DNA of 59,266 bases from Dialister micraerophilus DSM 19965 (GTDB lineage Bacteria; Bacillota; Negativicutes; Veillonellales; Dialisteraceae), in assembly GCF_000194985.1 (NCBI RefSeq), contig NZ_GL878519.1, positions 945,471 to 1,004,736 of the forward strand, read 5' to 3'. The notes under the pieces were generated by a model, which worked only from the letters and a program-made list of their open reading frames with translations, was not told where the DNA came from and did no database searches. The translations under genes and the position numbers were made by a program. Positions 1-59,266 of the stretch are shown here, one piece after another; position 1 is the first letter of the stretch; every line of letters starts with the position of its first letter.

Positions 1-438
1 CGTTTTTTTCAAAGAATGAGTGATGTATTACGATTTGATGTGTAAAATTCTTCATAATATAAAGCGGTAGATAATGTTTTTTGAAATTTGAAATATTATG
101 TTTTATTTCAATATTTTGTATAAACCTGATAAAACAAAATATTTATTTCAGAATAATCGGAAAAAGCTTATTCTTAAAATAAAATGTTGACGGATGTTAA
201 AACAAATAATTTAAACAAAAATAAATTAATTCGTGAAGTGGAGCGAATAAAGCGTAAAAACGCCTGAAAACGTAAAAAAGTGGAAGTTTTGCAAAAATTA
301 TGATATAGTAATGAAAAAAAGCGGACACACACGGATGCGTGTTTTTAATTATAACAAAAATATAAACTTAAGAAATATTCAGTGTTTGTCGAACTTTAAA
401 CTATATGTAAAAATAAATATAAAGTTTTTATAAAATAG
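1..438. other. AT-rich intergenic region, no gene seen
   Basis: No coding region is supported here. The first ten bases end in a T run that looks like the tail of a terminator belonging to a gene left of the window. A short hairpin (stem 329-333 with 338-342) followed by five T could be a weak terminator or attenuator. The gene set usually found before rpsJ (rpsL, rpsG, fusA, tuf) is not within these bases. Confidence 0.6.
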
Positions 439-467
439 TTGCGAATAATTAAAAATAATAGTATTAT
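439..467 (+). promoter_or_regulatory. candidate promoter of the S10 operon
   Basis: TTGCGA (439-444) and TATTAT (462-467) are separated by 17 bases, a good match to a vegetative sigma factor promoter. It lies about 140 bases upstream of rpsJ, which leaves room for the structured leader at 535-602. The background is AT-rich, so other weak promoter-like strings exist nearby. Confidence 0.5.
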
Positions 468-534
468 TTAAAAGTTGAGCATTATAGAAAGAATACACAA
501 GCAGTTCTTTACATGGTGCCGAAAAAACTATGAA

Positions 535-602
535 GTGGAAGGTGGCCTGCGATGCAGGGGAATTTCCACGGAGCAGTTCATTCAAGAAATGAACGTAGGA
601 GG
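535..602 (+). promoter_or_regulatory. structured 5' leader of rpsJ (two hairpins before the ribosome binding site)
   Basis: A nested hairpin is formed by 535-540 with 564-569 (GTGGAA/TTCCAC) and, inside it, 546-550 with 554-558 (CCTGC/GCAGG). A second hairpin, 576-582 with 588-594 (GTTCATT/AATGAAC), ends just before the Shine-Dalgarno AGGAGG at 597-602. S10 operons are known to be autoregulated through their leader by L4 in some bacteria. Whether this leader does so is inference. Confidence 0.45.
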
Positions 603-608
603 TTTAGT

Positions 609-920
609 ATGTCGAAACAGGAAAAAATCAGAATTCGCCTCAAAGGCTATGATCACAAAGCTGTAGATCAGAGTGCGGCGAAGATTGCGGAAACCGCGAA
701 GAGAACGGGATCTAGAGTTTCAGGACCGATTCCGCTTCCGACAGAAAGAAATGTGTACACAATTCTTCGTTCTCCGCATGTCAACAAAGACAGTCGTGAA
801 CAATTTGAAATGCGTGTTCACAAAAGATTGATTGACATTCTCGATCCGTCCAAGAAAACAGCAGATGCGCTGATGAGATTGGAATTACCGGCGGGTGTCA
901 GCATTGAAATTAAAGCGTAA
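609..920 (+). CDS. rpsJ: 30S ribosomal protein S10
   Basis: Component of the small ribosomal subunit head, also known as NusE, the partner of NusB in antitermination. The 103-residue product has the family's usual length and begins [16 protein letters not shown]. The ATG at 609 is preceded by AGGAGG at 597-602. An in-frame ATG 19 codons earlier lies inside the leader hairpin and would add a non-conserved tail, so it is rejected. First gene of the S10-spc-alpha operon; rplC follows after 11 bases. Confidence 0.97.
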
Positions 921-931
921 GGAGGTGCGAA

Positions 932-1573
932 ATGTCTAAAGCTATTTTGGGAAGAAAATTAGGAATGTCTCAGGTGTTTGCAGAAAACGGAGATTTGGTT
1001 CCGGTATCTGTAATTGAAGTATTGCCGAACACAGTAGTTGCTGTAAAAACAGTTGAAACAGACGGTTATTATGCAGTTCAACTCGGATATGGCGCAATAA
1101 AAGAAAAACACCTTACAAAACCGTTGAAGGGTCAATTTGAAAAGGCCGGAGTTGCTCCGACAAAGTTCCTTCGTGAACACAGATTCTCGGAAAAACCGGC
1201 TTATGAAGTAGGCCAAACTCTGGCTGCCGATATATTCGCAGAAGGTGATGTTATCGACGTAGTCGGCATAAGCAAAGGTAAGGGTTTTGCCGGAACAATT
1301 AAACGTCATAACCATCAACGCGGACCGGAAAGCCACGGTTCAAAAAATCACCGTCAGACAGCTTCATTGGGAGCTCGTATGTCAGGCGGCGGCGGAAAGG
1401 TTTTCAAGGGTAAGAAGATGCCGGGCCACATGGGATGTGACCGTGTAACCGTGCAAAACTTGAAAGTGGTAAGAATTGATACCGCTCGTAACCTTATGCT
1501 TGTAAAAGGCGGAATCCCCGGACCTAAGGGCGGCCTTGTAAAAGTGCAGGAAGCCGTTAAATCTGCAAAATAA
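932..1573 (+). CDS. rplC: 50S ribosomal protein L3
   Basis: Early-assembling large subunit protein whose long loop reaches the peptidyl transferase centre. The 213-residue product has the usual length, the N-terminal MSKAILGRKLGMSQVF and the central glycine- and basic-rich loop (HGSKNHRQTASLGARMSGGG) that contacts 23S rRNA. The ribosome binding site GGAGG lies just before the ATG. Second gene of the S10 operon, followed by rplD after 49 bases. Confidence 0.97.
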   Translation: MSKAILGRKLGMSQVFAENGDLVPVSVIEVLPNTVVAVKTVETDGYYAVQLGYGAIKEKHLTKPLKGQFEKAGVAPTKFLREHRFSEKPAYEVGQTLAADIFAEGDVIDVVGISKGKGFAGTIKRHNHQRGPESHGSKNHRQTASLGARMSGGGGKVFKGKKMPGHMGCDRVTVQNLKVVRIDTARNLMLVKGGIPGPKGGLVKVQEAVKSAK

Positions 1574-1622
1574 TATTGTATGGAACAACAGAAAAATGTT
1601 CTGAAGAGGGAGGAAAATCTCA

Positions 1623-2246
1623 ATGCCGAAAGTAACACTGTATAACATTGCCGGTCAGGCAGCCGGTGAGGTAGAGTTGAATGACAGCATATTCGGTGTA
1701 GAATATAACGAAGCTGTAATTCATCAGGCAGTTGTTCGTCAGCAAGCAAATGAACGCTTGGGAACACATGCCACAAAAACCAGAGGCCTTGTACGAGGCG
1801 GCGGTAAAAAACCGTGGAGACAAAAAGGTACCGGTCGTGCCAGAGTGGGATCAATCAGATCACCATTGTGGGTAGGCGGTGGTACAGTATTTGGACCCAC
1901 ACCGAGAAGTCATGCAAAAGGTATGACAAAGAAAGCACGTAGATTGGCAGTAAAATCTGCATTAAGCGAAAAACTTCGTGCAAATGAATTGATTGTTATC
2001 GACCAAATAAACTTCGAAGCACCGAAGACAAAACAGGTTGTAGAAATGATGAAAGCTTTTGAAGCAAGTAAAGCTTTAATTATAGACGGCGGAAAAGCTG
2101 TAGAAAACACGGTATTAAGTGCACGTAACATTCCGGGTGTAAAAGCAATCGGAACTTGCGGAATAAATATTTATGACCTTGTTCACTACACAAAGTTGTT
2201 TATGACACAAGAAGCAGTTAAACAGATTGAGGAGGTACTGGCATAA
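1623..2246 (+). CDS. rplD: 50S ribosomal protein L4
   Basis: Large subunit protein lining the exit tunnel; in E. coli it is also the repressor of its own S10 operon. The 207-residue product carries the extended basic loop typical of L4 (TKTRGLVRGGGKKPWRQKGT and following) and a conserved C-terminal alpha/beta domain. Its stop codon shares one base with the start of rplW, suggesting translational coupling. Confidence 0.97.
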   Translation: MPKVTLYNIAGQAAGEVELNDSIFGVEYNEAVIHQAVVRQQANERLGTHATKTRGLVRGGGKKPWRQKGTGRARVGSIRSPLWVGGGTVFGPTPRSHAKGMTKKARRLAVKSALSEKLRANELIVIDQINFEAPKTKQVVEMMKAFEASKALIIDGGKAVENTVLSARNIPGVKAIGTCGINIYDLVHYTKLFMTQEAVKQIEEVLA

Positions 2247-2527
2247 TGGACGCACGTGATATCCTCATAAAACCGATTGTAACGGAAAAATCGACAGCTC
2301 TTATGGAAGAGGGAAAATATACATTCCAAGTACCGCTTAATGTAACGAAAATTGAAATTCGTCAAGCGGTAGAACAAGTCTTCAATGTAAAAGTACAGGC
2401 TGTGAATACCATGCGTTATGAAGGCAAGATGAAACGTCTGGGCCGCACTCAGGGTCGTCGCAGTGATTGGAAGAAAGCAATTGTTACACTCAAACCGGGC
2501 GAAACAATTGAACTCTTCGAAGGTTAA
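2246..2527 (+). CDS. rplW: 50S ribosomal protein L23
   Basis: Large subunit protein at the tunnel exit and docking site for trigger factor and SRP (tig is also in this window, near 19 kb). The 93 residues begin MDARDILIKPIVTEKS, the family signature. The ATG overlaps the rplD stop by one base, with GGAGG ten bases upstream inside rplD. Followed by rplB. Confidence 0.97.
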   Translation: MDARDILIKPIVTEKSTALMEEGKYTFQVPLNVTKIEIRQAVEQVFNVKVQAVNTMRYEGKMKRLGRTQGRRSDWKKAIVTLKPGETIELFEG

Positions 2528-2541
2528 GGGAGGAGTAAACA

Positions 2542-3369
2542 ATGGGTCACAAATCATTTAAACCTTACACCCCCGGACGCCGTCAGATGACTGTTTCAAG
2601 TTTTGATGAAATTACAACAAATAGACCGGAAAAATCACTTCTGGCTCCTATTCATAATCATGGCGGACGTAATAATTCCGGAAAGACGACAGTACGTCAT
2701 CAGGGTGGCGGACATAAACGTAAGTACAGAATTATTGATTTTAAGAGAAATAAAGATAATATTCCGGCAACAGTTGCAACCGTAGAATATGATCCGAACC
2801 GTACATGTCGAATTGCACTTTTGAACTATGCAGATGGTGAAAAGCGCTACATTTTGGCACCGAAGGGACTTAATGTCGGAGACGTTGTAACAAGCGGACC
2901 GGAATCGGATATTAAAGTAGGAAACTGCTTACCGTTTGTAAATATTCCGTTAGGTACAGTAGTACACAACGTAGAAATGAAAATCGGTAAAGGCGGACAG
3001 ATGGTTCGTTCTGCAGGAGCTTCCGCACAGCTTATGGCTAAAGAAGGAGACTATGCATTACTTCGTTTGCCGAGCGGTGAATTACGTAAAGTGCACATTC
3101 GTTGCAGAGCAACCGTAGGTGCAGTAGGAAATGAAGACTACGAAAACATTACCATAGGTAAAGCAGGAAGAAATCGTTGGTTAGGCGTAAGACCTGCAAA
3201 CCGTGGTGTAGTAATGAATCCGAATGATCATCCGCACGGTGGTGGTGAAGGTAAATCACCGGTCGGTCGTAAGCGTCCGGTTACTCCGTGGGGCAAGCCT
3301 GCATACGGCGTGAAGACACGCGATAAGAAAAAGGCATCCACAAAATTGATCGTAAAGAGACGCAAGTAA
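2542..3369 (+). CDS. rplB: 50S ribosomal protein L2
   Basis: One of the most conserved large subunit proteins, needed for subunit association and peptidyl transferase activity. The 275-residue product has the N-terminal [14 protein letters not shown], the OB-fold and SH3-like core, and the C-terminal segment [16 protein letters not shown] containing the conserved histidine near the active site. Usual length, good ribosome binding site (GGGAGGAG). Confidence 0.98.
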
Positions 3370-3386
3370 GATAAGGAGGAGTAAAA

Positions 3387-3656
3387 GTGTCAAGATCCGT
3401 TAAAAAAGGGCCGTTTGTCGCATTCTCACTTGTAAAAAAGATTAATGCGATGAATGAAGCTAATGAGAACAAAATAGTAAAAACCTGGTCTCGTGCTTCT
3501 ACCATCCTGCCGAGCTTCGTAGGTCATACGATTGCGATTCATGATGGAAGAAAACATGTACCGGTATATATAACTGAAGATATGGTAGGACATAAACTTG
3601 GAGAATTTGCACCTACTCGTACCTTCAAAGGTCATAACAAGAGCGAAAACGCTTAA
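3387..3656 (+). CDS. rpsS: 30S ribosomal protein S19
   Basis: Small subunit head protein that forms a complex with S13 near the A-site tRNA. The product has 89 residues, begins [10 protein letters not shown] and contains the conserved [23 protein letters not shown]-type region (residues about 50-75). Translation starts at a GTG codon placed seven bases after AAGGAGGAG. Part of the S10 operon. Confidence 0.97.
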
Positions 3657-3670
3657 CGAGGAGGAAAAAG

Positions 3671-4006
3671 ATGGAAGTTCAGGCAATAGCAAGAAATATC
3701 CGCATTTCGCCTCGTAAGGTTCGCGTTGTAGCAGACCTTATTCGTGGTAAAAATGTAGGAGAAGCGATAAATATTCTTCGTCATACCCCGAAAGCCGCTT
3801 CAAGTGTAATTGAAAAAGCACTGAAAAGCGCAATGGCAAATGCTGAAAACAATAATAATATGAATATTGATAATTTGTATGTTTCTACAATTTTCGTAGA
3901 TGCAGGTCCGGTGTTGAAGCGCGTTCATCCCCGTTCTCGCGGACAAGCGTTCGCAATTATGAAACGTACCAGCATACTGACGGTGAAAGTTTCTGAAAAA
4001 GAATAA
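3671..4006 (+). CDS. rplV: 50S ribosomal protein L22
   Basis: Large subunit protein whose beta-hairpin lines the nascent peptide tunnel, the place of macrolide interaction. The 111-residue product includes the N-terminal [20 protein letters not shown] and the tunnel hairpin region around [16 protein letters not shown]. Length is normal. Located between rpsS and rpsC as in most bacteria. Confidence 0.97.
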
Positions 4007-4024
4007 TCAAAGGAGGGAAACGTT

Positions 4025-4774
4025 TTGGGTCAGAAAGTAAATCCGCATGGAATGCGCGTGGGCGTAATCAATGACTGGAATTCCAAATGGTTTGCAGAAA
4101 AGAATTATGCTGCACAGCTGGTGGAAGACACAAAGATTCGTCAATTTTTGAAAAAGCACCTCTTCGTAGCAGGTATTTCAAAAATCGGCATTAAGCGCGT
4201 AGGAAACAGAGTAAAGATTGCTATCTATACAGCCAAGCCCGGAATGGTTATCGGAAGAGGCGGTACAGGTATCGAAGATATCAAGAAAGCTTTAAAAACT
4301 GTTACAGATAAAGAAATTGATATTGATATATTGGAAATTAAATCCAGCGACTTGAGTGCTATTCTCGTAGGAGAAAACATAGCATCTCAGCTTGAACGTC
4401 GTATCGGCTTCCGTCGTGCCGTTAAACAGGCAGTAGGAAGAACAATGCGTAGCGGAGCAAAAGGAGTAAAAGTTACAGTATCAGGCCGTTTGGGCGGAGC
4501 TGAAATTGCACACTCCGAAAGCTATCGTGAAGGTTCAATACCGCTTCAGACATTAAGAGCAAACATTGACTACGGCGTGTCTGTAGCACATACAACATTC
4601 GGTGCAATAGGTATAAAAGTATGGATTTATAAAGGTGAACTTGCACCAGGACAGATGGTAGACGAAGCGGAAAATGTTCGTACAGGCAAGGAAAGAAACA
4701 ACCGCAATGAAAACCGCAGAGGCGGAAGAAGAAGCGATCGCCGTCATAGAAATGCCGAAAGGAGTGATTCCTGA
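4025..4774 (+). CDS. rpsC: 30S ribosomal protein S3
   Basis: Small subunit protein at the mRNA entry tunnel, with helicase-assisting function. The 249 residues include an N-terminal [13 protein letters not shown], a KH RNA-binding domain with the GxxG-type loop ([14 protein letters not shown], about residues 75-90) and the C-terminal S3 domain. The last 30 residues form a strongly basic, arginine/asparagine-rich tail, longer than in the shortest family members. Start is TTG after AAAGGAGG. The stop overlaps the rplP start by one base. Confidence 0.97.
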
Positions 4775-5199
4775 TGTTAATTCCGAAACGTACAAAATAC
4801 CGTAAACAATTTCGTGGACGTATGAAAGGAAGAGATCGTCGCGGAAACACTGTAACATACGGTGAATATGGATTAGTTGCTATGGAACCGTCATGGATTA
4901 CAAGTAGACAGATAGAAGCGGCACGTATCGCTATGACACGTTACACAAAACGTGGCGGGAAAGTATGGATAAAAATATTCCCGGACAAGCCGGTAACGGC
5001 AAAGCCGATCGGAACCCGTCAGGGAAGCGGTAAAGGATCGGTAGAATACTGGGTAGCAGTTGTAAGACCGGGCCGCGTAATGTTTGAAATAGGCGGAATT
5101 CCGGAAGCAATGGCCAAAGAAGCATTGCGTCTTGCAGGACACAAGCTGCCGATCAAGACAAAATTTGTAGTTAAAGGTCAAGAAGTGGCAGGTGAATAA
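4774..5199 (+). CDS. rplP: 50S ribosomal protein L16
   Basis: Large subunit protein that organises the A-site tRNA elbow contact region. The 141-residue product begins [19 protein letters not shown] and contains [16 protein letters not shown], both family signatures. It shares one base with the rpsC stop, and rpmC begins one base after its own stop, so the three are probably translationally coupled. Confidence 0.97.
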
Positions 5200-5200
5200 A

Positions 5201-5410
5201 ATGAAGGTCAATGAAATTCGTAATTTGAGCTCTGCCGAATTAGATAAGAAGGTTGCCGGCTTGAAGGAAGAACTGTTTAACCTCCGTTTTCAACTCGCTA
5301 CAGGACAGCTTGAAAACCCGATGCGTATTCGTGAAGTAAAGAAGACCATCGCCAGAATAAAAACTGTTCAGCGTGAAGAAGAATTGAAGGCTGCAGAAAA
5401 GCAGGCATAA
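5201..5410 (+). CDS. rpmC: 50S ribosomal protein L29
   Basis: Small helical protein next to L23 at the tunnel exit. The chosen ATG at 5201 gives 69 residues beginning [22 protein letters not shown] at 5192 would add MNK and overlap rplP. Because an AGGTGA-like site sits just before 5201, the ATG is preferred. The two-helix hairpin pattern and the [18 protein letters not shown] signature are visible. Confidence 0.95.
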
Positions 5411-5437
5411 CGGTTTATCCAAAAGGAGGATCTCAAC

Positions 5438-5698
5438 GTGGCAGAAGTAAGAAACGTACGTAAAGTGCGTCAGGGAACTGTTGTCAGCGACAAAATGGAC
5501 AAGACAATTGTTGTAGCTGTTGAACGTAAAGTTCCGCACAAGAAGTACAAAAAGTCTATAAATACCACAACAAAATTCAAAGCACATGACGAAAACAACG
5601 AATGTCGTATCGGTGATGTAGTACGCATAGTTGAAACTCGCCCGTTGTCAAAAGACAAACGTTGGAGAGTAGAAAAAATCGTTGCCCGTCATAATTAA
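5438..5698 (+). CDS. rpsQ: 30S ribosomal protein S17
   Basis: OB-fold primary binder of 16S rRNA, important for early small subunit assembly. The 86-residue product starts at GTG after AAGGAGG and contains the signature [18 protein letters not shown] and the C-terminal [13 protein letters not shown]. Usual length and usual place between rpmC and rplN. Confidence 0.97.
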
Positions 5699-5727
5699 TG
5701 TAATAAAAAAATAGGAGGATTGGCACG

Positions 5728-6096
5728 ATGATTCAGCAAGAAAGCAGACTCAACGTTGCAGACAATACCGGTGCTAGGAATGTCCTTGTGATTAAAGTAT
5801 TGGGCGGTTCTTTCCGCAGAAGCGGTAACATCGGTGATATAGTAGTTTGCACGGTGAAAGACGCATCACCCGGCGGCGTTGTAAAGAAAGGCCAGGTATT
5901 AAAAGGTGTCATCGTTCGTACAGTAGACGGCGTAAATCGTGCAGACGGATCACATATTCGTTTTGACGAAAATGCCGTAGTTTTAATCAAGGACGACAAG
6001 AGCCCGATAGGAACCCGTATTTTCGGACCGGTAGCAAGAGAATTACGTGAAAAAGATTTCATGAAAATCATCTCTCTGGCACCGGAAGTACTCTAA
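5728..6096 (+). CDS. rplN: 50S ribosomal protein L14
   Basis: Large subunit interface protein that contacts 16S rRNA helix 14 and binds the silencing factor RsfS in many bacteria. The product has exactly the standard 122 residues, starting [17 protein letters not shown] and ending in SLAPEVL. Ribosome binding site AGGAGG. First gene of the classical spc part of the operon; no separate promoter is evident. Confidence 0.98.
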
Positions 6097-6108
6097 GGGA
6101 GGCACATA

Positions 6109-6441
6109 ATGAGTCATAAAATGCACGTAAAAACCGGAGATACGGTAGTAGTAATATCCGGAAAAGATAAAGGTAAACAGGGAAAAATTATTTCCGCAAT
6201 GCCCAAGGACAACAAAGTAGTTGTAGAAGGAATCAACATTGTAAAGAAACATATAAAGCCGAATCAGGCAAATCCGAAAGGCGGAATTATTTCAAAAGAA
6301 GCGCCTTTACATGCTTCAAATGTAATGATTTTAGATCCTGAAACAAAGAAACCGACACGTATTAAGAAAGTACAGCAAGAAGACGGAAAATATGTAAGAG
6401 CTTCCGTTAAGAGCGGTGCTATTTTAGATAAGGTTAAGTAA
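6109..6441 (+). CDS. rplX: 50S ribosomal protein L24
   Basis: Assembly initiator of the large subunit, near the tunnel exit. The 110-residue product has an N-terminal KOW motif ([18 protein letters not shown], residues about 10-27) and the conserved [17 protein letters not shown] region. It is a few residues longer than typical members (101-105), at the C-terminus. Ribosome binding site GGGAGG. Confidence 0.97.
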
Positions 6442-6461
6442 CGGGGAAAGGAGGATAAAAA

Positions 6462-7001
6462 TTGTCCAGATTACATGATTTATATGTAGAACAGATAAAG
6501 AAATCCATGTGTGAAAAATTCGGCTACACAAACGAAATGGAAATACCGAAATTGGAAAAAATCGTAATTAATATCGGTGTAGGCGAAGCGACAGAAAACT
6601 CCAAAGCAGTAGATGCTGCGGCATCAGATCTTGCTCAGATAACAGGACAAAAGCCGATTATCTGTAAAGCCAAGAAATCACTCGCATCATGGAAAATTCG
6701 TGAAGGAATGCCGTTAGGCTGCAAAGTAACTTTACGTCATGAAAAAATGTATGAATTCTTAGATCGCTTGATTAATATTGCACTTCCCCGCGTACGTGAC
6801 TTCAGAGGAGTCAGTGCGGAAAGCTTTGACGGCCGCGGAAACTATGCAATGGGCGTTAAAGAACAGTTGATTTTCCCGGAAATCGATTACGAAAAAATCG
6901 ACAGAATCCGCGGAATGGATATTATAGTAGTTACAACGGCTAGAACAGATGAAGAAGCTCGTGAACTTTTGAGACTCTTCGGAATGCCGTTTAAGAAGTA
7001 A
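6462..7001 (+). CDS. rplE: 50S ribosomal protein L5
   Basis: Binds 5S rRNA and contacts P-site tRNA; part of the central protuberance. The 179-residue product begins [16 protein letters not shown] at a TTG codon after AAAGGAGG and carries the P-site loop region and the [11 protein letters not shown] motif. Length matches the family exactly. Confidence 0.97.
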
Positions 7002-7014
7002 GCAGGAGGACAAT

Positions 7015-7284
7015 ATGGCAAAGAAGTCTATGTTGGAACGCGAAAAGAAAAGAGAAATCGCGGTTCAGAAATATGCAGCCAAACGTCGTGCTTTGAAAGA
7101 AGCGGGCGACTATGAAGCTCTCAGTAAATTGCCTCGCAATGCTTCTCCGACACGTTTGCATAATCGTTGTAAATTGACCGGACGTCCCCATGGATACATG
7201 CGTAAATTCGGAGTTTGCAGAAACCAATTCCGTGACTTGGCATACCGTGGAGAAATACCGGGCGTTAGAAAAGCCAGCTGGTAA
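7015..7284 (+). CDS. rpsN: 30S ribosomal protein S14, zinc-independent long form
   Basis: Small subunit head protein. The 89-residue product lacks the two CxxC pairs of the short zinc-binding S14 and shows the long-form signature [18 protein letters not shown]. Many Firmicutes carry the short zinc form in the spc operon, so the long form here is informative about lineage or zinc economy. rpmJ in the same operon does keep zinc ligands. Confidence 0.96.
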
Positions 7285-7311
7285 TAAATTTCGGGAGGAG
7301 GATTAAATATA

Positions 7312-7710
7312 ATGGTAACAACCGATCCGATTGCGGATATGCTTACTCGTATTCGTAATGCGAACGATGCATATCATGAAAAAGTAGATATGCCTGCTTC
7401 TAAAATTAAGGCCGCTGTGCTTGAAATTTTGAAAGATGAAGGCTTTATCCGTACAGTAGAACAGATTGAAGTTGAAAATCACAAAGTTTTGCGCGCAACA
7501 CTGAAATATGGAGCAAACCGTGAAAAAGTAATTAAAGGTCTGAAAAGAATATCAAAACCGGGCTTGAGAATTTACGCAAACAAAGAAGAATTACCGCGTG
7601 TATTGGGAGGCCTCGGAATAGCAGTTATTTCCACATCCAAAGGAATTATGACCGACAAAGCGGCAAGAAAAGCCGGTTTGGGCGGAGAAGTTCTTGCGTA
7701 TGTCTGGTAA
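7312..7710 (+). CDS. rpsH: 30S ribosomal protein S8
   Basis: Central-domain binder of 16S rRNA; in E. coli it is also the translational repressor of the spc operon. The 132-residue product starts [17 protein letters not shown] and ends with the GGEVLAYVW signature that contains the rRNA-binding residues. Ribosome binding site GGGAGGAGG upstream. Confidence 0.97.
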
Positions 7711-7727
7711 GCAGTTGGAGGTATATA

Positions 7728-8270
7728 ATGTCAAGAATAGGCAATAAACCGATTGCGGTACCGGCAGGAGTGGAAATCAAGATTGATGGACATAAGGTAA
7801 CCGTAAAAGGTTCAAAAGGAACATTGGAACGTAATTTACATCCATTAATGGATGTAAAATTGGAAGGTAACGAAGTAATCGTTACACGTCCGAATGATGA
7901 AATTGAAAGCCGTGAATTACACGGACTTACCCGTACACTCATTCACAACATGATTGTGGGAGTTACCGAAGGATTCAAAAAGAAATTGGAAATCCAGGGC
8001 GTCGGCTACAATGCAAAGATGCAGGGTAAAGATTTAAGATTGGCATTGGGATTCTCACATCCGGTCATAGTAGTACCGCCGGAAGGAATAACAATTACAA
8101 CACCTTCTTCAGTAGTAATTGAAGTATCCGGTGCAAACAAGGAACTGGTAGGCCAAGTTGCGGCAGAAATCCGTTCATGGCGTGAACCGGAACCATATAA
8201 AGGTAAAGGTATTCGTTATTCCGGTGAACATGTCCGCCGTAAGGCAGGCAAGACCGGTGCGACAAAGTAA
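7728..8270 (+). CDS. rplF: 50S ribosomal protein L6
   Basis: Large subunit protein near the sarcin-ricin loop, composed of two duplicated domains. The 180-residue product starts MSRIGNKPIAVPAGVEI and carries the C-terminal signature EPYKGKGIRYSGE (about residues 152-164). Normal length. Located between rpsH and rplR as usual. Confidence 0.97.
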   Translation: MSRIGNKPIAVPAGVEIKIDGHKVTVKGSKGTLERNLHPLMDVKLEGNEVIVTRPNDEIESRELHGLTRTLIHNMIVGVTEGFKKKLEIQGVGYNAKMQGKDLRLALGFSHPVIVVPPEGITITTPSSVVIEVSGANKELVGQVAAEIRSWREPEPYKGKGIRYSGEHVRRKAGKTGATK

Positions 8271-8287
8271 TCAGGGGGTAAACAGAT

Positions 8288-8653
8288 ATGCGTAAAAATG
8301 CAAGTAAGGCACAATTGGAACGTCGCCATCTGCGCCTTCGTCAGAAAATCTCCGGTACTGCCGCTCGTCCGCGTCTTAATGTTTACCGCAGTCTCGCCAA
8401 CATCTATGCACAGGTGATTGACGATGAATCAGGTAAAACGCTGGTATCGGCAAATACCTTAGATAAAGAAATTAAAGCCAAATTTCCATATGGCGGCAAT
8501 GTAGAAGCAGCCAAGGAAGTTGGAATTCTCGTGGCGAAAAGAGCTTTGGAAAAGGGCATCGAAGCGGTTGTATTCGATCGCGGCGGATGCATTTATCATG
8601 GAAGAGTGAAAGCTCTTGCAGAAGGTGCGCGTGAAGGCGGCTTGAAATTTTAA
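8288..8653 (+). CDS. rplR: 50S ribosomal protein L18
   Basis: Binds 5S rRNA together with L5 in the central protuberance. The 121-residue product has the basic N-terminus, the [20 protein letters not shown] core and the C-terminal [23 protein letters not shown]-type region (about residues 96-118). Ribosome binding site is a weaker GGGGG-type sequence. Confidence 0.97.
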
Positions 8654-8670
8654 GGTAAAGGAGAAAACAC

Positions 8671-9171
8671 ATGCCAAGATTTGAAAAACAAGAATCCGAC
8701 TTAAAAGAAAACGTCGTATTTATAAATCGCGTAGCTAAAGTTGTAAAAGGCGGTCGTCGTTTTTCCTTTGCAGCCGTAGTAGTAGTAGGAGACGGAAAAG
8801 GCAGAGTAGGATTAGGATTGGGAAAAGCTGCCGAAGTTCCGGAAGCTATTCGTAAAGGCGTAGAAGACGCAAAGAAAAATTTGATTACCGTAACACTTAA
8901 AAACGGAACAATTCCGCATGAAATGATCGGTGAATACGGAGCAGGAAGAGTATTCATGAAACCGGCGGCAGAAGGTTGTGGAGTTATTGCCGGAGGTCCG
9001 ATTCGTGCAGTATTGACATTAGCGGGTGTTCGTGACATTTTGACAAAATCCTTGGGCTCTTCAAACCCGATCAACATGGTAAGAGCTACATTGGACGGAT
9101 TGTCAAAATTGGAAGATGCTCGTAAAGTAGCAGCGCTTCGCGGTAAAAGTGTAGAAGAGATTTACAATTAA
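8671..9171 (+). CDS. rpsE: 30S ribosomal protein S5
   Basis: Small subunit protein at the mRNA entry channel and accuracy centre. The 166-residue product has the double-stranded RNA-binding-like domain with [20 protein letters not shown] and the C-terminal [16 protein letters not shown] motif. Usual length; preceded by AAAGGAG. Confidence 0.97.
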
Positions 9172-9184
9172 CAGGAGAGCGATC

Positions 9185-9364
9185 ATGAAGGTTATAATTA
9201 CTTTGAAGAAAAGCGTGATCGGCTCCAAACCCGATCAAGTTGCAACTGTAAAGGCACTTGGTCTCAAAAAGACCAATTCCTCAGTAGAAAAAGAATTGAC
9301 ACCACAGATAAAGGGCATGGTGCACAAAGTCCGTCATCTGGTTGAATGTAAAGAAGCTGAATAA
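9185..9364 (+). CDS. rpmD: 50S ribosomal protein L30
   Basis: Small large-subunit protein. Translating from the ATG at 9185 gives 59 residues beginning [13 protein letters not shown] and containing the family pattern of a conserved ALGLKK segment and [10 protein letters not shown]. The ribosome binding site CAGGAG lies just upstream. It fills the gap between rpsE and rplO, its usual place in bacteria that have it. Confidence 0.95.
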
Positions 9365-9381
9365 GAGAAGGAGGTGCACTA

Positions 9382-9822
9382 ATGAAACTGCATGAATTAA
9401 AACCGGCAGAAGGCTCTACAAGAGTACGTCGTCGTGTAGGACGCGGAATCGGTTCAGGCATGGGTAAACAATCTACCCGTGGTGCAAAAGGACAAAATGC
9501 CAGAACAGGCGGTGGAGTTCGTCCGGGTTTTGAAGGCGGTCAGATGCCTCTGTATCGTCGTCTTCCGAAACGTGGATTCAAGAATATTTTTGCAGATGAA
9601 TTTGCAATCGTAAACGTAGAATCCTTGAACTGTTTCGAAGACAATGCTGTAGTAGATCCGGCAACATTGGTAGAAGCCGGAATTTTGAAAAATGTTCGTG
9701 ATGGTGTACGTGTTCTTGGAAACGGTGAATTGAAAAAAGCCCTTACTGTAAGAGCTCAAGGATTCACAAAATCCGCACAACAAAAAATTGAAGCAGCCGG
9801 TGGAAAAGCAGAGGTGATCTAA
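9382..9822 (+). CDS. rplO: 50S ribosomal protein L15
   Basis: Late-assembling large subunit protein. The 146-residue product begins [20 protein letters not shown] and has the long glycine/arginine-rich extension ([20 protein letters not shown]) followed by a globular C-terminal domain. Ends one base before secY, typical for the spc operon. Confidence 0.97.
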
Positions 9823-9823
9823 T

Positions 9824-11086
9824 ATGGGGTCTGCATTCGCAAATATATTTGCAAATAAAGAACTCAAAGATCGTATTCTGTTCACATTTGTGATGTTTGT
9901 CATCTTCAGGTTGGGAGTACATATTCCTGTACCTGGAGTTGACTCATCTGTTATAGAAAGTCTGTTTACATCCGGAAATATTTTCGGATTTTTGGACTTA
10001 TTTTCAGGTGGAGCACTGAGCAAGTTTTCATTATTTGCAATGAGCATAACCCCGTATATCAACTCATCCATTATTATGCAGTTGTTAACCGCCGTAATTC
10101 CGACACTGGAAGAATGGCAGAAAGATGGCCAAGAAGGATACAAGAAAATACAAAAAGTAACACGTTACTTTACTGTAGTACTTGCATTCATTCAAGCCTT
10201 CGGAATGGCATATGCACTGCGTGCAAATAATGCGTTGCTGGACAACAGTTGGTTTTTCTTATTCTTTATCGTTATAGTACTGACAGCAGGAACATGCCTT
10301 TTGGTATGGATTGGCGAACAAATCACTGAAAAAGGTATAGGAAACGGAATTTCCTTAATCATTTTCTGCGGTATCGTAGCAAGATTTCCGGAAGCTGCAA
10401 GTACAATTGTGGATTACCTTAAAGTCGGTACGATAACACCGTTGCAAGCACTCCTTTTTGTAGTAATAGGACTTGCAATGATACTTGTGGTAATCGCTGT
10501 AAATGAAGCACAAAGACGTATACCCGTACAATATGCAAAACGTGTAGTAGGAAGAAAAATGTACGGAGGACACTCCACCTTTTTACCTCTCAAAGTAAAT
10601 CAGGCAGGAGTTATTCCGATAATTTTCGCATCATCAATAATTATGATGCCGGTTACACTTGCACAATTTGTACATATAAATTGGGTGAAGTCATTAGCCA
10701 CATTATTCGGTTGGGGCACATGGCCGAACACAATATTATACGGAATATTGATATTCATGTTTACATACTTTTACACAGCAATAACGGTAAATGTAAAAGA
10801 CTTGGCCGACAACATGAAAAAATACGGTGGATTTATACCGGGAATACGTCCCGGAGAACCGACAATGATGTATATCGACAAAGTACTCACAAGAATTACA
10901 CTTACAGGAGCGATATTCCTTGCCTTTGTAGCTATACTTCCGAACTTTATCGGTAATATAACCGGAATACAAGGAGTATACTTCGGAGGAACGGCACTTC
11001 TGATTGTAGTCGGAGTAGCATTGGAAACGATGCGTCAAGCACAATCATTGATGGTTACAAGAAACTACCGAGGGTTTTTAAAATAA
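9824..11086 (+). CDS. secY: protein translocase subunit SecY
   Basis: Central pore of the Sec translocon in the cytoplasmic membrane, exporting unfolded proteins and inserting membrane proteins with SecE, SecG and SecA. The 420 residues show about ten hydrophobic segments, the signature PGVDSSVIE near the N-terminus, the RIPVQYAKR-type cytoplasmic loop and the GGHSTFLPLKVNQAGVIPII motif. Its ATG follows the rplO stop after one base, with GAGGTGAT inside rplO. It serves the secreted proteins found elsewhere in the window. Confidence 0.98.
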   Translation: MGSAFANIFANKELKDRILFTFVMFVIFRLGVHIPVPGVDSSVIESLFTSGNIFGFLDLFSGGALSKFSLFAMSITPYINSSIIMQLLTAVIPTLEEWQKDGQEGYKKIQKVTRYFTVVLAFIQAFGMAYALRANNALLDNSWFFLFFIVIVLTAGTCLLVWIGEQITEKGIGNGISLIIFCGIVARFPEAASTIVDYLKVGTITPLQALLFVVIGLAMILVVIAVNEAQRRIPVQYAKRVVGRKMYGGHSTFLPLKVNQAGVIPIIFASSIIMMPVTLAQFVHINWVKSLATLFGWGTWPNTILYGILIFMFTYFYTAITVNVKDLADNMKKYGGFIPGIRPGEPTMMYIDKVLTRITLTGAIFLAFVAILPNFIGNITGIQGVYFGGTALLIVVGVALETMRQAQSLMVTRNYRGFLK

Positions 11087-11112
11087 TTAAAAGTTAGAAG
11101 GAGTTGGGATCT

Positions 11113-11766
11113 ATGTACATCTTATTAATGGGACCGCCCGGTGCAGGAAAAGGCACACAGGCAGAAAAACTCATTCGTGATTACGGAATCCCCCAGATTT
11201 CAACGGGAGACATGTTCAGAGCTGCCGTGAAAGCTGGAACCGCTCTGGGTATCGAAGCCAAAAGTTATATGGATAAAGGAGCACTGGTTCCCGACAGCGT
11301 AACAATAGGCATCGTTAAAGAACGATTACAGCAAGAAGACTGCAAAAAAGGGTGGATATTGGATGGATTCCCACGCAATACGGATCAAGCTCGTGCATTA
11401 GATAAAATTTTGAAAGAAATCGGAATAAAGTTGACATCCGTTATTACCATCAAAGTAGAAAACAAAGACCTCATAAAGAGAATTTGCGGACGAATGATGT
11501 GTAAAAAATGCGGTGCTTCATTCCACAAAGAATTCCGTCCTCCGGTAAGAGAAAATATTTGCGACAACTGCGGTAGTGAACTCTATCAGCGTGCAGACGA
11601 CAACGAAGCAACTGTAGGACAAAGACTTGCAGTATACGAAAGCAAAACAAAACCTCTTATCGACTATTACAAGGAAAGCGGAAGCTATTGTGAAATAGAC
11701 GGTAATCAATCTATGGAAGACGTATACAAACAGATCCAAGCAGCATTGGAGAAAGCGTCAAAATGA
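11113..11766 (+). CDS. adk: adenylate kinase, zinc-containing long form
   Basis: Interconverts ATP + AMP and 2 ADP in the cytoplasm. The 217-residue product has the P-loop GPPGAGKGTQ (residues about 7-16), the AMP-binding DGFPRN motif and a LID domain with four cysteines in a CxxC...CxxC arrangement (CKKC and CDNC), so it should bind zinc. The ATG at 11113 is nine bases after AAGGAG; a TTG three codons earlier is too close to that site. The stop overlaps the map start by four bases (ATGA). Confidence 0.97.
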   Translation: MYILLMGPPGAGKGTQAEKLIRDYGIPQISTGDMFRAAVKAGTALGIEAKSYMDKGALVPDSVTIGIVKERLQQEDCKKGWILDGFPRNTDQARALDKILKEIGIKLTSVITIKVENKDLIKRICGRMMCKKCGASFHKEFRPPVRENICDNCGSELYQRADDNEATVGQRLAVYESKTKPLIDYYKESGSYCEIDGNQSMEDVYKQIQAALEKASK

Positions 11767-12515
11767 TAACGATTCGTACACCGAAAGAAATAGAAAAGAT
11801 AGCTGCTGCCAGCAAATTGACAGCAGATACACTTTCTATGTTGGCAAAAGAAGTCAAAGCGGGAATAAGCACGCTTGACCTCGACAAAATGGCTGAAGAA
11901 TTTATAAGAGCAAACGGAGGTATACCGGCCTGCAAAGGATATGAAGGATACCCCGCAACACTGTGTACATCGGTAAATGAAGTCGTTGTACATGGAATAC
12001 CTTCAGCAAAAAGAATTCTTCGAAAAGGCGATATAATATCAATCGATCTTGTCGTAGAAGTAGACGGTTACAAAGGAGACTCCTGTATTACCGTTCCGGT
12101 CGGCAGAACAAGCAAAAAGAACATGAAACTTATAGAAGTTACCGAAAATGCTCTTTTTGCCGGTATCAAACAAGCAGTCGTCGGTAATCATGTCGGTGAT
12201 ATCGGACATGCGATAGAGAGCTTTGTAAAGCCCTATGGCTACGGTGTACTCAGGGAATATGTAGGGCATGGTATAGGAACGGAAATGCATGAAGAACCGG
12301 AAATACCGAATTACGGTACTCCCGGACATGGTCCGCGACTGGAAGAAGGAATGTGCATCTGTATAGAACCCATGATTACAATGGGAAGTGAAAAAGTATA
12401 CACCCTGAAAGACGGGTGGAGCGTACTCACAAAAGATGGACTTCCGTCAGCTCACATGGAACATACCCTTGTGATTACCGAAGAAGGACCTGAAATTTTG
12501 ACATTGCGTAATTGA
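11763..12515 (+). CDS. map: methionine aminopeptidase, type I
   Basis: Removes the initiator methionine from new proteins in the cytoplasm; metal-dependent. The 250-residue product begins [18 protein letters not shown] and shows the pita-bread fold ligands: the two Asp of the [17 protein letters not shown] region, the His of [12 protein letters not shown], and Glu residues in the C-terminal part (IEPM and [11 protein letters not shown]). It overlaps adk by four bases, a common arrangement in Firmicutes. Confidence 0.97.
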
Positions 12516-12561
12516 AACGTATTACGATATTGATAAATTCACAAAGTCAAAGGAGGCTCTC

Positions 12562-12780
12562 ATGAGCAAGGAAGACGTCATTGAAGTGGAAGGCAAAGTA
12601 GTTGAAAAACTTCCTAATGCCATGTTCCGCGTCAAATTAGAAAACGGACATATCGTATTGGCACATATCTCGGGAAAAATGAGAATGAACTTCATTCGAA
12701 TTTTACCGGGAGACAAAGTCACTGTCGAACTGACAGCATACGATTTGGATCACGGCAGGATAACCTATCGTTACAAGTAA
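12562..12780 (+). CDS. infA: translation initiation factor IF-1
   Basis: OB-fold factor that occupies the A site of the 30S subunit during initiation. The 72-residue product has the standard length and sequence pattern ([20 protein letters not shown], then [20 protein letters not shown]). Ribosome binding site AAAGGAGG. Placed between map and rpmJ as in Bacillus and relatives. Confidence 0.98.
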
Positions 12781-12796
12781 GTAAGGAGGAAGCAAG

Positions 12797-12910
12797 ATGA
12801 AAGTCAGACCGTCCGTCAAGAAGATGTGTGACAAATGTAAAGTTATAAAGCGTAAAGGCCGTGTAATGGTTATTTGCGAAAATCCGAAACATAAACAAAG
12901 ACAGGGTTAA
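12797..12910 (+). CDS. rpmJ: 50S ribosomal protein L36, zinc-binding form
   Basis: The smallest ribosomal protein. Translation from the ATG at 12797 gives 37 residues beginning [15 protein letters not shown], with the zinc ligands CxxC (residues 11 and 14), Cys27 and His32. Ribosome binding site AAGGAGGA. Follows infA by 16 bases and precedes rpsM. Confidence 0.97.
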
Positions 12911-12934
12911 TAAAGAAAAGGAGGTATAGAGTAT

Positions 12935-13312
12935 ATGGCACGTATAGCTGGTGTAGACTTACCGAGAGATAAGCGCGTTGAGATCGGCTTAACTTATATT
13001 TATGGAATTGGCCTTACTCTTTCCAAAAAAATATTGGCAGAAACAGGAGTATCCCCGGATACCCGTGTTAGAGATTTAAATGAAGATGATGTAGCAAAGA
13101 TTCGTAATGCAGTAGGTGAATACAAAGTTGAAGGTGATCTTCGTCGTGAAGAATCCCTCAATATTAAGCGTTTGGTAGAAATCGGATCATACAGAGGTCG
13201 TCGTCATCGTTTAGGACTTCCCACACGTGGACAGCGTACAAAGACAAATGCACGTACACGTAAAGGACCTAGAAAAACTATTGCAGCAAAGAAAACTGCA
13301 ACAGTTAAGTAA
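12935..13312 (+). CDS. rpsM: 30S ribosomal protein S13
   Basis: Small subunit head protein making bridges to the large subunit and contacting P-site tRNA through its basic tail. The 125-residue product begins [20 protein letters not shown] and has the [20 protein letters not shown]-type C-terminal extension. First ribosomal gene of the alpha part of the operon. Ribosome binding site AAAGGAGG. Confidence 0.97.
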
Positions 13313-13330
13313 TGTTGAAGGAGGAGAAAC

Positions 13331-13714
13331 ATGGCTACAGTAAAAAGTAAGAGAAGAGAAAGAAAACATGTAGAAACCGGTGCAGCTCATATTCGTTCAA
13401 CATTCAACAATACGATTGTAACGATTACAGACTCCAACGGAAACACCATTTCATGGGCATCCGCAGGAGAATTGGGCTTCAGAGGATCACGTAAGAGCAC
13501 ACCGTTTGCAGCACAAATGGCAGCAGAAAAAGCAGCTAAAGTTGCAATCGATCACGGTATGCGTTCAGCAGACGTATTTGTAAAAGGACCGGGAGCAGGT
13601 AGAGAAGCCGCTATCCGTGCATTACAGGCAGCAGGCATTGAAATCAGCAGTATTAAGGACGTAACTCCTATTCCGCACAACGGCTGTCGTCCTCCGAAAC
13701 GTAGAAGAATATAA
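13331..13714 (+). CDS. rpsK: 30S ribosomal protein S11
   Basis: Platform protein of the small subunit near the E site. The 127-residue product has [19 protein letters not shown] and the C-terminal [18 protein letters not shown] signature. In many bacteria rpsD follows it, but here rpoA starts after only 53 bases (13768), so rpsD is absent from this place. Confidence 0.97.
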
Positions 13715-13767
13715 TTGCTTTTGCGTAAGAATTTTGGCGTCTTCTGGCGCAGAAGGAGGACTTTCGG

Positions 13768-14742
13768 ATGATTGAAAATACAAGCTTCGCGATAAAGATT
13801 GTGGAACTGAGTGATGATAAACGTTATGGTAAGTTTGAATGTGAACCGCTCGAAAGAGGATTCGGTATAACATTGGGAAACAGCTTAAGACGCGTATTAC
13901 TTTCATCATTAGACGGTGTGGCTATTACATCGATAAAAATTGACGGCGTACTTCATGAATTTACAACAATTGAAGGCGTTAGAGAAGATGTAACCGATAT
14001 GATATTGAATTTAAAGAAAATTCGTTTCATTGCTCATGATGAAGCGGTATTTCCTATTCAAGTTCGTATAGACATAGATAAAGAAGGTATTTTCCATGCA
14101 GGAGACATGCAACTGCCGTCTGAAATAGACGTGTTAAATACCGATTTGGAAATATGCACTCTGGATGCCGATGCTCATTTAGGTATGGAATTGACAATCG
14201 ACAGAGGTCATGGCTATGTTCCTTTTAACAAGAACAAGAAAAATGACGAAATCGGAATAATTCCTATCGACTCCATTTTTACTCCGGTTGTAAAATGTAA
14301 TTACAAAGTCAGTGACACACGTGTAGGAAATGAAATGGACTACGACAAACTGACATTGGAATTGGAAACTGACGGATCAGTTAAAGTGGAAGATGCAGTG
14401 GCGCAAGCTGCAACCATTTTGATAAAGTACTTCGAAAATTTCCGGAGATTGGCAACCAAACAAATTCCTGAAATTGACGTTGATGAAATTGAGCCGGAAA
14501 TCGAAGAAAAAGACGATTCACCGGACCTTTCAGTAATTCCGATTGAAGAATTGGAATTATCCGTTAGAGCGTTCAACTGTTTAAAGAGAGCGGAAATAAA
14601 TATGCTCGACCAGTTAACCGACAAAACGGAAGATGAATTAACTCGCGTACGTAATTTAGGTAAGAAATCTGTAGATGAAATAAAAGAAAAACTCGCAGCA
14701 TACAAAGGCTGGGGACTTCATCTTAAAGATAATGATGAGTAA
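13768..14742 (+). CDS. rpoA: DNA-directed RNA polymerase subunit alpha
   Basis: Forms the dimeric scaffold of RNA polymerase and contacts promoter UP elements and regulators. The 324-residue product has the N-terminal assembly domain ([20 protein letters not shown]) and, after an acidic linker (about residues 240-255), the C-terminal domain with [17 protein letters not shown] and the helix-hairpin-helix [13 protein letters not shown]. Ribosome binding site GAAGGAGGA upstream. Confidence 0.98.
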
Positions 14743-14759
14743 TAAATAGGAGGAAAGAA

Positions 14760-15101
14760 ATGGCTCGTAGTAGACTGAGAAGAATCAGCGGAGCACGTAA
14801 AGCATTGCTTCGCAGCTTGGTTACATCTCTTTTCCAGTATGGCCGTATTCAGACCACTGAATCAAAGGCAAAAGAACTTCGCCACGTAGCAGACAAAATG
14901 ATTTCCCTTGCCAAAAGAGGAGATCTCCATGCACGTCGTCAGGCTGAATCTTTCATTATGGACAAAGCGATAACCAAAAAGTTATTTGATGAAATAGGAA
15001 AAAAATTCACAGATCGCAACGGAGGTTATACCCGTGTACTCAAGTTGGATGCACGTTTGGGAGATAACGCACCGAAAGCAATCATTGAATTGGTAGACTA
15101 A
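14760..15101 (+). CDS. rplQ: 50S ribosomal protein L17
   Basis: Large subunit protein near the tunnel exit. The 113-residue product starts [20 protein letters not shown] and includes the typical [18 protein letters not shown] region. Last gene of the S10-spc-alpha unit; a strong terminator begins six bases after its stop. Confidence 0.97.
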
Positions 15102-15106
15102 AATAA

Positions 15107-15133
15107 AACGCTTTCCGAAAGGGAAGCGTTTTT
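15107..15133 (+). terminator. intrinsic terminator of the ribosomal protein operon
   Basis: A ten-pair stem (15107-15116 with 15121-15130, one G-U pair) closed by a GAAA tetraloop and followed by a T run. It directly follows rplQ. Confidence 0.9.
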
Positions 15134-15616
15134 CAATGCAAAAATTTTTTTGTTGATACTAAGTCAAAAGGCATAATATAAATCAATAAATATAATACCT
15201 CGGTTGCATAAATAAGGTTCTATAATAAATTCGGATGCAAGTAAATAATATTCGTCTTCGATTTTAATTTATCGGGAAACCGATATAATTAATCACAATT
15301 AATCGAATATGAACTGATTTATGTAAATAAATGATGAAAGTTTTTTGTAGTAAAATTTATTGAGATTATTTTTGCTGCGGTGTCAAATTTCATAAAAGCG
15401 GTATACTTAAATACGGACAAATTAAAATTCACATAGGACAATACGAAATAAACGATATATTGTTTTGTTTTTTATTTACAATCCTTTTTATTTTGAAATT
15501 TTATTATGACAAATACATTTATATTTCCAAAATATAAGGAAAATAACAAAAACAACCCCAAAAAAGAACTATATGTATAAAATATATCAAGATAGAAGCA
15601 TTACAATAAATGAATA
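15134..15616. other. AT-rich intergenic region, no gene seen
   Basis: About 480 bases without a supported gene on either strand. A small hairpin with a GNRA loop (15270-15275 with 15280-15285) is visible but has no T run and no clear partner gene. Nothing else stands out. Confidence 0.5.
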
Positions 15617-15645
15617 TTGCAACTGAAGCATATAGAATGTATACT
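15617..15645 (+). promoter_or_regulatory. candidate promoter of the AEC permease pair
   Basis: TTGCAA (15617-15622) and TATACT (15640-15645) are 17 bases apart, 30 bases before the likely start codon at 15675. Confidence 0.55.
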
Positions 15646-15674
15646 GAAATACATAATTTATGAAAGGTAAAAAT

Positions 15675-16643
15675 ATGGTATTTTTAGAAATTTTGTGGGA
15701 CGGAATACTTCCTCTTATAGTGCTTATAGGAGCAGGAATATTTCTTGATTCTAAATTTAAAATAGATTTAAGTACATACAACAAACTCATTATATGGGTA
15801 ACATTACCATGCTTTGTTTTTTACGGAATATATAATTATATTCCTTCATACTCAAGCTTGGTACTTGTTCCGCTGGCGATAGTGCTTATAACTCTGCAAT
15901 ATTTTTGTTCAAGTATATTTGCAAGACTTTTTAAAATAGAAAAAGATAAAAAAACCATATTTAAAGCGATATCCACTTACTCGAGCATAGGATATATAGG
16001 AATATCACTTGTGATGCTTATTTACTCGAGAATGCCGTATATAGCGGATATAGAACAAAGTCTTATAAATGAAAGCAGAGGCACGATAGTACTTCTTTTG
16101 CTGATAATGCTTTCGGCGATATATATTTTTGAACCCTGTCAATTCGGCGAAGAAGAATTGTCATTCAAAAATACGATAAAACATATAATCAAGATGCCTT
16201 CAATATATGCAATCATATTGGCAATACTTGTAAAAACACTCGGTTTCCATATAGAAACAACATTTCTCTGGTCGATTATCAAACACTACATAGGAGCATT
16301 CATGATATTGGTACTGATATCTGTAGGAATGCAAATAAATCGTATCAAATGGAAAAAACCGGATAAATTCATGTATGTTTCCGCATTTGCAAAACTTATA
16401 ATTAATCCTGTTTTGGCATATATAATTTTGAAAATAATAAATTTACCGAATCCGTTGGATTCACAAGTATTTTTCATATACTCATCGATATCAAGTTCAT
16501 TTTTGACAGCTGTATATGCAAATGAACACGACAAATATAAATCGTATGTACTGCAATCGATATTGTTTAACACGATACTCGGAATAATTACAATGTCGAC
16601 AGTAATATATATTTCACCTTACTTATTTCCGATAGGACAATAA
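15675..16643 (+). CDS. AEC-family permease (first of two)
   Basis: Predicted cytoplasmic membrane carrier of the auxin efflux carrier (AEC) family; bacterial members move malate, malonate or related organic acids, but the substrate here is unknown. The 322-residue product has about ten hydrophobic segments in two halves (ILPLIVLIGAGIFLDSKF at the N-terminus; STYSSIGYIGISLVML in the middle), as usual for the family. The ATG at 15675 is preferred over 15660 because GAAAGGTAA lies between them as the ribosome binding site. A related gene starts one base after the stop, so the two are one operon. Confidence 0.8.
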   Translation: MVFLEILWDGILPLIVLIGAGIFLDSKFKIDLSTYNKLIIWVTLPCFVFYGIYNYIPSYSSLVLVPLAIVLITLQYFCSSIFARLFKIEKDKKTIFKAISTYSSIGYIGISLVMLIYSRMPYIADIEQSLINESRGTIVLLLLIMLSAIYIFEPCQFGEEELSFKNTIKHIIKMPSIYAIILAILVKTLGFHIETTFLWSIIKHYIGAFMILVLISVGMQINRIKWKKPDKFMYVSAFAKLIINPVLAYIILKIINLPNPLDSQVFFIYSSISSSFLTAVYANEHDKYKSYVLQSILFNTILGIITMSTVIYISPYLFPIGQ

Positions 16644-16644
16644 A

Positions 16645-17622
16645 ATGGAATTTTTACATATAATAATAAATAATATAGTGCCGCTCATTATATTTGTAGC
16701 GGTAGGATACTTGATGGATATAAAATTCAATCTTCAAGTGACCGCACTTACAAAACTTACATTTTATGTAATTTTGCCGAGTTTTATATTCTACAGTATC
16801 TATAATGCAAAAATAAATATAATGCTTTTGAATGTGTACTTTATAGCGATAGGGCAAATGATAATAGTAGGAATACTTGCCACCGTGGTAGGTAAGTTGA
16901 GAAAATTTGACAGCTCACGAATAGAAGCCATAAAAAACGGAACAATGTTTTCAAATACAGGAAATATAGGTGCCGCACTTATAACATTGGTATTTTCAAA
17001 TGCACCGTTTATTGTGAACGGTAAAGCGATATACCTACCCGAAGCATTTGCAACATCCACGATGATACTCATACAAATGAATATGTTTTTGAACACATTG
17101 GGATTATACCAAGCCGGGAAAGGGAGACTTACACCTCAAGATGCGATAAAAGTTATATTTCATATACCGGTAATATACACACTTGCTGCGGTATTTGCCG
17201 TTAAATGGCTTGATATAGACATGACACGTACATTCATGTGGCCGGTATTTCAATACAGTGCGGCGGCTCTCGTAGCGGTGGTTATGACCGCATTGGGAGT
17301 GCAAATACATAGAAGCGTAATATCATTTAAACATTTTGACTCGTGGATTGCGTGCTTTTTAAGACTTATCATGGGACCGGTAACTGGATTTATTTTGATA
17401 AAATTTGCAAATATGTTCGGTATAAATTTTTCGCCGATTACCTGCCAAGCCATATTGATAATGTCATGCGCCCCAGCACCCGTAAACTCGGTACTTTATG
17501 CGATAGAATTTAAAAACTGTGTAAATTTCGCCACAGAAATAGTTACAATGAGTACATTTCTGTCAGTTATAACAATGCCGGCAGTTATATATGCGGCACG
17601 AATACTGTTTCCTATAAGTTAA
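16645..17622 (+). CDS. AEC-family permease (second of two)
   Basis: Second predicted organic acid carrier of the AEC family, 325 residues with about ten membrane segments. It shows the family's conserved central motif more clearly than its neighbour (TMFSNTGNIGAALITLVFSN, about residues 103-122). The two copies share length and topology but differ strongly in sequence, so they look like an old duplication or perhaps a heteromeric pair. The start follows the first gene's stop after one base, with only a weak ribosome binding site, suggesting translational coupling. Substrate unknown. Confidence 0.8.
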   Translation: MEFLHIIINNIVPLIIFVAVGYLMDIKFNLQVTALTKLTFYVILPSFIFYSIYNAKINIMLLNVYFIAIGQMIIVGILATVVGKLRKFDSSRIEAIKNGTMFSNTGNIGAALITLVFSNAPFIVNGKAIYLPEAFATSTMILIQMNMFLNTLGLYQAGKGRLTPQDAIKVIFHIPVIYTLAAVFAVKWLDIDMTRTFMWPVFQYSAAALVAVVMTALGVQIHRSVISFKHFDSWIACFLRLIMGPVTGFILIKFANMFGINFSPITCQAILIMSCAPAPVNSVLYAIEFKNCVNFATEIVTMSTFLSVITMPAVIYAARILFPIS

Positions 17623-17663
17623 AAACATTTATATAGGCAATTAGGCAATATTGTAAAAAGTGT

Positions 17664-17692
17664 TTGACATATAAAGCCATATCTATTACAAT
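17664..17692 (+). promoter_or_regulatory. promoter of tRNA-Ser
   Basis: TTGACA (17664-17669) and TACAAT (17687-17692) with 17-base spacing, 11 bases upstream of the mature tRNA 5' end. Confidence 0.75.
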
Positions 17693-17703
17693 ATTAATGT
17701 TAT

Positions 17704-17793
17704 GGAAAGGTGTCCGAGTGGTTTAAGGAGGCGGTCTTGAAAACCGTTAACCGTGAACACGGTTCGGGGGTTCGAATCCCTCCCTTTCCGCCA
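17704..17793 (+). tRNA. tRNA-Ser(TGA)
   Basis: Seven-pair acceptor stem GGAAAGG/CCTTTCC, anticodon TGA, a long class II variable arm, T loop GTTCGAATC and an encoded CCA end. It is a single-gene transcription unit with its own promoter and terminator. Confidence 0.95.
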
Positions 17794-17799
17794 TTATAA

Positions 17800-17828
17800 A
17801 ACACTACGAACAACGTGGTGTTTTTTTT
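17800..17828 (+). terminator. intrinsic terminator after tRNA-Ser
   Basis: Nine-pair stem (17800-17808 with 17814-17822, one G-U pair), five-base loop and a run of eight T. Confidence 0.85.
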
Positions 17829-17846
17829 ATAGGAAGGAGGAATTGC

Positions 17847-18713
17847 ATGAAGCCATTAGTTGAAGACGGATGGTCTTCACACGTAAGAAACATTGTAGGA
17901 CTTTCTTTGGGCGCTGTAATATATTCCGCCGGTCTCGGTCTTTTTTTGGTTCCGAACAATGTAATTGACGGCGGTGTTACCGGTATTTCACTGTTGTTGC
18001 AAGCTGTTACAGGCATACACTTCAGTATACTGGTTGTATTGCTTAATATTCCTTTTTTCTACTTGGGATATAAAAGATTGGGTGCAAGGACTGCTTTGTA
18101 CTCCGGTTATTCCATACTTGTATTTTCGATTGCCAGCCATATGCTTAAAAAACTTCCACCTGCAACTACCGATCCGTTTTTATCCACAATATTCGGAGGA
18201 ATTATAATGGGTATAGGTATCGGACTTGTAATAAAATTCGGTGGTTCGACCGACGGCATAGAAATAGTTGCGATACTTTTGGATCGTAAAACATCATTTT
18301 CTGTCGGTGAAATAGTAATGTTTTTCAACTTTTTCATATTGGGTACATCAGGATTCGTTTTCACTTGGAACAGTGCAATGTACTCGCTTATTGCATACTT
18401 CATATGCTCAAGATTGATGGACAATGTCGCAACGGGACTCGATTCTTCCAAAGGCGTATTTATCATTACAAAAAATTACGATGCGGTATCCGATGCCATA
18501 GTGCACAGCATGGGTAGAGCAGTTACAAGACTTCATGGACAAGGCGGATTTTTGAAAGACAGCAAAGACGTGCTTTATTGCGTGGTATCAAGACTTGAAG
18601 TTATGAAATTAAAAATGGTTGTACGTGAAATAGACGAAGCCGCATTCTTGTCGGTATTTGACGTACAGGAAGTGCATGGCGGACTTATAAAAAAGACCAA
18701 AAGTCCGATTTAA
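17847..18713 (+). CDS. YitT-family membrane protein (DUF161 + DUF2179)
   Basis: Membrane protein of unknown function, 288 residues. The N-terminal two thirds has five to six hydrophobic segments with the YitT pattern (VPNNVIDGGVTGISLLL, then GGSTDGIEIVAILLDRKT). The C-terminal 80 residues form the soluble DUF2179 domain (GVFIITKNYDAVSDAIVHSM ... FDVQEVHGG). Length agrees with YitT and YpjC of Bacillus. The ribosome binding site GGAAGGAGG sits right after the tRNA-Ser terminator, so transcription probably depends on read-through or on a promoter overlapping the tRNA region. Confidence 0.85.
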   Translation: MKPLVEDGWSSHVRNIVGLSLGAVIYSAGLGLFLVPNNVIDGGVTGISLLLQAVTGIHFSILVVLLNIPFFYLGYKRLGARTALYSGYSILVFSIASHMLKKLPPATTDPFLSTIFGGIIMGIGIGLVIKFGGSTDGIEIVAILLDRKTSFSVGEIVMFFNFFILGTSGFVFTWNSAMYSLIAYFICSRLMDNVATGLDSSKGVFIITKNYDAVSDAIVHSMGRAVTRLHGQGGFLKDSKDVLYCVVSRLEVMKLKMVVREIDEAAFLSVFDVQEVHGGLIKKTKSPI

Positions 18714-18830
18714 AATAAATTAAAATTTAATATCGGTATAAAATGGAGAAATTTTTTCTCCGATATGTTATAGTTATGTATGAATATTAATCAAATCGGC
18801 ATAAAGATATAAAATGCAAAATGCGCAAGT

Positions 18831-18859
18831 TTGAGATTTCGGGCTGTATATGATAAAAT
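18831..18859 (+). promoter_or_regulatory. candidate promoter of tig
   Basis: TTGAGA (18831-18836) and TAAAAT (18854-18859), 17 bases apart, about 80 bases before the tig start codon. No CIRCE or CtsR operator was recognised near it. Confidence 0.55.
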
Positions 18860-18940
18860 ATACATTGCGATTTGTCTTATGTTGGTAAGATAAAAAGGTA
18901 TCAATTTGTCGGAATACCGACTTAAGGAGGATTAATTTTT

Positions 18941-20398
18941 ATGAAGGTAAAAGTAGAAGCACTGGATCAGCACAAAGTGAGTCTTCATATCGAAGTTGAG
19001 GCTGAAGCAGTAGCAAAGGGTTTTAAACAGGCTGTGTCACGTATTTCCAATCGTGTCAACGTACCGGGATTCCGTAAGGGAAAAGCACCGCGCAAGACTT
19101 TGGAAATGCGTTTCGGAAAAGCAATTGTTGCTGCCGAAGCACAGGATATCGTAATTAACAAAGCTATGAATGAAGCACTTGCTGAAAATAAATTGGTTCC
19201 GGTAACACAGCCGGATATCAAAGCTGATGTTTTCTCAGAAAAAGAAGGTGCTACTTTTACAGCTACATTCGTTAAGCAGCCCGATGTAAAACTCGGTGAA
19301 TATAAAGGCTTGGAAGTTGAAAAGCATGACGTAAAGATTACGGATGAACAAGTAGAAGAACAACTCAAGATGGCTGCACAACAGAGTGCACGTCTCAAAG
19401 TGGTTCCGGAAGGCTCTGCAGTAGAAAAGGGCGACTACGTATTCATCGACTTCAAAGGAACGGTTGACGGAAAACCGTTTGAAGGCGGAGAAGGAAAAGG
19501 CTACCCGCTCGAAATCGGCTCCAACAGCTTCATTCCGGGATTTGAAGATCAGCTCAAAGGACACAAAGCGGGAGATGACGTTACCGTAAAAGTAAAATTC
19601 CCGAAACCTTATTTCAAGGCTGAACTTGAAAACAAAGATGCGGAATTTGCAGTACACATCAATGACGTAAAACGTAAAGAAGTACCGGAATTGAATGACG
19701 AATTTGCAAAGAGCGTCGGCAAATTCGAAACAATTAAAGACTTAAGAGATAGCTTGAAACAGCAGATGCAGCTTCAGGCAGTTCAGCAAGCTGAAGACAT
19801 GTACCGTCAGGCATTGGTGGAAAAAGCGGTTGCAAATTCAGAAGTGGACATTCCGAAAGAAATGATCGATCAGAGAATTGACGAAATCATTTCCGAAATG
19901 AAACTCAATATGCAGGCAAGAAATCTCGACTTCGATACATACTTGAAAAATGTAAACAAGACTGAAGAAGAATTCCGTAAGCAATATGAAGAAAATGCGG
20001 CAAAAGAAGTTCGTCAGAGTTTGATACTCGGTGCAATAGCGGACAAAGAAAAATTGACTGTAACAGACAACGACTTGTCAATGGAAGTATACTTCATGGC
20101 ACAGCAATTCAATGCTGAACCGAAAGATGTAGTAAACATTATCAAGGAAGAAAACCGTGTAGGTATGCTCGTAGATAATGTACGCAGAAAGAAAGCTGCA
20201 GCATTCATTTTCGGCGAAGCAAAGAAAGATGAAGTAAAAGAAGTAAAAGAAGAAAAGAAAGAAAAAGCCGAAAGCGATCTTGCATCAAAAACCGTTAAAG
20301 AATTGAAAGCATATGCTGAAGAAAAAGGCATCGCTTTGGATTCAAGAGCAAAGAAAGCTGAAATTATTGCAGCAATCGAAGCGGCAGAAGCAAAATAA
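18941..20398 (+). CDS. tig: trigger factor with C-terminal SAP/HeH-like extension
   Basis: Ribosome-bound chaperone and peptidyl-prolyl isomerase that meets nascent chains at L23. The 485 residues contain the N-terminal ribosome-binding domain with the signature GFRKGKAPR (about residues 44-52), a central FKBP-type domain ([20 protein letters not shown]) and the C-terminal chaperone arms. About 50 residues beyond the usual end there is a charged Lys/Glu linker and then a compact helical segment ([20 protein letters not shown] and following) resembling SAP/HeH or Rho-N folds. Family members are usually near 430 residues. Ribosome binding site AAGGAGG. Heads the clpP-clpX-lon region. Confidence 0.95.
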
Positions 20399-20414
20399 AA
20401 AATAAATACAAGAA

Positions 20415-20448
20415 AGGAGACGCAGATTATACTGTCGTCTCTTTTTTT
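20415..20448 (+). terminator. intrinsic terminator after tig
   Basis: Stem GAGACG/CGTCTC (20417-20422 with 20436-20441) extended by an inner CAG/CTG, followed by seven T. It separates tig from clpP. Confidence 0.8.
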
Positions 20449-20472
20449 CAAAAAATGAAAGAAGGGATAATA

Positions 20473-21072
20473 ATGGCATACGTTCCGATAGTAGTAGAAC
20501 AAACCTCTCACGGAGAGCGTTCATATGATATCTATTCACGTCTGTTGAAAGACAGAATTATATTTCTTGACGGACAAATAGAAGACCATATGGCAAATGT
20601 AATTATCGCGCAACTTCTGTTTTTGGAAGCAGAAGATCCGGACAAAGACATTCACTTATACATAAACAGTCCCGGAGGAGTGGTAACCGCAGGAATGGCG
20701 ATATATGACACAATGCAGTATATAAGACCCGACGTATCTACCATTTGCATTGGTTCATGCGCAAGCATGGCGGCGGTACTTTTGACATCCGGAGCAAAAG
20801 GCAAAAGATTTGCACTTCCCCACTCAAATGTTATGATTCACCAACCTTTGGGAGGAGTACAAGGACAAGCAACGGAAATAGAAATACATGCACGTGAAAT
20901 TTTAAGATTACGTGACGAATTGAACGGAATTTTGGCAAAACATACCGGACAACCCCTTGACGTGATAAAAAAAGACACCGAAAGAGACAATTTCATGACA
21001 GCGGAAAACGCCTTGAAATACGGACTTATCGACAAAATTCTCACAAGAAACGAATTAACTGCAAAAGACTGA
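20473..21072 (+). CDS. clpP: ATP-dependent Clp protease proteolytic subunit
   Basis: Serine peptidase that forms the double-ring barrel fed by ClpX. From the ATG at 20473 (AGAAGGG ribosome binding site) the product has 199 residues and the catalytic triad Ser98 (in GSCASMAA), His123 (in MIHQPLGG) and Asp172 (in DTERDNF). An upstream in-frame ATG at 20455 would put the ribosome binding site inside the gene and is rejected. clpX follows after 10 bases, so the protease and its unfoldase are co-transcribed. Confidence 0.97.
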
Positions 21073-21082
21073 AGGAGGTATT

Positions 21083-22318
21083 TTGGATAATAAACGTAGA
21101 AAATCGCCGGAATGCAATTTTTGCGGAAGAACTGCAGACAAAGTCAGAAAACTTATTGCAGGACCGGACGTTTACATATGCAATGAATGTATAGATGTCT
21201 GTGCAAATATATTGAAAGAACAATATAAAGTAAACGAATCCGAATTTGAAGAAGAATTCAAGCTTCCGACACCGGTAGAAATAAAAGAATACATGGATCA
21301 ATACGTTATAGATCAAGAAGAAGCCAAAATTGCACTTGCAGTAGCGGTATACAACCACTATAAACGTATAAAATACGAAAAGGACGGCGGAAACGACGAT
21401 GTCGAACTGCAAAAGTCCAATATAATAATGCTCGGTCCGACCGGCAGCGGAAAAACACTTCTTGCACAAACACTTGCAAGATTTTTGGATGTACCTTTTG
21501 CAATATCCGATGCTACAACACTTACCGAAGCGGGCTATGTAGGTGAAGACGTAGAAAATATACTGCTCAGACTTATACAAGCGGCAGACTACGACCTTGA
21601 AAAAGCGGAAAGAGGAATAGTTTACATAGACGAAATAGACAAAATAGCAAGAAAATCGGAAAATCCGTCAATAACACGAGACGTATCGGGAGAAGGCGTA
21701 CAACAAGCGCTCCTTAAAATACTGGAAGGAACGGTTGCAAACGTACCGCCTCAAGGAGGAAGAAAACATCCGAATCAGGAAATGATACAACTCGACACCT
21801 CGAAAATACTCTTCATATGCGGAGGAGCATTTGCAGGAATGGACAAAGTAGTAGCAAAACGACTGACAAAAAGTGCAGTCGGATTCGGTGCCGATATAAA
21901 GAAAAAAGAAGAAAAAGACGTAGCAAAAATATTAAACATGGTAGAGCCTGAAGACCTTTTGAAATTCGGACTCATACCGGAATTTATAGGCAGACTTCCG
22001 ATACTTGTAGCACTCAGTCCTTTGAGCGAAGACGCACTGGTGCGAATTTTGACACAACCGAAAAACGCATTGATAAAGCAATACAAAAAGTTGCTTAAAA
22101 TGGACAACGTCGAACTTGAATTTGAAGAAAAAGCAATACGTGCGATAGCAAAAAAAGCAATCGAAAGAAATACAGGTGCAAGAGGACTTCGTGCCATTAT
22201 AGAAAAAATAATGCAAAAAGTAATGTACGACATACCGGAAATGAAAGACGTGGAAAAATGTATAATAACCGAAGACGTAGTTGTACACAACAAGCAACCG
22301 GAACTGAAAAGAAAATAG
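21083..22318 (+). CDS. clpX: ATP-dependent Clp protease ATP-binding subunit ClpX
   Basis: AAA+ unfoldase that recognises substrates such as ssrA-tagged proteins and feeds them to ClpP. The 411 residues contain an N-terminal zinc-binding domain with Cys11, Cys14, Cys33 and Cys36, the Walker A motif GPTGSGKT, Walker [10 protein letters not shown], the pore loop GYVGED and the IGF-type ClpP-contact loop region (AVGFGADI). Start is TTG after AAGGAGG. Operon partner of clpP; closed by a terminator. Confidence 0.97.
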
Positions 22319-22324
22319 TAAATG

Positions 22325-22356
22325 AAACGGGATATTTGAAATTATCCCGTTTTTTT
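22325..22356 (+). terminator. intrinsic terminator after clpX
   Basis: Ten-pair stem (22325-22334 with 22343-22352), eight-base loop, run of T through 22356. Confidence 0.9.
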
Positions 22357-22391
22357 GCACGAAAATATAATAAATCGAAAAAACAAAATTC

Positions 22392-22420
22392 GTTGACAAT
22401 AAATAACATGAATGATAGAC
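22392..22420 (+). promoter_or_regulatory. candidate promoter of the DAACS symporter gene
   Basis: Perfect -35 box TTGACA (22392-22397) and TAGACT (22415-22420) with a 17-base spacer. It would give a leader of about 165 bases that ends in the hairpin at 22546-22570. Confidence 0.5.
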
Positions 22421-22545
22421 TGAAAATAATATTCACCCGAAAAAAAGTGCACAAAACCGAGAATTTCCGGTATCGATAAAAAATAAAAACAACATCGGTA
22501 TTATATGTGGAAGTCGGAATATTCAAACAATCGGAGTGTATCTCT

Positions 22546-22570
22546 TTCCATTGGAAATGGAACGTTTTTT
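22546..22570 (+). promoter_or_regulatory. terminator-like hairpin in the leader of the DAACS gene (possible attenuator)
   Basis: Stem TTCCATT/AATGGAA (22546-22552 with 22556-22562), three-base loop, then CG and six T. It lies 25 bases before the symporter start codon and downstream of the promoter candidate. The 5' half could instead pair with TGGAA at 22508-22512, giving two exclusive folds, which is what an attenuator would need. No known riboswitch class was recognised. Confidence 0.4.
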
Positions 22571-22594
22571 ACTGTTTGTGCATAGGAGGCAAAA

Positions 22595-23893
22595 ATGGAA
22601 AAAGAAAATAAAAACATCTCGATTGAAAAACAAGCGGAAGAACTGATACTCAAAAGTCGACACAATCACCAAAGCAAGCAAGTCATTTTGTGGATTGCCG
22701 CGTTGATTGTCGGAGGAATTCTGGGTGGACTTGGAAATACGATGCTCAACCAGATGTTTGCATTTGTTGCCACCGTATTTACACGACTGTTTCAATTCAT
22801 AGCAATACCGACCATTTCACTCACCGTAATAACAACACTTGCATCAATAGGAGTAAAAAAAGACACCGGACGCATATTTGTACACGCACTTACATACACA
22901 CTGCTTACAACAATATGTGCCGCTGCCATAGGACTTGCTCTATACATAGTTGTTGACCCCGGAAACTTACCGGTATCGCTTGTGAATGCAGGTGTCGAAC
23001 AAGTACCTGAAAAACTGACACATATAAGCTATTATGATCACTTCCTTTCAGTAATACCGAATAATATATTGCAACCGTACTTGGAAGGAAATGCTCTCTC
23101 TGTGATGATTATATCCGCTGCAGTAGGGCTGTCACTTGCATTTATGCCCAAAACTGAAAATCACGCAGTCTTGCTCAAAGGAATAAACGGATTGCAAGAA
23201 ATACTGTTTGTATTGATAAAAGCGATAATTTGGGCATTGCCTCTCGGAATTTTGGCATTCTCTGCACAACTTTCCGCACAAATTGCAACCGGAATTATTG
23301 TAGGAGCATTGGGAAAATACACACTCGTTATAATTGTCGGAAACTTAATACAATTTTTTATAGTACTTCCCTTATATCTCCTTGCAAGAGGACTCAATCC
23401 CGTAAAAGTATTTAAGAAAATGCTTCCGGCGATAACACTTGCGTTCTTCTCGAAAAGCTCTGCCGGAACACTTCCGGTCACGCTGGCATCGGCAGAAGAA
23501 AATTTGAAAGTAAATCCGAAAATATCACGTTTCGTACTTCCGATATGTACAACCATAAATATGAACGGATGTGCGGCATTCATCTTGGTTACATCACTTT
23601 TCCTCATGCAAAACGGAGGATTCGAACTGACACTTCCGATGATGATAGTATGGCTCTTCGTATCCGTAATATCAGCGGTAGGAAATGCAGGAGTACCGAT
23701 GGGATGCTATTTTCTTACACTTTCACTCATGTCATCGGTAGGAGCACCCATAGGAATTATGGGAATAATACTTCCTATATACACAATCATAGACATGGTG
23801 GAAACTGCGGAAAATGTATGGTCGGATGCGGTAGTATGTGCAATGACCGATCATGACTTGAAGGGTACCTTGTCAGATAGTAAGAATGCTTAA
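22595..23893 (+). CDS. dicarboxylate/amino acid:cation symporter (DAACS family)
   Basis: Sodium- or proton-coupled uptake carrier of the glutamate/aspartate/serine/C4-dicarboxylate family in the cytoplasmic membrane. The 432 residues show a 45-residue hydrophilic N-terminus, about eight membrane helices, the serine-rich re-entrant loop (FFSKSSAGTLPVTLASAEEN) and the NMNGCAAFILVTSLF segment in the cation-binding region; the usual NMDGT is NMNGC here. A C-terminal GNAGVPMGCY re-entrant loop and a DMVETAENVWSDA motif follow. Substrate not determinable. It sits between clpX and lon, where such a gene is not expected. Confidence 0.87.
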   Translation: MEKENKNISIEKQAEELILKSRHNHQSKQVILWIAALIVGGILGGLGNTMLNQMFAFVATVFTRLFQFIAIPTISLTVITTLASIGVKKDTGRIFVHALTYTLLTTICAAAIGLALYIVVDPGNLPVSLVNAGVEQVPEKLTHISYYDHFLSVIPNNILQPYLEGNALSVMIISAAVGLSLAFMPKTENHAVLLKGINGLQEILFVLIKAIIWALPLGILAFSAQLSAQIATGIIVGALGKYTLVIIVGNLIQFFIVLPLYLLARGLNPVKVFKKMLPAITLAFFSKSSAGTLPVTLASAEENLKVNPKISRFVLPICTTINMNGCAAFILVTSLFLMQNGGFELTLPMMIVWLFVSVISAVGNAGVPMGCYFLTLSLMSSVGAPIGIMGIILPIYTIIDMVETAENVWSDAVVCAMTDHDLKGTLSDSKNA

Positions 23894-23930
23894 TAAATTG
23901 AATATTGAAAATATTTGCGATATAAAAGAA

Positions 23931-23966
23931 AAACGAAATCGTTTAAAATGACGATTTCGTTTTTTT
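23931..23966 (+). terminator. intrinsic terminator after the DAACS gene
   Basis: Perfect 12-pair stem (23931-23942 with 23951-23962), eight-base loop and a T run. Confidence 0.92.
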
Positions 23967-23989
23967 ATGTAAAAGAGGCTAAAATATAT

Positions 23990-24022
23990 TTGTAAAAATC
24001 GGGGGGGGGGGTGTGATAGAAT
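23990..24022 (+). promoter_or_regulatory. promoter-like region with an 11-G homopolymer in the spacer
   Basis: TTGTAA (23990-23995) and an extended -10-like TGATAGAAT (TAGAAT at 24017-24022) flank eleven consecutive G (24001-24011). The present spacer is 21 bases; losing about four G would give the optimum of 17. Homopolymeric tracts placed like this switch promoter strength by slipped-strand mispairing in other diderm bacteria. The link to this gene is inference, but the tract is read directly from the sequence. Confidence 0.55.
24001..24011. repeat. poly-G tract, 11 bases
   Basis: Eleven G in a row in a strongly AT-rich intergenic stretch; the only homopolymer of G or C of this length noticed in the window. 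It lies 61 bases upstream of the autotransporter-type gene and 35 bases after the preceding terminator. It is outside any reading frame that continues into the gene, because a TGA stop lies directly before the first ATG. Confidence 0.95.
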
Positions 24023-24071
24023 TAAATTCTCGATGAAAATATGTATTAAATAAATGAACGGATGAATGATT

Positions 24072-25421
24072 ATGAAAAACATTTCAAAGAATATAATCGG
24101 AATATGTATATTTACTTTGCTTATGTGCATGAAAAATCCCATATATGCTGAACCTCAGGATGAATTTCGTTTTGTCCGAAATGACGGAAAAGTAATTTAT
24201 TTCTCAAATGAGGAAACTAAAGTTTGGGAAGGTGAATTTGAAGGGAAACCTAGTTGGATAAGATATCAAGTTGTAAAACATGGAGCCACATACGAAGTTA
24301 ATATGCGAACCAATATCGCAAATAATAATTCGATTTTCAAGAAGAATATCTCTTTTCCACGAAGGTTGACGACTTGGATCGGTTCTATCAGATATAAAAT
24401 AGAAAAAGATGGACAGACACATTATTTTTTGAAGGATGGTAGAATGGTTTTATACCATAATGCCGTTGCCATTGAACCGGCTGAAATGGATAATCAAGTA
24501 AATATCATGAAATCGAGCATATTAAGTGCAGATGACAGGCGTAATCGGTGGGAGCTGGGCGACCGTTACCAAGTGTGGACTAATTATCAGTCCAACCGTT
24601 TGTCTTCCCGCATATTGAAAGGCAATAAAAATTTCAAAAAAGAATCTCATGTAAATATGCTTCATATAGGTATCGATCGGGTGAATCCCGATACACTGAC
24701 GGGTATATATTTGATTAAAGGAACGGAAAAAGCCAAATATTTCAGAAGAACCGTATTTGATGCTTATAACAAATTTAATTCTTCTGAGAAAGGGCACTAT
24801 GTATCAGATGGTGATTATAAGGTGTCCGGTTGGGGAGTTCATCATACTCGCTACTTGAAAAACGGAGTATATGCAGACATTGCTTTTCAACGTTTAGAAT
24901 CTAAGGGAAATATGGAAACCGTTGATAACGGAATGTTTGCCAATGAGAAGGCAAGTCGCAGTATAAACGGAACGGGAATATCTTTTGAAGTAGGGAAGGA
25001 AATTCCATGGAAAAATGATTGGCATATAGAACCGCAACTTCAATATACGATGTTCAAAATGCATGGAGACAGTTATAAGGACAGCTTAGATGATGTGTAT
25101 CCGGATTTAAATCCGTTACCGAAACTCGATTTCACTCTTCATGAGCTTAGAGCGGGTATCAAGGCGACACATAAAAATGTATATGCGAAAGCGAATGTAT
25201 ATTTAAACAATTATGATAACTCATACGCAAGGAAAGTAATGGAAAGATACACTTCTAGAAAAATGAAAAAAGAACGAGGAATAGACGTTGTCGGAGAGAT
25301 TGAATTGGGATTGGAAAAAGAAATAAAGAAAGATGTGACGATTCATTCGGCAGTTACATATCGAACCGGAAAAAATGAAAATAATATGAAAGTAAAACTT
25401 GGCGTAAGTGCCAAATTTTAG
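24072..25421 (+). CDS. autotransporter-type outer membrane beta-barrel protein with short passenger
   Basis: Predicted outer membrane protein, 449 residues. A signal peptide (MKNISKNIIGICIFTLLM, cleavage near IYA-EPQ) is followed by about 125 residues of exported N-terminal domain without a recognised fold. About 290 residues from near residue 158 have the alternating aromatic/polar pattern and conserved landmarks of autotransporter barrels (WGVHHTRYLKNGVYADIAFQ; WHIEPQLQYTMFKMHG), ending in a C-terminal Phe as outer membrane barrels do. Start chosen at 24072; an ATG at 24066 is also possible but closer to the weak GGATGA site. It has its own terminator and a poly-G-containing upstream region. 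Function unknown; adhesion or surface variation is inference. Confidence 0.8.
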   Translation: MKNISKNIIGICIFTLLMCMKNPIYAEPQDEFRFVRNDGKVIYFSNEETKVWEGEFEGKPSWIRYQVVKHGATYEVNMRTNIANNNSIFKKNISFPRRLTTWIGSIRYKIEKDGQTHYFLKDGRMVLYHNAVAIEPAEMDNQVNIMKSSILSADDRRNRWELGDRYQVWTNYQSNRLSSRILKGNKNFKKESHVNMLHIGIDRVNPDTLTGIYLIKGTEKAKYFRRTVFDAYNKFNSSEKGHYVSDGDYKVSGWGVHHTRYLKNGVYADIAFQRLESKGNMETVDNGMFANEKASRSINGTGISFEVGKEIPWKNDWHIEPQLQYTMFKMHGDSYKDSLDDVYPDLNPLPKLDFTLHELRAGIKATHKNVYAKANVYLNNYDNSYARKVMERYTSRKMKKERGIDVVGEIELGLEKEIKKDVTIHSAVTYRTGKNENNMKVKLGVSAKF

Positions 25422-25427
25422 TAAGAA

Positions 25428-25452
25428 GCGTCAACAATGTTGACGTTTTTTA
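25428..25452 (+). terminator. intrinsic terminator after the beta-barrel gene
   Basis: Seven-pair stem CGTCAAC/GTTGACG (25429-25435 with 25439-25445), AAT loop, T run. Confidence 0.85.
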
Positions 25453-25718
25453 TTGGGAAAATTTGCTTTATATAAATATATGTAATTTTCATCATAAAAA
25501 GTAAACGGGAAGAACAAAAGGTATTGCGTAAGTGAAATGCGATTATGCAGATAAAATATCAAAAGTTACAATATATGTATTTGAACAAAGTATAAAAGGA
25601 ATGAGATACTAAAATGAATTGATTATATAGAAATGAATTTGTATTCTATACTTTTATTATCGTGATTATGATAAAATAAAGGTTGAAACTTTTATAAAAA
25701 CCGGTATGGAGGAAATAT

Positions 25719-28052
25719 ATGGACGAAATTATAGAAAATACAAGTTATGTGACACTGCCGATGGTGGCGTTGCGTGACATGATTGTATATCCCGGTATAG
25801 TAACAAACCTAGATATAGGACGAATAGATTCGATAGCATCAGTGCGCCAAGCATCAAAAGGAAACAGAATGTTTGTAGGCGTAATGCAAAAAGACGGAAA
25901 AATAGAAGCACCCGAAGAAGGAGATTTGTACAGATACGGTACACTCATAAAAATAAGACAAATGCTTCAACTTCCCGGAGGACTTATCCGTATTTTAGTG
26001 GAAGGTGTCTCTCGAGTGACGGTAAAAAGCATAAAAAGAACACAAGACTATGTAACCGCCGAATTTGAAAAAGTGAAAGAGATATATCCCGAAGACAATA
26101 TAAGAGCCGAAGCATACAGAAGAGTATTGCTTACATCGTTCTTTGAATGGATGCAACAAGGTAAAATCTCACTTTCCGAAGAACAAACCGCACAACTGCG
26201 TTCAATGTCCGAAGTGGGTAGTACCGTAGATTTTATAGCACAACAACTCATTATTCCGATGAACAGAAAGCAAGATTTGCTTGAAACTTTGGATGTAATG
26301 GAAAGATTGAAAGCTGTACAAAAATACATTGACGATGAAATACAAATCGGAAGAATGGAAGCCGAAATAAACGGAGAAGTACGTACACGTATGGAAAAAG
26401 AACAGCGTGACTATTTCTTGCGTCAAAAAATAAAGAGCATTCACGACAAATTGGGAGATCGTATTTCACAAGAACAAGAAGCCGAAGAATACAGAAAGAA
26501 ACTTGCAAAAAGCGGTATACCCGAAGAGTCGAAGGCAAAAATCGAAAAAGAAATATCTCATCTTGAAACGATGCCTCCGATGATGGCGGAAACTGCAATT
26601 GTAAGAAACTATCTTGAATGGATAATGGGACTTCCTTGGAAAAAAGAAAGCAAGGACAAACTCGATCTTCATCATGCGAAAAAAATGCTCGACAAAGAGC
26701 ATTTCGGACTTGAAAAAATAAAAGAACATATACTCGAATACTTGGCGGTAAGAATTTTGGCACCGAATGCAAAAGCACCTATTATTTGTTTTGTAGGACC
26801 GCCCGGAGTAGGTAAAACGAGCCTTGCACAATCAATTGCAGATGCAATGGGACGTAAGTTTGCACGTATTTCATTGGGCGGACTTCATGACGAAGCCGAA
26901 ATACGAGGACACAGACGTACATACATAGGCGCAATGCCGGGAAGATTTATTGAAGCTATAAATCAAGCTAAAACGAAAAATCCTTTGATACTTTTGGATG
27001 AAATAGATAAAGTGGGATCCGACTTCAGAGGGGATCCGGCATCGGCACTTTTGGAAGCGCTCGATCCTGAACAAAACAAAGCATTCCACGATAACTATAT
27101 AGATATACCTTTCGACTTTTCAAAAGTATTCTTCATAGCTACTGCAAATACATTGTCTACGATACCGGCGGCATTACTCGACAGAATGGAAGTAATAAGT
27201 CTTTCCGGATATACCGAAGACGAAAAACTTGAAATAGCGAAAAGATACCTTGTACCGCGTCAAAAAGAAATGAGCGGGCTTAAAAATGAAGATGTGAGAT
27301 TTACACCCGCACTCATAAGAAAAATAATCAGAAGTTACACAAGAGAAGCGGGAGTACGTGAACTCGAACGTACAATAGGTACGCTTTGTCGTAAAGTTGC
27401 AAAGAAAATAGTATTGAAAGATGAAGAACTTCCGAATCTTACATCGAAAACGATTATAAAATACCTCGGAGCCGAAAAATTCATGCCTATGTCGGAAGAA
27501 CACGAATCCATAGTAGGAAGAGTAAACGGACTTGCATGGACAGCGGTAGGCGGAGAGGTATTGGACACCGAAGCCGTGACAATAAAAGGAAAAGGCAGAT
27601 TGATACTCACTGGACAACTCGGTGACGTTATGAAAGAATCTGCGGAAACGGCATACACATATATAAGAAGCAGAGCTAAAAAACTCGGACTCAAAGAAAA
27701 CTTCTATGAAAGTTTGGACACGCACATACACCTTCCGGAAGGTGCGGTACCGAAAGACGGTCCGTCTGCCGGAATAACTATGGCAACTGCAATGGCATCC
27801 ATATATACGGGAAGAAAAGTCAGAGGCGATACAGCAATGACAGGTGAAATCACACTCACCGGAGAAGTGCTTCCAATCGGCGGACTTAAAGAAAAATTGC
27901 TCGCTGCAAAACAATTCGGAATAAAACAAGTTCTCATACCGATAAAAAATAAACGTGACTTGGTAGATATGCCTAAAAATATACAAGAAGGTATAGATAT
28001 AATATTTGTTAAGAATGTAGAAGAAGTTTTAGCACACGCATTAATGAAATAA
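25719..28052 (+). CDS. lon: ATP-dependent protease Lon (LonA type)
   Basis: Cytoplasmic AAA+ serine protease degrading damaged and regulatory proteins. The 777 residues contain the N-terminal substrate-binding domain, the AAA+ module with Walker A GPPGVGKTS (about residues 360-368) and Walker B PLILLDEIDK, and the C-terminal peptidase domain with the catalytic Ser in PKDGPSAG (about residue 683) and a Lys about 43 residues later. Preceded by GGAGG. Its usual neighbours clpX (upstream) and engB (downstream, 10 bases) are present, but two unrelated genes separate it from clpX. Confidence 0.97.
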   Translation: MDEIIENTSYVTLPMVALRDMIVYPGIVTNLDIGRIDSIASVRQASKGNRMFVGVMQKDGKIEAPEEGDLYRYGTLIKIRQMLQLPGGLIRILVEGVSRVTVKSIKRTQDYVTAEFEKVKEIYPEDNIRAEAYRRVLLTSFFEWMQQGKISLSEEQTAQLRSMSEVGSTVDFIAQQLIIPMNRKQDLLETLDVMERLKAVQKYIDDEIQIGRMEAEINGEVRTRMEKEQRDYFLRQKIKSIHDKLGDRISQEQEAEEYRKKLAKSGIPEESKAKIEKEISHLETMPPMMAETAIVRNYLEWIMGLPWKKESKDKLDLHHAKKMLDKEHFGLEKIKEHILEYLAVRILAPNAKAPIICFVGPPGVGKTSLAQSIADAMGRKFARISLGGLHDEAEIRGHRRTYIGAMPGRFIEAINQAKTKNPLILLDEIDKVGSDFRGDPASALLEALDPEQNKAFHDNYIDIPFDFSKVFFIATANTLSTIPAALLDRMEVISLSGYTEDEKLEIAKRYLVPRQKEMSGLKNEDVRFTPALIRKIIRSYTREAGVRELERTIGTLCRKVAKKIVLKDEELPNLTSKTIIKYLGAEKFMPMSEEHESIVGRVNGLAWTAVGGEVLDTEAVTIKGKGRLILTGQLGDVMKESAETAYTYIRSRAKKLGLKENFYESLDTHIHLPEGAVPKDGPSAGITMATAMASIYTGRKVRGDTAMTGEITLTGEVLPIGGLKEKLLAAKQFGIKQVLIPIKNKRDLVDMPKNIQEGIDIIFVKNVEEVLAHALMK

Positions 28053-28062
28053 GGGGTAAATA

Positions 28063-28704
28063 ATGGCGGAAATCAAAGATAAAAATAAATTTCATATATT
28101 TTCGTCAGCGTATGTAAAATCGGCAGTAAATGCGAAACAATACGCAGAAGATGAATACGTGGAAATAGCATTCATCGGAAGATCGAATGTAGGTAAATCA
28201 TCACTTATAAACTCATTATGCGGAAACAAAAAACTTGCCAGAGTAAGTAGGGAACCGGGGAAAACACGTACAATAAACTACTACGCCGTACAATCACGAA
28301 AAGCGATAAATGAAGAAGAAGAAAGACAAGATTGGTACCTTGTCGACCTTCCGGGATACGGTTTTGCAAAAACATCGCAAAAAAATAAAGACATGTGGTC
28401 AAGTTTCATATCCGACTACATATATAAATCGGAAAAACTTATACTTATATGTCTTTTGGTAGATTTAAGACACCCCGGACTTGCCATGGATATGAAAGCT
28501 TATGAATGGCTTGTAAATTCTGGCGTTGACGTGCAAATAATCGCAACAAAAGCGGACAAACTCGGAAATAACGAAAAAAGAAAAAATCTCGCACAAGTGA
28601 AAAAAATATTTCAATTGAAAAATCCTCCGATTGCATACTCGTCACTTAAGAATGAAGGACGAAAAGAATTGTTGGAACTTATTGAAAATTACATATGCGA
28701 ATAA
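28063..28704 (+). CDS. engB: ribosome biogenesis GTPase EngB (YsxC/YihA)
   Basis: Essential GTPase for assembly of the 50S subunit. The 213-residue product has the G1 motif GRSNVGKSS (residues 39-47), G3 DLPGYGFA, G4 TKAD and G5 SSLKNEG. Ribosome binding site AGGGGT after the lon stop; lon-engB is a widespread operon. The last codons lie inside a 17-base tandem duplication (28686-28719). Confidence 0.96.
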   Translation: MAEIKDKNKFHIFSSAYVKSAVNAKQYAEDEYVEIAFIGRSNVGKSSLINSLCGNKKLARVSREPGKTRTINYYAVQSRKAINEEEERQDWYLVDLPGYGFAKTSQKNKDMWSSFISDYIYKSEKLILICLLVDLRHPGLAMDMKAYEWLVNSGVDVQIIATKADKLGNNEKRKNLAQVKKIFQLKNPPIAYSSLKNEGRKELLELIENYICE

Positions 28705-28719
28705 ATTACATATGTGAAT
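28686..28719. repeat. 17-base tandem duplication at the 3' end of engB
   Basis: Two adjacent copies of a 17-base unit (28686-28702 and 28703-28719) differ at one base. The first copy encodes the last engB codons and its stop. It looks like a recent slippage or duplication event with no effect on the protein beyond the stop. Confidence 0.8.
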
Positions 28720-28725
28720 AAATTA

Positions 28726-28762
28726 AAAACCTCGAAATCACAATAATCGATTTCGAGGTTTT
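28726..28762. terminator. bidirectional terminator between engB and metQ
   Basis: A 14-base perfect inverted repeat (28726-28739 with 28749-28762) with A on the left and T on the right, so it can end transcription from both convergent genes. Confidence 0.9.
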
Positions 28763-28770
28763 ATTATTTA

Positions 28771-29589
28771 TCAGAATGCCGGAACGATACTTCCGTTGTA
28801 TTCAGATTTCAAGAATTCTTTTACATCATCACTCTGCAGAGCCTTCAGCAACTTCTGAATTTCCGGTCTGTTTTCATCACCCTTGCGAACCGAGAGAATG
28901 TTTGCATAAGGAGAATTTGCACCTTCGGTAAAGAGAGCGGAAGACGGAGAAATGTTTGCCTGAATGGCGAAATTCATGTTTATAACCGCAATATCCGCAT
29001 CATTTATTGAACGTGGAAGTTGAGGCGCTTCCAATTCGGAGAACTGTAAATTCTTCGGATTTTCAGCAATATCTTCTACCGTAGCGGTAATCGGAGCACC
29101 GGCACGAAGCTTGATTAAACCTGCGGACTGCAAAAGCAATAATGCACGACCGCCGTTTGTCGGATCGTTCGGAATCAATACACGTGAACCGTCACTCAAA
29201 TTTTTTAAATCCTTAATCTTTGAAGAATAAATACCCATCGGTTCGATATGTATATTACCTATGGAAACTACATGAGTACCTCTTTCCTGATTGAATTTTT
29301 CCAAGTACGGAAGATGCTGGAAGAAGTTTGCATCAATACTTTTATCTTCCAAAGCCAAATTCGGTTGAACGAAATCATTAAATTCTATAACTTCGAGTTT
29401 GACACCTTCCTTTGCCAACTTGTCCTTGATGTGATTTAAAATTTGTGCGTGCGGAACAGGTGAAGCACCGACCTTCAATGTAACTTCATTCGATTCGCTT
29501 TTAGTTGCCGAGTCCGAAGAACATCCGGCAAGCAAACCTACTGCCGACAAAGCAACGATACCTGCAATAACAGTTTTCTTTAAATTCAT
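28771..29589 (-). CDS. metQ: methionine ABC transporter substrate-binding lipoprotein MetQ
   Basis: Captures methionine outside the cytoplasmic membrane for the MetNI importer. The 272-residue product has a lipoprotein signal with the lipobox LLAGC (lipidated Cys23) and the NlpA/MetQ fold signatures (VGASPVPHAQIL; IDANFFQHLPYLE; IPNDPTNGGRALLLLQSAGL). Its gene is preceded by a T-box leader, which predicts induction on methionine starvation. The ATPase (metN) and permease (metI) genes are not adjacent: the neighbours are engB and an O-antigen ligase-like gene. Confidence 0.94.
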   Translation of the reverse strand: MNLKKTVIAGIVALSAVGLLAGCSSDSATKSESNEVTLKVGASPVPHAQILNHIKDKLAKEGVKLEVIEFNDFVQPNLALEDKSIDANFFQHLPYLEKFNQERGTHVVSIGNIHIEPMGIYSSKIKDLKNLSDGSRVLIPNDPTNGGRALLLLQSAGLIKLRAGAPITATVEDIAENPKNLQFSELEAPQLPRSINDADIAVINMNFAIQANISPSSALFTEGANSPYANILSVRKGDENRPEIQKLLKALQSDDVKEFLKSEYNGSIVPAF

Positions 29590-29633
29590 AATAATCCTCC
29601 CAAAACTCCTAAAAATATAAAATACCTGACAAT

Positions 29634-29898
29634 AAAAAATCCCCGACCCTCAAAAGGGACGGAGAAACCGTGATACCACCCGAATTCATGTATACGTCAC
29701 CGCATACACCTCTAAAAGTACGGAAATTTCTTTCGATACTCTTTCTCTGTAACGGGAGTTCCCGGATTGCCTGACTATTCGGCAAAACAGACTCGGAGGC
29801 CATCTTCAATGTGCAATTCCATGCTTCTTTTCACCGACCGAAGCTCTCTAAGATGTTCATGTACATTTACTCTTCTCTTCATTGTCATTATCAAGTTG
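29634..29898 (-). promoter_or_regulatory. T-box leader RNA of metQ, probably tRNA-Met responsive
   Basis: On the minus strand the T-box core GGGTGGTATCACGG (29668-29681) is followed by a terminator hairpin (about 29643-29664) and a T run ending near 29634. Upstream are a stem I region with the GAAGAG-AGTA and AGAGAGC-type elements. A plausible specifier codon ATG lies at 29801-29803 in the context GAAG-ATG-GCC, matching the methionine role of metQ. In T-box RNAs uncharged tRNA binds the specifier and the T-box bulge to favour the antiterminator. The specifier assignment is less certain than the T-box itself. Confidence 0.88.
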
Positions 29899-29904
29899 AA
29901 ATCT

Positions 29905-29933
29905 ACTTTATCATCAAAAAAAACTATTGTCAA
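29905..29933 (-). promoter_or_regulatory. promoter of metQ
   Basis: On the minus strand, perfect TTGACA (29928-29933) and TAAAGT (29905-29910) with a 17-base spacer, placed directly before the T-box leader. Confidence 0.8.
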
Positions 29934-29986
29934 GCAATATGTGATTATGATTTGATTAAAAACAGAAGATGATGAAATATTATAAT

Positions 29987-30015
29987 TTGATAGAAGTAAA
30001 CTACTCTTATATAAT
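29987..30015 (+). promoter_or_regulatory. promoter of the O-antigen ligase-like gene
   Basis: TTGATA (29987-29992) and TATAAT (30010-30015), 17 bases apart, 28 bases before the start codon; divergent from the metQ promoter. Confidence 0.75.
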
Positions 30016-30042
30016 AGAGAAGGTGTTTTTATAGGAGAATAT

Positions 30043-31272
30043 ATGAACGAAAAACAAAACATTTCTCTGAAAGAAAGTAAAACTCTTATGTTTTGCTTGG
30101 CAGCTACAATAATTCTTATACCGCTTAATGCATACATATGGACAGCACCGCTGGTAGTTTCATTTGTATTGATGCTCATAAAAATAAAAAAAAGCGGAAC
30201 GGAACTCGAATTCGGAACATTGAAAAATATAGGAGCGATATTTCTCGTAATTTCCGCAATTTCGACAATAAATTCGAAAGGCATAATTTTTTCGATTACA
30301 AATTGGATGCTTTTACCGTTTATGTATGCGATTTTGTATGTAAGCATATTAAATTTTTCAAGAAATACCGATAGTCGGAAAAAACTTATATATGCGCTGT
30401 TTTCAGTTGCGGCAATTGTGCTGGCATACGGATTTATACAATACGCAAACGTACAAGACATGGCACATGATCTTGTTACACAAAGTTGGGTAGATGCAGG
30501 AAAGTTCCCTCTTTTGTCACGAAGAATGTACTCTACACTTGAAAATCCTAATCTTTTCGGAACATACCTTATTATGATTATCGGATTTGTTTCGTCATTC
30601 TTTTTGCAAATAAACGAGAAAAAGAAAAAAATTCTTTTAGGAATATTTCTCATAGCGCTTCTTTTTGCAGCAGCATTGACATACTCACGAACGGCATGGA
30701 TAAGTCTTGCTATAATGGTAGCCGGACTTGGTATCTTGTATGACAAAAGAATTTTGATTTTACTCTTGGCGATACCTATTGTAGCTTTCTTTTATCATGG
30801 ACAAATAGCAATCAGACTCATGTCGCTGTTATCGCAATCGGATACATCCGCATCGCTTCGCATCGGACTTTGGCAAAGTACAATTGCGATGATACAAGAT
30901 CATCCGTTTTTAGGAATAGGATGGGGAAGTTACTTTTTGACATATCCCGATTACAATTTCTACATACAAGATAAAACGGTTATAATGTATCATGCACACA
31001 ATATGTATCTTTCCATAATTGCGGAAACGGGAATAATAGGCGGAATTACCTATATATTGCTTATTTTTTTACATGGATATACAAGTTTTAAATTATACAA
31101 AAAAGCAAAAGATGTAATAAATAAATCAATCGGACTCGGAGGAATTCTGGTAACAATAGGAATACTTGTAAGCGGAATAGGAGATTATACACTCTTCAGT
31201 CGTTCGGTATCAGGCTGTCTTTGGGCGATTTTTGCGATAATTATGTCGGCATGGATTGAATTAAAAGAATGA
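30043..31272 (+). CDS. O-antigen ligase/polymerase-like membrane protein
   Basis: Polytopic membrane protein of the Wzy/WaaL O-antigen ligase family, 409 residues with about twelve hydrophobic segments. The large periplasmic loop carries the family landmarks DHPFLGIGWGSY and HAHNMYLSIIAETGIIGG, where a conserved His is needed for glycan transfer in ligases. Such proteins attach or polymerise surface glycans, which implies a lipopolysaccharide-bearing envelope. The gene stands alone, without glycosyltransferases next to it. Ribosome binding site TAGGAGA. Ligase versus polymerase cannot be decided. Confidence 0.78.
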   Translation: MNEKQNISLKESKTLMFCLAATIILIPLNAYIWTAPLVVSFVLMLIKIKKSGTELEFGTLKNIGAIFLVISAISTINSKGIIFSITNWMLLPFMYAILYVSILNFSRNTDSRKKLIYALFSVAAIVLAYGFIQYANVQDMAHDLVTQSWVDAGKFPLLSRRMYSTLENPNLFGTYLIMIIGFVSSFFLQINEKKKKILLGIFLIALLFAAALTYSRTAWISLAIMVAGLGILYDKRILILLLAIPIVAFFYHGQIAIRLMSLLSQSDTSASLRIGLWQSTIAMIQDHPFLGIGWGSYFLTYPDYNFYIQDKTVIMYHAHNMYLSIIAETGIIGGITYILLIFLHGYTSFKLYKKAKDVINKSIGLGGILVTIGILVSGIGDYTLFSRSVSGCLWAIFAIIMSAWIELKE

Positions 31273-31290
31273 AATATCGAAAACATGAGA

Positions 31291-31318
31291 TTTACAAAAG
31301 AAACAGATATTGTATAAT
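31291..31318 (+). promoter_or_regulatory. promoter of the mmd operon
   Basis: TTTACA (31291-31296) and TATAAT (31313-31318), 16-base spacer. The transcript would begin with an eight-pair hairpin (31327-31334 with 31339-31346) that has no T run and may stabilise the mRNA. Confidence 0.7.
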
Positions 31319-31372
31319 AATCTTGTAGCAGCTCTTAGGAGTTGCTCATAAAAATAAACCGGAGGAATTATA

Positions 31373-32902
31373 ATGGCAACAGTTTCGGAAAAAATGGAAA
31401 TTCTTCACGAAAAATTGAAACATGCAGAAAACATGGGTGGAGAAGAAAGAATAAAAAAACAACATGAAAAAGGGAAACTTACAGCTCGTGAACGCTTGGC
31501 ATTGTTATTTGACGATAATTCCTTTGTAGAAGTAAATGCACTTGTGAAATCACGCTGTCACAATTTCGGACAGGAAAAAAAGGATTTACCGGGCGAAGGT
31601 GTAGTAACCGGATACGGAACGGTTGACGGAAGGCTTGTATTTGCATATGCACAAGACTTTACCGTAATCGGAGGTTCACTTGGTGAAATGCACGCCGAAA
31701 AAATAGTACATATATGTAAGACGGCACTCAAAGTAGGTGCACCTTGTGTGGCTATGAATGACTCGGGCGGAGCACGTATACAAGAAGGTGTAAACGCATT
31801 ATCCGGATACGGGAAAATATTCCGTTGCAATACAAATGCATCGGGAGTAATTCCCCAAATATCCGCAATAATGGGACCGGCGGCAGGCGGAGCGGTATAC
31901 TCACCGGCACTCACCGATTTTGTTTACATGGTAAAAAATACAAGTCAAATGTTCCTTACGGGACCGAAAGTAGTAGAATCGGTAACAGGAGAAAAAATTA
32001 CTGCCGAAGCACTTGGCGGAGCATCGACACATACACATACATCCGGAGTTGCACACTTTGCAGCCGAAAACGATGAAGATTGTATAAATCAAATAAGATA
32101 TCTTTTGAGTTTCCTTCCTTCAAACAATATGGAAGATGCGCCGTGTGTAGACACAGGCGATGCGCCGGATCGTATATCTGAAACATTGAACGGTATAATT
32201 CCCGACAACGTAAATGCACCCTATGATATGTATGATGTAATTAAAGAAATAGTCGACAACGGAGAATATTATGACGTTGCGAAAGATTTTGCACAAAATA
32301 TCATTACCTGCTTTGCACGTATGGACGGACAAACTGTAGGAATAGTTGCAAATCAACCGTTATGTATGGCAGGATGTCTCGACTACAACGCATCGGATAA
32401 AGGAGCAAGATTTATAAGATTTTGCGATTGCTTCAACATACCATTGATAAACCTTGTAGACGTACCGGGATTTTTACCGGGGAAACAACAGGAATATGCC
32501 GGAGTAATAAGACACGGTGCGAAAATGCTTTTTGCAAACTGCGAAGCCACAGTACCGAAAGTTACCGTAATACTGAGAAAAGCATACGGAGGATCGTACA
32601 TTGCAATGTGCTCAAGAGAACTCGGAGCAGATCAAGTATTTGCATGGCCGACATCCGAAATTGCGGTAATGGGACCGCAAGGTGCGGCAAATATAATATT
32701 CAAAAAATCTGAAAATAAAGAAGAACTTACAAAAGAATACGTTGATGAATTTGCAACACCGTACAAAGCGGCGGAAATGGGATATGTAGATGCGGTAATC
32801 GATCCGGAGAAAACGAGACCGATGATTATAAACGCATTGAGAATGCTTGCAAGCAAGCACGAAGTATTGCCGGCAAAAAAACATGGAAACTTCCCCGTAT
32901 AA
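31373..32902 (+). CDS. mmdA: methylmalonyl-CoA decarboxylase alpha subunit (carboxyltransferase)
   Basis: Transfers the carboxyl group of (S)-methylmalonyl-CoA to the biotin carrier, the first step of a sodium-pumping decarboxylase and the last energy-conserving step of succinate to propionate fermentation. The 509 residues have the acyl-CoA carboxyltransferase fold with MNDSGGARIQEGV, IMGPAAGGAVYSPALTDF and AYGGSYIAMCSRELGAD. Length and sequence resemble Veillonella MmdA as remembered. A propionyl-CoA carboxylase beta subunit is the alternative, but the downstream mmdD- and mmdC-like genes and the absence of a biotin carboxylase favour the decarboxylase. Confidence 0.87.
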   Translation: MATVSEKMEILHEKLKHAENMGGEERIKKQHEKGKLTARERLALLFDDNSFVEVNALVKSRCHNFGQEKKDLPGEGVVTGYGTVDGRLVFAYAQDFTVIGGSLGEMHAEKIVHICKTALKVGAPCVAMNDSGGARIQEGVNALSGYGKIFRCNTNASGVIPQISAIMGPAAGGAVYSPALTDFVYMVKNTSQMFLTGPKVVESVTGEKITAEALGGASTHTHTSGVAHFAAENDEDCINQIRYLLSFLPSNNMEDAPCVDTGDAPDRISETLNGIIPDNVNAPYDMYDVIKEIVDNGEYYDVAKDFAQNIITCFARMDGQTVGIVANQPLCMAGCLDYNASDKGARFIRFCDCFNIPLINLVDVPGFLPGKQQEYAGVIRHGAKMLFANCEATVPKVTVILRKAYGGSYIAMCSRELGADQVFAWPTSEIAVMGPQGAANIIFKKSENKEELTKEYVDEFATPYKAAEMGYVDAVIDPEKTRPMIINALRMLASKHEVLPAKKHGNFPV

Positions 32903-32920
32903 CGATGAAAGGATGATAAA

Positions 32921-33394
32921 ATGGAAAACGAACAAATGCTGTATATAACCTTGGCGGCAGCGGCAATTGCAATCATTTGTTGTATAGCGGCACTTTATGC
33001 ACTTTCATCCGTAAAAAAAGCGAAAAAAGAAATTCTTGCAAAAAATATACAAAATGAAGAGAACGTAAAAAACGTACAAGAAATAAACAATACTCAATAT
33101 CCGGATCATGTAGAACAAGCCGATATAGAAAAAATCGACATGAGCGAAGTATATGAAGAAGGTGAAGAAATTCCATGTACGGAAAAAGATTTTGAAACAC
33201 AAGAAAAAATCGCAATGCCGACACAAGAAAAAACGCAAAATGAACTCGAGGAAATCGATCCTCAAATCATAGCGGTAATATCGGCAGCGGTTATGTGCAT
33301 GGGTGCAGGACAGGTATTATCTATAAAACGCACCGACAATGCAGGATGGAAGCGTGCGGCAAGACTGGCAAGCATGTCGAACGGAATATATTAA
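32921..33394 (+). CDS. mmdD: methylmalonyl-CoA decarboxylase delta-type (OadG-like) subunit
   Basis: Small membrane-anchored subunit expected to hold the decarboxylase complex together. The 157-residue product has one N-terminal membrane helix (about residues 6-27), a long acidic linker, and a C-terminal segment (IDPQIIAVISAAVMCMGAGQ ... WKRAARLASM) typical of the delta and epsilon subunits. In Veillonella these are two genes (mmdD and mmdE); here only one reading frame carries both kinds of feature. Lies between mmdA and mmdC with gaps of 18 bases each. Confidence 0.75.
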   Translation: MENEQMLYITLAAAAIAIICCIAALYALSSVKKAKKEILAKNIQNEENVKNVQEINNTQYPDHVEQADIEKIDMSEVYEEGEEIPCTEKDFETQEKIAMPTQEKTQNELEEIDPQIIAVISAAVMCMGAGQVLSIKRTDNAGWKRAARLASMSNGIY

Positions 33395-33412
33395 AAATCA
33401 GGAGGCACCGTA

Positions 33413-33805
33413 ATGAGAAAGTTTTCAATCACAGTCAACGGTCAAACATATGAAGTAGAAGTAAGTGAAATAAAAAACGGAACAATACCGCAATCGCCGG
33501 TACAAGTGCAACAAGCATCTGCACCGACACCCGCACCGATGCAAGCACAAACGCAAACATCGGTACCGAAACCTGAAACAACCGCAGGTGACGGAGAACC
33601 GGTAACATCACCGATGCCGGGTAAAGTCGTATATGTAAGCAGAACGGCAGGCGAAAAAGTGGAAGAAGGCGATGAAATACTCGTACTTGAAGCCATGAAA
33701 ATGGGAAATCCGATTATAGCACCGAAAAACGGAACAATCACATCAATGAACGTAAAAGAAGGACAAAACGTGCAAGGCGGAGACCTTTTGTTCACAATAA
33801 AATAA
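33413..33805 (+). CDS. mmdC: biotin carrier subunit of methylmalonyl-CoA decarboxylase
   Basis: Carries the carboxyl group on biotin between the carboxyltransferase and the membrane decarboxylase. The 130 residues comprise a short N-terminal domain, a flexible Pro/Ala/Gln/Thr linker (about residues 26-60) and a biotinyl domain with the motif EAMKM, in which Lys96 is the biotinylation site. Ribosome binding site AGGAGG. A terminator follows directly, so mmdB, the sodium-pumping beta subunit, is not part of this operon. Confidence 0.88.
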   Translation: MRKFSITVNGQTYEVEVSEIKNGTIPQSPVQVQQASAPTPAPMQAQTQTSVPKPETTAGDGEPVTSPMPGKVVYVSRTAGEKVEEGDEILVLEAMKMGNPIIAPKNGTITSMNVKEGQNVQGGDLLFTIK

Positions 33806-33812
33806 AAAGAAA

Positions 33813-33852
33813 AAATTTACACTTTCAACGAAAACGAAGTGTAAATTTTTTT
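33813..33852 (+). terminator. intrinsic terminator of the mmd operon
   Basis: Twelve-pair stem (33813-33824 with 33837-33848), 12-base loop, T run. Confidence 0.9.
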
Positions 33853-33868
33853 ATTACATATCGAAAAA

Positions 33869-33897
33869 TTGTAAATACTTTTTAACTGTGTTATAAA
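33869..33897 (+). promoter_or_regulatory. promoter of the M20 amidohydrolase gene
   Basis: TTGTAA (33869-33874) and TATAAA (33892-33897), 17 bases apart, 36 bases before the start codon. Confidence 0.6.
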
Positions 33898-33932
33898 GAA
33901 ACTGACAGAAATAAAATTTTAAAGGAGAAAAA

Positions 33933-35126
33933 ATGGAATTACAAGAAAAACTCATAAAAATGCTTGAAAAACGGAAAGATGAAATGATACAAATAAGAAG
34001 GCATCTTCATGAAAATCCCGAAGTGTCGTTTCACGAAACCGAAACTGCAAAATATATAGCAAAATTCTACGAAGGGAAAGATGTGGAAATACATAAAAAT
34101 ATAGCAGGTAAAAACGGAATTGTAGTTACGATAAAAGGTGGAAAAAGTGGGAAAACCATAGGAATTCGTGCGGACTTCGATGCACTTCCTATAAAGGAAG
34201 AAACGGGGCTTTTTTTTGCATCAAAAAATGAAGGAGTCATGCACGCATGCGGGCATGATGGACATACCGCATACCTTATGATACTTGCGGACTGCCTGAT
34301 TAAACTCAAAGACGAAATAAAAGGAACAATAAAAATAATACATCAAAATGCGGAAGAAATGGCACCTGGCGGAGCAAAAGACATAGTGGAATCCGGACTT
34401 TTGGATGACATGGAAGAAATATACGGAATACACCTTTTACCTGATGGGGCTGCAGGAACGGTAGGCTGGCATAAAGGATACAGTTTCACCGGAAGATCCT
34501 ATATGAAACTTGAAATAAAAGGCGTGGGTGGACACGGCTCATCACCGCACCTTGCAAACGATGCGATAGTAGCAGGTGCATACTTCATTACACAAGCACA
34601 AACCGTCATAAGCAGAAGATTGAACCCTTTTGATGTAGGAGTAATCACAATTGGATCATTTGACGGGAAAGGACAATTTAACATTATAAAAGAAAGTGTC
34701 GAACTTGAAGGAGATATACGCTGTATGTCTAACGAAGGACAAAAATTAATTGGAGAGGAACTTGAAAAACTTGCAAAAGGAATAGAAACGGGATTTGGGG
34801 TAAAATGTAAACTTACTTATAAGAATGATTATTCGCCGCTTTATAATGATATTGAACTTACTGAAAAAGTAGTAAAAATTTTGGAAAAAGCGGCAAAAAA
34901 AGACAAAGATATAAAAGAAGTAAAAGAATTTCCTCCGCAAGCACCTTCTGAAGATTTTTCATACTATAACAAAATCTGTAAAGGATGTTATTTTTTTATA
35001 GCAGCAGCACCAAAAAATGTGAAAAAAGTTATCTATAATCATAATCCGAAATTCGATATAGATGAAGATGCACTTTTAGTTGCAGCAAAATCAGTAGCAT
35101 ATATAGTAACGGAAAAAATGAAATAA
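33933..35126 (+). CDS. M20-family amidohydrolase (N-acyl amino acid or hippurate hydrolase type)
   Basis: Metal-dependent cytoplasmic hydrolase that releases amino acids from N-acylated or related amides. The 397 residues show the family layout: N-terminal RRHLHENPEVSFHETET, metal ligands in MHACGHDGHTAYL (about residues 100-112), the Glu pair in NAEEMAPGG, His in GIHLLPDG, the dimerisation domain (about residues 185-295) and the closing APSEDFSYY ligand region. The substrate cannot be read from sequence. Monocistronic with its own promoter. Confidence 0.88.
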   Translation: MELQEKLIKMLEKRKDEMIQIRRHLHENPEVSFHETETAKYIAKFYEGKDVEIHKNIAGKNGIVVTIKGGKSGKTIGIRADFDALPIKEETGLFFASKNEGVMHACGHDGHTAYLMILADCLIKLKDEIKGTIKIIHQNAEEMAPGGAKDIVESGLLDDMEEIYGIHLLPDGAAGTVGWHKGYSFTGRSYMKLEIKGVGGHGSSPHLANDAIVAGAYFITQAQTVISRRLNPFDVGVITIGSFDGKGQFNIIKESVELEGDIRCMSNEGQKLIGEELEKLAKGIETGFGVKCKLTYKNDYSPLYNDIELTEKVVKILEKAAKKDKDIKEVKEFPPQAPSEDFSYYNKICKGCYFFIAAAPKNVKKVIYNHNPKFDIDEDALLVAAKSVAYIVTEKMK

Positions 35127-35137
35127 AAATAAAAAAA

Positions 35138-35166
35138 TTGAAAAATATACAAAAAAGAGGTATAAT
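35138..35166 (+). promoter_or_regulatory. strong promoter candidate of a small RNA
   Basis: TTGAAA (35138-35143) and perfect TATAAT (35161-35166) with an exact 17-base spacer. It lies 11 bases after the amidohydrolase stop codon and points into a 70-base segment that ends in a terminator without any convincing gene. Confidence 0.7.
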
Positions 35167-35171
35167 TACTC

Positions 35172-35240
35172 ATGAATAGTTTTTATCTCCTTAAAAAAAC
35201 TATAATCTATACGAAAAAAGACGGAAAACCGTCTTTTTTT
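35172..35240 (+). ncRNA. predicted small RNA with an anti-Shine-Dalgarno loop
   Basis: From the expected start near 35172 to the terminator's T run the transcript would be about 67 bases. Its first hairpin pairs 35176-35184 with 35195-35203 (ATAGTTTTT/AAAAACTAT) and exposes the ten-base loop ATCTCCTTAA (35185-35194), complementary to the AAGGAG ribosome binding sites common in this genome. The second hairpin (35214-35240) is an intrinsic terminator. A trans-acting translational repressor is inferred; no known family was recognised. Confidence 0.5.
35214..35240 (+). terminator. intrinsic terminator of the predicted small RNA
   Basis: Eleven-pair stem (A6GACGG with CCGTCT6), AAAA loop, seven T. 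It could also end read-through from the amidohydrolase gene 90 bases upstream. Confidence 0.88.
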
Positions 35241-35281
35241 GTTACTTGCAAAAACGGTATTTATATACATAATGAATAAAG

Positions 35282-35311
35282 TTGCAAAGAAAAAGTGAAA
35301 ATTAGTATAAT
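35282..35311 (+). promoter_or_regulatory. candidate promoter of the DUF1275 gene
   Basis: TTGCAA (35282-35287) and TATAAT (35306-35311), 18-base spacer, about 80 bases before the start codon. Confidence 0.6.
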
Positions 35312-35390
35312 AAGATATATAAAAATTATCTATAAATCAAGGTGACGAAAATAAATATTAAAACAGCTGAATAAAGAAAGCAGGAAGAAA

Positions 35391-36269
35391 GTGTTTGATG
35401 GTAGTTTATATGTAGAAAAGTTTAAAATTCAATGTAAGAAATTGTGCGACAAAGAAAAACAAATGTCCGATACGGTAATAGTTATGGCACTTTTGACAAT
35501 ATCGGGAGGATTGCAAGATGCTTACTCATACTTTATAAGAGGAAAAGTATTTGCAAACGCACAAACGGGAAACATAGTTTTTATGAGTGAACACATTTTT
35601 TTAGGACAATGGGAATCATTCTTCAAATACTTAATTCCTCTATTGGCATTTATGGCAGGTGTATTTGTGGCGACAAAAATAAGAAGTCGGTATCAAATGC
35701 ACAATATATTTCATTGGAGACAAAGAATAGTTTTAATTGAAGTTATACTGCTGTTTATAGTAGGTATGCTTCCTTGTACCGAACAAATAAATTTTATAGC
35801 AAATGCGATGACATCATTTGCATGTGCAATGCAAGTACAGTCATTCCGTAAAGTAAACGGATTTCCATACGCAAGTACCATGTGTATAGGAAATATGCGA
35901 AGAGGCATATCTGCACTGAGCGTATATATAGAAACGGGCGATGACTCATTTTTACATCAGACGGCACATTACTTGGGATTAATATTGCTCTTTGCATTCG
36001 GAGCCGGTCTGGGTGGAGGACTTGCACACATAATCGGTGCAAAAATGATTTGGATAAGTTGTATACTTCTGTCTTTTACATTGCTTTTAATGTTCGTCAA
36101 GAACGAAGAAGAAGAACTTCTCGAAGAAGAAGAGGAAATCATCAGAGAAGAAGACGCACTTCGAAAACGCGAAGAAGCTTTGGAATTGGAAGAATTGCAA
36201 TTGCTTGAGCAGGAAGAAGAACGTGAACGTGAAGAGCTTGAAAATAAAAACAATAATGGAAATAAATAA
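35391..36269 (+). CDS. DUF1275 (YoaK-type) membrane protein with acidic coiled-coil tail
   Basis: Predicted six-helix membrane protein of unknown function, 292 residues. The DUF1275 pattern is clear: SGGLQDAYSYFIRGKVFANAQTGN near residue 40 (in two pieces), then ACAMQVQSFRKVNGFPYASTM and GNMRRGISALSVYI. The last 65 residues are unusual: after the final helix comes a run rich in Glu, Leu and Arg that should form a charged coiled coil in the cytoplasm. The start is a GTG after an AGGAAG-like site; the next in-frame ATG (35463) would remove a hydrophilic N-terminus, so it remains possible. Confidence 0.82.
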   Translation: MFDGSLYVEKFKIQCKKLCDKEKQMSDTVIVMALLTISGGLQDAYSYFIRGKVFANAQTGNIVFMSEHIFLGQWESFFKYLIPLLAFMAGVFVATKIRSRYQMHNIFHWRQRIVLIEVILLFIVGMLPCTEQINFIANAMTSFACAMQVQSFRKVNGFPYASTMCIGNMRRGISALSVYIETGDDSFLHQTAHYLGLILLFAFGAGLGGGLAHIIGAKMIWISCILLSFTLLLMFVKNEEEELLEEEEEIIREEDALRKREEALELEELQLLEQEEEREREELENKNNNGNK

Positions 36270-36273
36270 AAAT

Positions 36274-36303
36274 AAAAAACGATTGAGTAATCAATCGTTT
36301 TTT
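36274..36303 (+). terminator. intrinsic terminator after the DUF1275 gene
   Basis: Perfect 12-pair stem (36274-36285 with 36292-36303), six-base loop, A run before and T run after, so it may work in both directions. Confidence 0.9.
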
Positions 36304-36402
36304 ATTTAAAAAGATATAGCAAAAATGTGATTGTAACTTGAAATAAATTTTCTGAAAGTTTTTTAAGCCTTGAATTTATAATCTAAGTGCAACAAAAAAA
36401 TT

Positions 36403-36437
36403 AGCACAAAAATGTAATATTAAAAATGTGCTATAAT
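36403..36437 (+). promoter_or_regulatory. extended -10 promoter overlapped by an inverted repeat, before the TDT gene
   Basis: TATAAT (36432-36437) is preceded by TGC, an extended -10 element. AGCACA (36403-36408) and TGTGCT (36427-36432) form an inverted repeat across the spacer, placed as a regulator's operator would be. No -35 match. It lies about 130 bases upstream of the gene. Confidence 0.4.
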
Positions 36438-36565
36438 ATATAAGTAAAAACTTATGAATAGAATAGAAATGACAGAAAGACAAACACTTTCATATTTTAT
36501 ATCTCAAAATGAAAATGATTCATTCAGTTTTAACGGTCCTTTCTGCCAGGTGAGGAGGAAACACT

Positions 36566-37564
36566 TTGGCTGAAATTATTGAGATAGTAGACAGGAAAAA
36601 AATACGTGAAATAGGATTTGTACATTTTATGTCCATATCTACCTTTTCCGCATCAATGGGGTACTGCGGGATGTGTTTCGGTTGGCGAATGGCACATGAC
36701 CTCTGGGGAGCACCGGCAATAATCGGAGAATTTTTCGGAGCGTGTGCATTACTTTTGTACATACTTATACTTGTAAGGTATATACAAAAATGGAAATTGG
36801 ACTTCGACACAGTACGTGCGGAATGGAACAGTCCCACGAAAATCAATTTCTTCGGAACATTTAACGTATCGACCGTACTTCTGGCAGCGGTAACCGCACC
36901 GTACAACTATACACTGGCATGTATATTCTGGTATGCCGGAATGATACTTATTATGGTGTTCAGTTGGATACTTCTGAAACATTGGCTCTATGACGATCAG
37001 ATACTGCGAACGGTCACACCTGCATGGTTGCTTGCCGTACTCGGACCGATTACCATTCCAGTAGCGGGAAATGTACTGAAACAACCGGGATTTCATGATA
37101 TATCCGTATTCTGCGTAGCAATAGGAATAATATTGGGGATTCCGGTTATAGCACTTCTGTTCACACACAGTATATTTGCGAAACATATGCCGGACTCGGT
37201 ACAACCAAGTCTGATGATACTTATGGCACCGTTCGGAATGGGATATATTACATACACATCCACATTCCAACCGGACACATTTACACAACTTTTCATAAAT
37301 GCCGGAATATTTATGTTTTGGCCGGTAGTACTGAAAATATTACACGTTATGAAGACATCCGATTTCAGAATGAGCTGGTGGGCATGCAGCTTCCCTACAA
37401 TGGCATTTGTAAACGGACTGCTTCACTACTGCCAAGACTACCCCGTAATATGGGTAAAAATTCTCTCCGGTGGACTTCTGCTCTTCGGAACGGGACTTAT
37501 TCTATACCTTTCGTTCAAAACATTGAATGCGGTATTCAATAGAACGCTCTGGAAATTATATTAA
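36566..37564 (+). CDS. TDT-family permease (TehA/SLAC1-like)
   Basis: Membrane protein of the tellurite-resistance/dicarboxylate transporter (TDT) family, 332 residues with about ten hydrophobic helices arranged as helical hairpins. Landmarks include the N-terminal FSASMGYCGMCFGW, the central VTPAWLLAVLGPITIPVAGN and LMILMAPFGMGYITYTS. Family members are anion channels or malate/sulfite carriers; the substrate here is unknown. Translation starts at TTG after GAGGAGG. Monocistronic; no terminator directly follows, the next hairpin being about 105 bases away. Confidence 0.83.
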   Translation: MAEIIEIVDRKKIREIGFVHFMSISTFSASMGYCGMCFGWRMAHDLWGAPAIIGEFFGACALLLYILILVRYIQKWKLDFDTVRAEWNSPTKINFFGTFNVSTVLLAAVTAPYNYTLACIFWYAGMILIMVFSWILLKHWLYDDQILRTVTPAWLLAVLGPITIPVAGNVLKQPGFHDISVFCVAIGIILGIPVIALLFTHSIFAKHMPDSVQPSLMILMAPFGMGYITYTSTFQPDTFTQLFINAGIFMFWPVVLKILHVMKTSDFRMSWWACSFPTMAFVNGLLHYCQDYPVIWVKILSGGLLLFGTGLILYLSFKTLNAVFNRTLWKLY

Positions 37565-37668
37565 AATTTGTGTAACTGCTTTAAAATAAAAAATCATAAA
37601 CATTTAAACGAAACAGATTTTTTATCTTTATGTACTCACAAAGCGGAACTATATTAAATTAATATTTC

Positions 37669-37707
37669 AAAAAGATGCTTACCTTTATTTGTAGGTGGCA
37701 TCTTTTT
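37669..37707. terminator. bidirectional terminator between the TDT gene and the recombinase relic
   Basis: A long hairpin (37669-37678 with 37698-37707, plus an inner ACCT/AGGT) has A before and T after it. It may serve the TDT gene on the plus strand or the old recombinase gene on the minus strand. Confidence 0.65.
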
Positions 37708-37813
37708 GCTTTTAAATGAATTTGTTATTGATAAAAAATATTTATTTATAATTTCAACTATTATAAATTATTTTTTTTAAATGTATAAAATTTTGTGAAT
37801 TTTTATCTCAGGA

Positions 37814-38131
37814 TTACTCCTTGACTATCATTTTTTTCGATATAAAGTTAAACATTTCAGCACCATATGGCAACATATCAACGGCATTTGTTAATTGTTG
37901 AATTAACTTGTTGGTATAAATTGACTTTGTCATATCCGCTTGTACATGTCAGATAATTAATTTTTTAGTTACGTCATTCATGTTGCAGTTATCTGCAAGT
38001 GTTATAAATGTATGTCTTGTATCATGCGATTTGTGATTTTGTATTCCTATTAGTGGTAACGCTTTTTCTATAATACTTTGTGCAAATAGCATGTTTTTAG
38101 TTTGATATATATGAAACGTTTTAGTTGGTTT
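37814..38131 (-). pseudogene. remnant of a tyrosine recombinase (phage-type integrase), C-terminal part
   Basis: The minus strand reads through 106 codons ending at a TAA (37814-37816). It contains the integrase box HKSHDTRHTFITLAD, then DVTKKLII-stop-HVQADMTKSIYTNKL, matching the HxxR, GH and catalytic Tyr regions of the C-terminal catalytic domain. A TGA replaces the Gly codon expected before the conserved His, and a TAA closes the frame upstream. No N-terminal part was found. It is therefore a decayed gene of a lost integrative element. Confidence 0.82.
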
Positions 38132-38365
38132 TTAAGTCCAACTATCGGGGAGGGGTAGTTCACTTTCGGGTCAGTTTTTATTTTTGAAGTAATTATAAAA
38201 AAAGAAAAAATGAAAAAACGAACGAATTTTCAGTAACTTTCACTTAAATTTGTTGATTGAAACAAAATTTAATATAAAATATATTAATTGTAAACTTAGC
38301 ATAAAAAGCCAGATGTTATCGTTATTTTCGGCAAAAATGCGTGTAAAAAAACTCTTTTGTCAACG

Positions 38366-38394
38366 TTGAACGGTAATCTTTGTAATGATAAAAT
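38366..38394 (+). promoter_or_regulatory. promoter of the aminotransferase operon
   Basis: TTGAAC (38366-38371) and TAAAAT (38389-38394), 17-base spacer, 37 bases before the chosen start codon. Its position inside the longest reading frame argues that the protein starts at 38432. Confidence 0.65.
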
Positions 38395-38431
38395 ATTAAT
38401 GACTTTTGATAGTTATATGGAGGGTGAAATT

Positions 38432-39682
38432 ATGTACAGCATGGCAGCATCACATGCACGCGGAAAACGTGCCGACGACAATATTTTTGCGGCAAACGGA
38501 AGGGCTATAGCACTTGCAGATCGCATCGGAAAAGATAAAGTAATAAACGGTACTGTAGGTTCACTTCTTGATGATGAAGGTAATTTGGTAGTTTATAGAG
38601 GTGTACAAGAAGCATATAAATCACTTTCACCGAAAGAATTTGCAGCATATGCACCGATATCAGGCTATGATAAATTTAAAAAATTTGCCGTTGAACAATG
38701 TTTCGGAAAACATCGTCCGAGCGGATATGTAGGAGTTTGTGCAATTCCCGGAGGATCAGGAGCGTTAAGGCAGGTTGTATATAATTATGCCGAAAGCGGA
38801 GATGATGTACTCATAACCGATTGGCATTGGACAGCTTATGACGGATTTATAAAAATTGCAGGACGTAATGTACGTACTTTCAAATTTTTGAATGATAAAG
38901 GTGTATTCAATGCCGAAGATTTCCAAAGAAATGTACATGAAATACTTGAAAAACAAGACAGTATAGTAATTATATTGAACGGAATTGCAAATAATCCTAC
39001 CGGCTACAGTATGACAGTCGAAGAATGGCAAAAAGCGGTAGATATTTTAAAAAAAGAAGTGCGTGAAAACGGGAAACGTGCTATCATAGAGGCTGACGTT
39101 GCATACATGGACTATGCCGGAGAGTACGAAAAGACTCGTGAATTTTTTAAAGTTTTCGACAAACTTCCGAAAAATATACTTTTTGTTTGTGCATACAGTT
39201 TATCAAAGAGTTTTACAATGTACGGACAAAGAGCCGGTGCAATGATTGCAATAAGTCAGGAAAAAAGTGTTATTGACGAGTTTATGGCGGCACTGCAATA
39301 TTCAAGTAGAGGAACATGGTCAAATTGCAACAGCAGCGGTATGAATATGCTTGTACATATTTGTGAAAACGAAGAACTTTTGAAAGATATTGAAAAAGAA
39401 AGACAAGTATATGTAACAAAGCTGAATCAAAGAGCGGGTGTATTTACAAAAGAAGCCGATAAAGTCGGACTTAAGTATGTACCGTACGTATCCGGATTTT
39501 TTATTACAGTTCCCGTAGAAAGATCATCGGAAATATGTGCAACACTTGAAAAGGAAAATATATTTTTGGTACCGATGAAGAACGGAGTTCGTGTAGCCGT
39601 TTGTTCGGTATCTGAAAAGAAAATGCACGGGCTTGCCTTGAAACTTGTTGAAACTATGAAAAAACTAGGTATAAATCAATAG
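38432..39682 (+). CDS. class I/II PLP-dependent aminotransferase
   Basis: Predicted cytoplasmic amino acid aminotransferase, related to aspartate/aromatic enzymes. From the ATG at 38432 (ribosome binding site GGAGG eleven bases upstream) it has 416 residues. PLP-binding features are visible: GGSGALRQVVYNY (phosphate and ring contacts), NGIANNPTGYSM, EADVAYMDYAG and the lysine motif SLSKSFTMYGQRAG, whose Lys should bind the cofactor. The longer frame from 38357 would include the promoter and is not favoured. It is followed after 16 bases by an amino acid symporter, so the pair probably imports and transaminates one amino acid. Confidence 0.85.
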   Translation: MYSMAASHARGKRADDNIFAANGRAIALADRIGKDKVINGTVGSLLDDEGNLVVYRGVQEAYKSLSPKEFAAYAPISGYDKFKKFAVEQCFGKHRPSGYVGVCAIPGGSGALRQVVYNYAESGDDVLITDWHWTAYDGFIKIAGRNVRTFKFLNDKGVFNAEDFQRNVHEILEKQDSIVIILNGIANNPTGYSMTVEEWQKAVDILKKEVRENGKRAIIEADVAYMDYAGEYEKTREFFKVFDKLPKNILFVCAYSLSKSFTMYGQRAGAMIAISQEKSVIDEFMAALQYSSRGTWSNCNSSGMNMLVHICENEELLKDIEKERQVYVTKLNQRAGVFTKEADKVGLKYVPYVSGFFITVPVERSSEICATLEKENIFLVPMKNGVRVAVCSVSEKKMHGLALKLVETMKKLGINQ

Positions 39683-39698
39683 TTGGTAAGGAGTATTT

Positions 39699-41219
39699 AT
39701 GCAAGGTATATTTGCAACGATAAATGCAGTATTGTCATTTGTAACACCGGTATCGGATTTCTTTTGGGATTTTCCGAAAATGTTCGATTTTTGGAAAGCG
39801 ATACCGTTGATAGGAGAATTCTCACTTGCAGTAATTGTACTTGTAGGCAGCGGTATATATTTCACATTCCGTTTAGGTTTCATACAAGTAAGAAAATTCA
39901 AGCATGGTGTGCATGTACTTGGCGAGAAAAGAAAAATATATAAAGGTATATCACCTTTGGCGGCATTTTTCCTAAGCACGGCAATGCGTGTAGGACCGGG
40001 TAATATGATAGGTGTAACCGGTGCTATAGCCGCCGGCGGTCCGGGAGCTTTGTTTTGGATGTGGGTGTCGGCATTTTTCGGAATGGCGACGGCATATGTA
40101 GAATGTACGCTCGCACAAATTTTCAAAGAAAAAAGAGGAGACGAATTCGTAGGCGGACTTCCCTTTTATGCACGAAAAATTTGCAACAATAAAGTGTGGG
40201 TAGGTACACTTCTGTCGTCAATCTATATTTTTTATGCATTGATGTGTTTACCTGCACAAGGACTCAATGTAGTAACTTCTATCGGTGCGATGGCAAATAT
40301 AGTAACCGGAATTCAAATACCGGTACAATCTGCATTTTTCTACGTAGTATCCGTACTTTTAATTATCGTGACTGCAATAGTTGCTTTCGGCGGTATAAAA
40401 CGTGTAGTACGTGCAAGCAACAGATTTGTACCTGTAATGTCGATAATTTATGTACTTACAGTATTACTTCTTATCGTGACAAATTTGAACAGCATACCGT
40501 ATTTCTTTAAAGCGGTATTTGAAGGAGCGTTTACACCGGATGCACTTTTCGGAGGAGCTTTCGGTACCGTGCTTATGCAGGGCGTAAAACGTGGGCTTAT
40601 GTCGAACGAAGCCGGTCAAGGTACAATAACCATGCCGGCGGCAGCTGCAGAGGCAAAACATCCCGGTGAACAGGGAATTATTTCTGCATTGGGAGTATTT
40701 CTCGATACACATGTGATTTGTACAATGACAGGTTTTATTATAGTCATGGCACATCAATGGGCAGGAAACGGTGCAGCATGGAAAGATGCAGGAACATACG
40801 GTAAATTCCTTCTTTCGATGCACTCGCTCACACCGTCGGGAATGGAAAATTTTATAATGTTTTTAGTATCGCTTTGCTTCTGTCTTTTTGCACTTACATG
40901 TGTAATAGGATTTATTACATTTTCGGAAATTGCGGCAAACAGAATAAGCAGTTCAAAAGGGTTTATAAACGGTATACGTATACTTGCACTTTTCGTAGCT
41001 GCATTCGGTATAGCATGCAGTATAGCGGGATATGACCTCTCAAATCTCTGGGCGTTCTCGGATTTAGGAAATATTATTATCGTGTACTGTAACGTTCCGA
41101 TACTCTACATGGGATTTAAGTATGTGTTGAAAGCGACAAAACAATATACCGAAAACGAGAATGAAAAATTTACGGGAGAAATAATAGGAATGGATCTTCC
41201 CGTATGGAAAAAAGATTGA
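39699..41219 (+). CDS. alanine/glycine:cation symporter (AGCS family)
   Basis: Sodium-coupled uptake of alanine, glycine or a related amino acid across the cytoplasmic membrane. The 506 residues contain about eleven membrane helices and the family signatures RVGPGNMIGVTGAIAAGGPG (about residues 95-115), FWMWVSAFFGMATAYVECTL and the late MSNEAGQGTITMPAAAA. Ribosome binding site AAGGAG, 16 bases after the aminotransferase gene, so both form one operon. Closed by a strong terminator. Confidence 0.92.
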   Translation: MQGIFATINAVLSFVTPVSDFFWDFPKMFDFWKAIPLIGEFSLAVIVLVGSGIYFTFRLGFIQVRKFKHGVHVLGEKRKIYKGISPLAAFFLSTAMRVGPGNMIGVTGAIAAGGPGALFWMWVSAFFGMATAYVECTLAQIFKEKRGDEFVGGLPFYARKICNNKVWVGTLLSSIYIFYALMCLPAQGLNVVTSIGAMANIVTGIQIPVQSAFFYVVSVLLIIVTAIVAFGGIKRVVRASNRFVPVMSIIYVLTVLLLIVTNLNSIPYFFKAVFEGAFTPDALFGGAFGTVLMQGVKRGLMSNEAGQGTITMPAAAAEAKHPGEQGIISALGVFLDTHVICTMTGFIIVMAHQWAGNGAAWKDAGTYGKFLLSMHSLTPSGMENFIMFLVSLCFCLFALTCVIGFITFSEIAANRISSSKGFINGIRILALFVAAFGIACSIAGYDLSNLWAFSDLGNIIIVYCNVPILYMGFKYVLKATKQYTENENEKFTGEIIGMDLPVWKKD

Positions 41220-41311
41220 TATATTTTTCTTAAAATAAAGTAAAAACAAACTGTTTTGATAAAAGGAAACAGTTGTTTACTACAATAAACAAAAAAGATA
41301 AATATAAGAAT

Positions 41312-41345
41312 AAAAACACACATAGTTGCAACTATGTGTGTTTTT
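41312..41345 (+). terminator. intrinsic terminator after the AGCS gene
   Basis: Perfect 15-pair stem (41312-41326 with 41331-41345), TGCA loop, T run. Confidence 0.92.
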
Positions 41346-41513
41346 AATTGCTTGTAATGCGGATAAAGAGTAAATGTAACCGGTTGTTCACAGAACAATG
41401 TTTAAATCGGTTTAAATAGAGATTTATTCATAAAAATTAAAAGTCGAATATATGAAATATTATATTTCTCAAGGCTATACATTAATTCAAATTGCCGAAA
41501 AACTTAATATAAA

Positions 41514-41544
41514 AAATCCTCGGAGTAATAAGTTCCGAGGATTT
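41514..41544 (-). terminator. intrinsic terminator of nifJ
   Basis: Perfect 11-pair stem (41514-41524 with 41534-41544), nine-base loop; on the minus strand it is followed by six T, five bases after the nifJ stop codon. Confidence 0.88.
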
Positions 41545-41548
41545 ATTT

Positions 41549-44500
41549 TTACGCTCTTGGAGCGTTTTCTTGTTGTGTTTGCATTGCTGCTTGCATTTTT
41601 GCTTTTTCCGCTTCGGCTTTTGCTTTTGCTTCTTTGATTTCAAGGTCGAATGCTTTTTGCATACGTACATAGCTGCGTCTTCTGTCTTTTGCATCTTGTT
41701 CGGTTTTTGCAAAAAGTTCTTCGGCTTCTTTCGGGAAGAGTTTTTGAAGACTTGAGTATCTTACTTCTCCCAAGAGGAATTCACGGAAGTTTCCTTTCGG
41801 TTCACGACTGTCGAGTTTGAAAGGATTTTTTCCTTGTTCAAGAAGTTGAGGATTGTATCTCCAATTGCACCAGTAGCCGCAGTTTACCGCATCTTTTTGT
41901 TCTTGTGATGCGTGTCCCATTCCGGAGCGTATTCCGTGGCTTATACATGGTGAGTATGCAATTATGAGTGACGGACCAGGGTAGGATTCCGCTTCATGTA
42001 TTGCACGTATTGCTTGGTTCATATCCGCACCGAGTGCGATTTGCGCTACATAGATGTATCCGTAGGATACCGCCATCATTCCCAAATCTTTTTTCTTGGT
42101 ACGTTTTCCTGATGCCGCAAATTTTGCAATTGCCGCCGACGGTGTAGATTTTGATGATTGTCCGCCGGTGTTTGAGTATACTTCGGTGTCGAGTACAAGT
42201 ACATTTATATCTTCTCCGGATGAAAGTACATGGTCAAGTCCTCCGAATCCGATATCATATGCCCAACCGTCACCGCCGAATATCCATTGACTCTTTTTGA
42301 TGAAGTGTTCTTTGAGTGCAAGTATTTCTTTGTACTCAGGGTGTAAATCTACTGCGTTTTTGAGTGCGAGTTCAAGTTTTTCGGCACGATCTCTTGTACC
42401 GTCACCGAGGTCTTTTTTGTCGAGCCATTCTTGAATAGCGCTGCGTGTATTTTCGTCCGATGTTTCGAGGACTTCGTTTAATTTACGTGTGACACGTTCT
42501 CTCAACTTTATTTCTGCAAGGTGCATACCGTATCCGAATTCCGCATTGTCTTCGAAGAGCGAGTTTGCCCATGCCGGTCCTTGTCCGCCGGAGTTTGTTG
42601 TATAGGGGATTGACGGGCAGCTTGCACCGTATATGGATGAACATCCTGTCGCATTCGTTATTGTCATGCGATCTCCGTACAGTTGTGTTACCAAGTGTAC
42701 GTACGGTGTTTCTCCGCAACCTGCACAAGCTCCTGAAAATTCGAAGTATGTAGGTTCGAATTGAGATCCGCGAACGGTAAATTTGTTCATCGGATTTTCT
42801 TTACGCGGTAATTTTATTGCATAATCCCAGTATTTCTGTTTGTGCAATTGTGTTTCTATCGGTTTCATCACCAATGCTTTTTTCGGTGCCGGACATGTAT
42901 TTGCACAGATATTGCATCCGTAGCAGTCTTCCGGATCTACAACGATGCAGAACTTCAATCCCTTTTTCGGTCCCGCCAATTCTCTTACAATCATACCTTC
43001 CGGAGCTTTTACCGCTTCGTCTTCCGAGAGTATGAAAGGACGAATAGTCGCATGCGGACATACGAATGCACATTGATTGCATTGTATGCAATTTTCCGGA
43101 ATCCATTCAGGTACATTTATTGCCGCTGTAGGTTTTTCGTACTTTGTCGTGCCTACGGGGAATGTTCCGTCTTCCATTCCTTTGAAACTTGAAACGGGAA
43201 GATCGTCACCTTGTTGTTTGTTTATTACATCACAGAAATTTGAAATAAATTCTGGACGTGAAGGACGTGCAATCGAACCGCCGGTTGTTGCATGCAGCCA
43301 TTCTTCGGGTATGTCTATTTTTGTATAACTTGTAGCACCCAGTTCAACTGCTTTGTAGTTCATATCTACGACATGTTGGCCTTTTCGTCCGTAAGATTTT
43401 TCAATTGCTTTTTTCAAGTAGCTTATAGCATCTTCTGTCGGAATGATATTTGTAAGGTTGAAGAATGCCGATTGCATAATCATGTTTATTCTTCCGCCGA
43501 GTCCGATTTTCTTTGCTATTTCAAAAGCGTCTATTATGTAAAACTGTGCATCGAGTGCTGCAAGTTTACGTTTCAGAGTTGCAGGTAATGCACGATTCAA
43601 ATCTTCTTTGCGCCAACGGCAATTAAGCAGGAAAATACCGCCTTTATTAAGTCCTCTGAGTAAATCGTACTTGTATACATAAGACGGTCTGTGACAAGCG
43701 ATATAGTTTGCATGACTGATCAAGTACGGTTTGCGTATGGGATTCGGGCCGAAACGCAAGTGAGAAATAGTAACTCCGCCGGATTTTTTCGAGTCGTATG
43801 AAAAATATCCTTGTGCATACATGTCTGTATGATCGCCGATAATTTTTATTGCATTTTTATTTGCACCTACCGTACCGTCCGAACCGAATCCCCAGAATTT
43901 ACATGAAATTGCAGATTCGTCCGATTCTTTTATCGGAACGGGAGCAAGCGATAAATTTGTTACATCGTCTTTTATTCCCAATGTGAAATTATGACGAGGA
44001 TTTTCATCTTCCAAATGTTTATAAACTGCCGCTATATCTTCTGCGATTACGTCTTTTGAACCTAATCCGTAACGTCCTCCGCAAATTTTTGCACTTCTGT
44101 TTCCGGATGCAAAAGCACTTTGTACATCAAGGTACAAAGGTTCTCCTATTGCACCGGGTTCACGTGTGCGATCCAATACGGCAACTTTTTTTACCGTTTC
44201 CGGTATTTCCTTTAAAAAGTGTTCTACCGAGAAAGGACGGAAAAGATGTACATTTAAAACTCCGACCTTTTCTCCCTGTGAATTAAGCACGTCGCAAACT
44301 TCTTTGCATACGTCGGTGACGGATCCCATTGCGATAATAATGCGGTCTGCGTCCTTTGCACCGTAGTAATTGAATAATTTGTAATCTTTACCGGTGAGTT
44401 CATTTATTTTGTCCATGTAAGATTGCACGATTTCAGGCAATGCATTATAAAAAGGATTTGCCGCTTCACAATGTTGGAAATATACATCCGGATTTTGTGC

Positions 44501-45151
44501 AGTTCCACGTACAACCGGTTTGTTAGGACTCATAGCATTGTTTTTGAAATTTTCAAGAGCTTTTTTGTCTATAAGAGGTTCAAGTTCATCGTATTCCAAA
44601 ACTTCAATTTTTTGAATTTCATGACTCGTACGGAAACCGTCAAAAAAGTTAATAAAAGGCATACGTCCCTTTATTGCGGATAAATGTGCAACTGCAGATA
44701 AATCCATTACTTCTTGAACTCCGCTTTCAGCGAGAATTGCACATCCCGTAGCACGTGCCGCCATGACGTCTTGATGATCGCCGAAAATTGAAAGTGCATG
44801 ATTTGCCAAAGCACGTGCAGCTATGTGAAAAACACCCGGCAAAAGTTCGCCCGCTACTTTGTACATTGTAGGAAGCATAAGCATCATACCTTGTGATGCT
44901 GTATAAGTAGATGTCAATGCACCGCTTTGAAGCGAACCGTGGAAAGCACCTGCGGCACCGCCTTCAGATTGCAATTCCACTACATGTACAGTATCACCGA
45001 AAATATTTTTCTTTCCGTGAGCCGCCCATTCGTCTACCATTTCAGCCATCGGAGAAGACGGCGTAATCGGATAAATAGCTGCTACTTCCGTAAATGCGTA
45101 AGAAATATATGCTGCAGCAGTATTTCCGTCCATGGTTTTAGTTTTTCTCAC
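41549..45151 (-). CDS. nifJ: pyruvate:ferredoxin (flavodoxin) oxidoreductase, single-chain
   Basis: Oxidatively decarboxylates pyruvate to acetyl-CoA with ferredoxin or flavodoxin as acceptor; the central step of anaerobic pyruvate metabolism. The 1200-residue product contains, in order, the pyruvate-binding domain (MDGNTAAAYISYAFTEVAAI, YPITPSSPMAE), the CoA-binding region, two 4Fe-4S clusters (CIQCNQCAFVCPH and CYGCNICANTCPAP), and the thiamine diphosphate domain with CAGCGETPYV, ATGCSSIYGASCPS and GGDGWAYDIG. The start is the GTG at 45149-45151, with GGAGGAG eight bases before it; an earlier ATG would add an unconserved hydrophobic stretch. A LysR gene diverges from it. Confidence 0.96.
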   Translation of the reverse strand: MRKTKTMDGNTAAAYISYAFTEVAAIYPITPSSPMAEMVDEWAAHGKKNIFGDTVHVVELQSEGGAAGAFHGSLQSGALTSTYTASQGMMLMLPTMYKVAGELLPGVFHIAARALANHALSIFGDHQDVMAARATGCAILAESGVQEVMDLSAVAHLSAIKGRMPFINFFDGFRTSHEIQKIEVLEYDELEPLIDKKALENFKNNAMSPNKPVVRGTAQNPDVYFQHCEAANPFYNALPEIVQSYMDKINELTGKDYKLFNYYGAKDADRIIIAMGSVTDVCKEVCDVLNSQGEKVGVLNVHLFRPFSVEHFLKEIPETVKKVAVLDRTREPGAIGEPLYLDVQSAFASGNRSAKICGGRYGLGSKDVIAEDIAAVYKHLEDENPRHNFTLGIKDDVTNLSLAPVPIKESDESAISCKFWGFGSDGTVGANKNAIKIIGDHTDMYAQGYFSYDSKKSGGVTISHLRFGPNPIRKPYLISHANYIACHRPSYVYKYDLLRGLNKGGIFLLNCRWRKEDLNRALPATLKRKLAALDAQFYIIDAFEIAKKIGLGGRINMIMQSAFFNLTNIIPTEDAISYLKKAIEKSYGRKGQHVVDMNYKAVELGATSYTKIDIPEEWLHATTGGSIARPSRPEFISNFCDVINKQQGDDLPVSSFKGMEDGTFPVGTTKYEKPTAAINVPEWIPENCIQCNQCAFVCPHATIRPFILSEDEAVKAPEGMIVRELAGPKKGLKFCIVVDPEDCYGCNICANTCPAPKKALVMKPIETQLHKQKYWDYAIKLPRKENPMNKFTVRGSQFEPTYFEFSGACAGCGETPYVHLVTQLYGDRMTITNATGCSSIYGASCPSIPYTTNSGGQGPAWANSLFEDNAEFGYGMHLAEIKLRERVTRKLNEVLETSDENTRSAIQEWLDKKDLGDGTRDRAEKLELALKNAVDLHPEYKEILALKEHFIKKSQWIFGGDGWAYDIGFGGLDHVLSSGEDINVLVLDTEVYSNTGGQSSKSTPSAAIAKFAASGKRTKKKDLGMMAVSYGYIYVAQIALGADMNQAIRAIHEAESYPGPSLIIAYSPCISHGIRSGMGHASQEQKDAVNCGYWCNWRYNPQLLEQGKNPFKLDSREPKGNFREFLLGEVRYSSLQKLFPKEAEELFAKTEQDAKDRRRSYVRMQKAFDLEIKEAKAKAEAEKAKMQAAMQTQQENAPRA

Positions 45152-45401
45152 AATACCACTCCTCCGTTTAAATCTTGCAAGAATTTTTAAAATTTTGTAC
45201 AATGAATGTATGAGTAAATAGCATAAGTATAAGGAGTTTGATTTATACATGCATTTTCAATACATTTATTGAAAAAACACATTACAACTAATTATAGAAT
45301 AAACTCAATGTTAAGACAAGAAAGCATATTATTTTTAGATAATACTATCATTTTATGTATCATACAAAGTCGAAGAATATTATCAAATTGGAGGAAATAT
45401 T

Positions 45402-46328
45402 ATGGACTATCGGCACTTGAAGTATTTTATGGAAGTCGCAGAACAAAAAAGCTTCAGCAAAGCCGCAAGAAATTTGCACATTTCACAATCAGCCATAAGT
45501 CGTATGATAAAGTCGCTTGAAGATGAACTCGGAGTGACACTTTTCATACGAAATGCAAAAACTGTAGAAATTACTACGCCGGGGACAATTTTTTTGAATT
45601 ATGCGAAACGTTGTTTATTTGTTTTCGAACATTTGAAATCGGATTTTGAAAATGAATTCAACATGAAACACGATACAATAGAAATCGGATTGCCACCCAT
45701 AACAAATGCAAACGTATTTGCAAAACTTTTGGGAGAATTTAAACAGGAATATCCTCAAATTTCGATAAAATTGTATGAACACGGTTCAAAGATGATAGAG
45801 TCGTCCGTACAGGAAGGTGTAATAGACGTAGGAATTATTTGTACAATACCGAACAAAGAATTTGAATCTTTCTTCCTTTCCGAAGATGATATGTACGTAA
45901 TGATGCCTAAGGGATACCCTCTTGAAGAGCATGAAGAAGTTCCGATGAAACTTTTGGCTGATTATCCTTTGGTTTTGTATCGTGACGACTTCAATCTTCA
46001 TGACGATATACTCTTAAATTGTAAAAAAATAGGATTTTCACCGAAAGTCGTATTTGAAACAAGTCAGCGTGAACTTATGATACAAACTGTAGCGGCAGGT
46101 TTGGGAGTTGCAATACTTCCGAAAAGACTTTGTCCGAGAAACAGATACAAGGATAAAATAGCAATTCGTCCTATGACCGAACCGAAAATGACGCATCACT
46201 TGTATGCTATATGGAAAAAAGGTCGCTATCTGTCAAGAGCTGCAAGGCAGTGGATAGAATTCACAAAACGTCACCTTTCTTTGTTGAATGAGGATGAAAC
46301 GCCGGAAAGTGATCATACAGAAGAATAA
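45402..46328 (+). CDS. LysR-family transcriptional regulator
   Basis: Predicted DNA-binding regulator with 308 residues: an N-terminal winged helix-turn-helix (MDYRHLKYFMEVAEQKSFSK, AARNLHISQSAISRMIKSLE) and a periplasmic-binding-protein-like effector domain from about residue 90. It is transcribed away from nifJ across a 250-base gap, the standard layout for a LysR regulator controlling its divergent neighbour; this is an inference. A short TTGGAGG ribosome binding site precedes the ATG. The effector is unknown. Confidence 0.92.
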   Translation: MDYRHLKYFMEVAEQKSFSKAARNLHISQSAISRMIKSLEDELGVTLFIRNAKTVEITTPGTIFLNYAKRCLFVFEHLKSDFENEFNMKHDTIEIGLPPITNANVFAKLLGEFKQEYPQISIKLYEHGSKMIESSVQEGVIDVGIICTIPNKEFESFFLSEDDMYVMMPKGYPLEEHEEVPMKLLADYPLVLYRDDFNLHDDILLNCKKIGFSPKVVFETSQRELMIQTVAAGLGVAILPKRLCPRNRYKDKIAIRPMTEPKMTHHLYAIWKKGRYLSRAARQWIEFTKRHLSLLNEDETPESDHTEE

Positions 46329-46334
46329 AGAAAA

Positions 46335-46610
46335 ATGAAATATATCAAAAACAATTTATTGCAAATAATTACTTTTGTATTATTTGCAATTGTGATATGG
46401 CAGCAATACCAAATTTCAGATTTACAGGAACGTATGATGAATATAGAGTCTGTAAAATATGATAATCAACTGAATGATATAAGGTGGGAAGCCGAAACGG
46501 CATTGTCGGAGAATAAAGAACAAAAGAAAGATATAAGAGCTTTGCAAAAGCAAACTTCTGAAAATCGTTTCAATTTATTGAAATTGAGTTGGGATTTTTA
46601 CAGGAAATAA
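46335..46610 (+). CDS. small membrane-anchored coiled-coil protein, unknown function
   Basis: A 91-residue product not assigned to any family. Residues about 8-23 form one membrane helix (LLQIITFVLFAIVIWQ). The rest is hydrophilic and rich in Glu, Lys and Gln with a heptad-like pattern, so a coiled coil is likely. It starts seven bases after the LysR stop with a weak ribosome binding site and is followed by a terminator, so it is probably co-transcribed with the regulator. Confidence 0.65.
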   Translation: MKYIKNNLLQIITFVLFAIVIWQQYQISDLQERMMNIESVKYDNQLNDIRWEAETALSENKEQKKDIRALQKQTSENRFNLLKLSWDFYRK

Positions 46611-46623
46611 AAATCGTTTATTG

Positions 46624-46672
46624 AAAATCTCTTGCTTTTCGAGATGAAAATCGAATCGCGAGAGATTTTTTT
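46624..46672 (+). terminator. intrinsic terminator after the small membrane protein gene
   Basis: Stem AAAATCTC/GAGATTTT with an inner GC pair, a long loop of about 20 bases, and seven T. Confidence 0.7.
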
Positions 46673-46816
46673 ACAGTTTTGAAAAATTGCAAGTTGTAAA
46701 TTTTGTAAAAAAAGAAATGCACAGTTTAAAAGCTTTTGTAAGCGAATATGTATTTTATGTGCAAAGGCAATGTTTACGTGATACAATGAAAATAAATTAT
46801 TTTATGGAGAATGAAG

Positions 46817-47647
46817 ATGTCTATATTTCAGCAACTTTCATTGGCATATTACGGTATAGGTATATGGGATGTAGTAGACATATTGGTCGTTGCATTTTTC
46901 TTTTATCGTATATATGCATTAATTAAGAATACTCGTGCTACGGCACTTTTAAAAGGTTTACTTTTTTTAGGATTTTTGTCACTTTTGTCCGGAAGTTTGC
47001 AACTTCATGTTGTAAATTGGATTTTGGAAAAATTGATGACAGTCTTGATTGTCGCATTGCCGGTGGTTTTTCAACCGGAATTAAGACGTGCATTGGAACA
47101 AATCGGAAGAGGTAAGCTTTATATTTCTTCTCAAGTTATGAATGAAACCGATTGGGAATCGGTAATTGATGATGTTGTTGAAGCTTCCGAGATTATGGCT
47201 GAAAAGAGAATCGGTGCTTTGATTGTTTTTGAATGCAGCGTAGGTCTTGACGACTATATAGACTCTGGAATTCGTGTGGACGGACTGGTTTCAAAAGAAC
47301 TTTTAGGAAATATTTTTATTGTAAATACACCTTTGCATGACGGAGCGGTTATTATTCGTGAAGGAAGAATTATGGCGGCAGGTTGTCTTTTGCCGCTCAC
47401 AAGAGATCGTTCTTTGTCATCGGAAATGGGTACAAGACATCGTGCGGCTATCGGTTTATCCGAACAGGCGGATTGCGTAGTCGTAGTTGTAAGTGAAGAA
47501 ACGGGAATTATTTCCTATGCATATGGAGGACATATATATCGTCATATGGACTCCGAGTCGCTTAGAAACAGGTTGCGTACATTTTTGTTGCAAAAGAAGA
47601 ACAGAAGTGTAGGCAATATTTTACAGAAATGGAGCCCGCTTAAATGA
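46817..47647 (+). CDS. cdaA: diadenylate cyclase CdaA
   Basis: Makes cyclic di-AMP from two ATP at the cytoplasmic membrane; the messenger controls potassium and osmotic balance and cell wall homeostasis. The 276-residue product has three N-terminal membrane helices (about residues 10-85) and the DAC domain with the catalytic motifs HDGAVII and GTRHRAAIGLSE. The ATG at 46817 lies seven bases after GGAG; the ATG at 46811 is too close. Its stop overlaps cdaR by four bases, and glmM follows: the conserved cdaA-cdaR-glmM cluster. Confidence 0.96.
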   Translation: MSIFQQLSLAYYGIGIWDVVDILVVAFFFYRIYALIKNTRATALLKGLLFLGFLSLLSGSLQLHVVNWILEKLMTVLIVALPVVFQPELRRALEQIGRGKLYISSQVMNETDWESVIDDVVEASEIMAEKRIGALIVFECSVGLDDYIDSGIRVDGLVSKELLGNIFIVNTPLHDGAVIIREGRIMAAGCLLPLTRDRSLSSEMGTRHRAAIGLSEQADCVVVVVSEETGIISYAYGGHIYRHMDSESLRNRLRTFLLQKKNRSVGNILQKWSPLK

Positions 47648-48564
47648 AGTTTACCAAGTTACAGTGGTGGTTACCCAAGTTGCTGTGTCTTATAGCGGCA
47701 TTTGCATTTTGGGTTTATGTAATAAATGAACAAAATCCTATTGTCGAAGAAACATTTCAAGTTCCGATAGAAGTTCATAATCTGGATCGTTCTCTTGTTG
47801 CTACAAATTTACCTAAGACGGTGAAGGTGAAAGTAAAGCTCAACAGGAAAGAAATGATTAATTTGCGTAGCGATAAAATAAAAGCTTATGTGGATTTACA
47901 AGGACTTTCGAATGGAGTTTATCAGCATATACCGGTTCATGCATCGGTACCCGGCAGCGATCCGGCCGTTTCGATAAGTCCTGAATATATTGATGTGGAA
48001 ATAGATACTTATGCGGTAAAAACTTTACCTATTACAGTTGAATTTTTCGGTAAATCTCCACAGAATTTCGGTGTGAAATTGGATAAGGTCACTCCGGAAT
48101 ACATAACCGTGGCGGGAAGCAGCGCAAGTATAGCAAAAGCGGATCGTGCGGTAGTTTCGGTAAAAACCGACGGAAAGAAAAAAGATTTTTCCGAGTATGA
48201 CAGTATAAATGTACTTGATCAATCAGGAAGTACGGTCACCGGTATAGATATAATGCCTACTCAAGTAAAGGTAAATGTCAAGGTGACGGAAGCAGCAAAG
48301 ACTGAAATGCTGAATGTAAAGCCTCAAGTCATCGGTACTCCCATGAAAGGGTATCATGTAGGGCGAATTTCAATAGATACTCCGGTTGTAAGTGTAAGAG
48401 GGCCTTACAGTTTGTTTGATGAGAAAAGTTCACTTTCAACCGAAAGTGTGGATGTAAGCGGAGCTACCGAAGATGTAACGAGAACGGTTTCCATAGAAAC
48501 ACCGGATGATACGACAGTTTCACCGAGTACGGTTAATGTGACTGTCGAGATAAAGAAAGAGTAA
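47644..48564 (+). CDS. cdaR: CdaA regulatory protein CdaR (YbbR domains)
   Basis: Membrane-anchored extracytoplasmic protein that modulates CdaA activity. The 306 residues have one N-terminal helix (about residues 9-27) and about three YbbR repeats of roughly 80 residues each, seen as recurring patterns such as PKTVKVKVKLNRKEM, PEYIDVEIDTYAVKTLPI and PTQVKVNVKVTEAAKTEML. Coupled to cdaA by a four-base overlap. Confidence 0.92.
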   Translation: MKFTKLQWWLPKLLCLIAAFAFWVYVINEQNPIVEETFQVPIEVHNLDRSLVATNLPKTVKVKVKLNRKEMINLRSDKIKAYVDLQGLSNGVYQHIPVHASVPGSDPAVSISPEYIDVEIDTYAVKTLPITVEFFGKSPQNFGVKLDKVTPEYITVAGSSASIAKADRAVVSVKTDGKKKDFSEYDSINVLDQSGSTVTGIDIMPTQVKVNVKVTEAAKTEMLNVKPQVIGTPMKGYHVGRISIDTPVVSVRGPYSLFDEKSSLSTESVDVSGATEDVTRTVSIETPDDTTVSPSTVNVTVEIKKE

Positions 48565-48576
48565 TTTGTAAAATAT

Positions 48577-48605
48577 TTGCGAATTTATGTTAAAAGAGTT
48601 ATTAT
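48577..48605 (+). promoter_or_regulatory. candidate internal promoter of glmM
   Basis: TTGCGA (48577-48582) and TATTAT (48600-48605) with 17-base spacing, 37 bases before glmM. It would allow cell wall precursor synthesis apart from cdaA expression. Confidence 0.5.
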
Positions 48606-48641
48606 TGGAAAGTTCAGATAATAATTTTTGGGGGAAGGAAA

Positions 48642-49991
48642 ATGGTTAAATTATTTGGTACCGACGGTGTACGAGGTGTAGTAAATTCTTCATTGATGCC
48701 GGAATTGGCATATCAATTGGGTCGTGCGGCAGGTGCTTATTTTTGCAAACGGGAAGGCAGACATAAGTTTTTAATCGGTATGGATACACGAATTTCGGGT
48801 ACTATGCTTATGGCATCTCTTGCTTCGGGATTGTGTTCATCCGGTGTAGATGTTGATATTGCAGGTGTAATTCCTACACCGGCGATAGCTTATTTGACTC
48901 GTGTGGAAGGATACGATGCAGGTGTTGTTATTTCGGCATCTCATAATCCTTTTCGTGATAACGGAATAAAATTTTTCGACAAAAACGGATATAAATTGCC
49001 GGACAGTATGGAAAATGAAATTGAAGATATACTTCGTCACAACGAACTTATTCCGAGACCTTTGGGTGCCGATGTAGGTGTTATAAGACAGCGTACCGAA
49101 TTGGCTGAAAAGTATCGTAAGTATGTGGCATCTACCGCATTCCAAGATTTGAAAGGAATGAAGATAGTTACCGACTCGGCAAACGGTGCGGCAAGTAAAT
49201 TCATGCCTGAAATTCTTCGTGTATTAGGTGTGGATGTAGTGGCACTCTCTTGTGAACCGGATGGTGTGAATATCAATGAAAATTGCGGCTCAACACATAT
49301 TGAAGCATTGCAAAAACGTGTAGTTGAAGAAGGTGCAATTTGCGGTATAGCAAATGATGGAGATGCAGATCGTTGTCTTTTGGTAGATGAAGAAGGTAAT
49401 GTGTTGGACGGAGATCATATTATGCTCATAAACGCATTGCATATGAAAGAAAAAAATCAATTGAAAGACAATATGGTAGTCGGAACCGTAATGAGTAATT
49501 TAGGATTCGGAAAAGCTTTGAAAGAACATGGCTGCAAGACTGTATCAACACGTGTAGGAGATCGCTATGTGCTTGAAGAAATGAGAAAACATGATTATTC
49601 ATTGGGCGGAGAACAATCCGGACATATTATTTTCCCTCAGTTCAATACAACGGGAGACGGATTGATTACGGCAGTTCAAACAATGTGCGTATTGAAAGAA
49701 AGCGGTAAAAAATTATCTGATTTACGTAAACTTATGACAACATATCCGCAAGTTTTGAAAAATGTTGAAGTATACAGTAAAAACGGTTGGGAAAACAACG
49801 AACTTATACAAAATTCGATAGCTTCGGCAGAAGAAGAATTGAATGGAGAAGGACGTATATTGGTACGTGCATCCGGAACGGAGCCGCTCATAAGAGTAAT
49901 GGGTGAAGGTAAGGATTTGGACCAATTGCAAAGAATAATAGATGACATAGCATCGGTTGTGGAACAAGAACTCGGTGTGGAAGGAAATTAA
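48642..49991 (+). CDS. glmM: phosphoglucosamine mutase
   Basis: Converts glucosamine-6-phosphate to glucosamine-1-phosphate on the way to UDP-GlcNAc for peptidoglycan and lipid A. The 449-residue product has the catalytic phosphoserine loop ISASHNPFRDNG (Ser100), the metal-binding loop NDGDADR and the sugar- and phosphate-binding motifs GGEQSGH and RASGTEPLIRVM. Standard length. GGGGAAGGAA precedes the ATG. Confidence 0.97.
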   Translation: MVKLFGTDGVRGVVNSSLMPELAYQLGRAAGAYFCKREGRHKFLIGMDTRISGTMLMASLASGLCSSGVDVDIAGVIPTPAIAYLTRVEGYDAGVVISASHNPFRDNGIKFFDKNGYKLPDSMENEIEDILRHNELIPRPLGADVGVIRQRTELAEKYRKYVASTAFQDLKGMKIVTDSANGAASKFMPEILRVLGVDVVALSCEPDGVNINENCGSTHIEALQKRVVEEGAICGIANDGDADRCLLVDEEGNVLDGDHIMLINALHMKEKNQLKDNMVVGTVMSNLGFGKALKEHGCKTVSTRVGDRYVLEEMRKHDYSLGGEQSGHIIFPQFNTTGDGLITAVQTMCVLKESGKKLSDLRKLMTTYPQVLKNVEVYSKNGWENNELIQNSIASAEEELNGEGRILVRASGTEPLIRVMGEGKDLDQLQRIIDDIASVVEQELGVEGN

Positions 49992-49994
49992 ATG

Positions 49995-50019
49995 AACCTG
50001 CCTTTAGGCAGGTTTTTTT
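49995..50019 (+). terminator. intrinsic terminator after glmM
   Basis: Eight-pair stem (49995-50002 with 50007-50014), TTTA loop, seven T. Confidence 0.9.
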
Positions 50020-50038
50020 AAGTTTTCAGGAGACGGAT

Positions 50039-50830
50039 ATGATATATAGAATTGCTTTATTACAAATGAATGTTGTCATGTCGGATTTTAAAACAAATTT
50101 CGACAAAGCAAAACATCTTATAGAAAAAGCGGCACAACAAAAAGTAGATATTGTCGTACTGCCTGAAATGTGGAATGTTGGATTTTTTCCTAAAGAAAAA
50201 TTGCATAATTTGGCTGATTATCAGGGGCAACACACACTTGATCTGTTAACACAATTGGCGAAAAAACATCAAGTACATATAATCGGAGGAACGGTTGCGG
50301 TTACTGACGGAAAATATTTATACAATAGAGCTTACTGTATCAATCGCAGCGGAGAATGTGCGGCGGTTTACGATAAAATACATAGATTCAGTCCTTCCGG
50401 TGAACACAAACAATTTGAAAGAGGTAAAAATCCGGTATCTTTTACTTTGGGAAATTTACGTGCAGGTATCGCTACTTGTTACGACATACGCTTTCCCGAA
50501 TTAATTCGAAAACTGGCATTGCAACATATCGACATACTGTTCGTTGTTGCCGCATGGCCAAATTTAAGAAAAAATCATTGGAATATACTTAATCGTGCAA
50601 GAGCAATTGAAAATCAAATCTTCGTATGTGCCGTCAATCAAGTAGGCAAAAGCGGAGAAAATATATTGGCGGGGAACTCCATGTTGTTGGATCCTTTGGG
50701 AAATTATATTGCACAAGGAACGCAACAAGAAGAAATCATTATAGGAAATATTGACACCGATCAATTAAATACCGTCAGACAATTAATACCGGTCTATGAA
50801 GACAGAGTAAAAGGTATTGATACGTTGTAA
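50039..50830 (+). CDS. carbon-nitrogen hydrolase (nitrilase superfamily, omega-amidase-like)
   Basis: Cytoplasmic amidase-type enzyme, 263 residues. The Glu-Lys-Cys catalytic triad is visible in VLPEMWNVGF (Glu), YDKIHRFSPSGEH (Lys) and IATCYDIRFPEL (Cys). The pattern resembles Nit2/omega-amidases that hydrolyse alpha-ketoglutaramate or similar amides, but the substrate cannot be fixed. Start ATG after CAGGAG, 19 bases downstream of the glmM terminator. Confidence 0.88.
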   Translation: MIYRIALLQMNVVMSDFKTNFDKAKHLIEKAAQQKVDIVVLPEMWNVGFFPKEKLHNLADYQGQHTLDLLTQLAKKHQVHIIGGTVAVTDGKYLYNRAYCINRSGECAAVYDKIHRFSPSGEHKQFERGKNPVSFTLGNLRAGIATCYDIRFPELIRKLALQHIDILFVVAAWPNLRKNHWNILNRARAIENQIFVCAVNQVGKSGENILAGNSMLLDPLGNYIAQGTQQEEIIIGNIDTDQLNTVRQLIPVYEDRVKGIDTL

Positions 50831-50968
50831 AGAACAAGTAACGGAAAAATTCAATAAGCGGTGAAAACGAAAATAAATATCTAGGTCGGTTGTAAATCGT
50901 AAAATCGCTATGATGTAAGAACGACATTAATTAAGAAGCAAATGTTTTTATTGAAATATTTGCATTTT

Positions 50969-51011
50969 AAAAGACTATGCAGAAGAGTAATCTTTGTGCG
51001 TAGTCTTTTTT
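50969..51011. terminator. bidirectional terminator between the nitrilase and M18 genes
   Basis: Stem AAAAGACTATGC/GCGTAGTCTTTTT (50969-50980 with 50998-51010, one G-U pair) with A before and T after. It separates two convergent genes. Confidence 0.82.
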
Positions 51012-51019
51012 ATTTTCCC

Positions 51020-52285
51020 TTATTCGAAAAATGCACTTATTGCTTTAACGAGGTAATCGGTATCTTTTACACCTGCAGTCTCATATGCGGAATGCATTGC
51101 AATTTGCGGAAGTCCTATATCTACAGACGGGATGGCAACCTGTGTATTTGAAATATTTCCAAGTGTTGCACCGCCGGCAATGTTGCTGTTGTTTGTAAAT
51201 ATTTGTGTCGGAATATTGTTTTCCATACATAAATTTTTAAATATTGCGGATGAAAATCCCGTTGTGCAATATCTTTGTTGTGCGTTGTATTTTATTATAA
51301 TGCCCTTATTCAATTCGGGACGGTTTATCGGATCCGCTACATCCATTCTGCTCGGATGTATTGCATGTCCGTTATCTGCGGAAATCATGAAACTTCTTGC
51401 CGTCATTGCCATAGACTCATCGTAAGAAAGTCCCAAAGAGTTTGCTATACGTGTCAGTACATTGTACAAAAATGTAGAGCCTGCACCTTGTGCGGTTGTA
51501 CTTCCGACCTCTTCATTGTCGTAGAGAGTATAAACACTTATGTGTTTTTCTTTTTTTCCTGTTGTAAAACCGCGGAAAGTTGCAAATGCACACTGTAAAT
51601 CATCCAATTTGGGAGCAGAAATAAATTCATCTTCACTTCCCCAAATAATTCCCGGAACTCTGCAATAAAGAAATAAATCGTGACTTAATATTTGATTTTT
51701 ATTTACTTTTGCAGTTTCCGCTACAAGATCCATAAAAGATTTTTTTGAATTTGAAAGTCCATACAACGGAAGCATATCGTTTTGCACCTTCAATGCCTGA
51801 CCTTGATTAAGATTTCTGTTCATATGAATTGCCAAGGAAGGAATTGTAAGAATTGTTTTTTCTATATTCACAAGTTTCGGAACTACATATCCGTTATGCG
51901 AAACGAGAACTCTTCCCGCAACGGAAAGAGGACGATCCATCCATGACTGCATATTCATGCCGCCATAAGATTCCACATTTAAACGTGTGTAATATTTATC
52001 TTTGATTTCAGGATTTTCCTTTACCTTAAACGTAGGAGAATCGCAATGAGCGACAGTTATATGAAATGATTTTGCATTTTCATTCGGAACGGAAAATGCA
52101 ATCAATGCGGTACCGCCTCGAGTGACTACGTAATTATTTCCCTTTTCGATTTTCCATGAATCTTCTTCACGAAGTTCTATGAACCCGTTATAAATAAGTG
52201 CCGTTTTCATACTGTTGGAAACATGAAACGGAGAGGGAGATTTGTCTATAAAATGTAATAAATCTTTTGCTATATCCATGTACAT
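51020..52285 (-). CDS. apeB: M18-family aminopeptidase (aspartyl aminopeptidase type)
   Basis: Zinc-dependent cytoplasmic aminopeptidase that removes acidic N-terminal residues from peptides. The 421-residue product shows the M18 ligand motifs VAHCDSPTFKVK (His), YDNEEVGSTTAQGAG (catalytic Glu pair), DNGHAIHPS and, near the end, MHSAYETAGVKDTDYL (His). The ATG at 52285 lies seven bases after AAAGGTGA; a TTG two codons earlier is possible. It fits an amino acid-fermenting lifestyle. Divergent from truA. The symbol follows common usage for bacterial M18 enzymes. Confidence 0.9.
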   Translation of the reverse strand: MYMDIAKDLLHFIDKSPSPFHVSNSMKTALIYNGFIELREEDSWKIEKGNNYVVTRGGTALIAFSVPNENAKSFHITVAHCDSPTFKVKENPEIKDKYYTRLNVESYGGMNMQSWMDRPLSVAGRVLVSHNGYVVPKLVNIEKTILTIPSLAIHMNRNLNQGQALKVQNDMLPLYGLSNSKKSFMDLVAETAKVNKNQILSHDLFLYCRVPGIIWGSEDEFISAPKLDDLQCAFATFRGFTTGKKEKHISVYTLYDNEEVGSTTAQGAGSTFLYNVLTRIANSLGLSYDESMAMTARSFMISADNGHAIHPSRMDVADPINRPELNKGIIIKYNAQQRYCTTGFSSAIFKNLCMENNIPTQIFTNNSNIAGGATLGNISNTQVAIPSVDIGLPQIAMHSAYETAGVKDTDYLVKAISAFFE

Positions 52286-52366
52286 AATCAATTCACCTTT
52301 TTCAGTATTAAAAGAGTTTAAAATCGTCTATAATTATAACATGAGAAAAAATCGGAGTGTGAACTT

Positions 52367-53101
52367 ATGAATTACAAAATGATTATTGAATATGACGGAA
52401 CACGTTATGAAGGTTGGCAAAAACAAAAACATAGCGATGAAACGTTGCAAGGTAAAATTGAAAAAGCTTTTGAAAAAGTTACAGGTGAAAATGTACAAAT
52501 CATAGGTGCCGGACGAACCGATTCCGGCGTTCATGCAAAAGGTCAAGTCGCAAATGTACATTTACCGTATGATTTGAATGCGGAAAACTTGAAAAATGAA
52601 TTGAATGAAATTCTTCCCGATGATATTTATATAAAACAATGCATTGAAGTTGAAGAAAAATTTCATTCGAGATTTCATGCAAAAAGTAAAATTTACGAAT
52701 ATAATTTGCGTATAGGAAGTAATAAAGATGTATTTCAGAAGCGTTTCATATGGCAATTTGCAAAACCTCTTTGTATTGAAAAGATGAAACGGGCGGCGGA
52801 AATATTGCAAGGTACTCATGACTTTACGGCATTTTGCAACAATAAACATTTTAAAAAATCCGCAGTAAGAACCGTGTACTCCATAGAAATATCGACTTCA
52901 AACGACATATTGCACTTGCGTTTTTGCGGTGACGGATTTTTGCAAGGTATGATACGTATTATGGTAGGAACTTTGGTTGAAGTCGGAGAAAACAAGCGAG
53001 ATGCGGATTCGTTATACGACGTTTTGAAATCGAAACAACGAAGTAATGCAGGCTTTACCGCACCGCCGCAAGGACTTACTCTTATAAGTGTTCAATACTG
53101 A
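52367..53101 (+). CDS. truA: tRNA pseudouridine(38-40) synthase
   Basis: Isomerises uridine to pseudouridine in the anticodon arm of many tRNAs. The 244-residue product starts MNYKMIIEYDGTRYEGWQ and has the catalytic Asp52 in GAGRTDSGVHA, plus the conserved GDGFLQGMIRIMVGTL region. Normal length. GGAG precedes the ATG. Confidence 0.96.
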   Translation: MNYKMIIEYDGTRYEGWQKQKHSDETLQGKIEKAFEKVTGENVQIIGAGRTDSGVHAKGQVANVHLPYDLNAENLKNELNEILPDDIYIKQCIEVEEKFHSRFHAKSKIYEYNLRIGSNKDVFQKRFIWQFAKPLCIEKMKRAAEILQGTHDFTAFCNNKHFKKSAVRTVYSIEISTSNDILHLRFCGDGFLQGMIRIMVGTLVEVGENKRDADSLYDVLKSKQRSNAGFTAPPQGLTLISVQY

Positions 53102-53151
53102 AATAAATGCGTGATATAATGAATTAAATCGGTATAAGTTGAGGTGAATTT

Positions 53152-53961
53152 ATGAAAAACATTCGTTTAATAGCAATTGATTTGGACGGAACATTACTTC
53201 GTGATGATATTTCCGTATCGGATTATACAAAAAGAGTTTTATCTAAAGTGAGAGAAAAAGGTGTTCATATTGTAATTGCAACGGGAAGAATGTTTTGTTC
53301 CGCACGTGAATGGGGGAAAGCTATAGGTATAGGAGATGTACCCCTGTGTGCATATACCGGTTCAATGGTAGGACTTTGTGAAAGCGGAAAAATAATTTCG
53401 GACCAACGTATGGATTTAAACGTTGCGAGAGATATTTTAAATGAAGGAAAAGAAAATAATTGGTACATGCAATCATATATTGACGACAAAGTTTATGTAC
53501 CTTTCAGAGATGAACGTACCGATCACTATGAGCGTATTTGTAATATACGGGCACATGTAATCGGAGATGATTTTTGGACACCTGAAAAAGCACCGACAAA
53601 GGTACTTTTTTATGACAATGATTTATCGGTAATGGAAAAAATCCGAAAACTTGTAGGTAAAAAATTTGAAAAAGTTGCCGGAAGTGTTATTTCTCAACCG
53701 AATTATTTCGAATTCAATAAAAAAGGTGTATCCAAAGGAAACGCTATTACAAAATTATGTAATGAGCGTAATATACCGCTGGACAGTGTAATGACTTTCG
53801 GAAATGCACAAAACGACATTTCAATGTTTGAATTGTCACCATGGTCGTTTGCAGTTGAAAATGCATCGGAAGTTGCAAAAGCATCTGCAAGATTTACAAC
53901 ACTTTCAAACAATCAAGACGGAGTTGCACATGCGATAGAAAAGTACGTATTGGAGGCATAA
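53152..53961 (+). CDS. Cof-type HAD hydrolase
   Basis: Predicted phosphatase of the haloacid dehalogenase superfamily, 269 residues. Motif I is IDLDGTLLRDD (nucleophile Asp10, Asp12), motif II ATGRM, a C2B-type cap covers about residues 80-185, and motif IV appears as TFGNAQNDISMFE, with Asn in place of the usual first Asp. Cof proteins dephosphorylate sugar phosphates or cofactors; the substrate is unknown. One base separates it from rapZ, so it belongs to that operon. Confidence 0.88.
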   Translation: MKNIRLIAIDLDGTLLRDDISVSDYTKRVLSKVREKGVHIVIATGRMFCSAREWGKAIGIGDVPLCAYTGSMVGLCESGKIISDQRMDLNVARDILNEGKENNWYMQSYIDDKVYVPFRDERTDHYERICNIRAHVIGDDFWTPEKAPTKVLFYDNDLSVMEKIRKLVGKKFEKVAGSVISQPNYFEFNKKGVSKGNAITKLCNERNIPLDSVMTFGNAQNDISMFELSPWSFAVENASEVAKASARFTTLSNNQDGVAHAIEKYVLEA

Positions 53962-53962
53962 T

Positions 53963-54862
53963 ATGGAAGAATTTCACTTTGTAGTAATAACCGGTATGAG
54001 CGGTGCCGGAAAAACGAATTTCATGCAAAAACTTGAAGATATAGGATATTATTGTGTAGATAATTTACCGCCCGTACTTATAGCACGTTTTGCGGAATTA
54101 TGTTGGAAAAGTAATGCCAATATGCACTATGTGGCTGTAGTTACGGATATTCGAGGCGGATCGTTTTTTGATGCACTTCCTCAAGCTTTGGACGAACTGA
54201 CAAATCGTGGAATACCTCATGAAGTAGTATTTTTGGAAGCATCGGATGAAGCATTGGTACGAAGATACATGGAAACAAGACGTGTGCATCCTCTTGCAAA
54301 AAATATGCGTATACAAGAAGGTATACGTGAGGAAAGAAAGGTTTTGGCCGGTATACGTGCACAAGCCGATACGATTGTAGATACAACAAATATGAAGACA
54401 TCCGAACTGACAAAGTACCTCAAAAACAGATTCGGAATAAATTCCGGACGAAAAGAAATGCAAATAACGGTCTTTTCCTTCGGATTTAAATACGGAATAC
54501 CTATAGATGCGGATATGGTTATAGATGTACGATGTCTGCCCAATCCTTTTTATATAGACAAGTTCAAGTACTGGACCGGAAGAGTAAAAGAAGTTGCAGA
54601 CTATATAGACTCCTCACAAGTGACGAAAGATTTCAAAAAGCATCTTTTTGATTTCATGTCATTTATGGCGGATCAATTTGAAAAATCCGGAAAAGCTCAA
54701 TTCACGGTAGCGATAGGGTGCACAGGAGGTATGCACAGATCCGTATACATCACTGAAGAACTCGGAAAATTTTTGAAAAAAAGTCATACCGGTGTAAATA
54801 TAGAGCATAGAGATCTTCATAAAAACAAAATTGAACATGATGTTGCAGAGGAAAATTTATGA
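53963..54862 (+). CDS. rapZ: RNase adapter protein RapZ (YvcJ)
   Basis: Nucleotide-binding protein that in E. coli directs RNase E to the GlmZ small RNA controlling glucosamine-6-phosphate synthesis. In Firmicutes (YvcJ) its role is less clear. The 299-residue product has the Walker A motif GMSGAGKT (residues 11-18), DNLPP, a Walker B-like VVTDIRGG, and the C-terminal domain with IGCTGGMHRSVYITEEL. Overlaps yvcK by four bases in the conserved rapZ-yvcK-whiA cluster. Confidence 0.95.
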   Translation: MEEFHFVVITGMSGAGKTNFMQKLEDIGYYCVDNLPPVLIARFAELCWKSNANMHYVAVVTDIRGGSFFDALPQALDELTNRGIPHEVVFLEASDEALVRRYMETRRVHPLAKNMRIQEGIREERKVLAGIRAQADTIVDTTNMKTSELTKYLKNRFGINSGRKEMQITVFSFGFKYGIPIDADMVIDVRCLPNPFYIDKFKYWTGRVKEVADYIDSSQVTKDFKKHLFDFMSFMADQFEKSGKAQFTVAIGCTGGMHRSVYITEELGKFLKKSHTGVNIEHRDLHKNKIEHDVAEENL

Positions 54863-56193
54863 AAGAAATAATGAGATGGATGTCACCCGGACTTCAAATA
54901 AAACGTTGGATGATTTTGTTTTCAACAGGCCTTATTATATTGATTTTCGGTGCGACATTAATAATAAACTACCAACTTTTCGGTGCATTGGAAGATGAAG
55001 TTCTATATCTTTTGTATGTGTGGACGGGAAGTTATAACTATTTCTTCCTTGTAGGTACGGGTATATTACTTGCAATTTTAGGTATATACATAATGTATGT
55101 ATCTGTTCGTAAAATGGTGAAGCGTTTTTTACAACTTCTTGTACCGGATCAAAAAGAATTATCCAAAAAGTTAATAAGCAAAGTTGAACTTGCAAAGGGA
55201 GTACACGTAGTTGCGATAGGCGGAGGACACGGATTATCGATGTTGCTTCGCGGAATGAAAAAAAGAACATCCAATTTATCTGCAATAGTAACGGTTGCAG
55301 ATGACGGAGGTTCATCCGGACGACTTAGAGAAGAAATGGATATAATAGCCCCCGGAGATTTAAGAAATTGCCTTGTAGCAATGGCGGAAAAAGAATCCGT
55401 ACTTGAACAACTCTTCCAGTACAGATTCGGAGGAAATGGAGAACTTTCCGGACACAGTTTGGGAAATTTATTTTTGGCAGCACTTATAAAAGAATTCGGA
55501 AGTGTACAATTTGCACTTGAAGCTGCAAGTAAAGTATTGAATATACGCGGTAAAGTAATGCCTGCGACACCTGAGAAAATAAAATTGCGTGCACTCATGG
55601 CGGACGGAAAAATTGTGGAAGGTGAAACCGAAATTGCGGAATATCCTGCAAGAATAAAGAAAATAACTACAATTCCGGAAAATCCTATAGCGGTAGGAGC
55701 GGCATTGGAAGCCATACGTAAAGCGGATATAATTACACTTGGTCCCGGAAGTCTTTATACGAGCGTTCTTCCGAATTTGGCTGTGGGAGAAATAATGCAA
55801 GCAATAAAGGAAAGTAAGGCGCCTTGCATATACATATGTAATGTAATGACACAATCGGGAGAAACCGAAGGATACACTGTAAGCGATCACGTGCAGGCAT
55901 TATATGAGCATATAGGAAAAAAAATTATAGATTGCGTACTTATAAACAATGCTTTACCCTCCGAAGAAAATATAGAAAAATATGCAATTTCAAATTCGAA
56001 ACCCGTAGAAATAGATGAAGAAAAATTGATAGAAAAGGGCATACAATTCGTAGCTTGCGATTTAATCGGAAAATCAAAAGGTGCAGTGCATGATATGGAT
56101 ATACTTGCAGACAAAATTATCAGCATAGGAAATCTTTTAAATTCAAATATAAAACCCGAACTTTTAACGGAATATTTGCGGAGGAAAGATTAA
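54859..56193 (+). CDS. yvcK: gluconeogenesis factor YvcK with N-terminal membrane domain
   Basis: Binds UDP-sugars and is needed for growth on gluconeogenic carbon sources and for cell shape in Bacillus. The 444 residues begin with two membrane helices (about residues 18-38 and 53-78), followed by the CofD-like domain with AIGGGHGLSMLLRGMKK, VADDGGSSGRLREE, GDLRNCLVAMA and GPGSLYTSVLPNLAV. The membrane segment is absent in Bacillus YvcK but is seen in several anaerobic Firmicutes. Shares one base with whiA. Confidence 0.93.
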   Translation: MKEIMRWMSPGLQIKRWMILFSTGLIILIFGATLIINYQLFGALEDEVLYLLYVWTGSYNYFFLVGTGILLAILGIYIMYVSVRKMVKRFLQLLVPDQKELSKKLISKVELAKGVHVVAIGGGHGLSMLLRGMKKRTSNLSAIVTVADDGGSSGRLREEMDIIAPGDLRNCLVAMAEKESVLEQLFQYRFGGNGELSGHSLGNLFLAALIKEFGSVQFALEAASKVLNIRGKVMPATPEKIKLRALMADGKIVEGETEIAEYPARIKKITTIPENPIAVGAALEAIRKADIITLGPGSLYTSVLPNLAVGEIMQAIKESKAPCIYICNVMTQSGETEGYTVSDHVQALYEHIGKKIIDCVLINNALPSEENIEKYAISNSKPVEIDEEKLIEKGIQFVACDLIGKSKGAVHDMDILADKIISIGNLLNSNIKPELLTEYLRRKD

Positions 56194-57134
56194 TGTCGTT
56201 TACCGAAAAAGTAAAAAATGAACTTGCACACTTGGTGCGTGAAGATAAAAAATCACGTAAAGCCGAACTGCTCTCACTTTTGAGAATAGGCGGTTCATTT
56301 GTTACGGGAATGTACGGAAGCAGCGGACTGGAATTTTCTACAGGAAACAACGCAGTTGCAAGACGAGTGCTTGTTACACTGAAAAAAGATTTCGGACTCA
56401 ATCCCTCGGCAATGGTACGACAAGGAAGAAAACTTCGTAAGAAAAATATGTACACATTAGTAGTACAACCATCAAAAGAAGGTATGAAATTCATAGAAGA
56501 ATTGAATTTGCATCCGATGAAACCCGTAGAAGATGCCTCCATGCTGAAAACTCAAGAAGAAAAAAGAGCATACCTGGCAGGTGCGTTTTTGGGCGGAGGA
56601 ACCGTAAATCGTCCTCAAGGCGATTATCACCTTGAAATAGTCACACAGTCATCGGCATTTGCAAAAGAAATAATAAAAATTATGAACAGTTTCGATTTAA
56701 ACGGGAAACTGACAGACAGAAAAAGCGATTACATAGTGTACATAAAAGAAGGTGACGGAGTAAGCGGATTTATTCAAATAATAGGAGCATCTCAAAGCTA
56801 CTTGGATTTCGAAAGCGTAAGAGTTGTAAAAGATATGCGAAATCGTATAAACAGACAAGTAAATTGTGAGACTGCAAATTTACAAAAAACTGTAGATGCA
56901 TCCGTAAGACAAATGGAAAATATAAAAAAATTATTGAGATACAAACCGATACTGGCGTTATCACCGGAAATAAGAAAGACCTGTGAAATTCGAGTAGCAT
57001 ACCCGAACGCATCAATGAAAGAACTTGCAGAAATGTGCCACATATCGAAATCCGGAATGGCACACAGATTCGGTCGAATTGCAAGTATGGTAAAAAGATT
57101 TGAAGAAAAAGAAAAGAAAAAATATGAAAAATAA
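56193..57134 (+). CDS. whiA: DNA-binding protein WhiA
   Basis: Homing-endonuclease-like regulator involved in cell division and chromosome segregation in Gram-positive lineages. The 313 residues show the N-terminal domain (SFTEKVKNELAHLV), the LAGLIDADG-like region (AYLAGAFLGGGTVNRPQGDY), and a C-terminal helix-turn-helix (MKELAEMCHISKSGMAHRFG). Normal length. Third gene of the rapZ-yvcK-whiA cluster. The last 11 bases overlap the next gene. Confidence 0.95.
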   Translation: MSFTEKVKNELAHLVREDKKSRKAELLSLLRIGGSFVTGMYGSSGLEFSTGNNAVARRVLVTLKKDFGLNPSAMVRQGRKLRKKNMYTLVVQPSKEGMKFIEELNLHPMKPVEDASMLKTQEEKRAYLAGAFLGGGTVNRPQGDYHLEIVTQSSAFAKEIIKIMNSFDLNGKLTDRKSDYIVYIKEGDGVSGFIQIIGASQSYLDFESVRVVKDMRNRINRQVNCETANLQKTVDASVRQMENIKKLLRYKPILALSPEIRKTCEIRVAYPNASMKELAEMCHISKSGMAHRFGRIASMVKRFEEKEKKKYEK

Positions 57135-58158
57135 AATAACGGCAATAATAATTACAATTATGTCTTTGATGTTTTCTGTAAATGCTTTTGCAGAAACGGC
57201 ATTAATAGATAAAAACTATGAACCTCTTAAGATGAAAACCGTAAAACAAGAAGGTAAACTTCTTTTTTCCGACTCTCCTGAATACCTTGAAGAATTCGGA
57301 ATAGTTGCAAAAGCGAAAATAAAAGGAAACGGGAAAATTTATTACTACCATGTAAACGATAAATATGTACCCGGAATAATTGCGATATTTGCGCAAGGTA
57401 AAGCAAATCAAAAAACGGAAATAAAACGCATAGTAAAAGGAGATGCGAGTGTAGACTATATAACAACGGGAAAAACACTTTCGGAACGTCTTGCAAACGG
57501 AGAAGGAAAGCGTAAAAAAGAAATTGTACTTGCAAATAAAGAAAAAACAATACTTGAAGATACAATTGAATACGTAAAACCCGAATACCTCGTGTCGGGA
57601 ATGGTTGACGTATACAGTAAAGATGAAATAACTTACGGAGTGGTATTTCTTCCTAAAATCGGGAAAATCGAAAATTCACTGAAAAACGCAAAAGAAATAG
57701 CGGTAGATAAACATGAAATGAGAGGAACTTTTTCATCCGACATATACCTTGAAAATGAAAAACCTTGGAACATATCTAACTGGCCTGCAGAAATAAAAAT
57801 CGGTGACGGCAAAAGAGATGTATTTTTACAAGGTATGGATGAAATAGATAAAGTGAAACGTGAAAATACCGGAAATTTCGGAGTAACATACCATATAAAT
57901 ATTCACAGCAAAGGAGAAGGCAAGTACAGCGTATACTTGAATCCTCAAGGCGGAGTTTATATGGGAATAATTGAAATCGGACAAGGATATGTATATTATC
58001 CGTACAATACGGAAATAAGAAACGACATGTTCGGACATAATACAATTTATGATTATATGAATATGGGGATATGGGAAGCCGGAAAAGATTTGAAAATAAG
58101 ATTAACACCGCCAGGTGCATCAAATCTTCCTATACGTTTACTTCTCATACCGCAATAA
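57124..58158 (+). CDS. secreted protein of unknown function
   Basis: A 344-residue product with a clear signal peptide (MKNKITAIIITIMSLMFSVN, cleavage after AFA). The mature part is rich in Lys, Glu and aromatic residues and has no membrane segment or recognised domain. Features seen are a segment VDYITTGKTLSERLANGEGK, a Gly/Tyr-rich stretch with YSVYLNPQGGVYMGIIEIG, and a C-terminus ending in ...LPIRLLLIPQ. Secretion to the periplasm or the surface is likely. The ATG at 57124 overlaps whiA by 11 bases; a TTG at 57100 would spoil the signal peptide. It rides on the whiA operon. Confidence 0.8.
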   Translation: MKNKITAIIITIMSLMFSVNAFAETALIDKNYEPLKMKTVKQEGKLLFSDSPEYLEEFGIVAKAKIKGNGKIYYYHVNDKYVPGIIAIFAQGKANQKTEIKRIVKGDASVDYITTGKTLSERLANGEGKRKKEIVLANKEKTILEDTIEYVKPEYLVSGMVDVYSKDEITYGVVFLPKIGKIENSLKNAKEIAVDKHEMRGTFSSDIYLENEKPWNISNWPAEIKIGDGKRDVFLQGMDEIDKVKRENTGNFGVTYHINIHSKGEGKYSVYLNPQGGVYMGIIEIGQGYVYYPYNTEIRNDMFGHNTIYDYMNMGIWEAGKDLKIRLTPPGASNLPIRLLLIPQ

Positions 58159-58168
58159 CGGAGGAACT

Positions 58169-58399
58169 ATGAAATTTATAAAATTTTGTGTAGGCGATAT
58201 AGTACAAATGAAAAAGAAGCATCCGTGCGGATCGGATAATTGGGAGGTTTTGCAACTCGGAAGCGACATGAGAGTCCGGTGTAAAGGTTGTGAACATATA
58301 ACTTTGGTAAATCGTCCCAAATTCATGAAAAATGTAAAAAAAGTTTTAAATAGAGATATAACTATAGATATAGGAATACAAACAAGAAAAGATATTTAA
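58169..58399 (+). CDS. DUF951-family small protein
   Basis: A 76-residue soluble protein of unknown function. It shows the family pattern: a VGDIVQMKKKHPCG start, a Trp, then CKGCEHITLVNRPKF, with cysteines that could bind a metal (one in HPCG, two in CKGC). The family is common in Firmicutes, often near ychF, rpsF or housekeeping genes. The ATG at 58169 follows CGGAGGA; an upstream frame start at 58115 lies inside the previous gene. Confidence 0.88.
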   Translation: MKFIKFCVGDIVQMKKKHPCGSDNWEVLQLGSDMRVRCKGCEHITLVNRPKFMKNVKKVLNRDITIDIGIQTRKDI

Positions 58400-58416
58400 A
58401 AAAATAATCAAACATC

Positions 58417-58445
58417 TAGACAGTAAAAAATTTAAATGATATAAT
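58417..58445 (+). promoter_or_regulatory. upstream promoter (P1) of the tRNA operon
   Basis: TAGACA (58417-58422) and perfect TATAAT (58440-58445) with a 17-base spacer. Between this and P2 is an imperfect hairpin TGTGAT/ATCACA (about 58454-58480). Confidence 0.55.
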
Positions 58446-58488
58446 TGTGAAGTGTGATAGGGGATTGAACACCAATCACAAAAAGCTG

Positions 58489-58517
58489 TTGACAAAATGT
58501 ACCGAAGTGTGTATAAT
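58489..58517 (+). promoter_or_regulatory. main promoter (P2) of the tRNA operon
   Basis: Perfect consensus: TTGACA (58489-58494), 17 bases, TATAAT (58512-58517); 18 bases before the first tRNA. Confidence 0.9.
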
Positions 58518-58535
58518 ATCATTTGTCACTTGCGT

Positions 58536-58611
58536 GCTGGCGTAGCTCAGTTGGTAGAGCAGCTGATTTGTAATCAGCAGGTCGTAGGTTCAAGTCCTAT
58601 TGCCAGCTCCA
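58536..58611 (+). tRNA. tRNA-Thr(TGT)
   Basis: Cloverleaf with acceptor GCTGGCG/TGCCAGC, anticodon TGT in the loop TTTGTAA, T loop GTTCAAGTC and encoded CCA. First gene of a five-tRNA operon. Confidence 0.95.
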
Positions 58612-58614
58612 TAT

Positions 58615-58699
58615 GGACAGATTCCCGAGCGGTCAAAGGGAGCAGACTGTAAATCTGCCGGCATCGCCTTCGTAGGTTCGAATCCTACTCTGTCCACCA
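58615..58699 (+). tRNA. tRNA-Tyr(GTA)
   Basis: Acceptor GGACAGA/TCTGTCC, anticodon GTA, long class II variable arm, T loop GTTCGAATC, encoded CCA. Confidence 0.95.
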
Positions 58700-58704
58700 A
58701 ATAT

Positions 58705-58780
<76 letters not shown>

Positions 58781-58800
58781 TTTTTTTATCCCTTAATCAT

Positions 58801-58876
58801 GCTGATATAGCTCAGTCGGTAGAGCGTATCCTTGGTAAGGATAAGGTCACCAGTTCAATCCTGGTTATCAGCTCCA
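58801..58876 (+). tRNA. tRNA-Thr(GGT)
   Basis: Acceptor GCTGATA/TATCAGC, anticodon GGT in the stem-loop ATCCTTGGTAAGGAT, encoded CCA. A second threonine isoacceptor in the same operon. Confidence 0.95.
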
Positions 58877-58877
58877 T

Positions 58878-58954
58878 GGCGGCTTAGCTCAGCTGGCTAG
58901 AGCAAGCGGTTCATACCCGCTGTGTCCGGAGTTCGAATCTCTGAGTCGCCACCA
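58878..58954 (+). tRNA. elongator tRNA-Met(CAT)
   Basis: Acceptor GGCGGCT/AGTCGCC, anticodon CAT in AGCGG-TTCATAC-CCGCT, paired first position and A73, encoded CCA. It resembles the Bacillus elongator tRNA-Met in the anticodon arm; a lysidine-modified tRNA-Ile2 is less likely. Confidence 0.88.
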
Positions 58955-58962
58955 AAAGACTA

Positions 58963-58986
58963 AGATCCTTGCCAAGGGTCTTTTTT
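58963..58986 (+). terminator. intrinsic terminator of the tRNA operon
   Basis: Stem AGATCCTT/AAGGGTCT with one G-U pair and a GCC loop, followed by six T. Confidence 0.85.
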
Positions 58987-59198
58987 ATTTTTAAAGTTTT
59001 ATATACTGAAATTACGCAGTTGAATAAAACTGCGTTTTGTTTTTATATTTTAAAATTGTAAATATTATTTAAGATAAAAGTGAAGATTTTATTTATAATG
59101 ATTTTGTCTTGTAAAAGCAATGAAAAAATGCAATATGAGAAATAAAAACTTAAAAATAAATTTTATATGGAAAAATGAAATCATAGCGGCTATAATGC
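58987..59198. other. AT-rich intergenic region, no gene seen
   Basis: No reading frame or RNA gene is supported between the tRNA terminator and the promoter near the end of the window. Confidence 0.6.
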
Positions 59199-59266
59199 TT
59201 GTAGAATACAGTTTTAAAATGTATAATAGTGATGAAATTGATTCTTTTTTTTGACGGAGGAAAAAG
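59199..59266 (+). promoter_or_regulatory. promoter and ribosome binding site of a gene beyond the window
   Basis: TTGTAG (59199-59204) and TATAAT (59222-59227) are 17 bases apart. The last bases read ACGGAGGAAAAAG, a strong ribosome binding site, so a start codon is expected within a few bases after 59266. Confidence 0.7.

Follow-up and report, generated by a model that had tools for sequence, protein, structure and literature searches.

Does a long run of G residues in front of a surface-protein gene act as a random switch of its transcription? The question is raised by a locus of Dialister micraerophilus DSM 19965, within the 59,266-nucleotide stretch of DNA analysed here (the window), where eleven consecutive G lie inside the predicted promoter spacer of an autotransporter gene. 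The features concerned, in window coordinates, are as follows.

22595-23893, forward strand: sodium:dicarboxylate symporter gene, the upstream neighbour (PF00375, E 6e-87).
23929-23967, no strand assigned: terminator-like hairpin with a T run, between the symporter gene and the promoter (14 pairs, 0.2 expected in shuffles).
23990-23995, forward strand: -35-like hexamer TTGTAA, 4/6 to TTGACA (from sequence).
24001-24011, forward strand: poly-G tract of 11 G (from sequence and run statistics).
24014-24022, forward strand: extended -10-like TGATAGAAT, with hexamer TAGAAT at 24017-24022, 5/6 to TATAAT, preceded by TGA (from sequence).
24066-25421, forward strand: predicted classical (type Va) autotransporter of 451 aa with a C-terminal F (from Pfam, structure model and sequence).
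25719-28052, forward strand: Lon protease gene, the downstream neighbour (identified by eye).

Most of the geometry described in the original prediction was confirmed on inspection. The eleven G stand between TTGTAA and the extended -10, both hexamers being predicted from sequence; the spacer (23996-24016) measures 21 nt, which the loss of four G would bring to 17; and the tract falls outside the reading frame, which opens only at 24066. The distance from tract to gene, given as 61 bases, was counted as 60 nt from the end of the tract to ATG 24072, the second of two candidate starts (the other being ATG 24066), which is more signal-peptide-like and is likely to be the true start. This promoter is absent from the promoter scan of the window because its spacer of 21 exceeds the 16-18 allowed. 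As sequenced, with a -35 of 4/6 and a spacer of 21, an active promoter is not evident, and with 11 G the promoter would probably be weak, unless the extended -10 suffices. A crude hexamer score across tract lengths was set aside as a mere restatement of spacer arithmetic.

The hairpin (23929-23964, with the T run after it) was placed on the minus strand by the scan, although a T run closes the plus strand as well; it ends the preceding symporter gene, and the autotransporter gene would therefore need a promoter of its own. On sequence grounds the latter gene looks monocistronic, because the Lon gene does not begin until about 300 bp past its stop codon.

Domain searches and structure prediction agree with the earlier description of the gene as autotransporter-type, and its product is modelled as a classical (type Va) autotransporter with a short passenger. 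PF03797 matches this protein and all five of its homologues described below (6/6 proteins). The predicted model (pLDDT 73, pTM 0.68) has 12 strands across residues 167-450 and two linker helices at 137-150, and its best structural matches are autotransporter translocators: NalP (Z 28.7, rmsd 2.3 over 261 residues), with further matches to AIDA-I (Z 28.3) and EspP (Z 28.3). By eye, the N-terminus carries a signal peptide, MKNISKNIIGICIFTLLMCMKNPIYA, and a beta-rich part of about 100 residues, with the terminal F at the other end. The features of the type Va class are thus present together (12-strand barrel, linker helix, signal peptide, passenger and C-terminal aromatic residue), and the predicted barrel supplies a surface-exposed product downstream of the tract.

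The claim that such a tract is improbable by chance in AT-rich intergenic DNA also holds, in genome-wide run statistics based on pattern searches and on the composition of the window. No other G/C run in the genome (1.28 Mb) is as long as these eleven G, and the number of runs of at least 11 expected there under a first-order model is 0.05, a departure from chance of about 20-fold; the surrounding intergenic stretch has 27% G+C with the tract included. Within the window there are eight G/C runs of length 5, none of 6-10 and then the single run of 11. The same model predicts about 1.2 G9 tracts per genome, so a G9 tract alone is weak evidence, and in other relatives (L045-L052) many G9 tracts occur at unremarkable sites.

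Runs of at least nine G/C number three in the whole D. micraerophilus genome, and all three sit in what, judged from sequence, would be contingency-locus positions. One of the other two (contig C1, 687093-687101, minus strand; L001 1501-1509) is a G9 that lies within the gene for a type III restriction-modification methyltransferase (mod). The PF12564 and PF01555 halves of this gene occupy different frames, and these overlap at the G9, where the frame is broken; a second frame break occurs further downstream, near L001 1145-1158. A homopolymer inside a type III mod gene is the usual site of a phasevarion switch, and this gene is a candidate for phase variation. The remaining G9 (contig C1, 1089608-1089616; L005 and L134, 3001-3009) is followed directly by ATAAT and lies 90 bp before ATGAATAAAATCCATAAAATTATTTGG, an ESPR-like start (MNKIHKIIW) that meets a stop after 14 codons and is apparently the remnant of a decayed trimeric autotransporter gene. 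The genes after this start encode a MerR-type regulator and a heavy-metal-domain reductase-like protein. At two loci elsewhere among the sequences compared (L041 4001-4010, and L190), tracts of G8-G10 mark the point at which the frame of a glycosyltransferase gene seems to be broken in two, a pattern that is classic for phase-variable genes of sugar transferases; the flank around a G9 at L050 resembles them.

Full-length homologues of the autotransporter were found in Veillonellaceae bacterium DNF00626 (one), in Megasphaera hutchinsoni (two, in tandem) and in a presumed Veillonella genome (two, in tandem), with one genome compared per species. DNF00626 belongs to the same GTDB genus as the window, and its homologue (contig KQ960853.1; 34% protein identity) has a promoter of closely similar design, TTGTTA and TATAAT enclosing a 19-nt spacer, attttatGGGGGGGGGtag, in which G9 stands between attttat and tag, about 70 nt before the ATG. 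Synteny between the two loci was considered and rejected, the neighbours in DNF00626 being an EamA-type transporter and a peroxiredoxin, not symporter and Lon. Every DNF00626 tract of at least nine G (3/3) lies upstream of a surface-protein gene. Three ESPR/YadA trimeric autotransporter genes in that genome (L042, L043 and L206) have G8-G11 upstream, and in L206 a G8 lies in the 18-nt spacer between TTGACA and TATTAT.

A G9 precedes the second Veillonella copy, about 19 nt 5' of a TATAAT and upstream of the -35/-10 pair rather than clearly inside it; the first copy has no upstream tract, and neither of the tandem M. hutchinsoni homologues has one in front. The next outer-membrane gene beside the latter encodes an SLH-domain porin, and before it a G9 (L101 6992-7000) lies directly 5' of TATATT in a TAGAAA-17 nt-TATATT arrangement. 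No second copy of the gene was found with the protein in viral and genome contigs, nor of the tract in viral contigs.

A stricter pattern, TTGACA-N0..14-G7-N0..8-TATAAT, has 54 matches across 380 Negativicutes genomes and a single one when mirrored. Forty-nine of the 54 come from one genus other than the window's own, g65 (66 genomes), leaving five in the other 314 genomes of the class; elsewhere in the phylum there are six in 289 (mirrored 0). An enrichment of poly-G spacers across the class is therefore too broad a description, since the motif is concentrated in g65 and is otherwise at a low phylum background. In these 54 promoters a longer flank on one side of the tract goes with a shorter one on the other (r = -0.76 between 5' and 3' flanks; variance of the sum 5.3 vs 18.7 shuffled), with a permutation p of about 5e-5 that overstates independence because many of these promoters are mutually related, and the spacer is held near 17-19, with modes at 17 and 19. 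Among g65 loci (L112-L131, L135-L160 and L192-L199) there are dozens of TTGACA-polyG-TATAAT promoters, in which spacers of 17 and of 19-20 nt are the most frequent and those of 18 nt are scarce.

In one g65 genome, G184, the genes behind the strict promoters encode long proteins built of repeats, which in one case are of RTX type. Related promoters there carry 7, 7, 8, 9, 9, 9, 10 and 12 G, and closely related paralogous ones differ in G number with hexamers unchanged. Two of them share 97% identity over 196 nt yet have G10 and G12, which shows that in g65 promoters of this design tract length changes faster than its flanks.

What these comparisons favour for D. micraerophilus is slippage-driven phase variation of the autotransporter through its promoter spacer, which we regard as the best explanation and a likely one, because in g65 the spacer shows the constraint on length expected of a promoter spacer. 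Replication slippage would add or remove G in a slippage-prone tract within the spacer of a sigma-70-type promoter, the presumed sole driver of the gene; the distance between -35 and -10 would change, and autotransporter transcription would be switched or graded between cells, in the manner of porA. Such a mechanism would have TTGTAA and TAGAAT as working hexamers, a tract of varying length, a weak or OFF state at 11 G (spacer 21) and expression that tracks tract length; the extended -10 may permit some transcription despite the overlong spacer. A random on/off or dimmer switch is probable because the arrangement recurs before surface-protein genes of relatives. Of the phase variation originally predicted, then, the tract, the geometry, the gene type and the recurrence at a homologue and at other surface genes stand as observations, and the interpretation draws its support from comparison.

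It is possible, though unlikely, that the tract varies but acts through a regulator-binding site or through local DNA structure, with G-rich, A-form-like or quadruplex-prone DNA close to an extended -10 that barely needs a -35. The full TGn extended -10 and the weak -35 at this locus would suit such a mode of action, as would the position of the G9 at the Veillonella homologue; against it, what is constrained in the g65 set is the total spacer and not the place of the tract within it, which fits an effect of distance rather than a fixed site.

We give less credence still to the idea that the tract serves the promoter as an invariant structural element, or is a neutral leftover, without a useful rate of variation. 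Many g65 tracts are indeed of similar length (8-10 G), but the paralogous promoters of G184 differ in G number while keeping their hexamers, an unselected run of eleven G should decay in AT-rich DNA, and homopolymers of such length are unstable. Least probable of all, and very improbable in our view, is an artefact of sequencing or assembly: any assembly may miscount a homopolymer, and the true length here could differ from 11 by one or two, but the flanks are unique within a 1.27 Mb contig and independent assemblies of other species place a tract in the same position before homologous genes.

Spacer homopolymers had been put forward as an established switch for surface proteins, and the literature agrees: in Neisseria meningitidis porA, a poly-G lies between -35 and -10 and the transcript level tracks the number of G (PMC3899988). 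The D. micraerophilus locus shares with porA a poly-G in the -35/-10 spacer, here between predicted hexamers, of a surface-protein gene; it differs in that the gene encodes an autotransporter rather than a porin, that the host is a diderm member of the Bacillota, that the locus is known from sequence alone and that its spacer of 21 is longer than the usual working one. For the surface appendages of Haemophilus influenzae, the number of TA repeats at hifA/hifB sets the distance between -35 and -10 (PMC3899988). That system resembles ours in having a repeat that sets this distance and a surface product, but its repeat is a dinucleotide and its promoter bidirectional. In Moraxella catarrhalis the autotransporter adhesin gene uspA1 is preceded by a poly-G, which is situated 5' of the core promoter and not inside the spacer. 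NalP and MspA of N. meningitidis are phase-variable autotransporters under homopolymer control (PMC3723659), as proposed here, although their tracts are in coding sequence and act by frameshift.

The porA-like mechanism is thus already known from Neisseria, and in this group it has apparently not been described: the open-access literature on Dialister, Veillonella, Negativicutes and Selenomonas yielded no matching report of phase variation, and two papers on Veillonella autotransporters (PMC7549365, PMC5491611) make no mention of poly-G promoter control. Within the Bacillota, the Negativicutes possess an outer membrane, and their autotransporters drive biofilm formation and aggregation (PMC7549365). 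If the proposed switch is real, adhesion traits would differ between clones of one strain, annotation of expressed adhesins from single genomes would mislead, and a separate diderm lineage would offer an independent parallel to a mechanism studied mostly in Proteobacteria. We give an even chance to the wider view that poly-G spacers are a general contingency architecture of the diderm Bacillota (Negativicutes), providing random control of adhesins and surface proteins across the lineage, elaborated in one genus into dozens of consensus TTGACA-polyG-TATAAT promoters and coupled in this species to a phase-variable type III DNA methyltransferase.

With relaxed hexamers, the -35/polyG/-10 pattern gives 35 matches against 20 mirrored in 61 genomes of the order (Veillonellales), a modest excess, and 7 against 0 in six genomes of the window's own genus. 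Where a match is intergenic and its spacer sensible, the gene that follows mostly encodes an ESPR/YadA trimeric or other autotransporter (L161, L162, L164, L165, L171, L174, L178, L181, L182 and L189; L161 and L171 were judged by eye in the absence of a Pfam match, and L178 by eye from an ESPR-like start). The exceptions (L175, L177, L179, L187 and L184) precede a small membrane-protein gene or no clear gene. In three species of the family f4 (L201, L202 and L200), promoters have the form TTGAC-G8/9-ACA..TG-TATAAT, in which the run of G touches the -35 hexamer or extends into it; one of these stands before a gene for a DUF4352 protein.
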